Positions 1 to 64,000 of a DNA stretch of 64,000 nt are shown one piece after another (position 1 is the first letter of the stretch; every line of letters begins with the position of its first letter). The stretch covers positions 6,758,001-6,822,000 of the forward strand of contig NC_080577.1 in NCBI RefSeq assembly GCF_029962835.1, read 5' to 3'. The notes under the pieces were generated by a model. It searched no databases, had not been told where the DNA came from, and worked only from the letters and a program-made list of their open reading frames with translations. The position numbers and the translations under genes were made by a program. Source of the DNA: Magnolia sinica (lineage: Eukaryota > Streptophyta > Magnoliopsida > Magnoliales > Magnoliaceae).

Positions 1-844
1 TATATGATTGACTGCAGTTGCATTTCTCCGTGGAATGTGTTCTGTAGAATCTGGCAACATACATTTCCAAGCCTGCACTGGTACCACCAGCACGTATAGC
101 AAAAAATAATGTTGTTCAACTCTACTCTTCTATCATTTAGTTTACATTTGTAAGTTACAAAAAGAAAAAAAAGTTATGATTCCACCTACTTCAACGTGAA
201 GAATTTCACAAAATAAGTAAATGCATATTCATTGTTTGCCCTTGAATACATTTTTGTAGGCTGGTGGATTCCTTCTAACGTCTCAATCCTTTTGTTTTCG
301 TGTCATGACACTTTAATTAGATAATATTGTGGTGCAGGTCTCGATCTTTTGTTTTCTTATCATGACAATTCAATTGGATAATATTGTGTTGCACTTTGGT
401 GTGGCTTTGTAATTGCTTCTTGTTGCAACAATTTCAAATCTTCTCAATTTAAATCATTTGGTGTTAATGGAGATATAGGTTACACTTTTTCTTTTTTCTT
501 TTTTCTTTTTTTCCTTTTTGTTTCTCATTTTAGTTACATTTACTCATTGCTCTTCCCCTGATTTTGAAATTCAACCTCTTATGCTTCTAATTTTTGAACT
601 TCGTCTTTGATTTTCATTGATGGAGGCAATAGATACTTAATGGGTTGTGCTGCCAAGCATTGGAGCCTGCCTGGTACTATCTATTGATGAACTCTTGAAT
701 TGCATACACTTTCTGAACAAGAGTTTTCATTGCCTGAAGAAACTATAGACCCTAGTATTTTTCTGGATGACAATTGAGGATCCAAATTATACAATTGTTA
801 TTTCCATATTTTTGTATTGCAACTTATCTAACTTGGATTTGCAG
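1..844. other. Intronic or upstream sequence of the exonuclease gene, no exon recognised
   Basis: AT-rich sequence with polypyrimidine runs and no stretch that translates to the Exo I motif (the DFEATC region) expected upstream of the first recognised exon. It ends in a normal acceptor (TTTGCAG at 838-844). I read it as intron, so the first exons of the gene lie off the left edge. Confidence 0.5.
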
Positions 845-970
845 TGTGTGGCATGATACAGCTATCCCATTTAAAGAAATGCTTCAGGAGTTTGAGATTT
901 GGATAACTCATCATCGCTTGTGGAAAGAAGAACTGGGAGGATCTCTTCATCGAGCAGCATTCGTAACTTG
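845..970 (+). CDS. ERL1: Exonuclease gene, first visible coding exon
   Basis: Acceptor TTTGCAG precedes 845 and donor GTTAGT follows 970. Position 845 is the third base of a split codon. The exon encodes VWHDTAIPFKEMLQEFEIW and onward to the start of Exo II (RAAFVTC), typical of plant ERI-1-like proteins. Confidence 0.85.
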
Positions 971-3900
971 GTTAGTTGATAAATCTTTATATAAATAGTT
1001 AATTGGCCTATGCACACAAACTTCAGATCAACATCTATCTTGTATTATGTCTTAATGATGTTAGCAATGTGTTGCAACCTTTTCTTTTCCATAATTTTCA
1101 AGGTTGATCTATTTGCAACTATTGCAGCCAGATCAGAACTTCTCAGTGCTAGCATTATGTGTGTCACAATTGTACAATAACTCGATTCGTTCAATGAGGA
1201 GCAATTGTCCCTAATATTCAGTGCACATGAGGAATAGTGCCATCCATGCACATGCATCACATGTTTTAAATGCGCCGCATGTGTGACCATCCGAGTTCAT
1301 GCACCTCACATTTGCATGTGTGCCACCATTAATCTTCAAGGTGCACACGCCAATGTGCACATGCACACATTTCAATGTGCCCCCGGTCAAATCAAGCCCC
1401 CACATGTGCCAAAATCCATCCATATTCCAGGGTATTTGACAAACAATATATGGAATGACTAGTCACAACAGCATGTTCATGAACAATTAGTCCTGATACG
1501 TGCATGCTAGCTTGTCATGACACAACTTTGCCTGAATCCAAACAGCCCATAGTATAGAGCAGCAAACATAACACCAAAAGGAAGATTTAACAGCCTGTTA
1601 TGATCAGCCACGTCCTGACGGTATCACCTGTGCGGGTGCAGCCAGTCTAAGGCTGCGACATCCCTGTACCAAAAGGTCACACAATCCACAACATGCAAGT
1701 TCATTTCCTTCCAAGTAACAATATAAAGCCGTAAAAAGAACATAACTTAGCAAAGCAGAATTATGCGGAAGGTAATACCCAGCAACAGAAAACTAACACA
1801 AAGGCAAAAGCAAGGTCCCAAAACTCTCTATTATTCACTCTGGTAGAGCATCAAAGATCCTCATTTGTATAATAACTGATCTGTTCAAGCTGCTGTTACT
1901 TTGGTTGTTGTAATCGGATCAGCTACTTTGATGAGTTGAATTAACTTTCGATATTCTTACAAGTTCAGTTTTGTTTGTGCAAGACCCATTTTAGGGGATC
2001 CAGGAAATTTACATTTTTTGTTCCCCATGAACTTCAAAAAAAAAAAAAAAAAAGGGACAAAAAAAAAAAAGAAGCAAAAAATCTAACAAGATTAGCTTTA
2101 CATATATAGAGAAAATTATGTTTATGATTTTCCCAGAAAAAAATTGATACCCTCCAAGTCACTTACATTAAAAGGTCAGACCAAGTTTGTTACATTTACA
2201 CGCTATTATTTTGTTCCCCCATCCTCTCAATGTGATTTGTTCAAATGGGAAGAGAAAATACTTGAATGGTTGTATATTGAGTTTGCATAGGGTGCACTAT
2301 GGAGCATGATTTTAAATATCGACAGAATATGACCCACCCAGGGACCAAAATGTAGGGCCTGTTCTGACTCAGTGGGAGGCAGTTCCAACTTGCTCAGAAC
2401 CAATGCATATTTCCCTGTGCGCACGTGCGCGCGCGCGGGGGGGGTGGGGTGGTGGTGGTGTGTAGGGGGAGGTTGAGCAACCAAGCTTGCTGCTGGGATG
2501 ATGCTGATTGCATATAACAGTCACCAACTATTAGGTTAAACGGCTCTTGACAGACTGACATGCCTAGCTAATTAAGTTCATCCAGGTATCATATCTGTTT
2601 TTATGGAACTGGATGGTGGTTAGAGTGGATGTCATCAACACATCATGGTGGGGTTCTCGTTTATTTATCTGGCGACAATGAGTCAACCTGTTGTTGGATG
2701 ATATTTAATCCTGCTGCAAATTTGTTGCAAACAGCCAAACTTGCTGCTGGGATGATGCCGATTGCCAATAACAGTCATGAACTATTAGGTTAAACGACTA
2801 TTGACGGAGTTGGTCTTCGCCTCTTGTTGCCTAACATGCCTAGCTAATTAAGTTAATCCAGGTATCATACCTGTTTTTATGGAATTGGATGGTGGTTAGA
2901 GTGGATGTCATCAACACATCATGGTGGGTTTCACAGAGGTCGTTTGCACCACAATTTTGCAGTTAATCATTTTTCATATATATATATATATATATAGGGT
3001 CCCGGTCTCCTGCGCACCATGCCGCATAGAGCTTAAATACGAGCTCTTATAAGAGCTGTTAGATACCTTCATCGGCTGGGATTCAAAAGCCATGCGCAGG
3101 AGAGAGTCTCCGTGGAGATGACTCGCGGCAGCATTTTTGGCATCTCACCGGCTCCTCCTGAAGTGACGTCTCCTGTTTCTGTGGGCCACACCATGATGTA
3201 TGTTTTGTATCTACACCGTCCATCCATCACCAGCAGAGGGAAGAGTGACGCCCACCGTTAAAAATCCCCCTCATCGGCTGGGATTCAGCAACCGTGAGAA
3301 GGATATAAATCACATACATCACCGTTAAATATTTGTGTTTTCCTTCTTTCATGTCTGCTTTAACACAATCCCCCTCATCGGCTGGGATTCAGCAACCGTG
3401 AGAAGGATATAAATCACATACATCACGGTGGGCCCACGGTCAGGATCGCACCCACCTGTGCCAACATCTAATTCGAATGGTTCATGATCACATGGAAGGC
3501 TTTCAGTGATGAGCCAAAAGCAGAGTAGCCATCATCTCGAAGAACAGCCAACCCAGATCTATCCGCACGACAAACGGACACTAGAACAAACAGGCAATCT
3601 CAAGCTCCAGCACCAGCACCTGGGATTTCGACCAAGATAGTTTTACAGCAATCCCTGCTAGCCCTCAGAAATCCCAGGCTTCCGATCAAGTTAGTAACTC
3701 TCAGCAATTTGGCAACCAGAAAACAGTGGAAACAAAGCAGGCCTCTCAGCTAGCTGGATGGGCTGGTTTCTAAGCCCCAGAAAATCAAAGGAGTGAAGAG
3801 AAGAGAAAGAAAAAGAAATGTATGGCTTTTGTAGCTTGTTTTGTGCTAAGGTATATATGTGTTGTGTACATCTCGGAATGGGACATTTACAGAAGTTGCC

Positions 3901-6900
3901 CGAGTGAGGCTGGAACCAATCAGCAAGGGAGAATTGTACAGTTCTTGCACATGCCGTTGGGAATTCAATAATGATTTTGGTCCTCAGGTTCTGTTAAAAA
4001 AATAATAAATAAAAATCCAGCGGTGCAGGTGACGATCTTTCCTGTTACCTTCGTAGGATCAAGGGACCCTGGTCGACAGTACTTGGCATCGCGAGCCGTT
4101 GAATTGGCGGATACAGCGTCAATGGATGTGATCAATGGATACAATTTGTTGGCAAGAAGGGCTGTTGTTGAGAGGCTCTGTCCCTTGATGCGCTTGTTAT
4201 TACAGAAGTTGACGAGCAAAGAGAAGCCCCCGCCAGCTGTTGAGAGGGTGTAGGTCCCATGGCCATCGGTGTCACATGCTGTTGAGAGAGTGGCGTTGAT
4301 TGGTCCACGTTCATCTGTGCCATGTGGCATGTCTGCTTTAACACATGATGCCATTGCCGATTGGAGTCATCTCTCATTTCCACCATGGAAAAAAGAAAAA
4401 GAAAAGTGAGTTAATTAGATGGGAAGGATCTTCTAATCTAGGATATTATGGGGAATGGTCCATTGACGAGTGCATACCAGAGCAACGGTTTGGATCATCC
4501 AATCAGGTGGCCCCATTTGTATGGACCAAAGGATGGGATCATATGTTTGGTGTTCTTAACTTATGACATAATGCAGCTGTGGAACTACTTTATTTTAAGG
4601 ATCATACCTTAAAATGATCTAACAAAAGCGATGAACAGCGTGGATACAACACTTACATCATAGTGGGCCCCACAGAGCCCTACCGTCCGGGCAGGGGTAG
4701 CATGCAATCCGTGTCCGGGAAGGATTCGTGCGCGAGGACGGGGGATTGGATAGTGACAGGCTGCCTACTGAAGTGACGTCACCAACTTCTATGGGCCCAC
4801 CATGATGTTTGTGTTGTATCAACACCGTCCATGTCTTAGAGAGATCATTTTAGAGCATCGTCCAAAGAACGAGGCAAATCCAAGGCTGGGGTGGACCCCA
4901 CCACAGAAAACAGTGATGAGAGTAACGCCCACTGTTGAAACCTTCTGAAGTTCCACCATGATGTTTATTTGAGATCCCACATGTTCATGTGTTAAAGCAG
5001 ACATGAAAAAAGGAAAACACAAATATTTGCCAGAACTCAAACTGCCGTGGCCCTCGGAACATTTTAACGGTGGCCGTCACTCTTCCCTCTGTTTTTTGTG
5101 GTGGGGTCCTCTCGAGCTTTGGATCTGATTCATTTTTTGGATCATGCCGTAATATGATATCTCCAAATGGATGGACGGTGTAGATACAAAACATACATCA
5201 TGGTGTGGCCCACAGAAACAGGAGACGTCACTTCAGGAGGAGCCGGTGAGATGCCAGAAATACTGCCGCGAGTCATCTCCACTTGGAGACTCTCTCCTAC
5301 GCACGGCTTTTGAATCCCACCCGATGAAGGTATCTAACGGCTCTTATAAGAGCTCGTATTTAAGCTCCATGTGGCATGGTGCGTAGGAGACCGGGACTAT
5401 ATATATATATATATAGGTGAAATTTTATGGAAGACGAGAATTAGAAGGTAAAAATTGTAAGCTCTGTAGAAAACAATTGTAGTACAAGGTTAATGCAAGA
5501 CACGCATCCCAACGGGCTACCCCACTCGAGCCTGGTGTGAAAATGCCCCTGCATTAATCACCCCTGGTGAGGAATCTTGAACACGAGACTTCCTGCTTTA
5601 ATACCAATTTGATGCAGGACAATTAATCACTTGCTCTAAAAGCTCGAACTGTTAGAGTATGACGAATTAATCCCTTTATCTCATAGCCCAGGCCTAACAT
5701 CTCATGGGTTAAGACCTCGGCCGAACCCCCCTCGTGGGCCCCAAATCAGATGAGTCACCCACTCCGAGTGTATCCCTGCATCCCACAGGCTACCCCACTT
5801 GAGCCCGGTGTGAAATGCGCATTAATCTCCCCTGGTGAGGAGTCTTGAACACGAGACCTCCCCCGTTGACCCCAAATCACATGGGTCACCCACCTCAAGC
5901 ATGTCCCCGCATCCCACAGGCTACCCCACTCGAGCCCGGTGTGAAAATGGCCCTGCGTTAAAGGTTTGCTAGCTAGGCCTAGAGCATGTCTAGTGTGGTC
6001 ACAAATGTTGCTTCAGCAGCCATCACATAGACAGGCCACATTCATGTATCCCAATAGTCACTGCCACTTGACCATGTGAGTCATTGCGTCATTTGCCTGC
6101 ACATTGAATGTTGAGCAGTGGCCCGCATTCAAGGGGCAAACATTTACACTTTGACAATTTTTAGAATTGTCAAACCACTGTGATTTTGGGCGATGGCTGG
6201 TTGGGGCGGCAGCCTACCAGGTCAACTGTCCTGGTCACCCACAACATGTGCAACCTGTATGGTGAAGTTGCCAGAGATGGGCAATGCCCATTTCACAGGC
6301 TTGCTTGCACTAATGCATTTACCTTGATGGTGTGATCAAATGATAAATAACCCAGAGCACCCCATGTAAAACCATTGGGCTAATGACTAGAATGTCTTCC
6401 TTCCAGCTTATTATTGATTACATCTTATCTGATTCCAAATCTGTAAAAAAATCAATGTCCCTTTCTTTTTTTTTTTGCTAATTTAAGATGCTCTTTTGTG
6501 CTTTGTTAGTGGTAATTGGGATTTGAAGACCAAGGTCCCTCAGCAGTGCAGGGTCGCAAGGGTCAAGATGCCTCCCTACTTCATGGAGTGGATCAATTTG
6601 AAAGACGTCTATCTCAACTTTTACCAGAGGAGGGTCAGTATGTTTCCTTGAGCAAAATTGCTTGATTTCAGAAACTTCAGTTTCTTGACCACATGGGATT
6701 TGAAACAACAGGTGAATGGCTGAGATGTAAGACCTTGTGTTGGTCCCAGAGTCTCTGACCTCTATTCACATTTTTTTCCCCTGTTATGCATATCAGGCAA
6801 CAGGGATGATGACCATGATGAAGGAGCTGGGGATTCCATTGGTGGGCAGTCATCATCTTGGTATAGACGATGCTAAAAACATCTCAAGGGTCCTGCAGCG

Positions 6901-6997
6901 CATGCTTGCTGATGGTGCTGTCCTGCAGATTACTGCAAGGAGGAATCTGACAGCTCCTGGCGACGTTGAATTCCTTTTCAAGAATCGGATTCGGTGA
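845..6997 (+). CDS. ERL1: ERI-1-like 3'-5' exoribonuclease, 3' part of gene (exons 845-970, 6510-6633, 6797-6997)
   Basis: These are the C-terminal exons of a DEDDh (RNase H fold) 3'-5' exonuclease of the ERI-1/3'hExo family. Joined, they give about 150 residues. The segment VTCGNWDLKTKVP is the Exo II motif, with the acidic residue in NWD. SHHLGIDDAKNI is the Exo III motif, with catalytic His and Asp spaced H-x3-D. The protein ends in FLFKNRIR. The Exo I aspartate and glutamate must lie in exons left of the window. Phases agree: exon 845-970 ends with two bases of a Cys codon completed by the first base at 6510, and exon 6510-6633 ends on a codon boundary. The first intron is 5.5 kb and carries a Mutator-like element; the second is 163 bp. 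The nearest relative I recall is Arabidopsis At3g15140 (ERL1), reported as a chloroplast exonuclease in 5S rRNA maturation. That role is carried over from the family, and the transit-peptide region is not visible here. Confidence 0.88.
971..2481. other. Intron sequence, no gene recognised
   Basis: 5' part of the 5.5-kb intron. 1210-1400 is rich in CATGCACAT-like words, and A-runs lie around 2036-2070. No protein similarity is evident on either strand; ORFs here are short and look random. Confidence 0.5.
2437..2472 (+). other. G-rich tract preceded by alternating GC
   Basis: A run of eight Gs, then GGGG, three GGT units and GGGGG, just after an alternating CG stretch (CGTGCGCGCGCGCG). Four or more G-runs with short loops fit a G-quadruplex-forming sequence. 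Composition only; no function implied. Confidence 0.4.
2482..2929. repeat. Direct duplication of an about 170-195 bp segment
   Basis: 2482-2652 and 2735-2929 share the same order of words: TTGCTGCTGGGATGATG, ACTATTAGGTTAAACG, CATGCCTAGCTAATTAAG and GATGGTGGTTAGAGTGGATG. The second copy carries a 24-base extra segment (TTGGTCTTCGCCTCTTGTTG region). About 80 bp separates the copies. Confidence 0.8.
3265..3426 (+). repeat. Duplicated 60-bp block inside the MULE
   Basis: An identical block of about 60 bp, starting AATCCCCCTCATCGGCTGGG and ending in CACATACATCAC, occurs at about 3265-3324 and 3367-3426. A 42-bp segment containing CATGTCTGCTTTAACAC lies between them. Confidence 0.75.
3427..4009. 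other. MULE interior, possible second captured segment
   Basis: Non-repetitive sequence between the arm and the subtilase fragment. Read on the minus strand it has a TATATATACC stretch near 3850 followed by a pyrimidine-rich leader-like segment, as in a promoter and 5' UTR. No protein could be assigned. Confidence 0.3.
4010..4330 (-). pseudogene. Captured subtilisin-like protease (subtilase) fragment
   Basis: One open minus-strand frame reads GPINATLSTACDTDGHGTYT then LSTAGGG, the catalytic-His block of plant subtilases. It continues almost directly into NNKRIKGQSLSTTALLANKL, YPLITSIDAVSANS and PGSLDPTKVTGKIV, which belong to the protease-associated region. The catalytic His of HGT is kept, but the second conserved His of HGTHT is Tyr. 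About 150 residues that normally separate the two blocks are missing, so the fragment was joined by deletion or captured as separate pieces. It sits inside a terminal-inverted-repeat element and lacks the Asp, Asn and Ser active-site regions. It cannot encode an active protease. Confidence 0.8.
5475..5965 (-). mobile_element. Scrambled copies of a miniature LTR-like element (antisense)
   Basis: Contains 2 to 3 partial copies, in reverse orientation, of the unit also found at 24.2-25.8 kb. Shared pieces are CCGGGCTCGAGTGGGGT (here as its complement), the core AGCTTTTAGAGCAAGTG (complement near 5628-5645), CCTGCATCAAATTGGTAT (complement at 5602-5620), and repeated CACACCGGG ends at 5530, 5800 and 5935. 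The repetition without full terminal repeats suggests unequal exchange or nested insertion. Confidence 0.6.
5966..6509. other. Intron 3' part, nothing recognised
   Basis: Unique-looking sequence leading to the acceptor at 6508-6509. A T-run at 6466-6476 serves as the polypyrimidine tract. No element ends or coding similarity were found. Confidence 0.5.
6510..6633 (+). CDS. ERL1: Exonuclease gene, penultimate coding exon
   Basis: Acceptor TTTGTTAG and donor GTCAGT bound 124 bases. They encode GNWDLKTKVPQQCRV followed by PPYFMEWINLKDVYLNFY, the Exo II motif and the linker typical of the family. The first base completes the Cys codon of the previous exon. Confidence 0.88.
6797..6997 (+). CDS. 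ERL1: Exonuclease gene, last coding exon with stop
   Basis: Acceptor CATATCAG lies just before 6797. The 67 codons, including TGA at 6995-6997, encode the Exo III motif SHHLGIDDAKNI and the conserved C-terminus ending KNRIR. Confidence 0.88.
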   Translation, partial: ATGMMTMMKELGIPLVGSHHLGIDDAKNISRVLQRMLADGAVLQITARRNLTAPGDVEFLFKNRIR

Positions 6998-8110
6998 CTG
7001 GGTGAGCCATGCACAACAGAGGATTTCTCCAGCTTATGGATGTCCAGTTTTGTCATTTTGATCAGTCAGTTGATTGGAATAGATCATCATCAGCTTAATG
7101 AAGTCTGTTTCGAGACTGCACCCAACCCGCAATATAGCTGGTCGTATGTTTTGTATGTTAGTATAATTGTGCCATTTTATGTTCTTTGGCTTGGTAAATG
7201 GCTACAGGTACCTGATCAATTGCCAGCCATCACGACCAATGGTGCTTTATACACCACAAACTGTTGCACCTTCCACAGTATAAAAATAGGAGGTTTGCTA
7301 ATTCCACGTGTAGCATCCGCATGTTGGCACATGTGAAAATATGAAACATATGTGTAAGATCTGAGCTTTCCACAAGGTTGTAAACTAATGCTTAAATGAT
7401 CTGCATAAAAATCAGACAATGTAACTCTTCAGGTGGGGCCACATTGGACAAAGTAAATTGACAGTTTTTTTTCCTAGCCATTTTTTTGGATGCGCTGGTG
7501 TGAAATGGCCTGATTTTTATGCAGGAAGGCAATGCTCAAAGCTTAAATCCCGTGCATGCAGATGTGTACGCCTCCCACATGGAATAAGCATGCCTCTCAA
7601 TAAACAGATAGGATTTTGTAGGGGTCCATTGGATGGGAGTTGATGGAGGTCAATGGAAGGAATTGGAAGTAAATGGAGCTAAATGGCCTTTTAAGTGTCT
7701 TTGGATGTGAGTAAATGTATAGAAATGAAATGAATTGGTAGTAAATAGTCTGTAAATGAGTTCCTCTCTTAGAGAAGAGATTTGGAACCAAATGGGGTGA
7801 TATGCCTATTTGGGCTCCCTTGGAGAGTTGCACGGGCAAACAAAGGTGTTGCTACACACATGTCCACCGTATGCATGGCATGCTGATGATATTCCAAAAC
7901 AATTCAATTATCGGCTATATCACTAAAATCACACTAACATAATGATCCAAACTGTTCGAAGGTTGGTCATTTAAATGGATGGTTAAAAAGTATTGACAAG
8001 TTGCTTATTTGCTACCCTTACATTTGTGGCCTATATGAGGCTCAAAATTTCCTCATTTTTTTTTTTTTTTTTTTTATATATATATAAAAGTATACATTGA
8101 AACGGCTTTA
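6998..8110 (+). other. 3' UTR and spacer downstream of the exonuclease gene
   Basis: No coding similarity. The only canonical poly(A) signal I saw is AATAAA at 7599-7604, about 600 bp after the stop, so the 3' UTR may extend that far. 7620-7840 is a purine-rich repeat-like segment (GGAATTGGAAGTAAATGG) and 8050-8090 is a T-run followed by TA repeats. Confidence 0.4.
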
Positions 8111-8119
8111 TTACAATAA

Positions 8120-9150
8120 GAGAAATTTCCTACGGTACGACCCATTTATGGCCCACCAGCCATTTGAAGCCCACCTCCTTTTAAGCTTCCAAGAATACTC
8201 CCCTGTGTACGGCCGACTTTTCAAGGGACCAAAATACCCCCGTCATTCATTCCTTCCGGAGGCCGATTGGCTGGGGTGCGAAGACGAGCGCCGACGCTCG
8301 TCGACATGGCCCCACAATGATGTATTTATTATATCCACACCGTTCATCCATATTTCGAGATCATTTCAGAGCATTATCGGAAAAAAGAATCACATCCAAA
8401 GATCAACTAGACCACACCACAAATAGCAGCAGGAAACTTGACTTTCACTGTTAAAAATTTCATAGGGCCCACCTTAACATATATTTTCCATCCAATCTAT
8501 TCATAAGGTCACAAAGACCTGGATGAAGAGGAAAAAAAAAAAATCATTTTGATCTAAAACTTCTGTGACCACTGAAAGGATTTCAATGGTAGACATTCAA
8601 TCCTCCACTGCCTTTTGCGGTGTGGTCCACTTGATCGCTAGATCGGTCTTATTTTTTGTCTCAAGCCTTAATACGAGTTCACCAAATAGATGGACGGTTT
8701 GGATATAACACATACATCATAATGGGACCCACAAAAAGCAGTGGGGATTACAACTGCAAAAAAAAATAATAATAATAATAATAAATTTAAAAAAAACCAG
8801 GAATTTAAGGCTGCGGGTTTTCTATGGCTACGGATTATAACCGTAGCCACAGCTATAGTATCTGCAATCAATGCAAATATTTTTATTTTTATTTTTACAT
8901 GCAGAACTTTATTCTACCTACAATTTTCTCTAATACATATTTATATAAATATATATATATAAGCATATAAATTTTTTTCTCTCTTTTTTTCATTTCTTTC
9001 TTTATTCATTTAAAAAGAATATCTTATAAACCAAAATTAGTTACTTGATGTACCCTATATGATTTTGGGGTAGGAGAAGCTATTTTAGCCAGCCAACCTG
9101 GTTAATTTTCAAGATTCCATCATGTCCATGGTCGAAAATCCATTTCATTC
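8120..9150 (+). repeat. Left terminal inverted repeat of the 8.1-kb MULE
   Basis: Pairs with 15170-16224. It contains the GGCCCACAATGATGTATTTA and ATATCCACACCGTTCATCCA words near 8309-8350 and their inverted counterparts near 8690-8730, so each arm is itself a foldback. The arms differ mainly at 8755-8960, where this copy has an AAT repeat. Confidence 0.85.
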
Positions 9151-11590
9151 ACTTCGCGGTCAATTTCAATCCGGTTGCGGTCAATTTCGTTCATTTCATT
9201 TACTTCATGATCATTTTTATGCATTTCATGGTCATTCCCAGTGATTCCATGTTGATTCACATTCATTTCCACGCATTTCACGGTCAATTCCCTTCACTTC
9301 ACGGTCATTTCCACGCATTTCACAGTCAATTCGCTTCACTTCACGGCCATTTCCAAGCATTTCACAATCAATTCTCTTCACTTCACGGACATTTCCATGC
9401 ATTTCACGGTCATATCTGGCAATTCTGTTTACGTTCATGGTCATTTCGACGCACTTCATGGTCAATTCACTTCACTTCACAGCCATTTCCAATCATTTCA
9501 TGATCAATTCTCTTTACTTCACGGCCATTTCCATGCATTTCATGGTCATATCCGGCAATTCCGTGTTCATTCATGGTCAATTCGACGCACTTCACAGTCA
9601 ATTCACTTCACTTCACGGCCATTTCCAAGCATTTCACGAGCAATTCTCTTCACTTCACGGCCATTTCCATGCATTTCACAATCATATTCAGCAATTCCGT
9701 TTACGTTCACAGTCATTTTGACGCACTTCACAGTCAATTCACTTCACTTCACGGCCATTTCCAAGGACTTCACGGTCAAAACTCTTCACTTCACGGCCAT
9801 TTCCATGCATTTCACGGTCATATCCGGCAATTTTGTTTACGTTCACGGTCAATTCGATGCACTTCACAGTCAATTCACTTCACTTCACAGCCATTTCCAC
9901 GCACTTCGCGGTCAATTCGCTTAACTTCACCGTCATTTCCATGCATTTCACAGTCATTCCCGGCGATTCTGTGTTCATTCACGGTCAATTCGACGCACTT
10001 CACGGTCAATTCACTTCACGTCACGGCCATTTCCACGCACTTCGCGGTCAATTCACTTAACCTCACCATCATTTCCATGCATTTCACGGTCATTCCCGAC
10101 GATTCCCTGTTCATTCACGGTCAATTCGACGCACTTCACGGTCAATTCACTTCGCTTCATGGCCATTTCCACGCACTTCGCGGTCAATTCACTTCACTTC
10201 ACCGTCATTTCTGTGCATTTCATGGTCATTCCCAGCGATTCCGTGTTCATTCACGGTCAATTCGATGCACTTCACGGTCAATTCACTTCACTACACGGCC
10301 ATTTTGACGCACTTCACCGTCAATTCACTTCACTTCACCGTCATTTCCATGCATTTCACGGTCATTCTCGGCGATTCTGTGTTCATTCATGGTCAATTCG
10401 ACGCACTTCACGGTCAATTCACTTCACTTCACGGCCATTTCCACACACTTCGCGGTCAATTCACTTAACTTCACGGTCATTTCCATGCATTTCACGATCA
10501 TTTTCGGCGATTCCGTGTTCATTCACGGTCAATTCGACGCACTTCACGGTCAATTCACTTCACTTCACCGTCATTTCCATGCATTTCACGGTCATTCCCG
10601 GCGATTCCGTGTTCGTTCACGGTCAATTCAACCCACTTCACGGTCAATTCACTTCACTTCACGGCCATTTCCACGCACTTCGCGGTCAATTCACTTCACT
10701 TCACCGTCATTTCCATGCATTTCACGGTCATTCCCGGTGATTCCGTGTTCATTCAAGGTCAATGCGACGCACTTCACGATCAATTCACTTCACTTCACAG
10801 CCATTTCGACGCACTTCGCGGTCAATTCACTTAACTTCACCGTCATTTCCATGCATTTCATGGTCATTCCCAGTGATTCCATGTTCATTCACGGCCAATT
10901 TGACGCACTTCACGGTCAATTCACTTCACTTCACGGCCATTTCAGCGCACTTCGCGGTAAATTCACTTCACTTCACCGTCATTTCCATGCATTTCACGGT
11001 CATTCCCGGCGATTCCGTGTTCATTCACGGTCAATTCAACCCACTTCACGGTCAATTCACTTCACTTCACGGCCATTTCCACGCACTTCGCGGTCAATTC
11101 ACTTCACTTCACCGTCATTTCCATGCATTTCACGATCATTCTTGGCGATTTCGTGTTCATTCACGGTCAATTCAACGCACTTCACGGTCAATTCACTTCA
11201 CTTCACGGCCATTTCCACGCACTTCGCGGTCAATTCACTTCACTTCATCGTCATTTCCATGCATTTCACGGTCATTCCCGACGATTTCGTGTTCATTCAT
11301 AGTCAATTCAACGCACTTCACGGTCAATTCACTTCACTTCACGGCCATTTCCACGCACTTCGCGGTCAATTCACTTCACTTCACCGTCATTTTCATGCAT
11401 TTCACGGTCATTTTGCTTCACTTCACAGTCATTTCCATGCATTTCACGGTCATTTTCCAGCGATTCTGGTTAGATTCACGGTCATTTCGATGCACTTCAT
11501 GGTCAATTCCCTTCAATTCAAGCCCATTTCCATGCATTTCACGGTCAATTCGCTTCACTTCATGGACATTTCGATTCACTTCACGGTCAA
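9150..11590 (+). repeat. 136-bp tandem array (block A1)
   Basis: The landmark GATTCCGTGTTCATTC recurs at 9965, 10101, 10237, 10373, 10509, 10603, 10739, 10875, 11011, 11147 and 11283. Ten of these eleven landmarks sit in a strict 136-bp rhythm, apart from one 94-bp unit that lacks a 42-bp subunit. Each unit is built from shorter words such as CACGGTCAATTCACTTCACT and CGGCCATTTCCACGCACTT. Units at 9200-9900 are more divergent. The array has few stops on the + strand, which produces long spurious ORFs; because 136 is not a multiple of three, the frame rotates each unit. Confidence 0.9.
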
Positions 11591-11850
11591 CACGAAATCG
11601 CGGGGAATGGCCCTGAAATGCATGGAATTGATCGCGAAGTAAATGAAATGAATGAAATTGACCGCGAAGTGAATGAAATGGATTTTCGACCATCAACCTG
11701 ATGGAATCTTAAAAAATAACCAGGTTGGTTGGCTAAAGTAACTTCTCCTACCCTAAAATCATATAGGGTACGTCAAGTAACTAATTTTGGTTTAGAAGAC
11801 ATTCTTGTTAAATGAAGAAAGAAAGAAATGAAAAAAAAGAGAGAAAATGC
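11590..11850 (-). repeat. Internal inverted copy of the arm's inner end
   Basis: 11690-11850 is the reverse complement of about 9000-9140, including ACCAGGTTGGTTGGCTAAAG and GGTACGTCAAGTAACTAATT. 11590-11690 is the inverted edge of the array. Block A1 is therefore bounded on both sides by the same sequence in opposite orientation and resembles a nested foldback. Confidence 0.8.
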
Positions 11851-12255
11851 ATGGAAATGACCGTGAAGTGAAGCGAATTCTTGTTAAATGACCGTAAAAT
11901 GCATGGAAATGACCATGGAGTGAAGCGAATTGACCGTGAAATGCGTGGAAATGACCGTGGAGTGAAAGGAATTGACCGTGAAATGCGTGGAAATGACCGT
12001 GAATCAACACGGAATCACCGGGAATGACCATGAAATGCATGGAAATGACCCTGAAGTGAAGCGAATTGACCTTGAAATGCGTGGAAATGACCGTGAAGTG
12101 ACGGGATTTGACCATGAAATGCGTCAAATTGACCTTGAATCAACACGGAATCACCGAGAATGACCGTGAAATGCATGGAAATGACCGTGAAGTGAAGCGA
12201 ATTGACCATGAAGTGCATAGAAATGACCATGAATCTAAACGGAATCACCGGAAAT
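11850..12255 (-). repeat. Tandem array block A2 (reverse orientation)
   Basis: Reverse-strand copies of the array words (GACCGTGAAGTGAAGCGAAT, AATGACCGTGAAATGCATGG), about three divergent units, between the internal arm copy and the GTCGACC foldback. Confidence 0.8.
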
Positions 12256-12375
12256 GAATCTAAGCTTCAATAAAAGAATCTATGCTTCGCTACAGAATGC
12301 ATTTCATATATCCATACTGTTCATTCATTTGTTTAAATGATTTAAGATCATGTACCCAAAAATAAAGTAGATCTA

Positions 12376-12676
12376 AAGCTCAATGTGACCCATAATAGAA
12401 AACAGTGGATATTGAATGCCTACACGAAGGAAAACAGTTGGGGTCGACCGGGTATAACCCAGTCGACCCCAACTCTCTGGACGGTTACTTGGTCGACCGG
12501 GTTGTGACCCGGTCGACCCCATACGCGTAAAATTCACATAAATGGGGTTGACCCGGTCGACCAAGTAATGTCCAGAGAGTTGGGGTCGACTGGGTCATAG
12601 CCAGTCGACCCCATCTATTTCCTTCGTGTAGGCATTCAATATCCACTATTTTGTATCATGTGGCCCACTTGAGCTT
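12376..12676. repeat. Foldback (long hairpin) rich in GGTCGACC
   Basis: The left arm 12376-12521 and right arm 12543-12676 are near reverse complements around a 21-base loop at 12522-12542. Each arm contains smaller palindromes of the form GGGGTCGACYGGGT...ACCCRGTCGACCCC and the shared words CAACTCTCTGGAC and GCCTACACGAAGG. The outer ends match as AAGCTCAAtGTGacCCA against its complement near 12660-12676. A related GGTCGACCGG stretch occurs at 15511-15532. Confidence 0.85.
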
Positions 12677-12890
12677 CTTATTTCTATGCCAATTTGGAGA
12701 CATCATTTTCGTCAATAGAGAAAGGGCCAGTTTCATCATCTGGTGGATCTGAAGGGGAGGAGGTGGGCCACCATCTTCCAATTGAGAATCTCTATTTGCA
12801 TGAAGGGGGAGGAGATAATAGTGATTTAGAGGGTATATTATTTCATGGGTTGATAGAGAACGGACCGCTATCATCATCTGGACAAGTATT
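12677..12890 (+). other. Unique segment between array blocks, possible captured exon
   Basis: Open on the + strand from 12694, reading METSFSSIEKGPVSSSGGSE and later IENGPLSSSGQ. The serine-rich phrase occurs twice (EKGPVSSSG, ENGPLSSSG). The ORF then runs straight into array sequence at about 12890, so no complete gene is present. I do not recognise the protein. Confidence 0.35.
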
Positions 12891-13186
12891 TCATGGTCAA
12901 TTCCCTTCACTTCACGGTCATTTCCACGCATTTTACGGTCAATTCGCTTCACTTCACGGTCATTTCCATGCATTTCACGGTCATTCCCGGCGATTCCATG
13001 TTAATTCATGGTCATTTCCGCACATTTCACGGTCAATTCCCTTCACTTCACGGTAATTTCCACGCACTTCACGGTCAATTCGCTTCACTTCACGGTCATT
13101 TCCACGCATTTCACAGTCATTCCCCGCGATTCCATGTTGATTCACGGTCAATTCAATGCATTTCATGCTCAATTCCCTTCGCTTCA
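12891..13186 (+). repeat. Tandem array block A3 (forward orientation)
   Basis: Forward copies of the array words (CACGGTCATTTCCACGCA, CGGCGATTCCATGTT), meeting block A4 head to head at about 13186 around the point CTTCACCGTGAAATGCATTG. Confidence 0.8.
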
Positions 13187-15172
13187 CCGTGAAATGCATT
13201 GAATTGACTATTAAGTGAAGGGAATTGACCGTGAAGTGCATCGAATTGAACATGAATCAACACGAAATTGTCGGGAATGAACGTGAAATGCATGGGAATG
13301 ACAGTGAAGTGAAGCGAATTGACCGTGAAATGCGTAGAAATGATCGTGAAGTGAAGTGAATTGATCGTGAAATGCATGGAAATGACCGTGAAGTGACGGG
13401 ATTTGACCGTGAAGTGCGTCGAATTGACCGTGAATCAACACGGAATCACCGGGAATGACCGTGAAATGCATGGAAATGACTGTGGAGTGAAGCGAATTGG
13501 CCGTAAAATGCGTAGAAATGACCGTGAAATGCATGGAAATGGGTGTGAAGTGAAGTGAATTGACCGTAAAGTGCGTGGAAATGGCCGTGAAGTGATTTGA
13601 CCGTGAAGTGCGTCGAATTGAGCATGAATCAACACGGAATCGCCGGGAATGAACATGAAATGCATGGAAATGACGGTGAAGTGAAGTGAATTGACCGCAA
13701 AGTGCGTGGAAATGGCCGTGAAGTGAAGTGAATTGACCGTGAAGTGCGTCGAATTGACCGTGAATGAACACGGAATCGCCGGAAATTACCATGAAATGCA
13801 TGGAAATGACGGTGAAGTGAAGTGAATTGACTGCGAAGTGCGTGGGAAATGGCCGTGAAGTGAAGTGAATTGACCGTGAAGTGCGTCGAATTGACCGTGA
13901 ATCAACATGGAATTGCCGGGAATGACCGTGAAATGCATGGAAATGGGCGTGAAGTGAAGTGAATTGACCGCGAAGTGCGTGGAAATGGCCGTGAAGTGAA
14001 GTGAATTGACCGTGAAGTGCGTCGAATTGATCGTGAATGAACACGGAATCGCCGAGAATGACCGTGAAATGCATGGAAATGACGGTGAAGTGAAGTGAAT
14101 TGATCGCGAAATGCGTGGAAATGGCCGTGAAGTGAAGTGAATTGACCGTGAAGTGCGTCGAATTGACCATGAATCAACACGGAATTGCTGGGAATGACTG
14201 TGAAATGCATGGAAATGGGCGTGAAGTGAAGTGAATTGACCGCGAAGTGCGTGGAAATGGCCGTGAAGTGAAGTGAATTGACCGTGAAGTGCGTCGAATT
14301 GACCGTGAATCAACACGGAATCACCGGGAATGAGTGAAGTGAATTGACCATGAAGTGCGTCGAATTGATTGTGAATCAACACGGAATCACCAGGAATGAC
14401 CATGAAATGTATGGAAATGACGGCGTAGTGAAGTGAAATGACTGCGAAGTGCGTGGAAATGGCCGTGAAGTGAAGTGAATTGACCGTGAAGTGTGTCGAA
14501 TTGACCGTGAACCAACACGGAATCGGCGGAAATGACCGTGAAATGCATGTAAATGACGGTGAAGTGAAGTGAATTGACCGCGAAGTGGGTGAAAATGGCC
14601 ATGAAGTGAAGTGAATTGACCGTGAAGTGCATCGAATTGACCATGAATCAACACGGAATTGCTGGGAATGACTGTGAAATGCATGGAAATGGGCGTGAAG
14701 TGAAGTGAATTGACCGCGAAGTGCGTGGAAATGGCCGTGAAGTGAAGTGAATTGACCGTGAAGTGCGTCGAATTGACCGTGAATGAACACGGAATTGCCG
14801 GGAATGACCGTGAAATGCGTGGAAATGACAGTGAAGTGAAGTGAATTGACCGCGAAATGCGTGGAAATGGCCGTGAACTGAAGTGAATTGACCGTGAAGT
14901 GCATCGAATTGACCGTGAATCAACACGGAATCACCGGGAATAACCGTGAAATGCATGGAAATGACGGTGAAGTGAAGTAAATTGACCGTAAAGTGCGTGA
15001 AAATGGCCGTGAAGTGAAGTGAATTGACCGTGAAGTGTGTTGAATTGACCGTGAATCAACACGGAATCACTGGAAATGACCGTTAAATGCATGAAAATGA
15101 CGGTGAAGTTAAGTGAATTGACCCCGAAGTGCGTGGAAATAGCCGTGAAGTGAAGTGAATTGACCATGAAGT
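13186..15172 (-). repeat. 136-bp tandem array (block A4, reverse orientation)
   Basis: Reverse complement of the block A1 consensus; the landmark GAATCAACACGGAATC recurs throughout. It runs directly into the right arm at about 15172 (GGATTTTTAACCATTGACTC). With A1 it forms a second, inner pair of inverted arms roughly 2 kb long. Confidence 0.9.
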
Positions 15173-16224
15173 GGATTTTTAACCATTGACTCGATGGATT
15201 CTTGGAAAATCACTATATTAGTTGGCTAAATTAGCTTCTCCTATCCCAAAATTATATATGCTACGTTAAGTAACTCATTCTAGTTTAGGAGATATGCTTG
15301 TTAAATAAATAGATAAAGAAATGAATTAAGAGATAGAAAAATATTTTTATATACTTACATATACGTATTTTCATAATTATGTATTTTAGAAAAATGTAAG
15401 GGAGAAAAAGTTCTCCATGTAAAAAATAAAAATAAAAAATAAAAAAATAAAATAAAATTACAAAGTGGAACAGCGACTTAGCGCCGGGGTCAGTGGGACA
15501 GCGAATCGGGGTGGACGACCCGGTCGACCGGATCAAGGCTGGTGTTTTTTTTTTTCTCTTGTAATCCCATTGCTGTTTATGGGTTCCATTATGATGTATG
15601 AATTATATCCAAACCGTCTATCTATTTGGCGAACTCGTATTAAGGCTTTAGACGAAAAATAAGTCAGATCTAGCTATCAAGGGGACCACACCCTAAAAGG
15701 CAGTGGAGGATTGAACGTCTACCATTGAAATCCTTTCATTGGTCACAGAAGTTTTGGATCATTATAAATTTTTTTTTTCTTCTTCATCCAGGTCTTTGTG
15801 ACCTTATGAATAGATTGGATGGAAAATATATGTTATGGTGGGCCCTACAAAAGTTTTAATGGTGAAAATCAATTTTCCCGCTACTCGTTGTGGTGTGGTC
15901 CAGTTGATCTTTGGGTATGATTATTTTTTTTTGATAATGCTCTGAAATGATCTCGAAATATGGATGAACGTTGTGGATATAATAAATACATAACTGTGGG
16001 GCCATGCAACGTTGACATCTTTTGAACCGTTCGTACAACTCGGAGTTCGAGGATCGTAAGCGCTCGTCTTCGAGCACCAGGCGATCCGGCTCAGGAAAGA
16101 AGGCAGGGCATTTTCGACCTGAGAAATCGGGCCGTACAGCTGGGGAGTATTCTTGCAAGGTAAAAAACGAGTGGGCTTAAAAAGGTTGTGGGCCATATAC
16201 TGGTCGTACAGTTGAAAATTTCTC
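15170..16224 (-). repeat. Right terminal inverted repeat of the 8.1-kb MULE
   Basis: Reverse complement of 8120-9150, with the same inner word order (CTTCTCCTATCCCAAAAT, TTACTTAACGTAGC region). It differs by a GACCCGGTCGACCGG insertion near 15511-15532 and by an A-rich stretch at 15420-15460. Confidence 0.85.
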
Positions 16225-19200
16225 TTACAATAATTCCAAGATGGGATGTTAAAGCTGATTTGGTATATCACATGTATTCCCATGATTCTATTGGAAACTT
16301 CTAATGCATTCCAATTCCTGCACAAATACATTTCTTTTACTCCGATCTAAATGTAACCAGTAAGTCATTTACTCCCAAATAATTTACCTCTAATTCTATT
16401 ATCTATTTGCTTCCGTTTATTAGTTCCCAGATGAGCCCAAAAGTTTTTAAGTGTTTGCCATTAAATTTTTATGTGCCAGTTATGAAAGCACTTATTGCTT
16501 GATTTGTACCTCACTGAAAATTTTCCAGCCACTCGCCGCGACTTGCTTTTTGGCTTGTGTGGTAGCCGATATAAGCTCCAGCTGATCAGTGGTCCTGATC
16601 TCATAAGGGCATACTACCTATCCATTGGTTGTACAGCTTCTTCTAAGTCTTTTACTCTCGCGTATAAACTATTATACTCTACCAGTGTGTGATGGTTGAT
16701 GTGCAGGCACATATAGCATATAAGCAGCTCAAATTAAACCGTCCATACCATGGGCCCCCTATTTTGCTGGATCATGGACCAGAAGTTACACTAGATTTTC
16801 TCACCAAAGACGTGGTGGACATTTAGTGGATGTTGAGATGCAAAGCATTCAATGTTGGGATTTCACAAACGTCCATTAAATCAAGTCTAGGATTGCTCAA
16901 TAGGTCTTATTTTGAGTTACTGACCCATCAATTGTAGGTCTCTAGGTCTGTCAACAGGTCAGGTTTGGATCAGGTCAAGCACATTCCAGACCCAACCCTT
17001 ATGGTAGGACTTTAAGCCCAAGTCCAAGATAGGCTCAGGCCTACCCCTGTAAGTTAATAGCGGTTATAGCCTTAAGCTTAGTCTTAGCCGTAGTCTAAAC
17101 CTATTAATTACTTATGGAATTGAAATACTTATTTAGAAGAAAATTAATTCCTATTAATAGTCATCTAAGGAAATATTAATTGCTATTGAAATTGAAATAG
17201 TCATTTTAAAAAATATTAATTAACTTTGAAAAGTAAAAAAATCATCTAAAAGAATGTTCATTGTTATTATTAAATTCTCTAATATCTAATTTAGATTATA
17301 CATTAAATATTTTAAAAAATAAAGAGTGAAAATTTTAAATATACCTTTAGAAACTATAAATGTACAAGGCTTAGCTGGACTCAGGCTGGGACATGGGGCA
17401 TTTATACACGACCCAAACTTGGCTTGAGTAATAAATAGGCCATACTTGTAGGCATGAGCTTGGTCCTCAGGTCACATATGCAAGCCTAGGTTCAATAAAA
17501 GGCAGGTCAAGCCCGGAACTTGATAGGTGATAACAAACGCATTCATAAATTAAGTGGTAGGCCGTGTGAAGATAACTTCATTTCAACACTAATGTCTTGG
17601 TATCAATTCCCAAGTAGGGTGTGTACTAAAAAGCTAAACTCCAAAAAATAAAAAAAAATAAAAAAAATAAAATCCCAAAGCTGGATAGGCCAGCCTAAAC
17701 TCACATCCACCGAAAAAGTGTGTAAACCCAGTCACTGGTGTGATCCCACACTAATAAAAGATCAAGCCGGGTACGATTTTGGGTGGGGTTGGGCCACCTA
17801 CTAGATCAGGAAGAATTGGTGATGCATAGCTCTTCGCCTGCTGGCATGGTTTGGTACATTGCACATGGCTGTTTGGTGATCCAAACCGTCTACATCGAAC
17901 AAATCAAAAAGTTGACGAAGATTCCCCTGAAAATGGCTCAGTATGGAAATTTCTAACCCCCTCATATTTGACATACAAACACATGGTTGAGGGGAAGAAA
18001 TCAGTAACGGTCTATATTTAAAGAGAATACGTATAAAGATCGATGTTCTTGAGTTTTCAATCTGTAGGGATTTTTCAGAATCATCCTATCCAGTATGAGA
18101 CTTATCAAACTGACGGTTTGGATCACCTAACCCTGATCCCAAATATGCAGAACTGGAGGGGGTTAGCAAGCTGTACGTGTTTTGATGAGCGGGTCCTGTA
18201 ATTCTGTCACAGTACGTGGCATGTAAACCGGTCCCGCGAGCTACGTTACCGGTCCAGGCTCCATGACCGATATGCGATGTCCGAATCACCATCCACCCCG
18301 TGCGCACTCTAGCCCCAGCCGCTTCTCTCTGCTAGTATGCAGCGGGCGCTGCGTGGAAACTCCCATGCACTTCCATATTATAGGTCCACGTGTGAAAATA
18401 TGTGGTGATCGGGACTGTTGATCTGGTGGCATACCTGTTGGATGGGTCACAAGACAAAGTTTACAGTGATTGGATAATCTGAACATCTAATTGTTTTTCA
18501 ACCGTTCTTTTCAAAGTTTGATTATATGATGATTATGGAAGTCCAGTCCCATTTGATTCTTTGTATGTGGTCTATCCAGATGATGCCCCACCATAACAAC
18601 AGTTCCGATCATCGAATTCTTGCCACATTTCCTGTGAAGGTGGTCGTGGTTGAAGTTTTGTACACCCTGCGTCGCGGCATACGAGCTGGCATTAATATAA
18701 AACGAGTACTACTACTTTGCGGGTCGTTTCATGAAAGTTTCATCCTCATAATAATTGTATCTGGTGACACCGACTGTTCTTATGGTGGGCCATCCAGTGG
18801 ATAAGCCATACTCCATAAATCAAGAGTATCGAATGGTGGAAATTACCAGATAAGTGGCCTGAAAACGGAACGGTTGCATGGAAATAGCACGTATTCAACC
18901 AACAAATCTAAAAAAAAAGATAGTCGGAGGTGTGCAATCACCTGAATTTTCAGCCTACGCCCCAACCACATGTTGGCCAGCCAGATCAACGGTCCCGATC
19001 ACCGTAATTGTCAGCACCGTGTGGAGTGAACTGTACGAAACTTTTATGCATAGCATTCCTCTATGGACTCTGGATGCCCTTCAGGCTTCAACGCTTCGTA
19101 GGTTAAGCAACCTTAACCCACAACACGATGCTTGGGTTGGGGCCCAACTGATGTTTGCATGACATCGCCCGTAAAAATGAGGTGATAAAATCATTCCTAA

Positions 19201-19905
19201 AACCTCAAAAATCATTTGGTGTGGCCCACCTGATTTGCAATGTCTATTCCTTTCGTGTCAATTCATCCTGGTGGGAAAAATCATATGAATGGATTAGATG
19301 TCATTCACAAAACACAGTGCCCTCCACACAATCTTCAAGGTGTCTAATGATATGATTTCCCGTCCCAAAAGTGTGCTCCTACGCCCCACCTGAGTTTCGA
19401 ATCGGCTCCGGAGAGAGAACATGGGGTGCACAAATAATGGACGGATTGGATGTCATGAACACATCATGGTGGGCTCCACACCTTCGTACTGGTGGATGGT
19501 CTGGTCGTCCCCTCTTTTTATGAAAAAGAAAAATGCAATGCATTTATTTGCATTGGCGGTAACGTTTGGTGGGAGAACAGGAGAAAAACCTGTATTGACG
19601 AACACGCCCTTTGTAAACATGCGCCTCTCCCTTCCTTTTTGTGAAGAACGTGTGTACTCTCCGCCCTAGCAGCAAGTAGAGGCGACGGAGAGCGAGAACC
19701 GAAAGCAGCTGATAAAGAAGGGGGCAGAGCACATTTCTTTTAAGGCATTTCGTCAAACACCTCTCTTGCAACTCTATTTTCCCTCTCCCTTCTCCGATCT
19801 TTCAGAACATCAGGTCAGTTTCCTTCTCCTTCTTCTTCCTCCGAGAGATTCCAACGTATCTGTAATACCTTGATCTTTCAATCAAAGAGAAATTCTCCTC
19901 TAGTC
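16225..19905. other. Intergenic region and 5' leader upstream of the AAA gene
   Basis: No gene recognised. 16920-17540 has GGTCAGGTTTGGATCAGGTC and GGCAGGTCAAGCCCGG-like ends, possibly an old terminal-inverted-repeat element. 18560-19480 has several degraded GGGCCCACC/CCGTCCATC words. From about 19770 the sequence becomes a CT-rich leader (CCCTCTCCCTTCTCC), typical of a plant 5' UTR, running into the ATG at 19906. No TATA box could be assigned with confidence. Confidence 0.45.
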
Positions 19906-21237
19906 ATGCGTTTCTCTCAAACGATGCCCTTCTCTCGCAATCGATTGAATATGTCGCCGCAGCAATCCCGAATGCCCGAAGCCCACCCCAATCGACTACG
20001 AACTAGAAAGAAGCATAAGAGACTCGATGCCATCCGTGACCATGTCATTGAACCTATCAAACCTGATGTGGGAGCGGCAGGGCCCAGCAGCTCTGACTCA
20101 GGCCTTCTCCGCCGTAGCTCTCGCCTCAGAAGAGTCACCCGTGTTGTTTCTGACCCCTCTCCTTCGCCCGTGAAGAAACAACAGAAAGTCAATAAAACCG
20201 TGCCTGCAGCCACCACTGATGTGAAAAAGAAGAATGAGGGCTCTGTTGATAGAAAAGCTGGAAAACGGAAACGGGAAAGCCCTTCAGAGAAGATTTTTGA
20301 ATCTCCTGTTTCCGGAGGTTTGGAGGAAACAGGGAATTGGAGTTCGAGGCTCAGATCTAGGGCTAGGAATGTCCGTATCCCAATGAAGGAAAAGGGCTCT
20401 CCCGCCAAAAGAAAGCTTTTCCAAGACTTGGATGGATTTAGAGAAGAAGATACAAAATCGGATGGTGGGGTTGGAGGCTCAGTTTCTCTGGGGACAAAGT
20501 TTAGGAGGATGGATCAGGGCAAGAAATCTAAGGGTGCAAAGAGTGGAGATCAAATTACTGGGTTGTCTGATACTGGGGGAGACAGCAGTGACTGTCCACT
20601 GAAAGAGTGGTTGTCGCCCACAAAAGATGAAGCCCCGCCGCCCTCAAATAACGTGATCGATGGTGGAAGTAAGAGAGCAGCGGATGATAGTTCCTTGAAA
20701 AGAATCGATGGAGAGGATAACAAAACTGCATGTGATTTACTGGCCACAGGGCAAGGCAATGATCAGCTGAAGCTACCCGGCTGTGAACTGGCCAATGAAA
20801 AAATGGATGCCAATGAAGGTAATTCCAACCATTTGAATACGTTGGAGAATGATGGTTGTCACGACGATGTGGACGCCCACCATGATCACCTTGGCAGCAA
20901 GCCTTTGGAAGACAACGTTGTCAGAAAGGTGGATGAGTCGAATCCCGTTTCAGAAGGTAATAAGTTTGAACGGCCACGTGTGAGAGAAGGACGGAGATGT
21001 GGGTTGTGTGGAGGTGGGATGGACGGCAAACCGCCAAAGAGGCTTGTTCGGGATTTCATTGAGAGTGATAATGAGGTTTATGGAGGGTCGTCGGCTTCAG
21101 AGGAGCCTAACTATGACGTGTGGGATGGTTTTGGCGATGAATCCAGTTGGCTTGGACGTCTCTTGGGTCCTACACATGACCGTTTTGGTATTGCTGGTGT
21201 TTGGGTTCATCAACATTGTGCTGTGTGGAGTCCAGAG
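19906..21237 (+). CDS. AAA ATPase gene exon 1
   Basis: 444 codons from ATG to WSPE, followed by donor GTGTGG. Contains basic clusters ([28 protein letters not shown]) and the first part of the ePHD finger (GRRCGLCGG, then [10 protein letters not shown]). The frame stays open past the donor to 21405, but that extension loses the family pattern; the VYFAGLGC continuation is found at 29760. Confidence 0.88.
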
Positions 21238-24200
21238 GTGTGGTTCAATGACTTAGTTGCTTTTATTAGTATGCTTTATATGCTTCTTGTTTATCTATGG
21301 AAGCCTTTGGTGTACGAGGTTTTTATTGTATTTCTAGAAATAAATGGGTCAGTTATTAGCGCATGGACATACACTTTCTGTTGCTCTTCACTTTTTGTTT
21401 CTTGAAATGGTGTGACTAATCTCTTTACAAGTTCTTTTTTTTTTTTTTTTTTTTTTTTAATTTTTAATTTTTTAAAATTTATTTATTTATTTAAATGCCA
21501 CACGAACTTTCCATGCATGTGAATTTGGATGCAATCAGAATCAACAGAAAGAACCAAATTATGCTTTAAGCCCAAGTACCAAATTTTTGCTGCAAATGAT
21601 CACCACCGACAACTTCAAGGCTCCAAGATAATTTTAAAAAATAATGATAAAATAGGCTCCACCCAAACCCAGGGCCTCACACCCTAGGTTTTTCTAATGG
21701 CATCTCACCATAGAGGAGTATCCATTTCAGGAAAACACAATAAACATTAACTTCTATCCAAGATGTTCTTCATGGTGTAATGATTATGCCCCTACGCCCC
21801 ATTTATAGGCATCCATATGTAGTTCCATTTTTGAGTTCAACTACCATACCTGAACACTGACCATTCTGGACTCTATTAAAGAGCAAATAAAGATGACTTC
21901 TAATAACACGGAATAACTAAAACTATCCAGTACTTATTGATATTACCTTTGTATGGTTCATACAACCATATACATTTGTGTTATATGACTGTGCATACAA
22001 CTGTCTAAACCAACTTTATGGTTTATATTTGGATAAATTTTCCAAGGTTATTCCATACACATGCTAACTTTAGCATAGAATCTGATTGTTCATGAAATTT
22101 GATGCGTGTGATCAAGCGGGATGCGTTATGAACCTCTTCTTATACACACGTGTAGAATGAGGGCTATCTGCATTAATTCCCCTGGCTTCAAAAGAACTTG
22201 TTCTTGAATTTGGAGTCCGTGTCAGTCTCTAAATCTGATGCGCTTCAATCATGTCCTTTGTCACTTTGGTGGAAGATGATGGTGAATGCCTCGATGTCAA
22301 CATGGTGCTTCATCAATCGGATCATGTTTTGTCTATCTTTTACTGTCCTCTGATCAAGGTATTTGAAATTGGTTATGTAACGGTAACGGTCATAACTGTT
22401 ACGTGTTACGGGGTCGAAATGGCCGTCACAGCCGTTACAGAAAAAACAGGTTGTAAAGGTCCTGAAACGATCCTGTAACGGCCTCGTAATGGTCCTGTAA
22501 CAATTTTTTCAAAAAATAAAAAAAGGGCCGTAACGGCCACTACGGGGGCCGTACTGGCCGTTACAGCCCATATCATAATGGTAAAGGTGGTGGCCGTTAC
22601 GACCACTGTTACTGTTTTGGAACACCTTGCCTTTGATACGAGCCTCTTCCTAACATTTCTCCTTCATCAACAATAATTGAGTTACTTGCTTTGCTCACTT
22701 TGAGACATTTGGAGGCCTTCCTGATTTGTTGGAGGGGATATCAATGTGGTCATATTCTCATTTGAGAAGTAAAACGGTAGCTGGTTTACTCGAACTATGA
22801 GAGAGTTCTTAGATTAGGTGCTCAATAATGAGTTGGTGGATTTTCCAATGGGAGAGGTGGAATTCATGTGAACAAATGGGCAGGAAAGGGCAGCGAAGTT
22901 GAAGCTAGACTGGTTCATGGCTTCTCTAGATTGGATGGAAAAGTTTCCCTTGACTCACCAAAAGGGAGCTGTTGAGACCCATCTCCAATCACTACCATAT
23001 TGCGTCGAAGATGGATGATGATAACTATGGCCTGAGGTCCTTCAGATTTGAGCTGAAGCCTGAAGTGGTGGTCTTCCCTTAGGCTTGAGGGACATGCCGG
23101 CTTTATCCTGTTCCAGAAACTCAAAACTCCTCAAAGGTAAAATTAATGTGTGGAAAGAAAGAAGTTTTTGGCAGTCGGGAGCTCTAAGTGGAAGACATGC
23201 TAAGCAAGACTCCAACATTGGATATTAAGGAGGGAATGGAGCTGACAGTGGAGGAAAAAAATCTCTAGGGATAAACTTGCAACAGAATATAAAGAGAGGC
23301 CGAAGGAAGAGGAAATCAAATGGCTTCAAAATCCTAGATCTAAATGGCCGAAACAACGAAATATGAATACAAAATTCTTTCATGGTATAGCTAGTGATTG
23401 GGTTAGGGACAATAAGATTAATTATGGGGTGGGGTGTGGTTGGGGGTGGGTTGAGGTTGAGGTTGGAGGAAAATTTGCAAGTTTACGAGGTGGTTATTAC
23501 ATTCTATATGGATTTCCTTAAAGATGAGATATGGAAGAGGCCTAGATTAGATGATCTTGCTTTTGATCAAATCTCGGAGGAGGCAAAATTTCTTAAAAAA
23601 CCCTTCTCAAAGGCAAAAATCAAGGCAGTGGTGGATGCCCTAGGAAGTGACAAGGCTCCAGGCCTAGATAGCTTTCTAATGGCGTTTTATCAGTTTTTTT
23701 TTTTTTTTTGGGAGCAGGTTAAAGGTAATCTTGATCGATTCATGGGTGCGTTCTTCGCCAGCGCTTGCTTGGCATTGGAGTTAGGTGCGTCATTCATTGC
23801 CATTATTCCAAAGAAAGAATGGCTGAAATCTTGAAGGGCTTTAGACCTGTTTGCCTTGAGTGGGGGCCTTCAAAAATTTTCGCATAGATTTGCTCTTCCA
23901 GATTTTGTCTTGTGTTGGGGAAAGTCATATCTAAAGCTCAAGGGGCGTTTGTGGCTAGGAGACAAATTTTGGATAGCGCCTTGCCCATGAATTGATTGAC
24001 TATTGACACAGGGTAAAGAAAAGAAAAGGAATTATTTGTAAATTGGATTTAGAAAAGGTGTATGATCACGTGGACAAGGAATTTTCAGATTGTTTGCTGG
24101 GTTGTCTAGGTTGTAGGTAGAAATGGTGAAGCTGGGTGCAAGAGTGCATGCTATTGGCTAAATTCTTGGTGCTCGTGAACTGGTCTTCTAAATGGCTCTT

Positions 24201-27200
24201 TAAGGTTTCAAGGATAATGCAGAGGCATTTTCACACCGGGCTCGAGTGGGGTTGCCTGTGGTATGTAGGGGCACACTCGAGGTGGGCGGCCCGTGTGAGG
24301 CGAGTGGCTCCTGTGAGGTAGTACCCATGTGATTTGGGGTCCTTGAGGGGGGGTTCGGCCGAGGTCCTAACCCATGAGATGTGTGGCCCATAAGGGGGGT
24401 TTGGCCAAGGTCCTAACCAATGTTTTAAATATCAACAATATCGGCCGATATATCCCACAATATATCTTGTATCCCACCTTTGCGATACGAAACACACAGG
24501 TAGTGCCGATATATCCCACATGTTTGATCCGATGAGCATTTTCAATTTTCGATCAACTTTTTTTGTTGAAATTATGTTAAATCAGTGTCAAATGGTTATA
24601 AATCCATTGCTTCTTCATGTTTTAAATGAAAAATCATGGAGTTAGAGCTTTGATTTCGATATCCATTGGTTCTTCATGTTCTCTATGTTTTTTACAAAAT
24701 TTTCCTTCAACTAGCTATCAATGGAGACAAATTTGGTCATCACATACACTCTAATTTTGAAATTTGGGTGTCAGCAGTGCGATTTGGGCAAAATTCTAAA
24801 TTTCCCAATTTCTTCCAGATTGCTTGCAATGTTGCACTCCAAACATGAAATCAAGCATGTATGAGGGCTGATCTACTAATTTGTTAAGTCCTTGTCAATT
24901 TTCAAAAAATAAAAATCATTTTTAACTAAAAATTAATATTTTTTTAAATTAAAATATTACTTTTCTTTTTTGAAATTTCCCTTCCACCAGCTGTCAATTG
25001 AGATAAATTTTGAATTATTTAGAAGTGCTTGATGAAATGATCATCACATACACTCTAAATATTATGCATTCAATTTGAATATAGTTGCATTAATTCAATC
25101 AGACATCACTTAGCATAGGACCCTATACAAAGGAAACTTATTATGTGTACTTATTTTTTGAGATGTTATGATTTAAAAGTGTGCATTAAGGTCTTTTTTA
25201 ACAATTCCTGAAGTTTCATTGAAAAATTCAACCATTTCCCCAATGTTTCCCCATGTTTCCCAAAAAGTGCGATAAATTATCCGATACAAACGATATATCC
25301 CGTGCGATAACCGATACATATCTATATCCCAAGGATGCGATATGTAACACAATACCAATATTTCGAACACCGGTCCTAACCCATGAGATGTGGAGCCTGA
25401 GCTATGTGATAAAGGGATTGATTTGCCATGCTCTAACAGTTCGAGCTTTTAGAGCAAGTGGTTAATTGTCCTGCATCAAATTGGTATCGGAGCGGGAGGT
25501 CTCATGTTCGAGACTCTTCACTGAGGGTGATTAATGCAGGGGCAGTTTCACACCGGGCTTGAGTAGGGTTGCCCGTGGGATGTAGAGGCACACTTGAGGT
25601 GGGCGGCCCGTGTGAGGCGGGTGGCTGAGTGAGGTGGTACCCATGTGATTTGGGGCCCACGAGGGGGGTTTGACCGCGGTCCTAGCCCATGAGATGTGGG
25701 GCCTGGGCTATGCGATAAAGTGATTGATTCGCCATGCTCTAACAGTTTGAGTTTTTGGAGCAAGTGGTTAATTGTCCTGCATCAAAGGGTCTTCGACAAG
25801 GGGACCTGCTCTCCCCCTTTCTTTTTGTGATGGGTACGGAAACATTGAGCAAGATGTTGGGCAAAGGAGGGTGGGCTTATTAGTGGGTTTAAAGTGGATA
25901 AAGATGACTTTTAAATATCTCATTCTCAATTTGTCGATGATACCATTCTCTTCTGCGATGTGACAATATTTGAGGTGGATAATTTGAGAAAAATAATTAG
26001 ATGCTCTGAGGTAATGCCAGGGTTGAAGGTGAATATCTCTAAAAGTGAACTGTTGGGGTCGGGATGGCTTCTCTGTCAATATAAGCAAATCATGGAATGC
26101 ATTGGGATCAAGGTTATTGGCATAGTCTTCGATCCCGACCTTCACACATCTCATCAGATGCTCAATGTGTGAGGGCCCACGTGGTAATTTTGATACTAAT
26201 GACGATGGGGCATAGGCACCCTTTGACCTTGCTTTAGGCGTCTAGGTTGCTGATATCCCGAGCAGGGTTCATGTTCACATCCTTAATTACGTGAATGTCT
26301 ACCCTGTGAGTGTGGATCAGGTCTTTGTCTAGGAGAGGCATTATTTGATTCCATGTACCCCTATGGATTGGAATCTTCTTCAGAAGTTGCATTGACATGT
26401 GGGTCAGAATGGTCCTTGTTACACCAATAAGAAAAAGGAATGGTCCTTGCTTTTCTCCTCTAGGGCAGTCATCTAGTTATTCACCTCGGCTATTTTTTTT
26501 TTTTTTTTTTTTTAAACCAGCCTCCATCTGCACCATCATCTCCAAAAGTTGATGGAGCATCTTCAGCACATTATATTAGTTCTCTTGCCATTTTAAGACT
26601 GTAGGAAGTTCGGCTTTGCATGAGCGTCACCAATCGGTGCCAAAATGATCAACTAGCAGGGATGTGTTTCATGGAATACCCTGTTGGACAGAATATTGGT
26701 TGTTACTGGATGGTTTTGGGTTTGATTGGGGACAGTTAAATGACCAGTTTGTGAGCAGGTAGAGGGTTGGCTGATGATAGAAAGATTCTAGGCATAATTT
26801 CATTGAAAATGGGGACTGGTTTTGGCCTGAATCAGTCAGTTTGTACCAGGTTTATGGCAGATTTTCTGAACAGAACGGGTTTGAGTCCTGGAAGTGGACA
26901 GATAAGAGGGCAGTTAGGAAGGCATTGGAGACAGGTGAGCTGGGTTTATGTTACTCCTAAGATCATAGAAGCATTGCTGCAGAAAAAGAAGGTTTGTTGC
27001 AATGCAGCTCCATAGAATCCATACATAGAAACCTCATTTACTCTTCAGGAGGCATCTACCCCATAGTAGGCTGGCAGTGGACAAGGTTTGGGTAATGTGG
27101 TACTCAGGTTGGGTTTGAGGGCGAATCTCCTGTACAGATTATGCAGATGGAACATAGGCTGGAAGTCGGTTGCAGAGAAGGTTGTTAAGGCTGTTTAGAG

Positions 27201-30200
27201 GAAGGGGCAAGAGCTGAAATTGTGGTATGGTGTTTTTGGAAGGCGGCTATGGTTGGAGTTTTGGGTGAAAGGTGACTACAGTTGGGTTTTCTAGGAATGT
27301 CAGGACTGTCAGTTGAGGGAGATTGGTGTACAGTGGCCAGGGAGCTAATTTCAGGTGGTTTATTGGGTTTATAGTGTGGATTGGTTGGGGCTTGGATAGT
27401 AGGGCTTTTTGGTTACGGGATTGAGGTATGGGAGGGCTGCTATTGGTGTTGTGGCCTGTATACTGGGTTTAGGGCTGGGATTTGGGTTTTAATGGGGAAT
27501 AGTGCTTGGGTTACAGTGGGACTTGTACACAAACTGGAATTTGAGATTTAGGGCCTGTTTGGATACTACCAAATAAGTAGCTTTTTTAACTTCCATAAGT
27601 TAATAAGTTACTTTTCTTAAGTGAGTAAGTTTGGTTATTAAACTTAAATAAGTAGTTTTTTTAGAAAAAAAGTAACTTATTTTTATGAGTTATTTTTTTA
27701 TTGCTTTTCAACTTCCAGAAGCAACTTATTTCTTTCATTTTCATTGGTGACAGGGCAACTTGGGAAATTATTTAGGGAATATGCTCTCTATGGCCATGAA
27801 CCTCCTTTAAGCTTATGAGATTGGAAAATCATCCAATGAATGGGTAGATGATATAATGCCCATGATGATGGCCCATATTGAGGTAGCCCCCACATGATGG
27901 GCAACCCACTTTGAAGGTAGGGCCTACATGATGGGCAACCCACATCAAAGGTGGGCTCCACACGATGGTCAATTAATAATGGTGGGCCCCACGTGATGGA
28001 TGATCCACACCAAGTTGGGCCCCACATGATGGACAATCCACATCAAAGGTCAGTCTAATGATGAGTGGCCCATATACAAGGCGGGTCCTACATGATGGAC
28101 GGTCCACATGAAAGGTGGGCTCTACATGATGGGTAGTGGATATTGAAGATGGGCTCCACATAATGGACAAAAGCATTGATGTTGGGCCCCACATGATGGA
28201 TTACTAACATCAAAGGTGGGCTGTACCTAATGAACTGTGCACATTAAAGGTTAGCTCCTAATGATGAATCCCACAACCAAGGTAGGCCCTGCATGATGGA
28301 TGGCCCACCTTGAAGATGGGGCCCACACAATGAACGATCCACATCAAAGTTGTCCCCACATGATGGACGGTGGATGTGAGGGGAACCAAACAGACTTTCG
28401 GGATAATTACTTATGATGTTGGAAACCAACTATGCTTTCTACTTTTTGGGTGATAAGTATGTTGTTTACCAAACATACTTATCTGCTGTTTAAGAAGAGA
28501 CCAAGATAAGCTACTTATGGCATAAGTAGCTTATCTAAAGTAACTTACGGTCCAAACATCCCCTTAGTGGCTGCATTTGGGAAATTTTGATGGGGGAAGG
28601 GTGTTGTTGGATTTCAAGATATAGAGTGATGAGGGTTATGAAGGTAACTGAAGGTGTATTAGGGTTATGTGTCACGGGTGTGGAGGCTCAACCATGGACT
28701 TAGCCATTTTTGACACTTATTGTACATATACAAAGAGAGGTTTGTACGCATTAGAAGAGTGTAGAGAATTCTAGAGTGGACTAGAAGCATGTGGAGTAGT
28801 GTAAGATCTTTGAAGTGTTCTAGATTTCTCTAGTGGGTTCTTGTAGCTAGATTTGTGTAGAATGGATCATATGATGTTCATGTTATGAACGGATCATCTG
28901 ATGTTCCTCTCGTTTATGGTTTGTTAATTCAGTTAGCATTTTATTAGTTAGTAGTTAGTACTATTGATTAGTAAATAATAGCAATAATTTTACCCAATGT
29001 AGTTACTTTTGGGCTTGAATTTGTTATTTTTTCCTTTTTTCTTGTGGTCCACTTTTTGAGTACCAAACGATGTTTGAATGACATGAAATTGATCCAGTTG
29101 AAGGCCTTTTGAGTTTTCTTAAATGCTTCATGGAGTGAGTTATGAGCCATTTATCGAAGTCCCATATCAGTTTGATGGGATTTAGGGCAGTTTGTTCATT
29201 TTCAATAGTTTATTAAAGTAGATATTTATGCTTTACTTGATGAATGCTGTTAGGATTTTTTTTTTTTTTTGAATGGTTGATGAAAAATTGTAATTATGCA
29301 TGGCGAAATTCTCTTGCTTTGCGGGAGCTATTTCTCAAAACCTATCGAGTCTGTCGTTCAATACTAGCATGGTTTGTGGTTTGCTCATACAAGGTATGAT
29401 ACTTTGTCTTTGGTTGTTGTGATGTTAACCTTATCAAGGTATGAATGATAAATATGCATTTCTGATGTTTAATAGTGTTCTTTTTGTTAGTTGTGGTTCA
29501 TCATACTGCGTCACCTGCTAGCTCATTTACTTGTTGGTCAGTGATATGTATCTTTATTGTTCTGCGCAGATTTATCAGTCCCTAATTAGGATTTTATCAT
29601 GTACAGGTTTGAAGTTACTGGTGCTGAACTTTTTTGGCCTTATTTATTTATTTATTTTTAAGTTTTCTTTGAATCTTCTTACATACCTTTTGGCAATCCT
29701 TTTCACATGCCAAAGTTGTCATTTTAAATCCGTTGCCATGAATACTTTTGACTTTCCAGGTTTATTTTGCTGGTTTGGGTTGCCTGAAAAATGTTAGAGC
29801 AGCACTTTGCAGGGGAAGGGCATTGAAATGTAGCCGCTGTGGGAGGCCTGGAGCAACTATTGGGTGTCGTGTTGATCGATGCCCTAAGACTTACCACTTG
29901 GTCGTATGATGTGCTTTTCCTAATTTCAAATCACTTCATTTTCTTACTTCTATTCCTGTAGCCACTATTTCACTTCTGCTTACATTCAACCTTTTTTGCT
30001 GCAGCCTTGTGCGCGAGCTGAGGGTTGCATTTTTGATCATCGTAAATTTCTCATAGCTTGTACAGACCATCGGCATCTTTTCCAACCCCAAGGGAATGAC
30101 TATTTGCGGCGGATTAAAAAACTAAAGGCTAGGAAGATGAAGTTTGATATGAGGAAGCTGTCTACCGATGCTTGGCGGAAGGATGTTGAGGCAGAAGAAA

Positions 30201-33200
30201 AGTGGTTGGAAAATTGTGGTGAGGATGAGGAGTTCTTGAGACGTGAAGGCAAGAGGCTTCATCGAGATATCTCAAGAATTGCACCTGTGTACATTGGAGG
30301 TTCATCTTCTGACAGCGAAAAATCATATCAGGGTTGGGAATCAGTGGCTGGGCTGAAGGATGTCATCCAGTGCATGAAGGAGGTGGTCATATTACCCCTT
30401 CTATACCCTGAGTTCTTTAGTAATCTTGGGCTAACTCCTCCTAGAGGGGTTCTGTTGCATGGTTATCCTGGGACAGGTAAGACTCTAGTAGTGCGGGCAT
30501 TAATCGGTGCATGCTCTCGTGGTGATAAGCGGATAGCATACTTTGCTCGTAAAGGTGCAGACTGTTTAGGAAAATATGTCGGTGATGCTGAGCGCCAGTT
30601 AAGATTGCTGTTTCAGGTTGCTGAGAGATCTCAACCATCTATAATATTTTTTGATGAGATTGATGGTTTAGCACCATGCCGCTCTAGGCAGCAAGACCAA
30701 ACTCATAGTTCGGTTGTGTCAACTTTACTTGCCCTGCTGGATGGTCTAAAATCTCGAGGTTCAGTTATTGTAATTGGTGCAACAAATCGACCTGAGGCTA
30801 TTGATCCTGCTTTGAGGCGACCCGGGAGATTTGATAGGGAGATTTACTTTCCTCTGCCATCAGTTAATGATCGATCTGCTATTCTCTCACTCCATACGCA
30901 AAGGTGGCCAAAACCCATCTCTGGATCCTTGCTCAAGTGGATTGCTGAACAAACTGGTGGTTTTGCTGGTGCCGATCTGCAGGCTCTTTGCACTCAAGCA
31001 GCAATGATTGCTTTGAAGAGGAACTGTGCCCTGCAAGAACTACTGTCTGCTGCTGAGAAGTATCCAAATCATGGAAAACGTGTTTCTCTTCCATCTTTTG
31101 TGGTGGAGGAAAGGGATTGGTTGGCTGCTCTTGCATGTGTTCCTCCTCCATGCTCTCGCAGAGAAGCAGGAATGGCTGCAAATGATGTAGTTTCTTCACC
31201 TCTTCAAGCCCATCTTGTTCCATGTCTTCTGCAACCAATATCACACTTGCTTATTTCCCTGTACCTGGATGAACGCATCCAATTGCCCCCTTCTCTTTAT
31301 AAAGCTGCAAAGCTAACCAACAGTGTGGTTATTTCTGCCTTGGAACAGAAGAAAATCCCTGTTGTTTCATGGTCGACCCATCTTCATTGTTTGATACAGG
31401 AACCAGATGTTTCAAGGGAGCTAGAGAGAAATCTGTCTCGTGCTGGCCTATTAAGCAGTACTTCTTCTTTTTCTAATTCTGATCTATTAGATGATGATTG
31501 TGGTGGTCATGAGAAGTTTGAATTTGGAAGATTGAATCCTGCTGGTGCTCATGGACGCAGCAGTTTGATACAGAACTTGTCCCATTCACAGGGCAATGCG
31601 TCAGGATTTCGATTATTGATTACTGGAAGTCCCAGATCCGGCCAGCAGCATCTTGCTGCTTGTCTTCTCCATGGTTTTGCAGGCCATGTTGAACTCCAGA
31701 AAGTTAATTTGGCTACTATTTCCCAAGAAGGACGTGGAGACCTAGTTCAAGGGATAACACGCATTCTATGTACGTATTCTTTGGTTTCTTCGTTTTCTTT
31801 TCCTTTGCCTTTTTTCCCCTTTCAAGTAAATGTTAACTTGGTTTTAATTTTCTCATCTTTCCGTTACCTTTCAAAAAAAGAAAAAAGAAAAAAAAAGGAA
31901 ATATGTTGGTGATCTAATTTGATAGATCATGCATGGTCTGAAACCCCACCACTGAACTGGGTGTTTAAGCATGGTATCTAAATAGAAGCTCATGTCACCT
32001 GGACTTGGTTCTCATTTATATAAAACCTTAGAAGTGAAGAAAAGAAAAGAAAAGAAAAGAGGAGAAAAGGAGAGAGAGAAGAGGGAGAAGGGCTGCTCAA
32101 TTTGTTCACATGTCACTCACCTCTTTATTATTATATTAGGGCTTTCATTACTAAATAGAAAATTCCAGAACTGCCCCTCTTTACTTTAATATTGCATAAA
32201 CTAACCCTATGGGCTTAAACTCTAACCCAACAGATATTTTAGCCCAATAATTACAAGAGACCACATGTGAGACCAAGCTGGTCCACTTGAGTGATCACAA
32301 CGGTTCATTTAACACTCGCCCTCAAGCTGGAGTAGTATGGACTAGAAATTTCTTTATGAGAAACCTTATCACGAATGAAGTGACACTCGATCTGTATGTA
32401 TTTTGTTCTTTCATGAAATAAAGGATTGTTAGTTGTATGCATAGCAGCTTGACTATCACAATATAACAACATCAAAACTTGGACCGCAAATCCTAACTTC
32501 AAAAGTGATTTCAGCTAGACGAGTTCACAAGTCGTATGTGCCATAAGTCTATATTCTGCTTCAGCACTAGACCTCATAACAACGTTATGCTTCATGCTTT
32601 TTTTAGGTAACTAAATTACCACCAAGAAATGTACAGTAACCTGTATTCAACCGTCTATCTTGACCAGACATAATTTGCATCAGAGTACTCTGCTATTTTA
32701 AGATGGCCATGATATCTACATAAGATATCTTTTCCAAGTGTACACCTTAAGCATATACGATTCCTTATAACTGCAGCTAAATGTGGAGCTATGGCATATT
32801 GCATAAATTGGCTAATCATACTCACATAAAATGCAATAACATGCTTAGTAATAGTTAAATAAATGAGTTTGCTGATGAGTCTTCCATACAGTCCAGGGAC
32901 TGTCAATAACTCTTATTCTTCTAGATCAAGTCTGAGATGAGGATCCTTATGTGCATCTGTGGGTTTGGCACCCAACACAGTTGTCTCTTTTAACAAATAA
33001 CAAACATATTTCTTTTGGCATAAATATATCCCAACTTTGATTTCCCCACTACTAAGAAAATAGTGAAGTCATGGTATTTAATCTGGAACTGGGAACAAAG
33101 ATACGGCTTCAGTTTGTCAATACCCACCAAGTAATCACCCGTAATTATCATGCCAACTATGCATACAACAAGCACAATATAACCCAATGTAGCATGCCGA

Positions 33201-34585
33201 GAGAAAACCGAGTTATCTACTTTTCAAACTATATGATATTACCATATTGTTGAGTTTCTCAAACCAGGCTCTAGGTGATTGTTACCCATAGACAGACTTG
33301 TTTAATCTGCATACGTTAGAGGACCTCTTTGAGCAACATGCTTAGGAGTTTGCTCCATATATACCTCTTCTTTTAAATCCCTGTGCAGAAAAGCATTCTT
33401 CACGTCAAGATGAAAAAGAGGCTAATTTCGATTGCCATATTTAGAAATGACAACTCGAACTGAATTAAGTTTAGCCAGTGAGAAGAAAAGTATTTGGAGA
33501 ACTTACTCCATAAACCTGGGTGTAGCCCTTGGCTACTAACCTAGCTTAGTAACGCTCACTGGAACCATCAAGCAAAAATTTAATTGTATAAACCAATGTT
33601 TTCAATATCAACGATATCGGCCGATATATCCCATGATATATCGTGTATCCCACCTAGGCGATATGAAACCCCAAGGTAGTATTTGAAATTCTTCGTATTG
33701 TAGAAGATATCTCATGATATTGCAATCTATCACATAATATCGCAGATATCGCGAGATATTACGACCAATCATTTTTATAAAATTCTCGATATAGATGATA
33801 TTGGTCGACCAATATCGCACAAAAATGTGGGAAGTCCAGGGCTTTCTTCAGAAAATGCGAAAAAAACTCATTCTAAATCTCTTTTTCTTGATTCCTCTTC
33901 ACTTCTAACTAGATTTATTGTCGATTTCGACCCTTCATCTTGAATCCCTTTGAAGAAAAACATAAATTTCGAGTTGGAATCAAGATCCAAGTCGATTGGA
34001 GGCCATTTTCAGTCCGATGAGCATTTTTTATCCCTTTTTTTTTTTTTTTTTTGCTGTAAAATCATGTGAAATTATTGTCAAATGGTTGGAAATCCATGAT
34101 TTTCATGTTATACATGAAAAATCATGGATTTGAAGCTTTGATTTCGAGATTTGGGTGAGATGGGCCAATTTACTAAAAAAGGGAAAAATTGAAATTTTCC
34201 TCTCTCCTAAATTGGTTGCAATCTTACTATCCAAAATGCAAAATCAAACATGTAACTTGATCTAGTGATTCTTGGTAATTTGGAGATTTTTCAGAAAAAA
34301 ATATTTTTAATTAAAAAATATACATTTTTTTTTTATCGATTAGCTATCAATTGTCTCCCATTTCAGAGTATTTAGGAGCATTTGATGAAATCACCATCAC
34401 ATATACTCCAATTTTGGAATTTTGGGAAAGATTGACCGATTTGCGGAAAATTCAAAAAATTTCCAAATCTATTGCAATCTTAGTGTCCAAACATGAAATT
34501 AAACATGTATGTAACTTGATCTAGGGATTCTTGGTAGTCTGGGGATTTTTTTTTTTTTTTGGGAAAAAAATTAGTTGTTCAATTG

Positions 34586-34657
<72 letters not shown>

Positions 34658-37600
34658 GTATGTATGTATGTATGTATATATATTGTTTTTATTTCAGTAG
34701 ATGTAGGATCAATTGGCCCCCATTTTAGAAATATTTTTTTTTCAAAATTCCACTCATAATGTATGTGCAATTCTATGTGGGTATAAGCCACAACCACACA
34801 TAATTTATAGTTATATTTCTTGTTTTGTACTTTTTTTTTTTTTGCTTTTGAATGTATTGCTTGTGTTTCCATACATGTTTTCTTACATTCGGAAATTATA
34901 TTAACTGACTTTGAACCTACTTGCATCAGTTCAGATAGATAGCACATAGATTAGGACCCTGTATGAAGGAAACCTATTACATGCACTTGTTTTTTGTGAT
35001 GTTTTGATTTCTAGGTGTGTATTGATGTATTTTTTTTTTAACAATCCTCGAAGCTCCTTTGAAAAATTCGACCAATTCCCAATGTTTCCCCATGTTTCCA
35101 AACAACAATGATATAGTATGCAATACAACCGATATATCCTATGCGATAACCGATATGTATCCGTATCCCAAGGGTGTGATACATTACACGATAATGGTAT
35201 GGAAAACATTGGTATAAACCACCTACACTTTTGGTATCTTACGAGATGGAAGATCAATTAACTCCATCTCTCTATTACATAAAAAAATCAGTTAACTCCC
35301 ATGTATCATTGGAATACATGGCATTCATCTGCTCATTGATAGCCATTGTATAGTTTTTTTTTTTTTTTTTAAAGCGAAGCCTTTTCTAGTTTTTATCCAA
35401 TAATGCATCCCAAATTGACCCAAGGATAGAGATAGAAAATAAGACAAGGGCAAGCTGTTGGTAATTGGTGGATAAGTGATTAAATGAAACAAAGTTTGAA
35501 ATAAATGTGAAGTACAATAGCGGTTTCCTTTACAAATAACATTTGGCAGACAATCAACAACCTCGGTAAACACAGGAGATGCTGGAATCTCAATAGGAGT
35601 AGGGGGCGAAGGTGTAGTGTGAGAGGGAATAGTTTGAAATACTTGGTCCTTTTTTTTTTTTTTTTTCCCTTTCCTGTAATTGGTTTGTAGAAATCTTTCT
35701 TAGGTGGTGACTTTTGTAACAAGAACTGCTAGGAATCATTAGGTAGCGGAACTTCTAGAGGGGTGGCTTTTGCAACATGCTCAGTTTTAGAATAAAATCA
35801 AACATTTTTAAAGAAGGTTATATCAACTATCACAAAATACCTTTGAAGTGAAGGACAATAGCATCCATAACCTTTTCGAGTATGAAAATACAAAAAGAAA
35901 AAGAACATTTAACAGAACATGGAGCAAGTTTATCTTTTGGAGGAACAAAGGATTGGATTATCAGGAAACAATAACGAGAATTGTGTTTTACCATTCAAAA
36001 TAGAAGAAGGCATTTAATTTATCAAATAGCACGCATTAAGTACTACATCACTTGGGAAAACAGTGGAACATTTATTTCTAAGAGTAAACCATGAATGCCT
36101 ATTCTTGTGCTTTGCCACCCCGTTTGCTGAGGTGTGTAAGCACAAGAAGTTTGATAAAGAATATCATAACATTGCAAAGAGGGCTGAAAATGACGAGATA
36201 AATTCTAATGCATGATCATATCTAAATATGCACAAAGTTAAGCCAAACTGAGTTTTTATTTCACTATGAGAAGCCTAAAATATAGAAGAAAATTTGACCG
36301 ATTTTTCATAAGATATAATTAGTTCATTCTAGAATAGTCATCGATACAAAGAACAAAATACTGGAAACCTAACATAGTAGGAACTCAAACTGGTCCCCAT
36401 ACAATGCAGTGAACTAACTTAAATGGAATAGTGCTTCGTTCATCTATTTTCAGAAGAAAAGGTACTATATGGTGTTTCCTCAGGTGACGTTTCGCAATCT
36501 AAATTTGATAATTTCGAAAGGTATCAAACAATATTCTATAGTTTTTAAGGGACGGATGGCTCAAACGATGATGCTACTGGATAGCAGGATCCTTAGGTAG
36601 TAGTGCAACGCTTACTGATTCTCTCTCCAAATAGTACAAGACCATTCCTCTCATGCCCTCCACCAATTGTCCTGTTCGTCTTGAGTTTCTGAAAAACACA
36701 ATGCGAAGGGAAGAAAGTGACAAAGTAGTTTAAAGACTTTGTTAGCTTACTCACAAATAAACGATTGATAGGGAAACTTAGGGGCATATAAGGTAGAAAA
36801 TAATGAAACAGATGCATTAGGCTGAGCAATATTAAGTCCAATAATGTTGGAAGAGGTACTATCAGCTAAGGTAACAGACATGCTGGAAGCAGTAGGACCA
36901 TATGGGGAAAATAAATTATGATTGCAAGTATTATGATCAGAAGCCGTAGAAGTTATTATCCAGGGAGAGGAATGGGATGATAAGAGACTTTTCACCTAAA
37001 TGAGCCAAAGTAACAATGTATGTGGAGGGTAAATTATTGGATGAAGGGCCATTGGAGAAGAGGAATCATGTATATTCTTCTCATGATAATGTAACATTAA
37101 CTTGATCACCACTAGCATTGGAAGCAGTAGAAGTAGCGGGTCTCCCATCTGCTGGAACATCATCAACAATCAGTGCTTAATTGACCCTCGAAGCTTTCCC
37201 AAGAAGGTCTTAACAAAAAATCACAAAATGATTAGTTAGCCCACAATGAGTGTAGAGACGATCTCTTCTACCACTGTGACCACTTCTACCTGCCCTTGAA
37301 ACTTTACTGCCTTTGCCATCACGAAAACCACCATGATTATTTCGTCCACTAAGACCTCCACGTATACCAGTGTAACCATATGAGGTAACCCAGGCCGATT
37401 TACCTATACTATTTATCATAGTATTGCTGGAATCATTTCCAATGGAAACTCTTTAAAACTTCCGCAATTGAAGGAATTGAAACACCATCTAAAATCCGAT
37501 CCTTCATGGGTTGATACTCATTTGGCAAATTGGACCAGAGCTTTACCACTTTCACGTCTTCCATTTACTTATTCATAAATGTTACATCCAAAGTAATGGG

Positions 37601-40600
37601 ATGATAGATTGGAAGTTCTTCCCATATTTCAATAAGCTTGGTAAAATACTCACCAAGAGATTTGTCTCCCTATTAAAGAGAAAATTTATTCGTACAACTA
37701 GTACACCTAAGAAATATCTGTTTTGAGGAGTGCATCTTTCTAACTATATCCCACATATCTGTGGTACGACTTAAAAACACCAAGTTTGAATTGACTTCAA
37801 GTTTCATATTCAAGGTATTTCGTAACAGTAACCGTGGCCATAACCGGCACTATTGTTACCTTTACGATACGGGTTTTAATGGCCGTTACACTCTCTTTTA
37901 TTTTTATTGAAAAAAAAAGAAGAAAAAATCTGTATCAGCCTTGTAATGGACTGTGTTACGAGACCATTATGGCCTTTACGGGGGGCATAATGGGCCGTTA
38001 CAGGGATTGTAATGACCATTATAGGTCTTTTTTTTCCCTTCCGTAACAGCTTTTATGGCTGTTACGACCCTGTAATGTGTAATGGTTACCACTGTTACCT
38101 TTATGTAGCAGCCTTTACAGCCTCGTAGTGGCCGTTACAGCACACCATGTTCATATTATTCCATAGCCAAGACCTAATCAGGGCATCGTTATGAATCTGC
38201 TGTTTATATTTGGGATTGAATTCCTTAGGTTTGGTCTTCGTGAGGAGGTGATCCTTCTTATGGGCTAAAAGAAATACTTAAAACAGATTTAGCCAGAGTA
38301 AGTAGTTCTGCTTATTGAGTTTTACATCATGTAATTGATGCATTAAACGAGGAATTGAGACTCTCATACAATGATGAAAAACCAATAACCCCACCTTTAG
38401 GCTCCATAACCCACTTTTAATGAATTTGAAAAACATAGTATTGAAAAATATTTATCTATAATCGTTCCACACTCAACTACATCCAAATTAGGTCATGGAT
38501 AATAAGAATCTATAAAAAAAAATTGCCTTTTACTGCAAAGTAATCAAGGGATGACAATTGCATATCACCTTGATATGAAAAATCATCAAACTTTTATCCT
38601 CCAAGTTCAATTTTTGCACTTCCTTTGCAAAAGACTGCACTCGCCTTAAAACGATTGTGGAAGACATTATGTTTTCTGCAAAAAATGAAGCATGATCCTC
38701 TCTCTAGGGTTGGATCAACACTTTAGGGTTTTTGAGAAATCTCCCAAAATTGATTGATAGTTTAGGGTTTTGTGAAGATCTAGATTTGAATCACCTCTCA
38801 ATGTGCTTTGATACCATGTAAAACCTTAAAAATAAAGAAAAGAGGAAAGAGAGAAAACGAGAGAGAAGAGGTAGAAGGGCTGCTCAATTTGTTCACATGC
38901 CTACTCACCCCTCTCTTATTATATTATGGCTTTCATTATTATAGAGGAAACTACAAAACTGCCCCTCTTTACTTAAGTATTATATAAACTATTCCCATGG
39001 GCCTGAACTCTACCCCAACAGATACTTTAGCCCAATAATTACAAGAGACCACACGTGAGACCAAGCCAGTCTACCCAAGTGATCACAACAGTCCTTTTAA
39101 CAATTTATATTTTGGCTGAAGTCATAATGTTGGGTGTCTTTCTGTCTACTTTGTCATTATGCAAATGTCTGATTCAGTGTCTGTTTATATGCTAGTTACA
39201 AGTTCAAATTTGTTCTGACAACTAGATGATTGTTTGTTAGGTTTTTAAATAATTGGGCAAGGCTGATCAATTCTGTAGTCATTGGTGTTTTTGCTCAATC
39301 CTTTGTTATGTAAGTGCTGTCTGTTTTTGTTTCCATGAATATCCGTGACCTGCAAAAACAGAAGTAATTTTTCTTTTTTAATTGAAAGACAATCTTTATA
39401 ATTCCCAATTTACTGAAATTTTTAGTGTTGCTACTGCTAACCCTTTACCTTTTTCTAGTTGAGTGTATCTATTCCGTGTACTTTTCTTGAATTGCTTTGA
39501 ACTAGAATGAACTTTAATACTTCATCCAACACCGACATGCAAACCATCGCACATGTAATGATCGTTCTCATATCCCAATATCCCATTCTCTTCTTTGCCA
39601 GTGAAATGTCTGAGTGCGGGACGGTGCATGATTTACATGCCTAGGATTGATTTATGGGCTATGGATCATATATGGCATCATGCTACTGACAAGGAGTGTG
39701 ACATCTGTCAAAAGACCTGCAAATCCACCGTGACACCTGGGTTTTGTGATGTTAATGGGAAGGCTTCACAGGCATGGAATTCATTTATGGAGCAGGTGGA
39801 TTCCCTGTGTACGTCTGCATCCTTGATGATTTTGGTAAGATTGTTAATTTGTATATGGTTACATTCTAGAATCGTTGACTTATTTAAATTCTTAGGGACA
39901 CTGTGTACCCTTTTTCTGATGCAAAATACATTCTTTTAGCTACCTAGCAGTTAAACTGAAGTTTTTCCCCCTTTGTTAAAGTCCCTGGATATACATTGAT
40001 ACACCATCCTCTAACGGCTCGAGCTTTTAGAGCAAGTGGTTATTTGACATGGTGTCAGAGAGGAAGGTCAAGTGTTTGAAGCCTGTTTATGTTGTGAGTG
40101 TCCCTCCAACCTTTTCCAATATGTTCCTGTGCGGAGCTCCACCCTGCACATGCGAAGGAGTGTTAAAGTCCCTTGATATACATTGATACACCATCTTCTA
40201 ACAGCTCGAGCTTTTAGAGCAAGTGGTTATTTGACACCCTTCTTCCATGGGGAATCTTGACTATACATGATTTATAATTTTTATCAAAGTTTAAATCATA
40301 TGGGTGCATCATCCCCTTTCATTTATTCCCTTTCTTATCTGTTTTTCTATTTGTCCTCTGTTGCATGTGAAAATTGCCCACTTTGTAATCTAGCCTGCTT
40401 ATACACTTAGGACTTTGAATTGTTCTTGACTCGTATGTTTTATTTGTTCATGACACAGGGAGATGCCCAGTAGTCAGTGTTATGTACTGCAAGTTATTGC
40501 TGGTTATTAATAAAAAAGCGGCATGTTAGCTGCACACTGTCAGCTTTTCTTTTCTGCTTTTTTGAGTTCTCAAAAAAAGCAAAACAGAAAAGAGCCTAAA

Positions 40601-43600
40601 ACACCCAAATGCAAGGAAATCTAGGATCCCTATCCTTGATTAAAGGATCCTAATTCTTTTTTCCTTTTTTGTATAGATATTTGACTAACATATAGAATAG
40701 TTTAGTTTCAGTCTGGTAAGGTAAATGTTGACCCAAGCTATAGACAGGAGTTGGGGCCGCATTTTCTTCAATATTATGCACTCTTTCTTGCATGATTGGT
40801 AGAATGCGACGATTGAGAGCCACAGGTTGAAACTTGTACTGAAACTATCTATACCATATATAACACGACTAGCTTTTGGATATTTTTGCCCGTGCAGATA
40901 GTTTCCTGGGTTGAGGAACTTTGAATATTTGAAGGTCTTGGAAAGACATTTTAAATCAAGTTGGGGGTATTTTGGCAAGTAGAAAATGTGGCTGTTTTCT
41001 GTTGTATGGTTCAAATTACACTTGGAATAATACTTTAAACACCTAGATTTTACCCATGAAAACAACCAATTTCATGCGAATAGTCCGCTCTTCTCTTCCT
41101 TGCATTAGGCTGCCCTGGCAATATTAGGGAATTGTGCAACAAAGGCTGTCTGAGGCCCATCATGATGACTATATGAAATCTACTCCATACGTCTATTGTG
41201 TTGGCTCATGCTAGGAAGGCAGCCCAAAAATGAGGTAGATCTAAAGCTTGAGTGGGCCACTAGAAAAGTGGGACGAGTCTCCTGTGATTGAAAACATTCC
41301 CGTCTCTGTGTGCGTGTGCGTGTGCGTGTGTGTGTGTGTAGCGTGTGGCTGCACTCTTTTCCTCTCTCTCCGCTACTCTCCCACCATTTGCATCGCACGT
41401 GCCATACCCCCTAGATCCTGTAAAATATTGAGCTGTATGTGTTGGTGTCTTGGTGCTAAAATTTTAAAGTTCACTTAAGCTCAAGAGCTTCTTTGACGTG
41501 GATGAATTGGTTGCACGCATATTCGAGGGAGAAGCATTGTACTCTTGTGATTGTTGGGAAACTCGCCTTGCGTTTGGTTGTGCATGATCTTTGTTACTAC
41601 TGTACTAGGTGTGAGGGTGCAGTTGAAAAATATCAATTGTTTACCATCATAGATTCGATGAAGTCTGTGAATCTCTCTGTTTGATGTAGGGATGGATTCT
41701 ATTGGTTGCTGTAGTATGAGTAATTCAATACCTTTGCGTAAACAGTCAAACCTTGTTGCTTGATGAGCTCTAACTGGTTGAGTAGTGGTCAAACCTTGCA
41801 GTGCCCCAATAAAAATCATAATTCTGGTCACATCTTGAATTGGTTCAACTTGTTCTTTCTCTATTCTGGGTTACTTACCTTGCCATTGATCTTGACAGAA
41901 TTTCAAGTTAGCTCCCATAATATGCTGCCCTTATGATGAGGTGAGGTGATCTTTTAGATGTCTTTCCTATTTTTCTTCTAATGAAATTCCAAGAGCCTTC
42001 TATGTCAATGAGTTAAGGGACCTAGATCATTATTCATTCATCATTTACCATTTACAACCCCTTTTAAAACACATTAAATCCAAACTGTGGTTGGACTAGC
42101 ATGCCTTATATTTGTTGGAGATTTGATAATTCTTGAGTTCAAAGGCACTCAAGATGCAACCAAAAAAAAAAAAGGTAACTCAAGAGGCAACAGTAAAAAT
42201 TTACTTATATGTTTCTATTCTAAAACTTGGCAGTTATCTTGATTCATAGGTATTTGCTTTCCACAGAAGTCTGCAGTGTCAGCTTTCTTTCTTAGGGGCT
42301 GTTTGTTTTTCAGAAATTTCCTGTAAATACCTGTAAATAGGTGATCATTACTTACACTGGTAATTACATGGTGTAGCCTCCAGGTGACATTGACAGCTAC
42401 AACTGTTTGGAATGCACTAAAGTAGAAACCAAGAAAAGAGGAAGGACAATTGGCATAAAACATGTGAGGTGCACCCTTATGTATGTATTTGATCCACACC
42501 GTCCATCCATTTTACCTGCTCATTTTAGGGCATGAGCCCAAAACGAGGGTTTTGGGCAGATCCAAAGCTCAAGTGGACCACACCACAAGAAACAAGAGGA
42601 ATTTAATGTCAACCATTGAAAGCTTCTTAGGGGTCACAGAAGTTTTGGATCAAGCTGATATTTGTGTTTACCCTTCATCTTTGTTTGTGTGACCTTATGG
42701 CCAAGTTGGATGACAGATACACATCCCTGTGAGCTCCATGCTCATTTTAAATTGCAATGGTGGACACCATTATCTCCACTATTTTCTATAGTGTGGTCCA
42801 CTTGAGCTTATAATCTGCCTAATTTTTTGGGTTTGTGCACTAAAATGAGTTGGTAAAATGGATGGATGGCGTGGATCAGACACGTACATCATGGTGGGCC
42901 TCACACCTTTAATCAGATGAAATCCCTGTCCTGTTACATGCATGGAATCACGGTTTTCGAGGGGTAATTCTTGTCTAAAGTTAATCATTCCTTATTTTCA
43001 ATGTATTTACATTGTAAATGAAAAAACAAACAGCCCCTTAGTGTAAGGGGATGTTCTCAAGTCTGCAGCTCCTAATGCTCGCTGGGTTTGCTATGCTTTA
43101 GAAATTGGTTTGTGATGCCCATGGCTATTATGTTTGCTCAATGTTATTACTGAGAAGTTCTTACTGTTTGATTAATTAGTTAGCATATTGTAAATTACTC
43201 ATACTTTGATTCTTTTTCATTCTATTTCTACCCCACTAATCATTCCGTTGGAAGAAAATACCATTTGAGATTTTTTTTGCATCCCTTGTATTTTGCAGGC
43301 TACTTGTGATATGCCAAAGCATGTTGTCCCTCTTAGAATAAGGAAATTTTTTACGACTGATGTATTAAACTACACCAATTCAACTCCTTCAGAACAAACA
43401 ATCCCACGATATTTACTGCAGGTTGATGGGAAATTCAATCGTGACATGGTCCTTGATTCATCTGCAGCGAAATTATCACGGGATTTAGTTCAGCTGTATG
43501 TCCAATTGATTCATCAAAGAGGTCACATGGGTAATTCATGCAAGGAATTTAAAACGTGTGAATCCATGAAATCCAATTCGAAAGTTGAAAATCATATGAA

Positions 43601-45588
43601 AGAGAATGGAGCTAATAGTGAAGTAAAGGAGACATCTATGGATTCAGAAAGGGTAACTGTTCAGGAAAGTGTTTCTTGTAATGGTAATCAAATTCCTATG
43701 GTGTCTAAAACAAATCTGCCAGAAGATGCGGTTTGGCCAGAGTCTTGCAAAAATTCTGTTTCAAGAATACCTCCTAATAGAAATGTAAAAGGGAAATCTA
43801 ATCTGCTGTTTGCAATAGCCACTTTTGGCTATCAGATTCTGCGATACCCTCATTTTGCCGAACTTTGTTGGGCAACGTCAAAATTGAAAGAGGGTCCCTG
43901 TACTAGCATTAATGGACGTTGGAAGGGTTGGCCATTTAATTCTTGCGTGGTACGTCCCACCAACTCAGTCGAAAAGGAAGCAGTAGGATGTTCTAGCAAT
44001 CTCAAAAGCAGAGAACATTCTGGTGCAGTAAGAGGCCTTGTAGCTGTGGGCTTGTTAGCATACAAAGGTGTTTATACATCAGTCAGAGAAGTTTCTTCTG
44101 AAGTTCGAAAGGTTTTAGAGCTCTTAGTTGGGCAAATTAATATGAAAATTCAGGGTGGGAAAGATAGGTATCGGTTCCTTCGTCTTCTGTCACAAGTGGC
44201 TTATATGGAAGACATGGTCGACAGCTGGGCATATGGATTACGGAGGTATTACTGTTATCACCATTACTTTGTTTGCCATTTCAGTTGTATTTACTTTAAA
44301 AACCAGATAATATTATTGACACTGTTTACATCTATACTTTTGCAGTTTTGAGACAGAGAGTCAGATTTCAGCATCACATGCTAGACCAGCGATTGCAGGA
44401 AGACTGGATACTGATGATAATAATGCATGCAGTAGCAACCTTGTTAAGAAGGATGCATGTGTGCCTAGCGTCTCTAACCAAACTCAGCAGGAGGTTGAAA
44501 TGCTTGGGCAGGAAAAATGTCCCATGAGACATTCTAACAAGGATAGTGAATTTGGTGATCCCAACAAAGGAGACACTCATCTTGATTTGCCTAAATCTGA
44601 TGTGAGCCTCGTGATTGCAGGACCCTCTCAGGAGGTCTCCTTAGGTCCTTCTTCCCCTCGTCTGCTTCAAAAATCTGCTCTGGTTGCGGGTTCAGTTGCC
44701 AGTAATAACACTTCAAAAGAAATGCACAAAACTAATAATTTGGAACCTTGCAGATCAGAAGATCAAGTACCATGTACAGCGGTACACAGAGGGTTTGTGT
44801 CCTTGAAACAGTCTAATGGTTTGGCAGTTGCTCTCCCTCCTATGGATGGCATTTCCAATGCAGATGAATCAGCTGTTATTATTGACCCTAAATGCAGAAA
44901 AGGCGGTGACCAGTGCAATGGTTTATCGGCAACCGAAGCTGTTCTCCCTTCTATCAATGGTGATTGCAGTCATGCTGAAGCAGTGCGAGCTATCAACTCT
45001 GACGTCAGAGAAGACAGCAGTCTTTCAGCCATCCCTGGGTTGTCATGTCTCTATGAGTGTTGTGCTGAATGCTTACGTACTATTGAGGTTTTGATTCGGG
45101 AAATTCTTATTGATAGCTGGGAATCCAATAGCTGCTGCTCATCTGTAGGGGATGTCCACGATGTTGTCATAGCATGTTCTGTGAAGCTTTTGGTAGCAGT
45201 TCGAAATTTTTTTGTTGCCGAAAGCAGCACTGATGAAGAAGATTTATGTTGTAGGAAACTAAAACATGGAACTCAAGACAAACACTGTGCTTGTCAGTAT
45301 GTGAGTAATATCCACCCTGAGAAGTTACCATGTTGGTCCAAGAGTCTGGGAAACAGAGATGCCATTCCAATGGAATGTGTTTGCCATTTGAAAAACAAGG
45401 AAGTTACAGCAGCAACAAATTCTTCTCAGGATTCTCTTTTTGGGCCAGGATTAAAATTATTCTTCAGAGACTGTGCATTGGTGCCTTCAGATCTTTACAA
45501 TGATGTGATATTTCATTGCAAATTTGAGAATTTGTGCATTTGTCATATTATCGAGAGGATATTAATGATCAAGCAGCCTGTGGATTGA
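19906..45588 (+). CDS. ePHD-finger AAA+ ATPase, six exons, 1886 residues (At3g15120-like)
   Basis: Exons 19906-21237, 29760-29900, 30005-31769, 39602-39834, 43299-44245 and 44346-45588 join to 5661 bases with consistent phases (0, 0, 1, 0, 2). Residues 1-360 are basic and charged with nuclear-localisation-like clusters. Residues about 365-525 form an extended PHD finger ([44 protein letters not shown]). The AAA+ domain has Walker A GYPGTGKT at 644-651, Walker B IIFFDEID at 704-711, sensor region [10 protein letters not shown] at 749-758 and arginine fingers in LRRPGRFD at 761-768. A second P-loop-like block, GSPRSGQQH at 1032-1040, lacks the Lys-Thr pair, and its Walker-B-like [10 protein letters not shown] lacks Asp-Glu. 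The rest, up to KQPVD, is weakly structured. The family resembles ATAD2/Yta7-type chromatin ATPases, but no bromodomain is visible; a chromatin role is inferred. ATG 19906 is the first in-frame ATG after the CT-rich leader; ATGs at residues 7 and 16 are alternatives. Confidence 0.92.
21238..22354. other. Start of AAA-gene intron 1, no element recognised
   Basis: Begins with donor GTGTGG. Carries a T-run of about 28 at 21432-21459. No coding similarity, and no complete element ends. Confidence 0.5.
22355..22629. mobile_element. MITE of the CGTAACGG family, 275 bp
   Basis: The left end CAAGGTATTT and the right end AACACCTTG are inverted. Flanks CCTCTGAT and CCTTTGAT form an imperfect (7 of 8) 8-bp TSD. 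The body is made of palindromic words around GTAACGGCC. TSD length suggests a hAT-type origin. Members of the same family are at 37811-38149 and about 60068-60225. Confidence 0.78.
24212..25784 (+). mobile_element. Miniature LTR-like (TRIM/SMART-like) element inserted in the LINE RT
   Basis: Two direct repeats, 24212-25478 (about 304 bp without the nested hAT) and 25528-25784 (257 bp), begin around TAATGCAG and end GTCCTGCATCA. Only 49 bp separate them. That spacer starts with TTGGTATCGGAGC (25481-25493), one base from the usual initiator-Met primer-binding site. Removing the element restores the LINE RT phrase FKVSR-GLRQGD. A clear TSD is not seen. The first repeat carries an extra tandem of about 47 bp with GGTCCTAACCCATGAGATG. 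Confidence 0.68.
24418..25372. mobile_element. hAT-type non-autonomous element, 955 bp, TSD GTCCTAAC
   Basis: Perfect 8-bp TSD GTCCTAAC at 24410-24417 and 25373-25380. The left end is CAATGTTTTAAATAT and the complement of the right end is CGGTGTTCGAAATAT. Subterminal GATATATCCC/CGATAACCGATA words are shared with the larger element at 33594-35211. It lies inside the first repeat of the miniature LTR-like element. No transposase. Confidence 0.85.
26121..27550. other. Intron sequence, unassigned
   Basis: Unique-looking sequence after the LINE remnant breaks off, with a T-run at 26489-26512 and GT-rich sequence at 26680-27540. No protein similarity recognised. Confidence 0.45.
27551..28563. mobile_element. 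PIF/Harbinger-like element, TSD TTA, with internal tandem array
   Basis: The left end GGGCCTGTTTGGATAC and the complement of the right end GGGGATGTTTGGACCG are flanked by TTA at 27548-27550 and 28564-28566. Subterminal matches include AAGTAGCTTTTTTAAC and ATAAGTAGCTTATCT. Tourist-like MITEs typically have such ends and a TWA TSD. No transposase. Confidence 0.72.
27835..28380 (+). repeat. Tandem array of about 34-bp units inside the Harbinger-like element
   Basis: About 16 degenerate units of the form TGATGGGCAACCCACATCAA followed by AGGTGGGCTCCACA. Unit length varies from 31 to 35 bp. Units share GTGGGCCCCACATGATGG words with the dispersed magnoliid-type repeat. Confidence 0.75.
28567..29759. 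other. End of AAA-gene intron 1
   Basis: 28660-28960 (TCACGGGTGTGGAGGCTC to GTTCTTGTAGCTAG) has the look of a copia-type LTR, but no partner or TSD was found. A T-run lies at 29258-29271. The intron closes with CTTTCCAG at 29752-29759. Confidence 0.4.
29760..29900 (+). CDS. AAA ATPase gene exon 2 (PHD core)
   Basis: Acceptor CTTTCCAG precedes 29760. The 47 codons read [16 protein letters not shown] and [18 protein letters not shown] to KTYHL. Joining to 30005 gives the conserved YHLPCA. The donor is then GTCGTA; the alternative GTATGA at 29904 would add one Val. Too short and too deep in introns to be found by ORF size alone. Confidence 0.85.
30005..31769 (+). CDS. AAA ATPase gene exon 3 (AAA+ domain)
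   Basis: Acceptor TTGCTGCAG and donor GTACGT bound 1765 bases. Encodes the end of the ePHD, the linker with [20 protein letters not shown], the whole canonical AAA+ domain and the start of the degenerate second P-loop domain. The open frame runs on to 31912, but only as low-complexity intron sequence. Confidence 0.92.
32019..32314 (-). repeat. 3' LTR of the Ty1-copia element
   Basis: Pairs with 38817-39102; shared words include GGGCTGCTCAATTTGTTCAC and CCCAATAATTACAAGAGACC. It carries an extended AAAAG repeat at 32038-32060. Confidence 0.88.
32330..33590 (-). pseudogene. Ty1-copia reverse transcriptase and RNase H remnant
   Basis: Fragments in shifting frames match copia RT ([31 protein letters not shown]) and RNase H ([20 protein letters not shown]). 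The upstream RT portion ends at 33593, where the hAT element interrupts the [12 protein letters not shown] region; the missing part resumes beyond 35219. Confidence 0.8.
33594..35211. mobile_element. hAT-type element, 1618 bp, TSD GTATAAAC, nested in copia RT
   Basis: Perfect 8-bp TSD GTATAAAC at 33586-33593 and 35212-35219. The left end is CAATGTTTTCAATATC and the complement of the right end is CAATGTTTTCCATACC. No transposase. It contains a TA/TATG microsatellite at 34588-34682. Removing it restores the copia RT phrase. Confidence 0.92.
34588..34685. repeat. TA / TATG microsatellite
   Basis: About 60 bp of TA repeat, interrupted by TTTA twice, then five TATG units and more TA. Confidence 0.9.
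36600..36990 (-). pseudogene. Ty1-copia protease region remnant
   Basis: Minus strand reads [20 protein letters not shown], corresponding to the WIIDSGASDHMT active-site region with the catalytic Asp replaced by Thr. It then runs through APKFPYQSF into [19 protein letters not shown]. Confidence 0.75.
37200..37420 (-). pseudogene. Ty1-copia gag zinc-knuckle remnant
   Basis: Minus strand encodes a Gly- and Arg-rich tail followed by [14 protein letters not shown], a CCHC knuckle with the first Cys changed to Tyr (normally C-THCGRTNH-x-C). Confidence 0.7.
37811..38149. mobile_element. MITE of the CGTAACGG family, 339 bp, TSD TTCATATT
   Basis: Perfect 8-bp TSD TTCATATT at 37803-37810 and 38150-38157. 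The left end is CAAGGTATTTCG and the complement of the right end is CATGGTGTGCTG. The body is full of GTAACGG/CCGTTAC words. Nested in the copia element. Confidence 0.88.
38817..39102 (-). repeat. 5' LTR of the Ty1-copia element
   Basis: 286 bp; on the minus strand it starts TGTTAAAAGGAC and ends GGTTTTACA, followed by the primer-binding site. Confidence 0.88.
39103..39601. other. End of AAA-gene intron 3
   Basis: Unique intronic sequence after the copia element, pyrimidine-rich towards the acceptor TTCTTTGCCAG. No features recognised. Confidence 0.5.
39602..39834 (+). CDS. AAA ATPase gene exon 4
   Basis: Acceptor TTCTTTGCCAG and donor GTAAGA. Completes the split Leu codon and reads [35 protein letters not shown] and SLMIL, the remainder of the degenerate ATPase-like domain. 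Confidence 0.88.
39974..40236 (+). mobile_element. Complete 263-bp miniature LTR retrotransposon, TSD CCCTT
   Basis: Two 76-bp direct repeats, 39974-40049 and 40161-40236, start TGTTAAAGTCCC and end TTATTTGACA (TG...CA) and differ at three positions. They are flanked by a perfect 5-bp TSD CCCTT at 39969-39973 and 40237-40241. The 111-bp interior begins with TGGTGTCAGAG, close to the initiator-Met primer-binding site, and ends GCGAAGGAG, a purine tract next to the 3' repeat. No coding capacity. This fits the TRIM/SMART class and is near the smallest size known for it. Confidence 0.88.
40237..42294. other. AAA-gene intron 4, middle part
   Basis: No coding similarity. Contains a GTGTGC/GT microsatellite at about 41306-41341. 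41150-41290 has degraded GGGCCCATCATGATG words. An A-run lies at 42162-42174. Confidence 0.45.
42295..43037. mobile_element. Harbinger-like foldback element, 743 bp, TSD TTA
   Basis: The left end GGGGCTGTTTGTTTTTC and the complement of the right end GGGGCTGTTTGTTTTTT are flanked by TTA at 42292-42294 and 43038-43040. Inside, a second inverted pair carries ATCCACACCGTCCATCCATT near 42493-42512 and its complement near 42858-42880, so most of the element folds back. Confidence 0.75.
43299..44245 (+). CDS. AAA ATPase gene exon 5
   Basis: Acceptor TATTTTGCAG and donor GTATTA. Starts [18 protein letters not shown], directly continuing exon 4, and ends with WAYGLR. Contains a polar, low-complexity middle and a conserved-looking [13 protein letters not shown] helix. 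Confidence 0.87.
44346..45588 (+). CDS. AAA ATPase gene exon 6 with stop
   Basis: Acceptor CTTTTGCAG. The first base completes a Ser codon, then [17 protein letters not shown] cysteine-rich stretch ([10 protein letters not shown], around residues 1710-1720) precedes the C-terminus [16 protein letters not shown] to KQPVD and TGA at 45586-45588. Intron 5 before it is only 100 bp. Confidence 0.88.
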
Positions 45589-47589
45589 TGTGGGGAAGTC
45601 AGTTCGATTTTGGCCAAGTCAAGTTGGAGAAGTTATGGCATTTCCTGGTGTCACGGAAAAGTGAAACATGGACTTCCATTGAGGGATGCATACTGTAAAA
45701 GTTTAGTTTGCAATTCAACTAAATCCATTTCTTGTTGTCCAATGTGGTGTTGTTTCACTTTTGTGCTTAACAGTCTGCCCAGTTTTGAAACTTCTGGGGT
45801 GGGAGATAATTTTATACCATGTAAGTATTCATCTGAGGTTTTCAATGATTTTTTGGAACTACATTCATTTCTCTATCTTTGTGCTCTTGTAAATTCATTT
45901 CTTTGTATGGTAGTTTGAGCCTGTCTATGCATGTATATTTATTTTGTCCAGCCAGGTGATATGCACTGCTAACATCCACACCTTCATGTGGACTTTAACA
46001 CATCCACACTTTCACGTGATACATTGATGCATGCTGTCCATTTGTGCTATACCACTATTGGGTAGCCATGTTACAAAAATCACTCCGATTGTATGATTTA
46101 ACCATTCCTCTCCTTTTCCTGGCTGGTTTGAGTAATGGCTTCACACACCCTGTTGAGGGTCTTTGGAATTGGTGCTAAGAGCCAACATTGTCAAAAACTT
46201 TCCAAGCAATCGCATGAGAAGTGGACAGTCAAGATGGAGCAAAGAAAAAATAAAGGTAGATTCATCATCTTGAAACCCTGTCTTGTGTTTCTAAAGAAGA
46301 ACTTCGGTTAGATAATGCTAACTATCTGATATATGGCTTGTTAAAAGAAGGATGTTTGTGGCAAAGTGACAAACATTTACAGGATTAGGATCATCTGATT
46401 AGTTTTGTTTTTGCATCATGGTGTGCTAATAGGTTATGAACAAACAGATAATTTGGATTGATGATTTTTGTCCATGTGTCATTTAGAAGCTTTGGGAACA
46501 TTGCTAAGATCCCATGAGGGTGGGGAATGTTGGCATTTCACACCTGCACAGGTGCACTCACCCATGTGAACCATTGCCCTGAAGTGACATATCTTATCCT
46601 TCTAGTGTTAGGTATCTTGTGTAAAACCATTCTTTTAGCTTTTGTGTTATGTAGGTAATGGCATGTGAATAGGCACGATGAAAAATGTTCGGGATGATAA
46701 TCTTCAACAACAACTGGAAAAAAAAGTTCTGCATGATAAAAACTATTCTGTTGATCTGGAAATTGTTGAAAGAAAGGAACATTGATTTTCTGTTGAAAAG
46801 AAAAGAACTCGCCCATCAAACCTATCATCAGGATAGCTCTACATGGTATCATGCCATTCCTATACTAGCACTTGGTGGTGGAATTTTATCAACAGGGGTT
46901 TGCAATCATCAGTGATCAAATTTTAAATGGTTTAAGCAATACAAAATAAAGGAGTGCTTAGTTACATGTTAGCATACCTTTCCACCATAACAAGGATGCA
47001 ATGCACTAGTAACTTGAAGACCTGATAGAAGCACATATGTTTCTGCAGTTGATGCTCTGTAGGATCTTGGGCAAAACATAGTATAAACTTATTTATGTGT
47101 CCAAACCTATTATTGTAACTGATCCAATCATGCTTGCTCTCCTAGTGTTAAACCTTTCACACAACTATAAGGTCAAGTTGTATATAATCTGTATGAGTAG
47201 GATCATATGATGACATCCCTGGAATATCTTCTCAGGTCATTGCTGTTGATAGTTTCCATGTTTCCTTGTCCATGGGTAATCCAAGTTTAGCAGCAGCACC
47301 GAACTAAATAAACACATACATGGGCAGTGGCACTTTTTCTGAACTGATGTGACTGCAACTAAAAGGTTGCACTTTAAACCTATTTTCATTCTATATATTA
47401 GAAAGGAACTCAATTCTAATGGAGATTTTGTTGCATCATGGACTATTGTGCATTTAAATACAAATGTGCGAACCTGGATTCATGTTGGAAGTTTTGCGTA
47501 AGTTTGGCAGCTGCCAACCTTACACAATAATATGACATGCTGACCAAGAAGTTTCCCAGAATGACTAATTTCGATATATTGGGTAGATA
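45589..47589. other. 3' UTR and downstream spacer of the AAA gene
   Basis: No gene recognised. The first about 350 bp are U-rich in the sense strand and probably 3' UTR. I could not choose a poly(A) site; the first AATAAA seen is at about 46249-46254. Confidence 0.4.
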
Positions 47590-48165
47590 ATTCATGAGTG
47601 GAGAGATTGAGAAGGATGTTGCCCATAGAATTAAGCGGGGTGGAAGAAATGGAGATGCCTCTGGAGTTCTATGCAATTGTCATGTACCACTCAAACTGAA
47701 AGGGAAATTTTATAGGATGACTATAAGACCAACCATGCTTTATGGGACAAAATGTTGGGTTGTAAAGGAACAACATGACCATAGGATGAGTTTAGCTGAA
47801 ATGAGAATGTTGAGATGGATGAGTGGCAAGACAAGGATAGAATTGGAGATAAATGCATTTGAGGGAATTTAGGACCAATGGGTAACAAGATGAGGGAAAG
47901 TAGACTTTAGATGGTTTTGTCAGGTGCAACAGAGACTAGGAATTGTTCCGTTAGGAGGAGTGAGTTTGTAAAAGTTGAAGGCTTTAAAAGGGCAATGAGA
48001 AGGCCCAAAAGGACTTGGGTGGAGATAGTAACTAAAGACTTGATGAACTATGGTCTAGTTGAAGTTATGGGCCTTGATAGAGTGAATTGGCAGAAAAGAT
48101 TAGTGTCTCTGACCCCAATTAGTTGGGGTAAGGCTTAGATGATGACGATGATTATGATTTATGAA
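47590..48165 (+). pseudogene. RTE-type LINE, 3'-terminal fragment
   Basis: Reads VAHRIKRGGRNGDASGVLCN, MTIRPTMLYGTKCWVVKEQH and MRMLRWMSGKTR, and in another frame RRPKRTWVEIVTKDLMNYG with LDRVNWQKR. These are the C-terminal part of plant RTE-type reverse transcriptases. It ends with GGTAAGGCTTAGATGATGAC and a GAT/ATT-rich tail, the usual RTE 3' end. 5'-truncated and frameshifted. Confidence 0.8.
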
Positions 48166-48914
48166 CTTGCACTTCTCCATTAATAGAGTCCATTGCATTG
48201 CAAATTCCCATGCATTTGAGTTGCTTGGAGTGCACTGTGATGTGTGAGTGCCACTGAACCCATCCATCAGTTGCATCATCCAATGGTAGGTCAGCTTGAT
48301 CCAAAACACAGGTGGGCGACACCACAAGGGACAATTGGGAACACTTCGTAGAGTGGGGCACCCACCATAGAAACTTCCAAAGTTTTTTCATCAGGGCTCA
48401 CTGTGGTGTGTGTATGCCATCCAAATTGTTAATCAGGTGTGCCACCATCAGGCTCAAGGGACAGTCCGAAAATCCTCTTGAACCAAAACTTAGGTGGGCT
48501 ACACCATGTGAATTTAGAGGTTCTAGACATGATTTTACACTGCTTCCTGTGGTGCAGCCAACCTGAGTTTTGGATAGACCCCATTTTTGGGCTGTATGGT
48601 GAACATGGATAGACACATTTGATGAACGGAGTGGATGTTAGACACAAATCACGGTGGGCCCCAGAGAAGCATGAGTGTACCGCAAGTTTTGGTAATCTAT
48701 CTGAATACTGCTCACACATATACTAGTGAATATGGCATGTGTAATGCATGTAGAGAGTGGTTGGCAAGATATGGGGTAGAGAAGTGGTTGGTTGTGAAAA
48801 AGGACTCCTTATGGGTTTGCTACAATAGATTTTGACCTAATGGTATTTTTTTTTTAGGTCGGTGAGGTATTTCTTGGATATTTGGTTGGTCATTGTTTCA
48901 GTTTGAACAAGGAT
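48166..48914. other. Spacer with degraded foldback-type repeat
   Basis: 48200-48700 carries GTGGGCGACACCAC, GTGGGCTACACCATGTG and CACGGTGGGCCCCAG words in inverted arrangement, resembling decayed Mutator-like arms. Ends were not identifiable. Confidence 0.4.
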
Positions 48915-49592
48915 TCTTCTCCCTCTCCCTCTCCCTCTCCCTCTCCGTCTCCCTCTCCATCTTCTTCGTCTTCTTCTTCTTCTTCTTCTTCTTCTTCATC
49001 TCCCTCTCCCTCTCCGGATGTATTGCAGCATGTTCTTCTTCTTCTTCTCCCTCTCCTTCTCCCTCTCCCTTCTCCTTCTCCCTCTCCCTTCTTCTTCTTC
49101 TTCCTTCTTCTTCTTCTTCTTCTTCTTCCTCCTCTCTTCTTCTTCTTCTTCCTTCTTCTTCCTCTCCTTCTCCTTGTGCCATCATAAAAAATAGCAACAT
49201 GTGGGATGTATTGCAGCATGTTCTTCTTCTTCTTCTCCCTCTCCCTCTCTGTCTCCTTCTCCCTCTCCCTTCTCCTTCTCCCTCTCACTCTCCCTCCTTC
49301 CTTCTCCCTCTCCGTCTCCGTCTCCGTCTCCCTCTCCCTCTCCCTCTCCGTCTCCCTCTCCTTCTCCCTTCTCCCTCCCTCTCCCTCGCAGCATGTTCTT
49401 CTTCTTCTTCTTCTTCTTCCTTCCTACTCCCTCTCCCTCTCCCTCTCCGTCTCCTTCTCCTTCTCCCTTCTCCCATCTCCCTTCTCCCTCTCCCTCTCCC
49501 TCTCCCTCTCCTTCTCCGTCTCCGTCTCCGTCTCCCTCTCCCTCTCCTTCTCCCTTCTCCCTTCTCCCTCTCCCTCTCCCTCTCCTTCTCCT
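48915..49592 (+). repeat. Polypyrimidine block of CTCCCT and CTT repeats
   Basis: Almost pure C/T on the + strand for about 680 bp. It is interrupted by copies of GGATGTATTGCAGCATGTTC (49016, 49203) and shorter CAGCATGTTCTTCTTC (49389). The unit GCCATCATAAAAAATAGCAA occurs at 49178 and 49597, which suggests internal segment duplication. All long ORFs on both strands here are low-complexity artefacts. Confidence 0.9.
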
Positions 49593-50729
49593 TGTGCCAT
49601 CATAAAAAATAGCAACATGTGGGATGTATTGCAGCATGTTGTCAATGAGTGTCATTTATGAGAAGCTTTCACCTTTAATTACCTATGTGATGTGTGTGTG
49701 ACATCAAACCTGTCAAAAAGGTTTATCCCATATGTTGGCAGCTGCCCTAGATATCAGGTCAATCCATCCATCTGATGGGATGCACCATAGAAAATATTAC
49801 AGAATCACCCAAAAACCTCCAAAGTGAAGTTTTGGGGCCCACCAGATGATTGAATTGGTCTGATTTTTTGGGGTGTCTCATCATGAGGTGGGGTACTGCA
49901 CCTGTTGGACTTGGATGGGTTGGAGGTCATACACATGCAATGTGTGGCCCATCACTTGACTTTGGGGGTATGTGGGTGGCTGTACATTGTTTACAGTGTG
50001 ACCCACCTCATCAGGATGGCCCTACATGGGCATCGTAAAAAAAAAAGAAAAGAAAAAAAGAAAAAAAAAAAGAAAAAGAAAAGAAAGAAAAGAAAAAATC
50101 CTTCTCAAGCAGGTTGATGTTTATGATGTTACTGACAAGACAGCTGCAGGTGTATGAAAGGATTTATCTACTGCCTTGTTGCATGGTGCACTCATAGCAC
50201 GCCAGGTACTGTAATTTAGGATTATTAGCTTCACCTGTTGTGTTTCTTGATGAGTGTTATATATTGGATACTCATTAACTAATATGCGATCTTATTTTTC
50301 AGTTACTTCATGTGTGGAACCATTCAAATGATTTACATGCAGCCATTTATCATTCTTGTGGATAAATTGATATCATTAAGCATTCAGTTTTTAAATCATT
50401 GTTTGCTGGTTGTACAGATGTACACTGATGAAGTAGCGTGAGAAGTTCTTGTCATTCTTCTTCCCACCCCCCCTCTCTCTAGAAGGTAGAAGACGACCTG
50501 CTAAAATGAATGTTGCATGTGTCCATACCAAGCTTATGAAAAAGTGAAGTTGTATATATTTGTTAAAATCAATTGTTTTGAAAGAAATTTGATTAGAGTT
50601 CCAAGAGCTGCAAGCATGGGTGACATTTTATTCATTGCAGCGGCTTATGCTGCGAACCTCTTTAGCTGATTGATGATGATTATGATTTAAAAATATTGCC
50701 TACAATTGGATGACATCTGCTTTGGAAAC
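49593..50729. other. Spacer upstream of the gypsy element
   Basis: No coding similarity. An A-rich tract at 50036-50098 and a short GATTGATGATGATTATGATT tail at 50668-50687, like an RTE 3' end, are the only notable sequences. Confidence 0.4.
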
Positions 50730-51929
50730 TGATGGGGACATCACACGCACTCACGCCGCCCCCACTACGCACGTACGTACGTAGAAGGAGGACCTCACCA
50801 TCAATCTGGCTCGATGACGACGTCCAGGGAGGGCCTCTTAGCTAGAAGTAAAGTTTTGGTTTAAAAAAAGTGGCCCGATAGTCAAGAAAAGCCCACCATG
50901 GGATCTCATGATCGTGGCCCACTCGTCGGATTGGTTTTATATTTTAGGTTTTGCTTATTGTTATTATTTAGAATATCGTGAACGTTTTAGATTTCCTTGT
51001 TTGGTTTTTATTTTAGTTTACTTCATCGCCAAGTAATAGGTGTCGCACATGGTGCGAGTTTTTGGGTACATGGTTTTCCCTATAAATAGGCACCCCTTGT
51101 AGTTCTTTTGATTCATTGAAGTTAATAAAAAATTTCTGCTTTCTTCGTGAGTTGTGGAAGAATTCAAAAGTGGGTGCGAAGCCCTCCCTTTTCGAAGGGC
51201 TAACTACCGTGGTGCGAAGCCACATCGATCCTAATTCACCCCTATCTTCCATCATCTTTTTTTCCATCTTTCCCCACCATCTGTACTTCGAATTTGTCCT
51301 TTTGTTGCATCAGCTTTCTTCATTACAGCAGGTTTTCAGATTTCGGCCCGCAGGAGAGCTGAAACTTCGGTGGAGCACCACGCACAAATCGTACATCGGA
51401 TCGAGCTGAGATTTGGGGGTTTTGGAGTCCATCCCTAGCCGACCAGGGCCAAGGTGGCCTTTTTCTGAATAGTGGGCCCCACACACATGCGGCCGGGATC
51501 ACACGCACGTCCATTTGGGCCATTGTTGCTGTCCACACGCGGGATCATCTTTTGGCTCAGGTTTTTATCCTCTTTTATCCTCTCATAGCTGTTTTTCATG
51601 AATCCTAATTTTAGATTACATGATCCCTAATTGATTTGCCCCTTTTTATCACCTTAGGGTTCTTTGAATTGAAATTAGGGAATCCCTTGGATTAGGGACT
51701 GATTTTTATGCATGAGTAGTTGATTTTATTTCCCTTTGACATCGTTTGGTTTATAATTTTTATTAGTCCAGTCCTAGCCTGTGTCAGGTTGGACCTGCAT
51801 AGATTCTCCTTTTTAATTGTATGTTTGGATTTTCATGTGGGATATGGAATTTGTGTGATTGTTTCTGAATTGGTAGGATCTAAGCCTGAAATCTTGCATA
51901 TCATATTTAATTTTCCATGTCCTGCATCA
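50730..51929 (+). repeat. 5' LTR of the gypsy element
   Basis: 1200 bp. Contains a TATA-like TATAAATAGG at 51081-51090 and the transcript leader word GAATTCAAAAGTGGGTGCGA. Pairs with 54048-55265. Confidence 0.92.
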
Positions 51930-52560
51930 AATTTGGCATCAGAGCCTAGGGTTCTTGTAGGGGAATTCATTACATGTTCAAGGTTTGGTTGTTTATGTCC
52001 ATTACGCATCAATTCTAATCATATATGGCTGTTTAGAGGTCCATAAACCCTGAAATAAGCTGCTGAAATTTTCTGTCATCCCCTTATTTGAATTATTTTA
52101 GAAATTAACTTTGTTTTCTATTTCTAGGTTTAGAAACTTTCTTTTTCTGTTTTTTTATAAACTAATTTTTTAGAAACTTTCTTAATCTATTTTTAGAAAC
52201 TAATTTCCTTTCCTTTTTCTTTTTTAGAAACTAATTTACTTTCCTTTTTTTTTTTTAGAAACTAACTTACTTTATATTTTTAGCAACTTTCCTTTTTTCT
52301 TTTTCTTTAGAAACTAGGTTGTTTTTTTAAGAAACTCTTCTAATTTGTTTTTTTTTTTCTTAAATTTTAGAAGCTTTCCTAATTTGTTTCTTTAGAAACT
52401 TTCCCTTTTCGTTTTTTAGAAACTAGGTCGATTCTTAAAAAAAAATAAAAAAAATAAAAAAAACTCTTATATTTTGACAACTATATTGCTGAATTTTAGT
52501 TGGCACCCTGCACTAAACATGGAACAATTGCAAGAGTCACTAAATAAGTTGTCCCAGTAG

Positions 52561-53805
52561 TTGGAGTTTATGATTAGGCGTTTGGAAATGGACGAATGCT
52601 TTGAGCAGCTTGATGAATACATTGCCCGACTAAAGACTATTGCCAAGACAAACCCCACCATTGGGGTAGATGTCCAATCTCAGGCATGTGGCCTGAAGGA
52701 TAGACCAATGAATGGAGTTGGCCAAGAAATCAGTTATGGGCGTGCACCCGTGTACCCACCCCATGAGGGACATCAAGACCACTATTTTGAGGGGTACAAC
52801 ATGTGCAGCCTTGTGACTGGAGAGAGTGCACCAGATGTTAGTGTAGAGTTACCCACTGAGGTCATTCCGGTAGTGGATAAGTTTCGTGATGTTTGTCCTG
52901 ATGATCTACTGGATGAGTCCCCTAGGAGGGATATAGAGCACACCAGAACATGGGACACTGTAATACCTACAACCGAGTTTACGTTGAATAATTTTGTTGA
53001 TAAGTCCATAGGTCTAAGTCCTCGTGAAGTCGTTACTGATTATAAACCTAAGAAACTTATTGATCTTGTCCCTATGTCACTGTCCCATAGGTCGTCAGAG
53101 TTTACAGAGTCTTTTGCGCATCACATTCATTCATGGCATCAAGAAATTAGGCAGAAGATCATGACTAATAATGAATATTGCACATTTTCTACAGACCAGT
53201 ATAAATGTTTCAAAAGATTCAATATTGAGGATTCTGTGATGGTCTGCATTAGGCCCGAGCGGTATCTTTCGAGGGCCGTTCGTAAGTTACACGCGTGTAG
53301 CGCTGGACCGGTCAAAATTATAAAACGAAACGGTCTCAATGTGTATGAGGTAGGCCTTCCACCTTCCATGGGAATTAGTTTCACATCTGATGTGGAGGAT
53401 TTACTTACTTTTCAGGGGACCACTGATACTTTGTCCGGCCCTTCGCCCACCCATCCTGATTTCCCATATTTATCCCTTGAACCATGGCCCCTTCCCAACC
53501 CATTTTTCCAGCCTCTACCTCCCATATCTACTTTTCCTAACCTTTCTTCCCAGCCTCTACCTCCCATACCTACCCTTCTCGACCCATTTTCCGAGCCTCT
53601 ACGTCCCATACCTACCCGTCCCGACCCATTTTCCCAGCCTCTACCTCCCATATCTACCCTTCCCAACCTATTTTTCCAGCCTTTACGTCTCATACATACC
53701 CGTCCCGACCCATGTTTCCAGCCTCTACCTCCCATACCTACCCGTCCCGACCCATCTTCCCAGCCTCTACCTTCCATACCTATCCTTCCCGACTCATTTT
53801 TCTAG
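52561..53805 (+). pseudogene. Gypsy deletion-derivative ORF: integrase C-terminal region plus proline-rich repeats
   Basis: 414 codons counted from the first in-frame ATG-equivalent (TTG at 52561). A charged N-terminal part (EQLDEYIARLKTIAK) may derive from gag or its linker; a MEQLQESLNKLSQ start at 52519 ends in a stop just before it. Residues about 180-280 match the integrase C-terminal region of gypsy elements (SSEFTESFAHHIHSWHQEIR, DSVMVCIRPERYLSRAVRKL, VYEVGLPPSMGISF). The tail is a 42-bp tandem repeat. Not a host gene, because it lies between paired LTRs. Confidence 0.72.
53495..53805 (+). repeat. 42-bp tandem repeat coding for proline-rich units
   Basis: About seven units, each 14 codons of the type FSQPLPPIPTRPDP. 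CAGCCTCTAC recurs at 53509, 53551 and then in 42-bp steps. The phase is kept, so the frame stays open until TAG at 53803-53805. Confidence 0.88.
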
Positions 53806-54047
53806 TCTCTATCTCCCATACCTAACCTTCACACACTCAAAAAGGAAATAGAGGATATCCTGGACCATCAGATAGTTTCAACGTGGGACGGCGGGTTTCA
53901 AAAGTACGGGGTTAAATGGAAGTCACACCCAGCTTCAGACAGCACGTGGCTCACTGAGGAGGAGCTTCAGAGACTTGATCCTGACATCCTGGAGCGGTTC
54001 AGGAGTTTTATTTCGCCAGTGGCGAAATTTTTACAGCCGGGGAGAAT

Positions 54048-55265
54048 TGATGGGGACATCACGCGCACACGCGTACTCACGCCGCCCCCTACGCACGTAC
54101 GTATGTAGAAGGAGGACCCCACCATCGATCTGGCTCGATGACGACGTCCAGGGAGGGCCTCCTAGCTAGAAGTCAAGTTTTGGTTCAAAAAAAGTGGCCC
54201 GATAGTCAAGAAAAGCTCACCATGGGATCTCATGATCGTGGCCCACTCGTCGGATTGGTTTTATATTTTAGGTTTTGCTTTTTGTTATTATTTAGAATAT
54301 CGTGAACGCTTTAGATTTCCTTGTTTGGTTTTTATTTTAGTTTACTTCATCGTCAAGTAATAGGTGTCGCATATGGGATGAGTTTTTGGGTATAGGGTTC
54401 TCCCTATAAATAGGCACCCCTTGTAGTTCTTTTGATTCATTGAAGTTAATAAAAAATTCCTGCTTTATTTTTCTGCTTTCTTTGTGAGTTGTGGAAGAAT
54501 TCAAAAGTGGGTGCGAAGCTCTTCCTTTTCGAAGGGCTAACTACCGTGGTGCGAAGCCACATCGATCCCAATTCACCCCCATCTTCCATCATCTTTTTTT
54601 CTATCTTCCCCCACTATCTGTATTTCGAATTTGTCCTTTTGTTGTATCAGATTTCTTCATTACAGCAGGTTTTCAGATTTCGGCCCGCAGGAGAGCTGAA
54701 ACTTTTGCGGAACACCACGCACAAACTGTACATCGGATCGAGCTGAGATTTGGGGGTTTTGGAGTCCATCCCTAGCCGACTAGGGCCAAGGTGGCATTTT
54801 TCTGAATAGTGGGCCCCACACACATGCGGCTGGGAGCACACGCATGTCTGTCTGGGCCATTGTTATTGTCCACACGTGGGATCATCTTTTAGCTCAGGTT
54901 TTTATCCTCTTTTATCCTCTCATAGCCATTTTTCATGAATCCTAACCCTAGATTACATGATGCCTAATTGATTTGTCCCTTTTTATCACCTTAGGGTTCC
55001 TTGAATTGAAATTAGGGAATCCCTTAGATTAGGGACTGATTTTTATGCATGAGTAGTTGATTTTATTTCCCTTTGACATAGTTTGGTTTATAATTTTTAT
55101 TGGTCCAGTCTAGCCTGTGTCGGTTTGGACCCGCATAGATTCCCCATTTTAATTGTATGTTTGGATTTTCATGTGGGACGTGGAATTTGTGTGATTGTTT
55201 CTGAATTGGTAGGATCTAAGCCTGAAATCTTGCATATCATATTTAATTTTCCATGTCCTGCATCA
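54048..55265 (+). repeat. 3' LTR of the gypsy element
   Basis: 1218 bp with the same TATAAATAGG (54405-54414). Relative to the 5' LTR it has an extra stretch with TTTATTTTTCTGC near 54463 and scattered substitutions. Confidence 0.92.
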
Positions 55266-55270
55266 GAAAC

Positions 55271-55814
55271 TTTTACGCAAGTAGACTGTGAGTTCTATTC
55301 ACGTAGACTTCATGAGATTATAAATGTTAACTTTTAGATTGCTTCAGTGATTTATTTGATTAGTGATCTACATGAAATGTTATGCCTCAGTTTTCTAAGG
55401 ATGGATTGTTTGTAGGTAGATGTATCATGAGGTTATATGTTATTTGGGGCACCAACATATTCCTTCTGTTATAAATGTCATATTTACATATGGATATTGG
55501 ACTTTTATTTTGCATCTTATTTCAGAATTTGAGATAGGATATTGAGGGTTTTGAAACCTGTTGAAACTGAAACTCAAATGACAATTCTACAGCTGTGGTA
55601 AAAAGAAGGTTTGATCTTAACATCTCTACCAATTGAAAGCCCTACACCTTGCTTTGCCTCCCGAGTCCCATCTTTTGGATAGAATGATACTTCTCATTTT
55701 TTCCCCTGTATTCTTTTGGAAATCCAGAATTTCTTATCCATTAGTTCTTTTTCCAATTAGAGAATGTGAAACACCGCCAAACTGCCAGCGAAAATTTCAG
55801 AAAGAAAGAATATG
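55271..55814. other. Spacer between the gypsy element and the LINE
   Basis: No coding similarity or element ends recognised. Confidence 0.45.
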
Positions 55815-57123
55815 ATTTTTTTAATTTTTATTTTGAGCAAGTGACAAAAAGATTTTATTAAGAGAAACCAAAGAGGAACAGAATTCCTGATACAAAAATT
55901 GGAGTGGCTAGCCTGTAGAACTGCTAAAACTGAGGCCTAGGCATTAGGGCCTGACTTTTAGAGATTAAATGAGACATTATTCAAGAAGAACTGAATTTGG
56001 GGTGCAAGATCCACAAACTCAATGAAACTATCTTAGGATTTGATAACCGGTCCCAAACGCTGCCCATATCTGTTGTCGATGATCCACTGAAAACAAAAAT
56101 TGAGGAAGCTGGCCATTCCAAAATTGAACCTTTGCCTGTCTATTAATGCTTTTGTGCTTGATTCTGAATCTCTAAAGATTCCACTGTTCCATTCCTTCAA
56201 TATCTCCCAGAAAATGGAGAAAGGGATAAGGTTCCACAGGTCTTGGTCCCTTGGATTTACTTTTACGAGGAATTCTGCACCAACTACACATTTCCTGGAC
56301 TGACGTGTTTTGGTCTACTTAACCTTGAATGCTGAGAGGAAATGACTCCAAACTTCTGTGGCTATGGGGCAGTGGAGGAAGTGGCGGCTGCCACTTTCCT
56401 TGCTTGCTTCGCACATAAAACAATGGTTCACAATTACCAATCCCCTGTGCTGCAGCTTGTCCACTGTTAGCTACTTCTCAATGGCCGCAACCCTGCAACC
56501 CACAAGATGGCCAAAACTCTTGGGGGCATCGAAGATTTCCACAGCAGTTCACGGAAGAAACTTCTGCACGGGATCTCAAATTCAGGAAGAAAGACTTGGA
56601 TGAGAATAGATCTGATGGTTTTGATCTTCCAAACCCTCGTGTTCATGATCGGGATTGTTTTGCACCTTTTCCAGAATTCCCAAGAGCTCAATGAAGTTTT
56701 CCATCTCCTCTTTCAGATTTCCTCTAAGGCTAATGATCCACACCCACTTGCCTCAGAACTTTGACCATTTGCCGATCACCACTTCTTTGTTTTTGGAAAT
56801 CCTATACAGATGAGGGAAAGTGACTGAGAGAGGGTCATCACCTATCCATACGTCTTCTCAGAAACGAACAAAGTCTGCTTTGTTTACTGAGACCTTAAAC
56901 CGTCCTTTAGAGGTTTGCCCCATGGTTTTGCTTGATCACCTGCTGCGGATATTCCTTTCCACATCTGAGAAATTTGCCTTCTTGAAATGGGTTCCAGATT
57001 CCAGCCCCTGTTGGAATAGACATAACTTTTTTAAATATTACTTGTCCCCATAGAGCCTCTTTCGGTGCCAAACCTCCCCCATTTGCTAAGGAAGCTCAAT
57101 TTCTCTCTCACCCTGCCTGCACA

Positions 57124-60055
57124 TAGGGGACAGGGGTGGCAAGGGGCCTGGTTTGGGCCAGGCCAGGCTAGGCCTGGGCCCGACCTGATATTTAAGACCT
57201 AAGGCCCGAGCCTGGCACAAGCCTTTTCGTACAGCATGCCCAAGCCTGACCTGATCCAACCTGACCCAGCCCGAAATTGATAAAATCCCTATTTTGCCCT
57301 TAAATTTTCTTAGTCTATCTATTCATCAAATGGGCCACGCAATTTTTTTTTGAGAGAACTGAAATTTTATTAAAAAAGCCAAAAGAAAACCACAAGGGAT
57401 GGGCGCTAAGAGGGCGGTGAGCCTAAACAAGAAAATCAAAACAACAATCCCCCAAGATATTAGAGCAAGAAACACATTCAGTAACAAGCGCTCTCGCCCT
57501 AGACGAAACAACATCCGTTGTTTTGGAGATAATGTTGAAACATCTAGCATTCCTTTCTTCCCACAAAGCCCATCACACTGCAATCAAAACCATCCTCCAA
57601 AGCCTTGTCTTGCCCTTCTCAGACCGCATCCCATGCCAAGCCAATAATAAGGAATCGATGAAGCCTGGTAATGGCCACAAAGCACCGGAAGGAGAAAGGA
57701 CATCGGCCCATATTGACCCCATTAAAGGGCAATGCACAAAAATATGGTCCACTGTTTCCTCGTCATGCATACATATGATGCAAATATTGGGCAACACCAT
57801 ACTCCTTTTACGAAGGTTATCAATAGTAAGGACTTTCTTCCTGCCAACAAGCCAACCGAAAGTTGCACGCTTAGGAGGGACATCATAGTTCCACACAACA
57901 CCAATCGGCCCCACCTCATAAAGGGAATCGCGGGCACGAGTGAAGGCATAAAAGGATATAACCGAGAATCGTCCTGAGCTCCCAGCCTTTAAGAAAATCT
58001 TATCCGCCTTGTCAGTAGTAGTGAAAAGATGAATTCAGTCCAAAAGGCTTGCAAATTCGGAGACTTCATCATCCCTGAAGAAACTGCCTACAAGGGGGAT
58101 CCCAGGAGGAATCATCAATACATGAAAAGCACTCCACCACCATCACAGAAGGATTCAGAGCCAAGTGGAAAATCCGAGGGAAATCAAACTTCAAGTGGGA
58201 TTCCCCAGCCCATGCATCTTCCCAAAACCTGATCTGTTACCGTTCCCCAAAGAGAAGGCCACTCCCCTCATAAAAGCCTCCTTCACGGAAAGAACCACTT
58301 TCCATAATGCGGAAGCTCTATACATTGAAGAGTCCATAGTCCACCATTCCCCTTCTGAAAATCCATACGTAACTCTTGATAACATTCTTCCAAAGCGCGT
58401 CCCTGTCCTTTTCAAATCTTCACAACCATTTACCAAGGATTGCTTGGTTTGTAGCTTTAAGCTCCTTTATGCCCGCGCCTCTTTCTTCATAAGGCTTGCA
58501 CACCTCATCCCACTTAACCAAGTGGAATTTCTTTTTCACTTCTGCCCCTTGCCATAAGAAATCCAATCTCAGCTTCTTGAGCCGATCAAGCATCGAAGCC
58601 GAATATTTGAAAAGAAACATGAAATACACAGGAGATTGGACAAATATGCTTTGATAAGAGTAATACACCCTCCAAGAGGCAAATATCTAGTTTGCCAATT
58701 CGTGAGCATCCTTTCAAACCTTTTAATGGCCATGTACTAAAGATGCTTAGCTAATTTTCCCACACAAAGGGGAAGCCCCCCAAAATTAATTGAAAGAGAA
58801 CCAACTGCACACCTAAAGGATCCAACTAACTGTTCCACTTCCTCAAGATCTTACTCTTGGCAATGTTCACTTTGAGGCCAGACATCGCTTCAAAGCAACG
58901 AATAATGGTTCTTACCCTATCCACCATATTGTGAGAGGCATTGCAAAAGAGGTGACTGTCATCTGCAAATTGTAAATGCGATATGGGGCGAGAGAGGTTA
59001 CCCTCCACCCTAAAGCCATTGAAGAATCCCTCCTCCTGGCCCTTGCCTAGAATCCCCCTAGGGCTTCCATCACCACAAGAAAGAGTAATGGGGACAACAA
59101 ATCTCCTTGGCGAAGGCCCATAGAGCTTTTGGAAAAACCTTTTTGATACCCATTACCCACTAAGGAGAATCAAGAAACGAGCTGATCCTACATATTCTCG
59201 AATCTAGGAACACCACTTTGCACCACATCCCGGCCATTCCATCATATAACTAAGAAAGTACTAGTCAACATGATCATAGGGTTTCTTGATATCCAATTTA
59301 CAAACTATTCCTTTCATGCCTCTCTTATGTCTAGAATCCAGACATTCGTGTGTTATAAGAGCATCATCCAAGATCTGCCTCTTCGGAATGAAAGTACTCT
59401 AGTTGTCAGAAATAACACTTCCAATCACCTTCTAGAGCCGAGAAGTGAAAACCTTTGCCAAGATTGTGTAGCGCCCTCCAACTAAGCTGATAAGCCTGTA
59501 GTCCCTTCGGGATTCTGCACCCAACACCTTGGGGACGAGGGCAATAAATGAGGCTCCAAACTTGCTCGACAACCGATCCCTCACATGAAATTCTGGCAGA
59601 AATCACATAATGTCGTCCTTCACCAAGAACCGATTGAAAGGCAAAAAGTACAATCTAGGTCTTCTCTAGTCCTTGGAGAGCAATTTTGGACCTCGTTCAC
59701 CATTAGGCTACTAATTCTGTTATTCCTAGCCTGAGCACTTGCAATGCAGTGAAGAAACTTCACCCTCCTTGATCCACCTACTTCTAGAGCGTTGCCTCCA
59801 CTTAATTTCATCTTCCTCACATGCATTGAGAAATAAGTATTTTAGAGGAAGGAAACCAACAGTCCGCATTCAACATAGATGGTTGCCTAATTGGAATATT
59901 ATAATGACATATTTGTAGGCTATAACACGTACATGCAAAGTTTGGTTGGGCCGAGCTGGTTTGGGTTGGGCTAAAATTACTCGAGGCCAAGCCCGACCCA
60001 AAGCTGGGTTGGGCTCATCAAGTCGGGCAGGCTACCTGACCCATTGCCACCCTTT
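57124..60055. mobile_element. hAT-type element nested in LINE B, TSD CCTGCACM
   Basis: CCTGCACA at 57116-57123 and CCTGCACC at 60056-60063 are a 7-of-8 duplication. The left end contains AGGGGTGGCAAGG and the complement of the right end AAAGGGTGGCAATGGG. Subterminal GGCCCGACCTG/GGTCAGG words flank both ends. Most of its length is a second LINE inserted into it (57341-about 59900). LINE B coding resumes on either side. Confidence 0.75.
57341..59900 (-). mobile_element. L1-type LINE (LINE A), 5'-truncated, nested in the hAT element
   Basis: The minus-strand 3' end has AATAAAATTTCAGTTC followed by A residues at 57341. Coding remnants run from the endonuclease-RT linker (about 59800, EVQNCSPRTREDLDC) through RT (59540-58830, LQFADDSHLFCNASHN, GLKVNIAKSKIL) to the post-RT region (58660, LRLDFLWQGAEVKKKFHL) and a zinc-binding RT-associated domain (57910-57580, RATFGWLVGRKKVLT, CMHDEETVDHIFVHCP). 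FADD matches the RT active-site box. Broken by frameshifts. Confidence 0.83.
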
Positions 60056-60067
60056 CCTGCACCTAAC

Positions 60068-60225
60068 CAAGGTATTCCATAAAGGTAACGGTGGTTGTAA
60101 ATCGTTACCCCTCCCAAAAGAACCTGTTCCGGCTATGTTATGGGCCATTTTTCAGCTATGGCCTAGTAACGTGTCATGGTTACCACCATTATCCTTACGT
60201 AACTGTCTTTTGAATACCTTACACC
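60068..60225. mobile_element. MITE of the CGTAACGG family in LINE B
   Basis: Left CAAGGTATTCCATAAAGG and right GAATACCTTA are inverted ends. The interior has GTAACGGTGG and CGTTACCC words. Flanks CACCTAAC and CACCTGAA may be a decayed 8-bp TSD. Shorter than the copies in introns 1 and 3. Confidence 0.7.
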
Positions 60226-62329
60226 TGAACCTTCTTCTTTGGCTTGCTTCCCATCTGACAAGATGGAATCTCTTTTTGTTTGCATCATTAGCCCATAAGA
60301 AACCCCTCAGCATTTTCTCGCTCTTTGTAGCCACTCTCACTGGAATCTTGAAGAGGGAGACAAAATAAACTGCAATATTTGCTAATGTTGACTTAATAAG
60401 AGTAATTCTTCCCCTGAAAGAAAGAAACAATTTTTTCCATGCCGCCAATCTCTTCTAAATTCTCTGTAGCACCGGAGACCACGTGGATTCAACCAAACGC
60501 ATTTGAACCCAAGGGGATGTCAAAATACTTGAAAGGAAAAGATTAAATTCTGCAACCTACCAACGAAGCTAGAGAACATAATGCTTGGTACTCCACTTCG
60601 ATCCCTACCATGCTTTTGCTTAGATTGACTCTCACTCCAGAGATTGCTTCAAAGCTTTTGAGAAAATGCTTTAAATTGACCACCTTCTCCCTTACTGCTT
60701 TGCAAAAGACCAAGGTGTTGTTTGCAAACTGAAGGTGGGAGAAGGTGAGAGACCCCACTTCAAAGCCTTCAACGAAACCTTTTTGCTTTGTCGGGACAAA
60801 TAGCCTGCTCAAACCTTCAACCGCAATGAGGGACATGAATGGGAATTTTGGGTCCCCATCTTAAGCCTCTCAAAGTACTAGAAAATCTGCATGATGAGCC
60901 AGTTATCTGCATGATGAGCCAGTTATCCTCACTACAAAGAAAACCAATGAAATACATTCCTAGATCCATTTCCTCCACCCAGTTGCATCCCATTTTTTCA
61001 AGAATGTACATGAGAAAATCCCAATCCACCCTGTTGTAAGCTTTTTCCATGTCGATCTTGCACACAACCCCTTGGATTTTTGCCACCATCCTGGAGTGAA
61101 TGCATTCATTAATGATGTGGATGTGTCGAGGATTTGTCGATCCTCCATAAAAGCCCTTGGAATGGTGAAATTATTGACTTCATAGCTTCATTCTGTTAGC
61201 TAGGATCTTTGCAAGAATTTTACAAATGCTTCTAGCAGACTTATGGGTCTAAAGTCCATGTCCATGACTCCTTGATTTTTTGGGATCAAGCAGATGAACA
61301 TGGCATTCACACTCCTATTTAGCCTGGCTCTTTTGAAGAATTCCAACATGTTGCCTTTAACGAAATCCTAGGTTTTTCGGAAGAAGCTTAAAGAGACACC
61401 GTATGCTCCAAGGGATTTATCGCTATCCATGCTGAAGACAAGCGTCATTGACTTCTTTTTCGCTGGAAAGTCTTTCAAGAGTGGATGCTTGGTCCTCTGA
61501 TAGACTTCTGAAAGCTATTCCGTTGAGCAGGGGTCTGGAGATGATCCCTTTCGAGTAGATTTTCATAGAACCTACAATCTTATATCATCCTTGTCTTTGT
61601 ATATCTTGCCCATCGATTGAAATTCTTGAGATTGCATTCTTGCGTTTTCTTGCATTTGCTAAACTGTGGAAGAAAGCTATATTGCAGTCGCTAGCTTTCA
61701 ACCATAGAGCCCTTGAGCACTGTCTCAACGCAATCTCCTCTTGCCTTAGCCGATACTTCCATTCTCTTCTTAATTTGATCCGTTTTTCTGTTAGCATCCG
61801 AAATGCTAACACGACCTTCCTTTTTGTTGATTTCCTAGATCTTGAGAAGGATTTGTTCCACTCTCATTGCTTCCTTAAATCTATCTTCCCTGGCCCACAC
61901 TTTTAGCTTAAGTTTGATTTGTTGTGACTTCTTGCTTTGTACCCTGCCCATACTTCGAGTGCTGTTTCCTCCCACCAGCTCTTTATCATCTCCATGAAAC
62001 TCAGGCGAGAGAGCCATTTGTTTTTGAATTTAAAAGGCCTAGGACCCCAATATTTGTCTTCAACCTCCGAAAGGATAGGTTTTTGGTCGGAGATTGGCTT
62101 GGGGAGGATCTCTCACCTCTAGAGAGGAAGCGCTGCAATCAGTCACTGTCCACCAAGAACTGGTCCAAACTGTACATAGCTGGTGAGCTGTATAATCCCT
62201 GACTAACTTGGTTAGTGAAGCCCTAAAATTATCCTTTCCCAAGCCATGAGATGCTTCCAAGTGTCTCAATCTTAGCCACACAATTCCAGAGCCTTTAGAA
62301 GCCTTTTGGAGCCATCTGTATATCCTAAC

Positions 62330-62734
62330 CACTGTTTTAAATAGCGAATAGTGTGTAAAGTGGTGCTCACTTCTCTGAAGCATGAGGCGTAAGGTACATA
62401 GCCTGCAACCAAATGCAACCTAAAGTAATAAGAAAGGTCAATGATGAAGTATGAAGGTAAAGTAAGAGCGACAAAACTGATTTAATATTGTTACTTGTAT
62501 TATTTTACCAAAAGCATTGAAAAGATTAGCTAATTTTAATTGAAATAGAAAAATGTAACAAATCATGTGAGCTCTGTAGTGTTTGACATAGTCTAGCTAG
62601 CATGTATATGCGAATTATCATGTAGCATAGGCCATGTGTGACTTAGGCTATTTTGATGAGCTTCGTAGCGTTAAGGCTAAGCTACGGTACGTCGCATAAG
62701 CTACAACTAAATAGCATAGCTATTTAAAACACTG
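62330..62734. mobile_element. hAT-type MITE, 405 bp, TSD ATCCTRAC
   Basis: The left end CACTGTTTTAAATAGC and the complement of the right end CAGTGTTTTAAATAGC are flanked by ATCCTAAC (62322-62329) and ATCCTGAC (62735-62742), 7 of 8 bases. Interior is AT-rich with GCTAAGCTACGG words. No coding. Confidence 0.83.
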
Positions 62735-62742
62735 ATCCTGAC

Positions 62743-63570
62743 AACCCCTGGATTTCCTCAATTTACACCCAAACCAACCATTTGACCCCTAGAATCCCGC
62801 CACTTGTGAATCATCCACACTTCTCCTACCCTTTAGAACACTCCCCAACCTCTCTTCAAATTACAGGCTTGGACCCTTCTCTATAAATAGACACCTCTTA
62901 CTACAAGAGAGGGGTCTTTGCCTCAAAATTTGTGAGCCCCCTAGCCTTTCTTTAAGTTCCTAGTCCAAATACTTAGAAAAATCCTGCAAATCTTATAGAG
63001 AAACATGAGAACATGAGCAAGGGGCTAAGGGCTTGGGAATCCCATCCTTCTCAAGGCCATGGAGTAAAGCTCTACTCTGGGAATGGTGAGCCGAGGCTTC
63101 GGTAACCTTGTGGGGTAGATGATTCACTTGTTCTTTTCCCTCACTTCTCTTAGAGGACTACATAAAGCAAGACCCTTCTTCAAGAAATATTGCAATTTCA
63201 GTCCATGGAGCTCAAGTTGAAGCCCACAAGCACATGCATTTTTGAAGATCAAAGCTTCATCTAAGCCACGAGAAGACAATGAGCGATGAAATTGCCACAT
63301 TCCCAAGCTTCCCCTCTTCTTCTCCGTTCAAATTTTTCCTTCTTTCCTTTTATCTTTTCTTTTACTGTTGGGATGCAAGCTAACCGTTTGTGAAGTTCTG
63401 ATTGTTGGAATTTCCTTCTCCTCAAGTAGAGAACATATCTTTGTAGGTAGAGTAGGGTGTCTAACTCCTTCCTACTCCATACTTGTGGTCCTCGGAAGAG
63501 TGGCGTGGAGACCAAATTGGAGTCAGTTCTTTGGAATCAAGGAGATTCCTCTCTTTGATTTTTAGAAACA
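62743..63570 (+). other. Unassigned insert in LINE B, possible solo LTR
   Basis: Interrupts the LINE B endonuclease region. It contains a TATA-box-like CTATAAATAGACACC at about 62881-62895 followed by a leader-like segment, the arrangement seen in LTR promoters. No terminal repeats or TSD were confirmed. Confidence 0.35.
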
Positions 63571-64000
63571 AACAAGTATTCTAGCCATCCTCGAACTAGA
63601 CATGAAAAAGGTTAGTGTCGACTGTAGGCCTTTGTCACTACATTGACAGTCCCATATAGTGATCAAACCCCCAGCCATGCAACCACAACTTTAGCTATCC
63701 ACTTACTAGTTTTTATACCCTAAATCGTAGATACAAGATCATTATTTACTGCTTCCACTTTGGACTCCTGAATGAACAAGATGTGAGCCTTCTTCTTTCT
63801 TACCAATTGGTGAATTGCTCTTACCTTATCAGGAGACCCTAGGCCTCTAGTGTACCATGACAGAATCTTCATTTAGAACTGCCTTCATCTTGACCCTACT
63901 GCATTTTGATTCCTTTCTTCCCTCATCTTTCAAAAAATTGTGCTCTTGTAGCTTATCAAATGATGTTAGCCTCTGAGCTTGCCTAACCAACTTGGGCTTC

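Follow-up and report, generated by a model that had tools for sequence, protein, structure and literature searches.

The element at positions 8120-16224 of the window, the 64,000-nucleotide stretch of Magnolia sinica DNA analysed here, is one copy of a large Mutator family, with the 8,105 bp of the whole element very probably representing a non-autonomous Foldback-form Mutator-like element (MULE) whose arms grew inward from short terminal inverted repeats (TIRs), carrying their arrays along. Its placement among the MULEs follows from a target site duplication (TSD) of about 9 bp, perfect in the window and matching at 8-9 of 9 positions in 13 of 18 elements, and from termini held in common with an element encoding a MuDR-type transposase (C5:33236506-33251871), with the Foldback class indicated by long inverted repeats composed largely of tandem repeats. 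The Foldback-like Mutator reading of the first-pass annotation is thereby supported by TSDs on other copies, by a coding relative, and by the linkage of ends to arrays.

Architecture of the window element

The perfect 9-bp TSD, the TIRs of about 1 kb, and the inward-pointing arrays on both arms proposed in the first-pass annotation were confirmed by TRF, alignment, and an inverted-repeat search, and the smaller central array pair, the internal copy of the arm end, and the hairpin were all found at 11671-13180 (Table 1). Both arms start with GAGAAATTT, and the TIRs are ~1.05 kb long, with alignment of 8120-9190 to the reverse complement of 15150-16224 giving 845 matches over 1,158 columns including gaps. 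The 39 next-ranked copies of the outer 645 bp of the right TIR share 90-95% identity with it. The hairpin has a predicted folding energy of -78.7 kcal/mol (z = -14.7), with none of 200 shuffles equally stable.

Table 1. Features of the element and its flanks, in window coordinates.
Feature	Position	Strand	Evidence
Left TSD, TTACAATAA	8111-8119	.	9/9 identical to 16225-16233
Left TIR (outer end, sub-terminal part, inner end)	8120-9150	+	Aligns with right arm; retained in other copies
Left forward array (136-bp units composed of 21-bp monomers)	9188-11590	+	TRF; other copies
Short reversed array piece, switch point	11589-11671	-	
Internal inverted copy of inner arm end	11671-11830	-	91% to 8991-9150
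Small reverse array	11845-12233	-	TRF
Array-free core	12258-12887	+	89-93% with L018, L020, L027
Long hairpin within core	12430-12640	.	Folding versus shuffles
Small forward array	12911-13180	+	TRF
Right reverse array, 136-bp unit as in left array	13186-15173	-	TRF; inverted-repeat search
Right TIR	15174-16224	-	Arm alignment
Right TSD, TTACAATAA	16225-16233	.	Pairs with 8111-8119

The arrays are built from a 136-bp unit that is itself a higher-order repeat, composed of 21-bp monomers at a predominant spacing of 21-21-21-21-52. TRF reports 16.8 copies of period 136 bp at 9298-11589 (85% matches) and 136-bp arrays at 13517-14333 and 14333-15173 on the right side, with the left and right arrays forming inverted matches of up to 841 nt at 88%. 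Units on the same strand of one element differ by ~13% on average, and this divergence makes a collapsed or duplicated assembly, which had been named as a possible weakness, unlikely, as judged from the assembled sequence itself.

Open reading frames through the arrays reach 417 aa in the window and 424 aa in another copy, L016, however we reject a coding capacity for the arrays and read these frames as by-products of composition, since a 136-bp period is not divisible by three and the long frames overlap in different reading frames. A Pfam scan of four long array frames returned matches that all fell below cut-off and belonged to unrelated animal and virus families, which we take as chance matches on repetitive sequence. 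Nor do we claim that the 21-bp repeat derives from the TIR; the best match between the two was reached in 200 Markov-chain shuffles at a fraction of 0.025 for the left arm and 0.02 for the right, a weak result from arms that are not independent of one another.

A large family in which ends and arrays are joined

Allowing up to two mismatches, the terminal 23-mer occurs at 1,546 places in the 1.84-Gb genome (764 + 782), compared with 2 (0 + 2) for the control. The first-pass annotation had suggested listing other copies with 9-bp TSDs, and such copies are present among the 18 elements scored (the window element and 17 others), with seven perfect, six matching at 8 of 9 positions, one at 7 of 9, and four in which the TSD could not be placed; the other copies alone account for six perfect TSDs and six at 8 of 9. 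Although the script chose the best of many boundaries, in the 13 good cases the boundary coincides with the conserved termini. In L020, one of the four elements lacking a TSD call, an 8-bp agreement between the flanks lies next to a shortened right end.

The arrangement of the window element recurs in L018, L020, and L027, with the inner arm end again copied internally. In a tree of left TIRs these three and the window element form one side of a branch (support 79/69), with none of 500 shuffles as low, giving moderate support to a window-like group of four.

The array type of the window element lies directly inside the left end in 37 of the 39 other copies sampled, comprising 19 of the 20 taken as long stretches and 18 of the 19 taken as short ones. 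In 16 of the 20 long stretches, arrays on both strands are present together with a right end. Furthermore, all nine sampled end pairs include at least one array-unit match, and eight include three or more. This joining of ends and arrays bears on the concern that the two occur independently and are united nowhere else, which is not upheld, and on the rival view that the array is a host satellite into or around which transposon ends inserted by chance. The repeat is indeed present at many places, with 391 unit matches in the best 40 of 2,752 candidate places, and eight of 34 unit clusters have no family end among the ends listed. The remaining 26 clusters do lie within 12 kb of a listed family end (23 scored, with three more identified by eye), in a survey of 43 unit positions drawn from 150 of the 391 matches and including four added ends chosen for their nearness to clusters. 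With array order also partly conserved between elements, and a matching array carried by gene-bearing relatives, the satellite explanation is largely refuted and we regard it as extremely improbable.

Inheritance of the array units

To what extent the arms are inherited was assessed from 460 of 549 near-full units (768 unit matches in total) in 16 of 21 elements, with L016, L018, L023, L025, and L028 left out as incomplete or atypical. For each unit the nearest unit was sought with the same-strand units of its own element excluded, with strand serving as a proxy for arm and the small inner arrays included. The nearest unit lay on the same strand of another element in 361 of 460 cases (~227 at random), on the opposite strand of another element in 79 (~218 at random), and within its own element, on the other strand, in 20 (~15 at random). 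Mean unit differences hardly separate these classes (0.132 on the own strand, 0.135 on the own opposite strand, and 0.137-0.139 to other elements); the nearest-unit test alone does so. Unit order along the arm is also partly kept, with rho values of 0.62 (forward) and 0.29 (reverse) compared with control maxima of 0.21 and 0.17.

As most units are nearest to same-strand units of other elements, the arrays are evidently inherited, with units passed on strand-specifically, and so arm-specifically, and the repeats appear to be a family trait that travels with the element. The alternative is that foldback arms form anew in each copy through gene conversion or inversion after insertion, as in hairpin gap repair. 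The variation among copies in strand switches and nested inner-end copies, and the slight excess of units whose closest counterpart is on the other strand of the element they belong to, would be in keeping with such a process, however it is very unlikely given the far larger excess of same-strand nearest matches between elements, and given a layout common to the group of four elements that contains the window copy.

Gene-bearing relatives

No transposase domain, and no Pfam match above curated cut-off, was found in the 10 window frames scanned (of 23 of at least 80 aa), which comprise six that lie in the TIRs or touch the core and four long array frames; the window copy can only be a non-autonomous member. 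A MuDR-type transposase between family termini, which the first-pass annotation had suggested seeking, is present in a 15.4-kb relative (C5:33236506-33251871) that carries the exact terminal 23 bp at both ends, flanks agreeing at 8 of 9 positions, and inverted arrays. Its transposase domains score above cut-off (PF03108, E = 1e-12; PF10551, E = 2.7e-13), with the reading frame broken into pieces.

A second coding type, here called the L070 type, includes a 22.6-kb element whose flanks lie in poly-A, masking any TSD. The transposase of this type has long open frames, and over ~120 bp its ends share only about 75% identity with those of the window element. The TIR of this type is only about 120 bp long (120 bp at 97.5%, comparing the left arm of one element with the right arm of another), and the right-arm array has the same predominant spacing of 21-21-21-21-52 as the window array. 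Using 100 of the 150 MULE matches listed, a same-strand MULE domain was found 3.3-6.2 kb inward of 19 of 40 L070-type ends, with 15 of these at 3,273-3,429 bp. On the reverse strand of two coding relatives, PF09331 (DUF1985) was matched at 30.5 and 27.3 bits, below the cut-off of 35.1, and no ULP peptidase domain was found among the scanned pieces of coding relatives.

Two further MULE matches, C9:81405148 and C4:86696922, have no family end within 3.4 kb on the outer side and were not used. At C1:123898776 (L069) arrays are present with no recognisable end in 3.4 kb, where the end may lie at the edge, and at C13:41862228 (L071) an array is present with the end placed almost wholly outside the piece examined.

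The window element might be viewed simply as an autonomous element that lost its coding core, with arms otherwise like those of a coding relative. Inward arrays do occur on both arms of the 15.4-kb relative, and L070 and L072 have a short left and a longer right array, however the TIRs of the coding relatives measure only 120-121 bp, compared with ~1.05 kb in the window element, and the coding arms hold only part of the sub-terminal block of the window element, with L070 matching it over one 207-bp stretch at 71% beside the outer ~120 bp. More than deletion therefore seems to be needed, and we consider this explanation unlikely.

Proposed origin of the foldback form

The favoured reading, of arms grown inward from short TIRs, suggests the following course. 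Ends of the form GAGAAATTTCC[T/A]ACTGTACGACC... would be cut and inserted by a MuDR-type transposase with a 9-bp target duplication, the enzyme presumably being supplied in trans by gene-bearing relatives with common termini. The arms may have lengthened from the relatives' ~120-bp TIR to about 3 kb each, through extension of the sub-terminal 21/136-bp array and the provision of one sub-terminal block to both arms. Genes would have been lost while the arms grew, with the change probably running from the coding to the foldback form, and the completed foldback would then have multiplied with its arrays. By analogy with Galileo, the arrays may provide extra docking sites for transposase.

A bolder form of this last idea is that the 21-bp array is a functional transposase docking platform of a MULE clade, in coding and foldback members alike, with two helical turns per monomer and a step of 52 bp, or about five turns; we hold this as a tentative and rather doubtful possibility. 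If true, selection would act on spacing and not on sequence, such that another 21-bp repeat could substitute in some copies. Two of the 39 other sampled copies, L016 and L029, do contain a different 21-bp array, with a third element (L052/L053) of mixed type. A rotation-and-orientation test of the L016 and L029 repeats against the main 21-bp repeat was not significant (0.66 and 0.06 respectively), leaving homology between the two unsupported. Among the best 40 of 3,377 candidate places for the L016 array, only the group at C4:105.04-105.05 Mb lies near listed family ends, as identified by eye. We think that the L016-type repeat belongs mainly to another family, which weakens the docking-platform reading. 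We take L016, L029, and the mixed element at C4:9728584 to be hybrids or nested copies.

Comparison with known foldback elements

FARE of Arabidopsis is, to our knowledge, not known to have kilobase arrays of a 136-bp higher-order repeat or coding relatives that carry a matching array. The resemblance of FARE to the window element is by description, not by sequence: it too is a plant foldback, classed with the MULEs, and long palindromic repeats lie at its two ends. Both FARE and MuTAnT are presented as Foldback-like MULEs in PMC4486113, and FARE is cited as such in PMC3169594. The first-pass annotation was fair in calling the architecture unusual for a plant MULE, however it is not new in kind, as Foldback-like MULEs, some from plants, have already been described; the window family is a variant within a known kind.

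Tetris of Drosophila virilis, likened here by structure, is described with a flanking domain of up to 866 bp followed by ~220-bp tandem repeats inside long TIRs, a variable middle, an 8-9-bp TSD, and apparent non-autonomy, but with no autonomous partner found by that account and three structurally complete copies, compared with about 1,546 end matches here (PMC4079207). The Tm1 Mutator/Foldback elements of root-knot nematodes share a MULE transposase, a 9-bp TSD, and composite TIRs in which the number of tandem repeats varies, and differ in their 13-15-bp repeats, Phantom-type transposase, and animal host, as reported in PMC3169594. Galileo of Drosophila also has long, internally repetitive TIRs, but belongs to the P-element superfamily, with its repeats shown to hold the transposase binding sites that are only guessed at here (PMC3688188). 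According to the same source, it is untested whether tandem repeats bind transposase in Foldback and Phantom elements. Kaonashi (KI-)MULEs, as characterised in PMC2528002, pair mudrA with another gene that runs in the opposite direction, comparable to the reversed DUF1985 piece seen here; that other gene is a ULP protease, whereas the reverse strand of the pieces scanned here gave only the sub-cut-off PF09331 match, and KI-MULEs lack TIRs, in contrast to the TIRs of both the coding relatives and the window element.

A single genome thus holds MuDR-type coding relatives with TIRs of ~120 bp and shorter arrays beside many foldback derivatives with arms of ~3 kb, nearly all of those sampled sharing one repeat with the coding relatives. 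This makes testable both the growth of foldback arms from ordinary TIRs and whether arrays aid transposition. If transcribed, the kilobase inverted arrays would be predicted to give rise to hairpin transcripts and silencing signals.

Structure of the element

The first-pass annotation described a Mutator-like element with a perfect 9-bp target-site duplication (TSD), ~1-kb terminal inverted repeats (TIRs) followed by inward-pointing arrays, and a smaller array pair, an internal arm-end copy and a hairpin in the middle, all of which were located, the central parts between the main arrays. The 136-bp array unit is a higher-order repeat of 21-bp monomers, spaced mostly 21-21-21-21-52, and the hairpin-bearing core is common to three other copies at 89–93%.

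Features of the window and of related loci
Feature	Location	Length	Orientation	Remarks
Whole element	8120-16224			Identical 9-bp flanks TTACAATAA on both sides
Part 1, outermost left: TIR		~1.05 kb
Part 2, left 136-bp array		~2.4 kb	forward
Part 3, copy of inner arm end + small array		160 bp (copy)	both reversed
Part 4, core		~630 bp		Contains strong hairpin
Hairpin in core	12430-12640			Near-perfect, GGTCGACC-rich; resembles small nested palindromic element
Part 5, small array			forward
Part 6, right array		~2.0 kb	reverse
Part 7, outermost right: right TIR
34-bp tandem array	27881-28368			14.6 copies, 64% matches, start AGGTGGGCCCTACATGATGG
Open frame, AAA ATPase domain	29924-31909		+	PF00004, E 3.1e-38; likely host gene, ~14 kb from element
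TCTCCC/TCT simple-repeat tract	48916-49591			Long
Open frame, Tf2-1-like SH3 domain	52561-53802		+	PF24626; extends into minisatellite
42-bp minisatellite	53489-53830
C5 coding relative	C5:33236506-33251871	15,366 bp		Flanks GGATCCTTT/GAATCCTTT
L070, coding relative	C2:9757000-9760400
C3 element, L070 type	C3:4623885-4646529	22.6 kb
L016, family copy	G000:C4:105048294-105053735
L029, family copy	C16:18209500-18210700
L052/L053, end pair	C4:9728584-9735057
L054, end pair	C5:2807289-2810475	3.2 kb between facing ends	forward + reverse array units	Perhaps a very short foldback form
Second right arm beyond L027	L027 9377-10000 (C18:17107696-17108343)		inverted	~50 bp past L027 right end; 84% identical to window's right arm

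Foldback-like Mutator-like elements (MULEs) have already been described in plants, as FARE and MuTAnT (PMC4486113), and in nematodes, as Tm1 (PMC3169594), with Tetris of Drosophila virilis the nearest in form to the window element (PMC4079207). The suggestion that the architecture is unusual for a plant MULE is fair, though the foldback form as such is not new. No plant MULE family with kilobase arrays of 136-bp higher-order repeat was found in the open-access literature (a body that excludes the original FARE description). That the window-type family is real is well supported.

Family size and distribution of the arrays

The genome assembly searched comprises 1.84 Gb in 127 contigs, with the window at G000:C5:6758001-6822000. 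The left end returned 746 candidate places, the 40 scored being all 92–100% identical and one of them the window; for 20 of the 39 other copies (L009-L028) a stretch of 10 kb was taken, or 5.4 kb in the case of L016, and for the remaining 19 (L029-L047) a 1.2-kb inner piece in which only the left arm is visible. The 136-bp/21-bp repeat occurs in 19/20 long stretches and 18/19 short pieces, the exceptions, L016 and L029, having another 21-bp repeat. In 16/20 long stretches both strands carry arrays and a right end is included; the right ends of L018, L023, and L028 lie outside the fetched stretch, and L016 is without the main array. The terminal 23 bases, allowing two mismatches, match 764 and 782 genome places, compared with 0 and 2 for a reversed control pattern.

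TSDs were scored in 18 elements, the window and 17 other copies, with L018, L023, and L028 left out. The expected 9-bp duplications recur, perfect or at 8/9 positions, in 12/17 of the others: seven of the 18 are perfect (window, L009, L011, L012, L013, L015, L026), six match at 8/9 (L014, L017, L019, L021, L024, L025), one at 7/9 (L010), and four give no clear call (L016, L020, L022, L027).

The array unit gave 391 matches inside 40 scored of 2,752 candidate places, and positions drawn from the 150 of these matches that were listed fall into 34 clusters. At least 26 have a family end within 12 kb among the ends listed (23 by listed ends, three read by eye at C17:63.38, C2:36.15, and C15:68.11 Mb); eight have none among these incomplete end lists and could include satellite arrays free of any element.

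L015 and L016 are neighbouring copies and tree sisters (100/99) whose left TIRs are almost alike and whose left flank, TTTCTAAAA, is identical; one has the 136-bp array, and in the other the inverted arrays consist of a different 21-bp repeat that contains GTTTGCCCCGCT motifs. This second repeat, genome-wide a dispersed repeat of its own, also lies inside the ends of L029 and of L052/L053, in the latter alongside one match to the main repeat.

Coding relatives

Among the matches to the terminal 23-base pattern, nine pairs in which two ends face each other at close range were sampled; all nine hold at least one array unit match, and eight at least three. A copy with a MuDR-type transposase and the same termini, proposed as a check in the first-pass annotation, exists on C5, with the exact 23-bp terminus at both ends, TIRs of 121 bp (90%), and arrays forward on the left and reverse on the right, between which lie transposase pieces (PF03108, E 1e-12; PF10551, E 2.7e-13) and, on the reverse strand, a match to part of DUF1985 that does not reach the cut-off. 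Among 150 scored of 1,024 candidates for this transposase piece, L070 has the terminus with two mismatches; its 21-bp array has four copies, and its transposase frame is open and contains PF03108. The L070 end in turn gave 1,538 candidates, 40 of them scored; compared with 100 of the 150 listed MULE matches, at least 19 of these 40 have a same-strand MULE domain 3.3–6.2 kb inward, at least 15 at 3,273–3,429 bp. The C3 element of this type has identical terminal 30 bp at both ends, and the array in its right arm comprises 6.7 of the 136-bp units, whose predominant spacing is the window's, with two irregular among 38 steps; this element, too, has a sub-threshold DUF1985 piece on the reverse strand, and its right arm forms a 120-bp TIR (97.5%) with the left arm of L070.

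Inheritance of arrays and layout

Across 460 units from 16 elements, mean differences barely differ between classes (0.132 within one element and strand, 0.135 between opposite strands of one element, 0.137–0.139 between elements). With own same-strand units excluded, 361/460 units have their closest counterpart in another element on the same strand (~227 by random draw), 79 in another element on the opposite strand (~218), and 20 within their own element on the opposite strand (~15). This last count, no lower than random, slightly reduces our confidence in the overall explanation. Unit order along the arm is partly kept (rho 0.62 for forward units, against a control maximum of 0.21, and 0.29 for reverse units, against 0.17), which, together with the same-strand excess, argues that the arrays travel with the transposon; they are evidently inherited rather than made anew per copy. 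The window layout is shared by L018, L020, and L027, the four forming one side of a left-TIR tree branch with moderate support (79/69; 0/500 label shuffles as low), and layout, too, is evidently inherited; the remaining testable layout classes are scattered on this tree.

Proposed mechanism

MULE transposase acting on such ends generates 9-bp duplications. The open frames scanned in the window copy contain no transposase domain, so it would be movable in trans only, if at all. The coding relatives have TIRs of 120–121 bp, inward arrays of short or moderate length and internal genes; the foldback copies have TIRs of ~1.05 kb, ~2-kb arrays and no genes. Comparing the two suggests a direction and molecular step that we infer: the arms would have lengthened by array expansion, both would have been given the same sub-terminal block, and the foldback form would then have amplified. 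The block partly matches L070 (207 bp at 71%) and may also be present in other repeats, since a genome search with the right arm's outer 645 bp gave 10,192 first-look candidates. By likeness to Galileo (PMC3688188), the arrays could serve as extra transposase docking sites. Overall, the window element is very probably a non-autonomous foldback MULE, presumably mobilised in trans, whose arrays are inherited.
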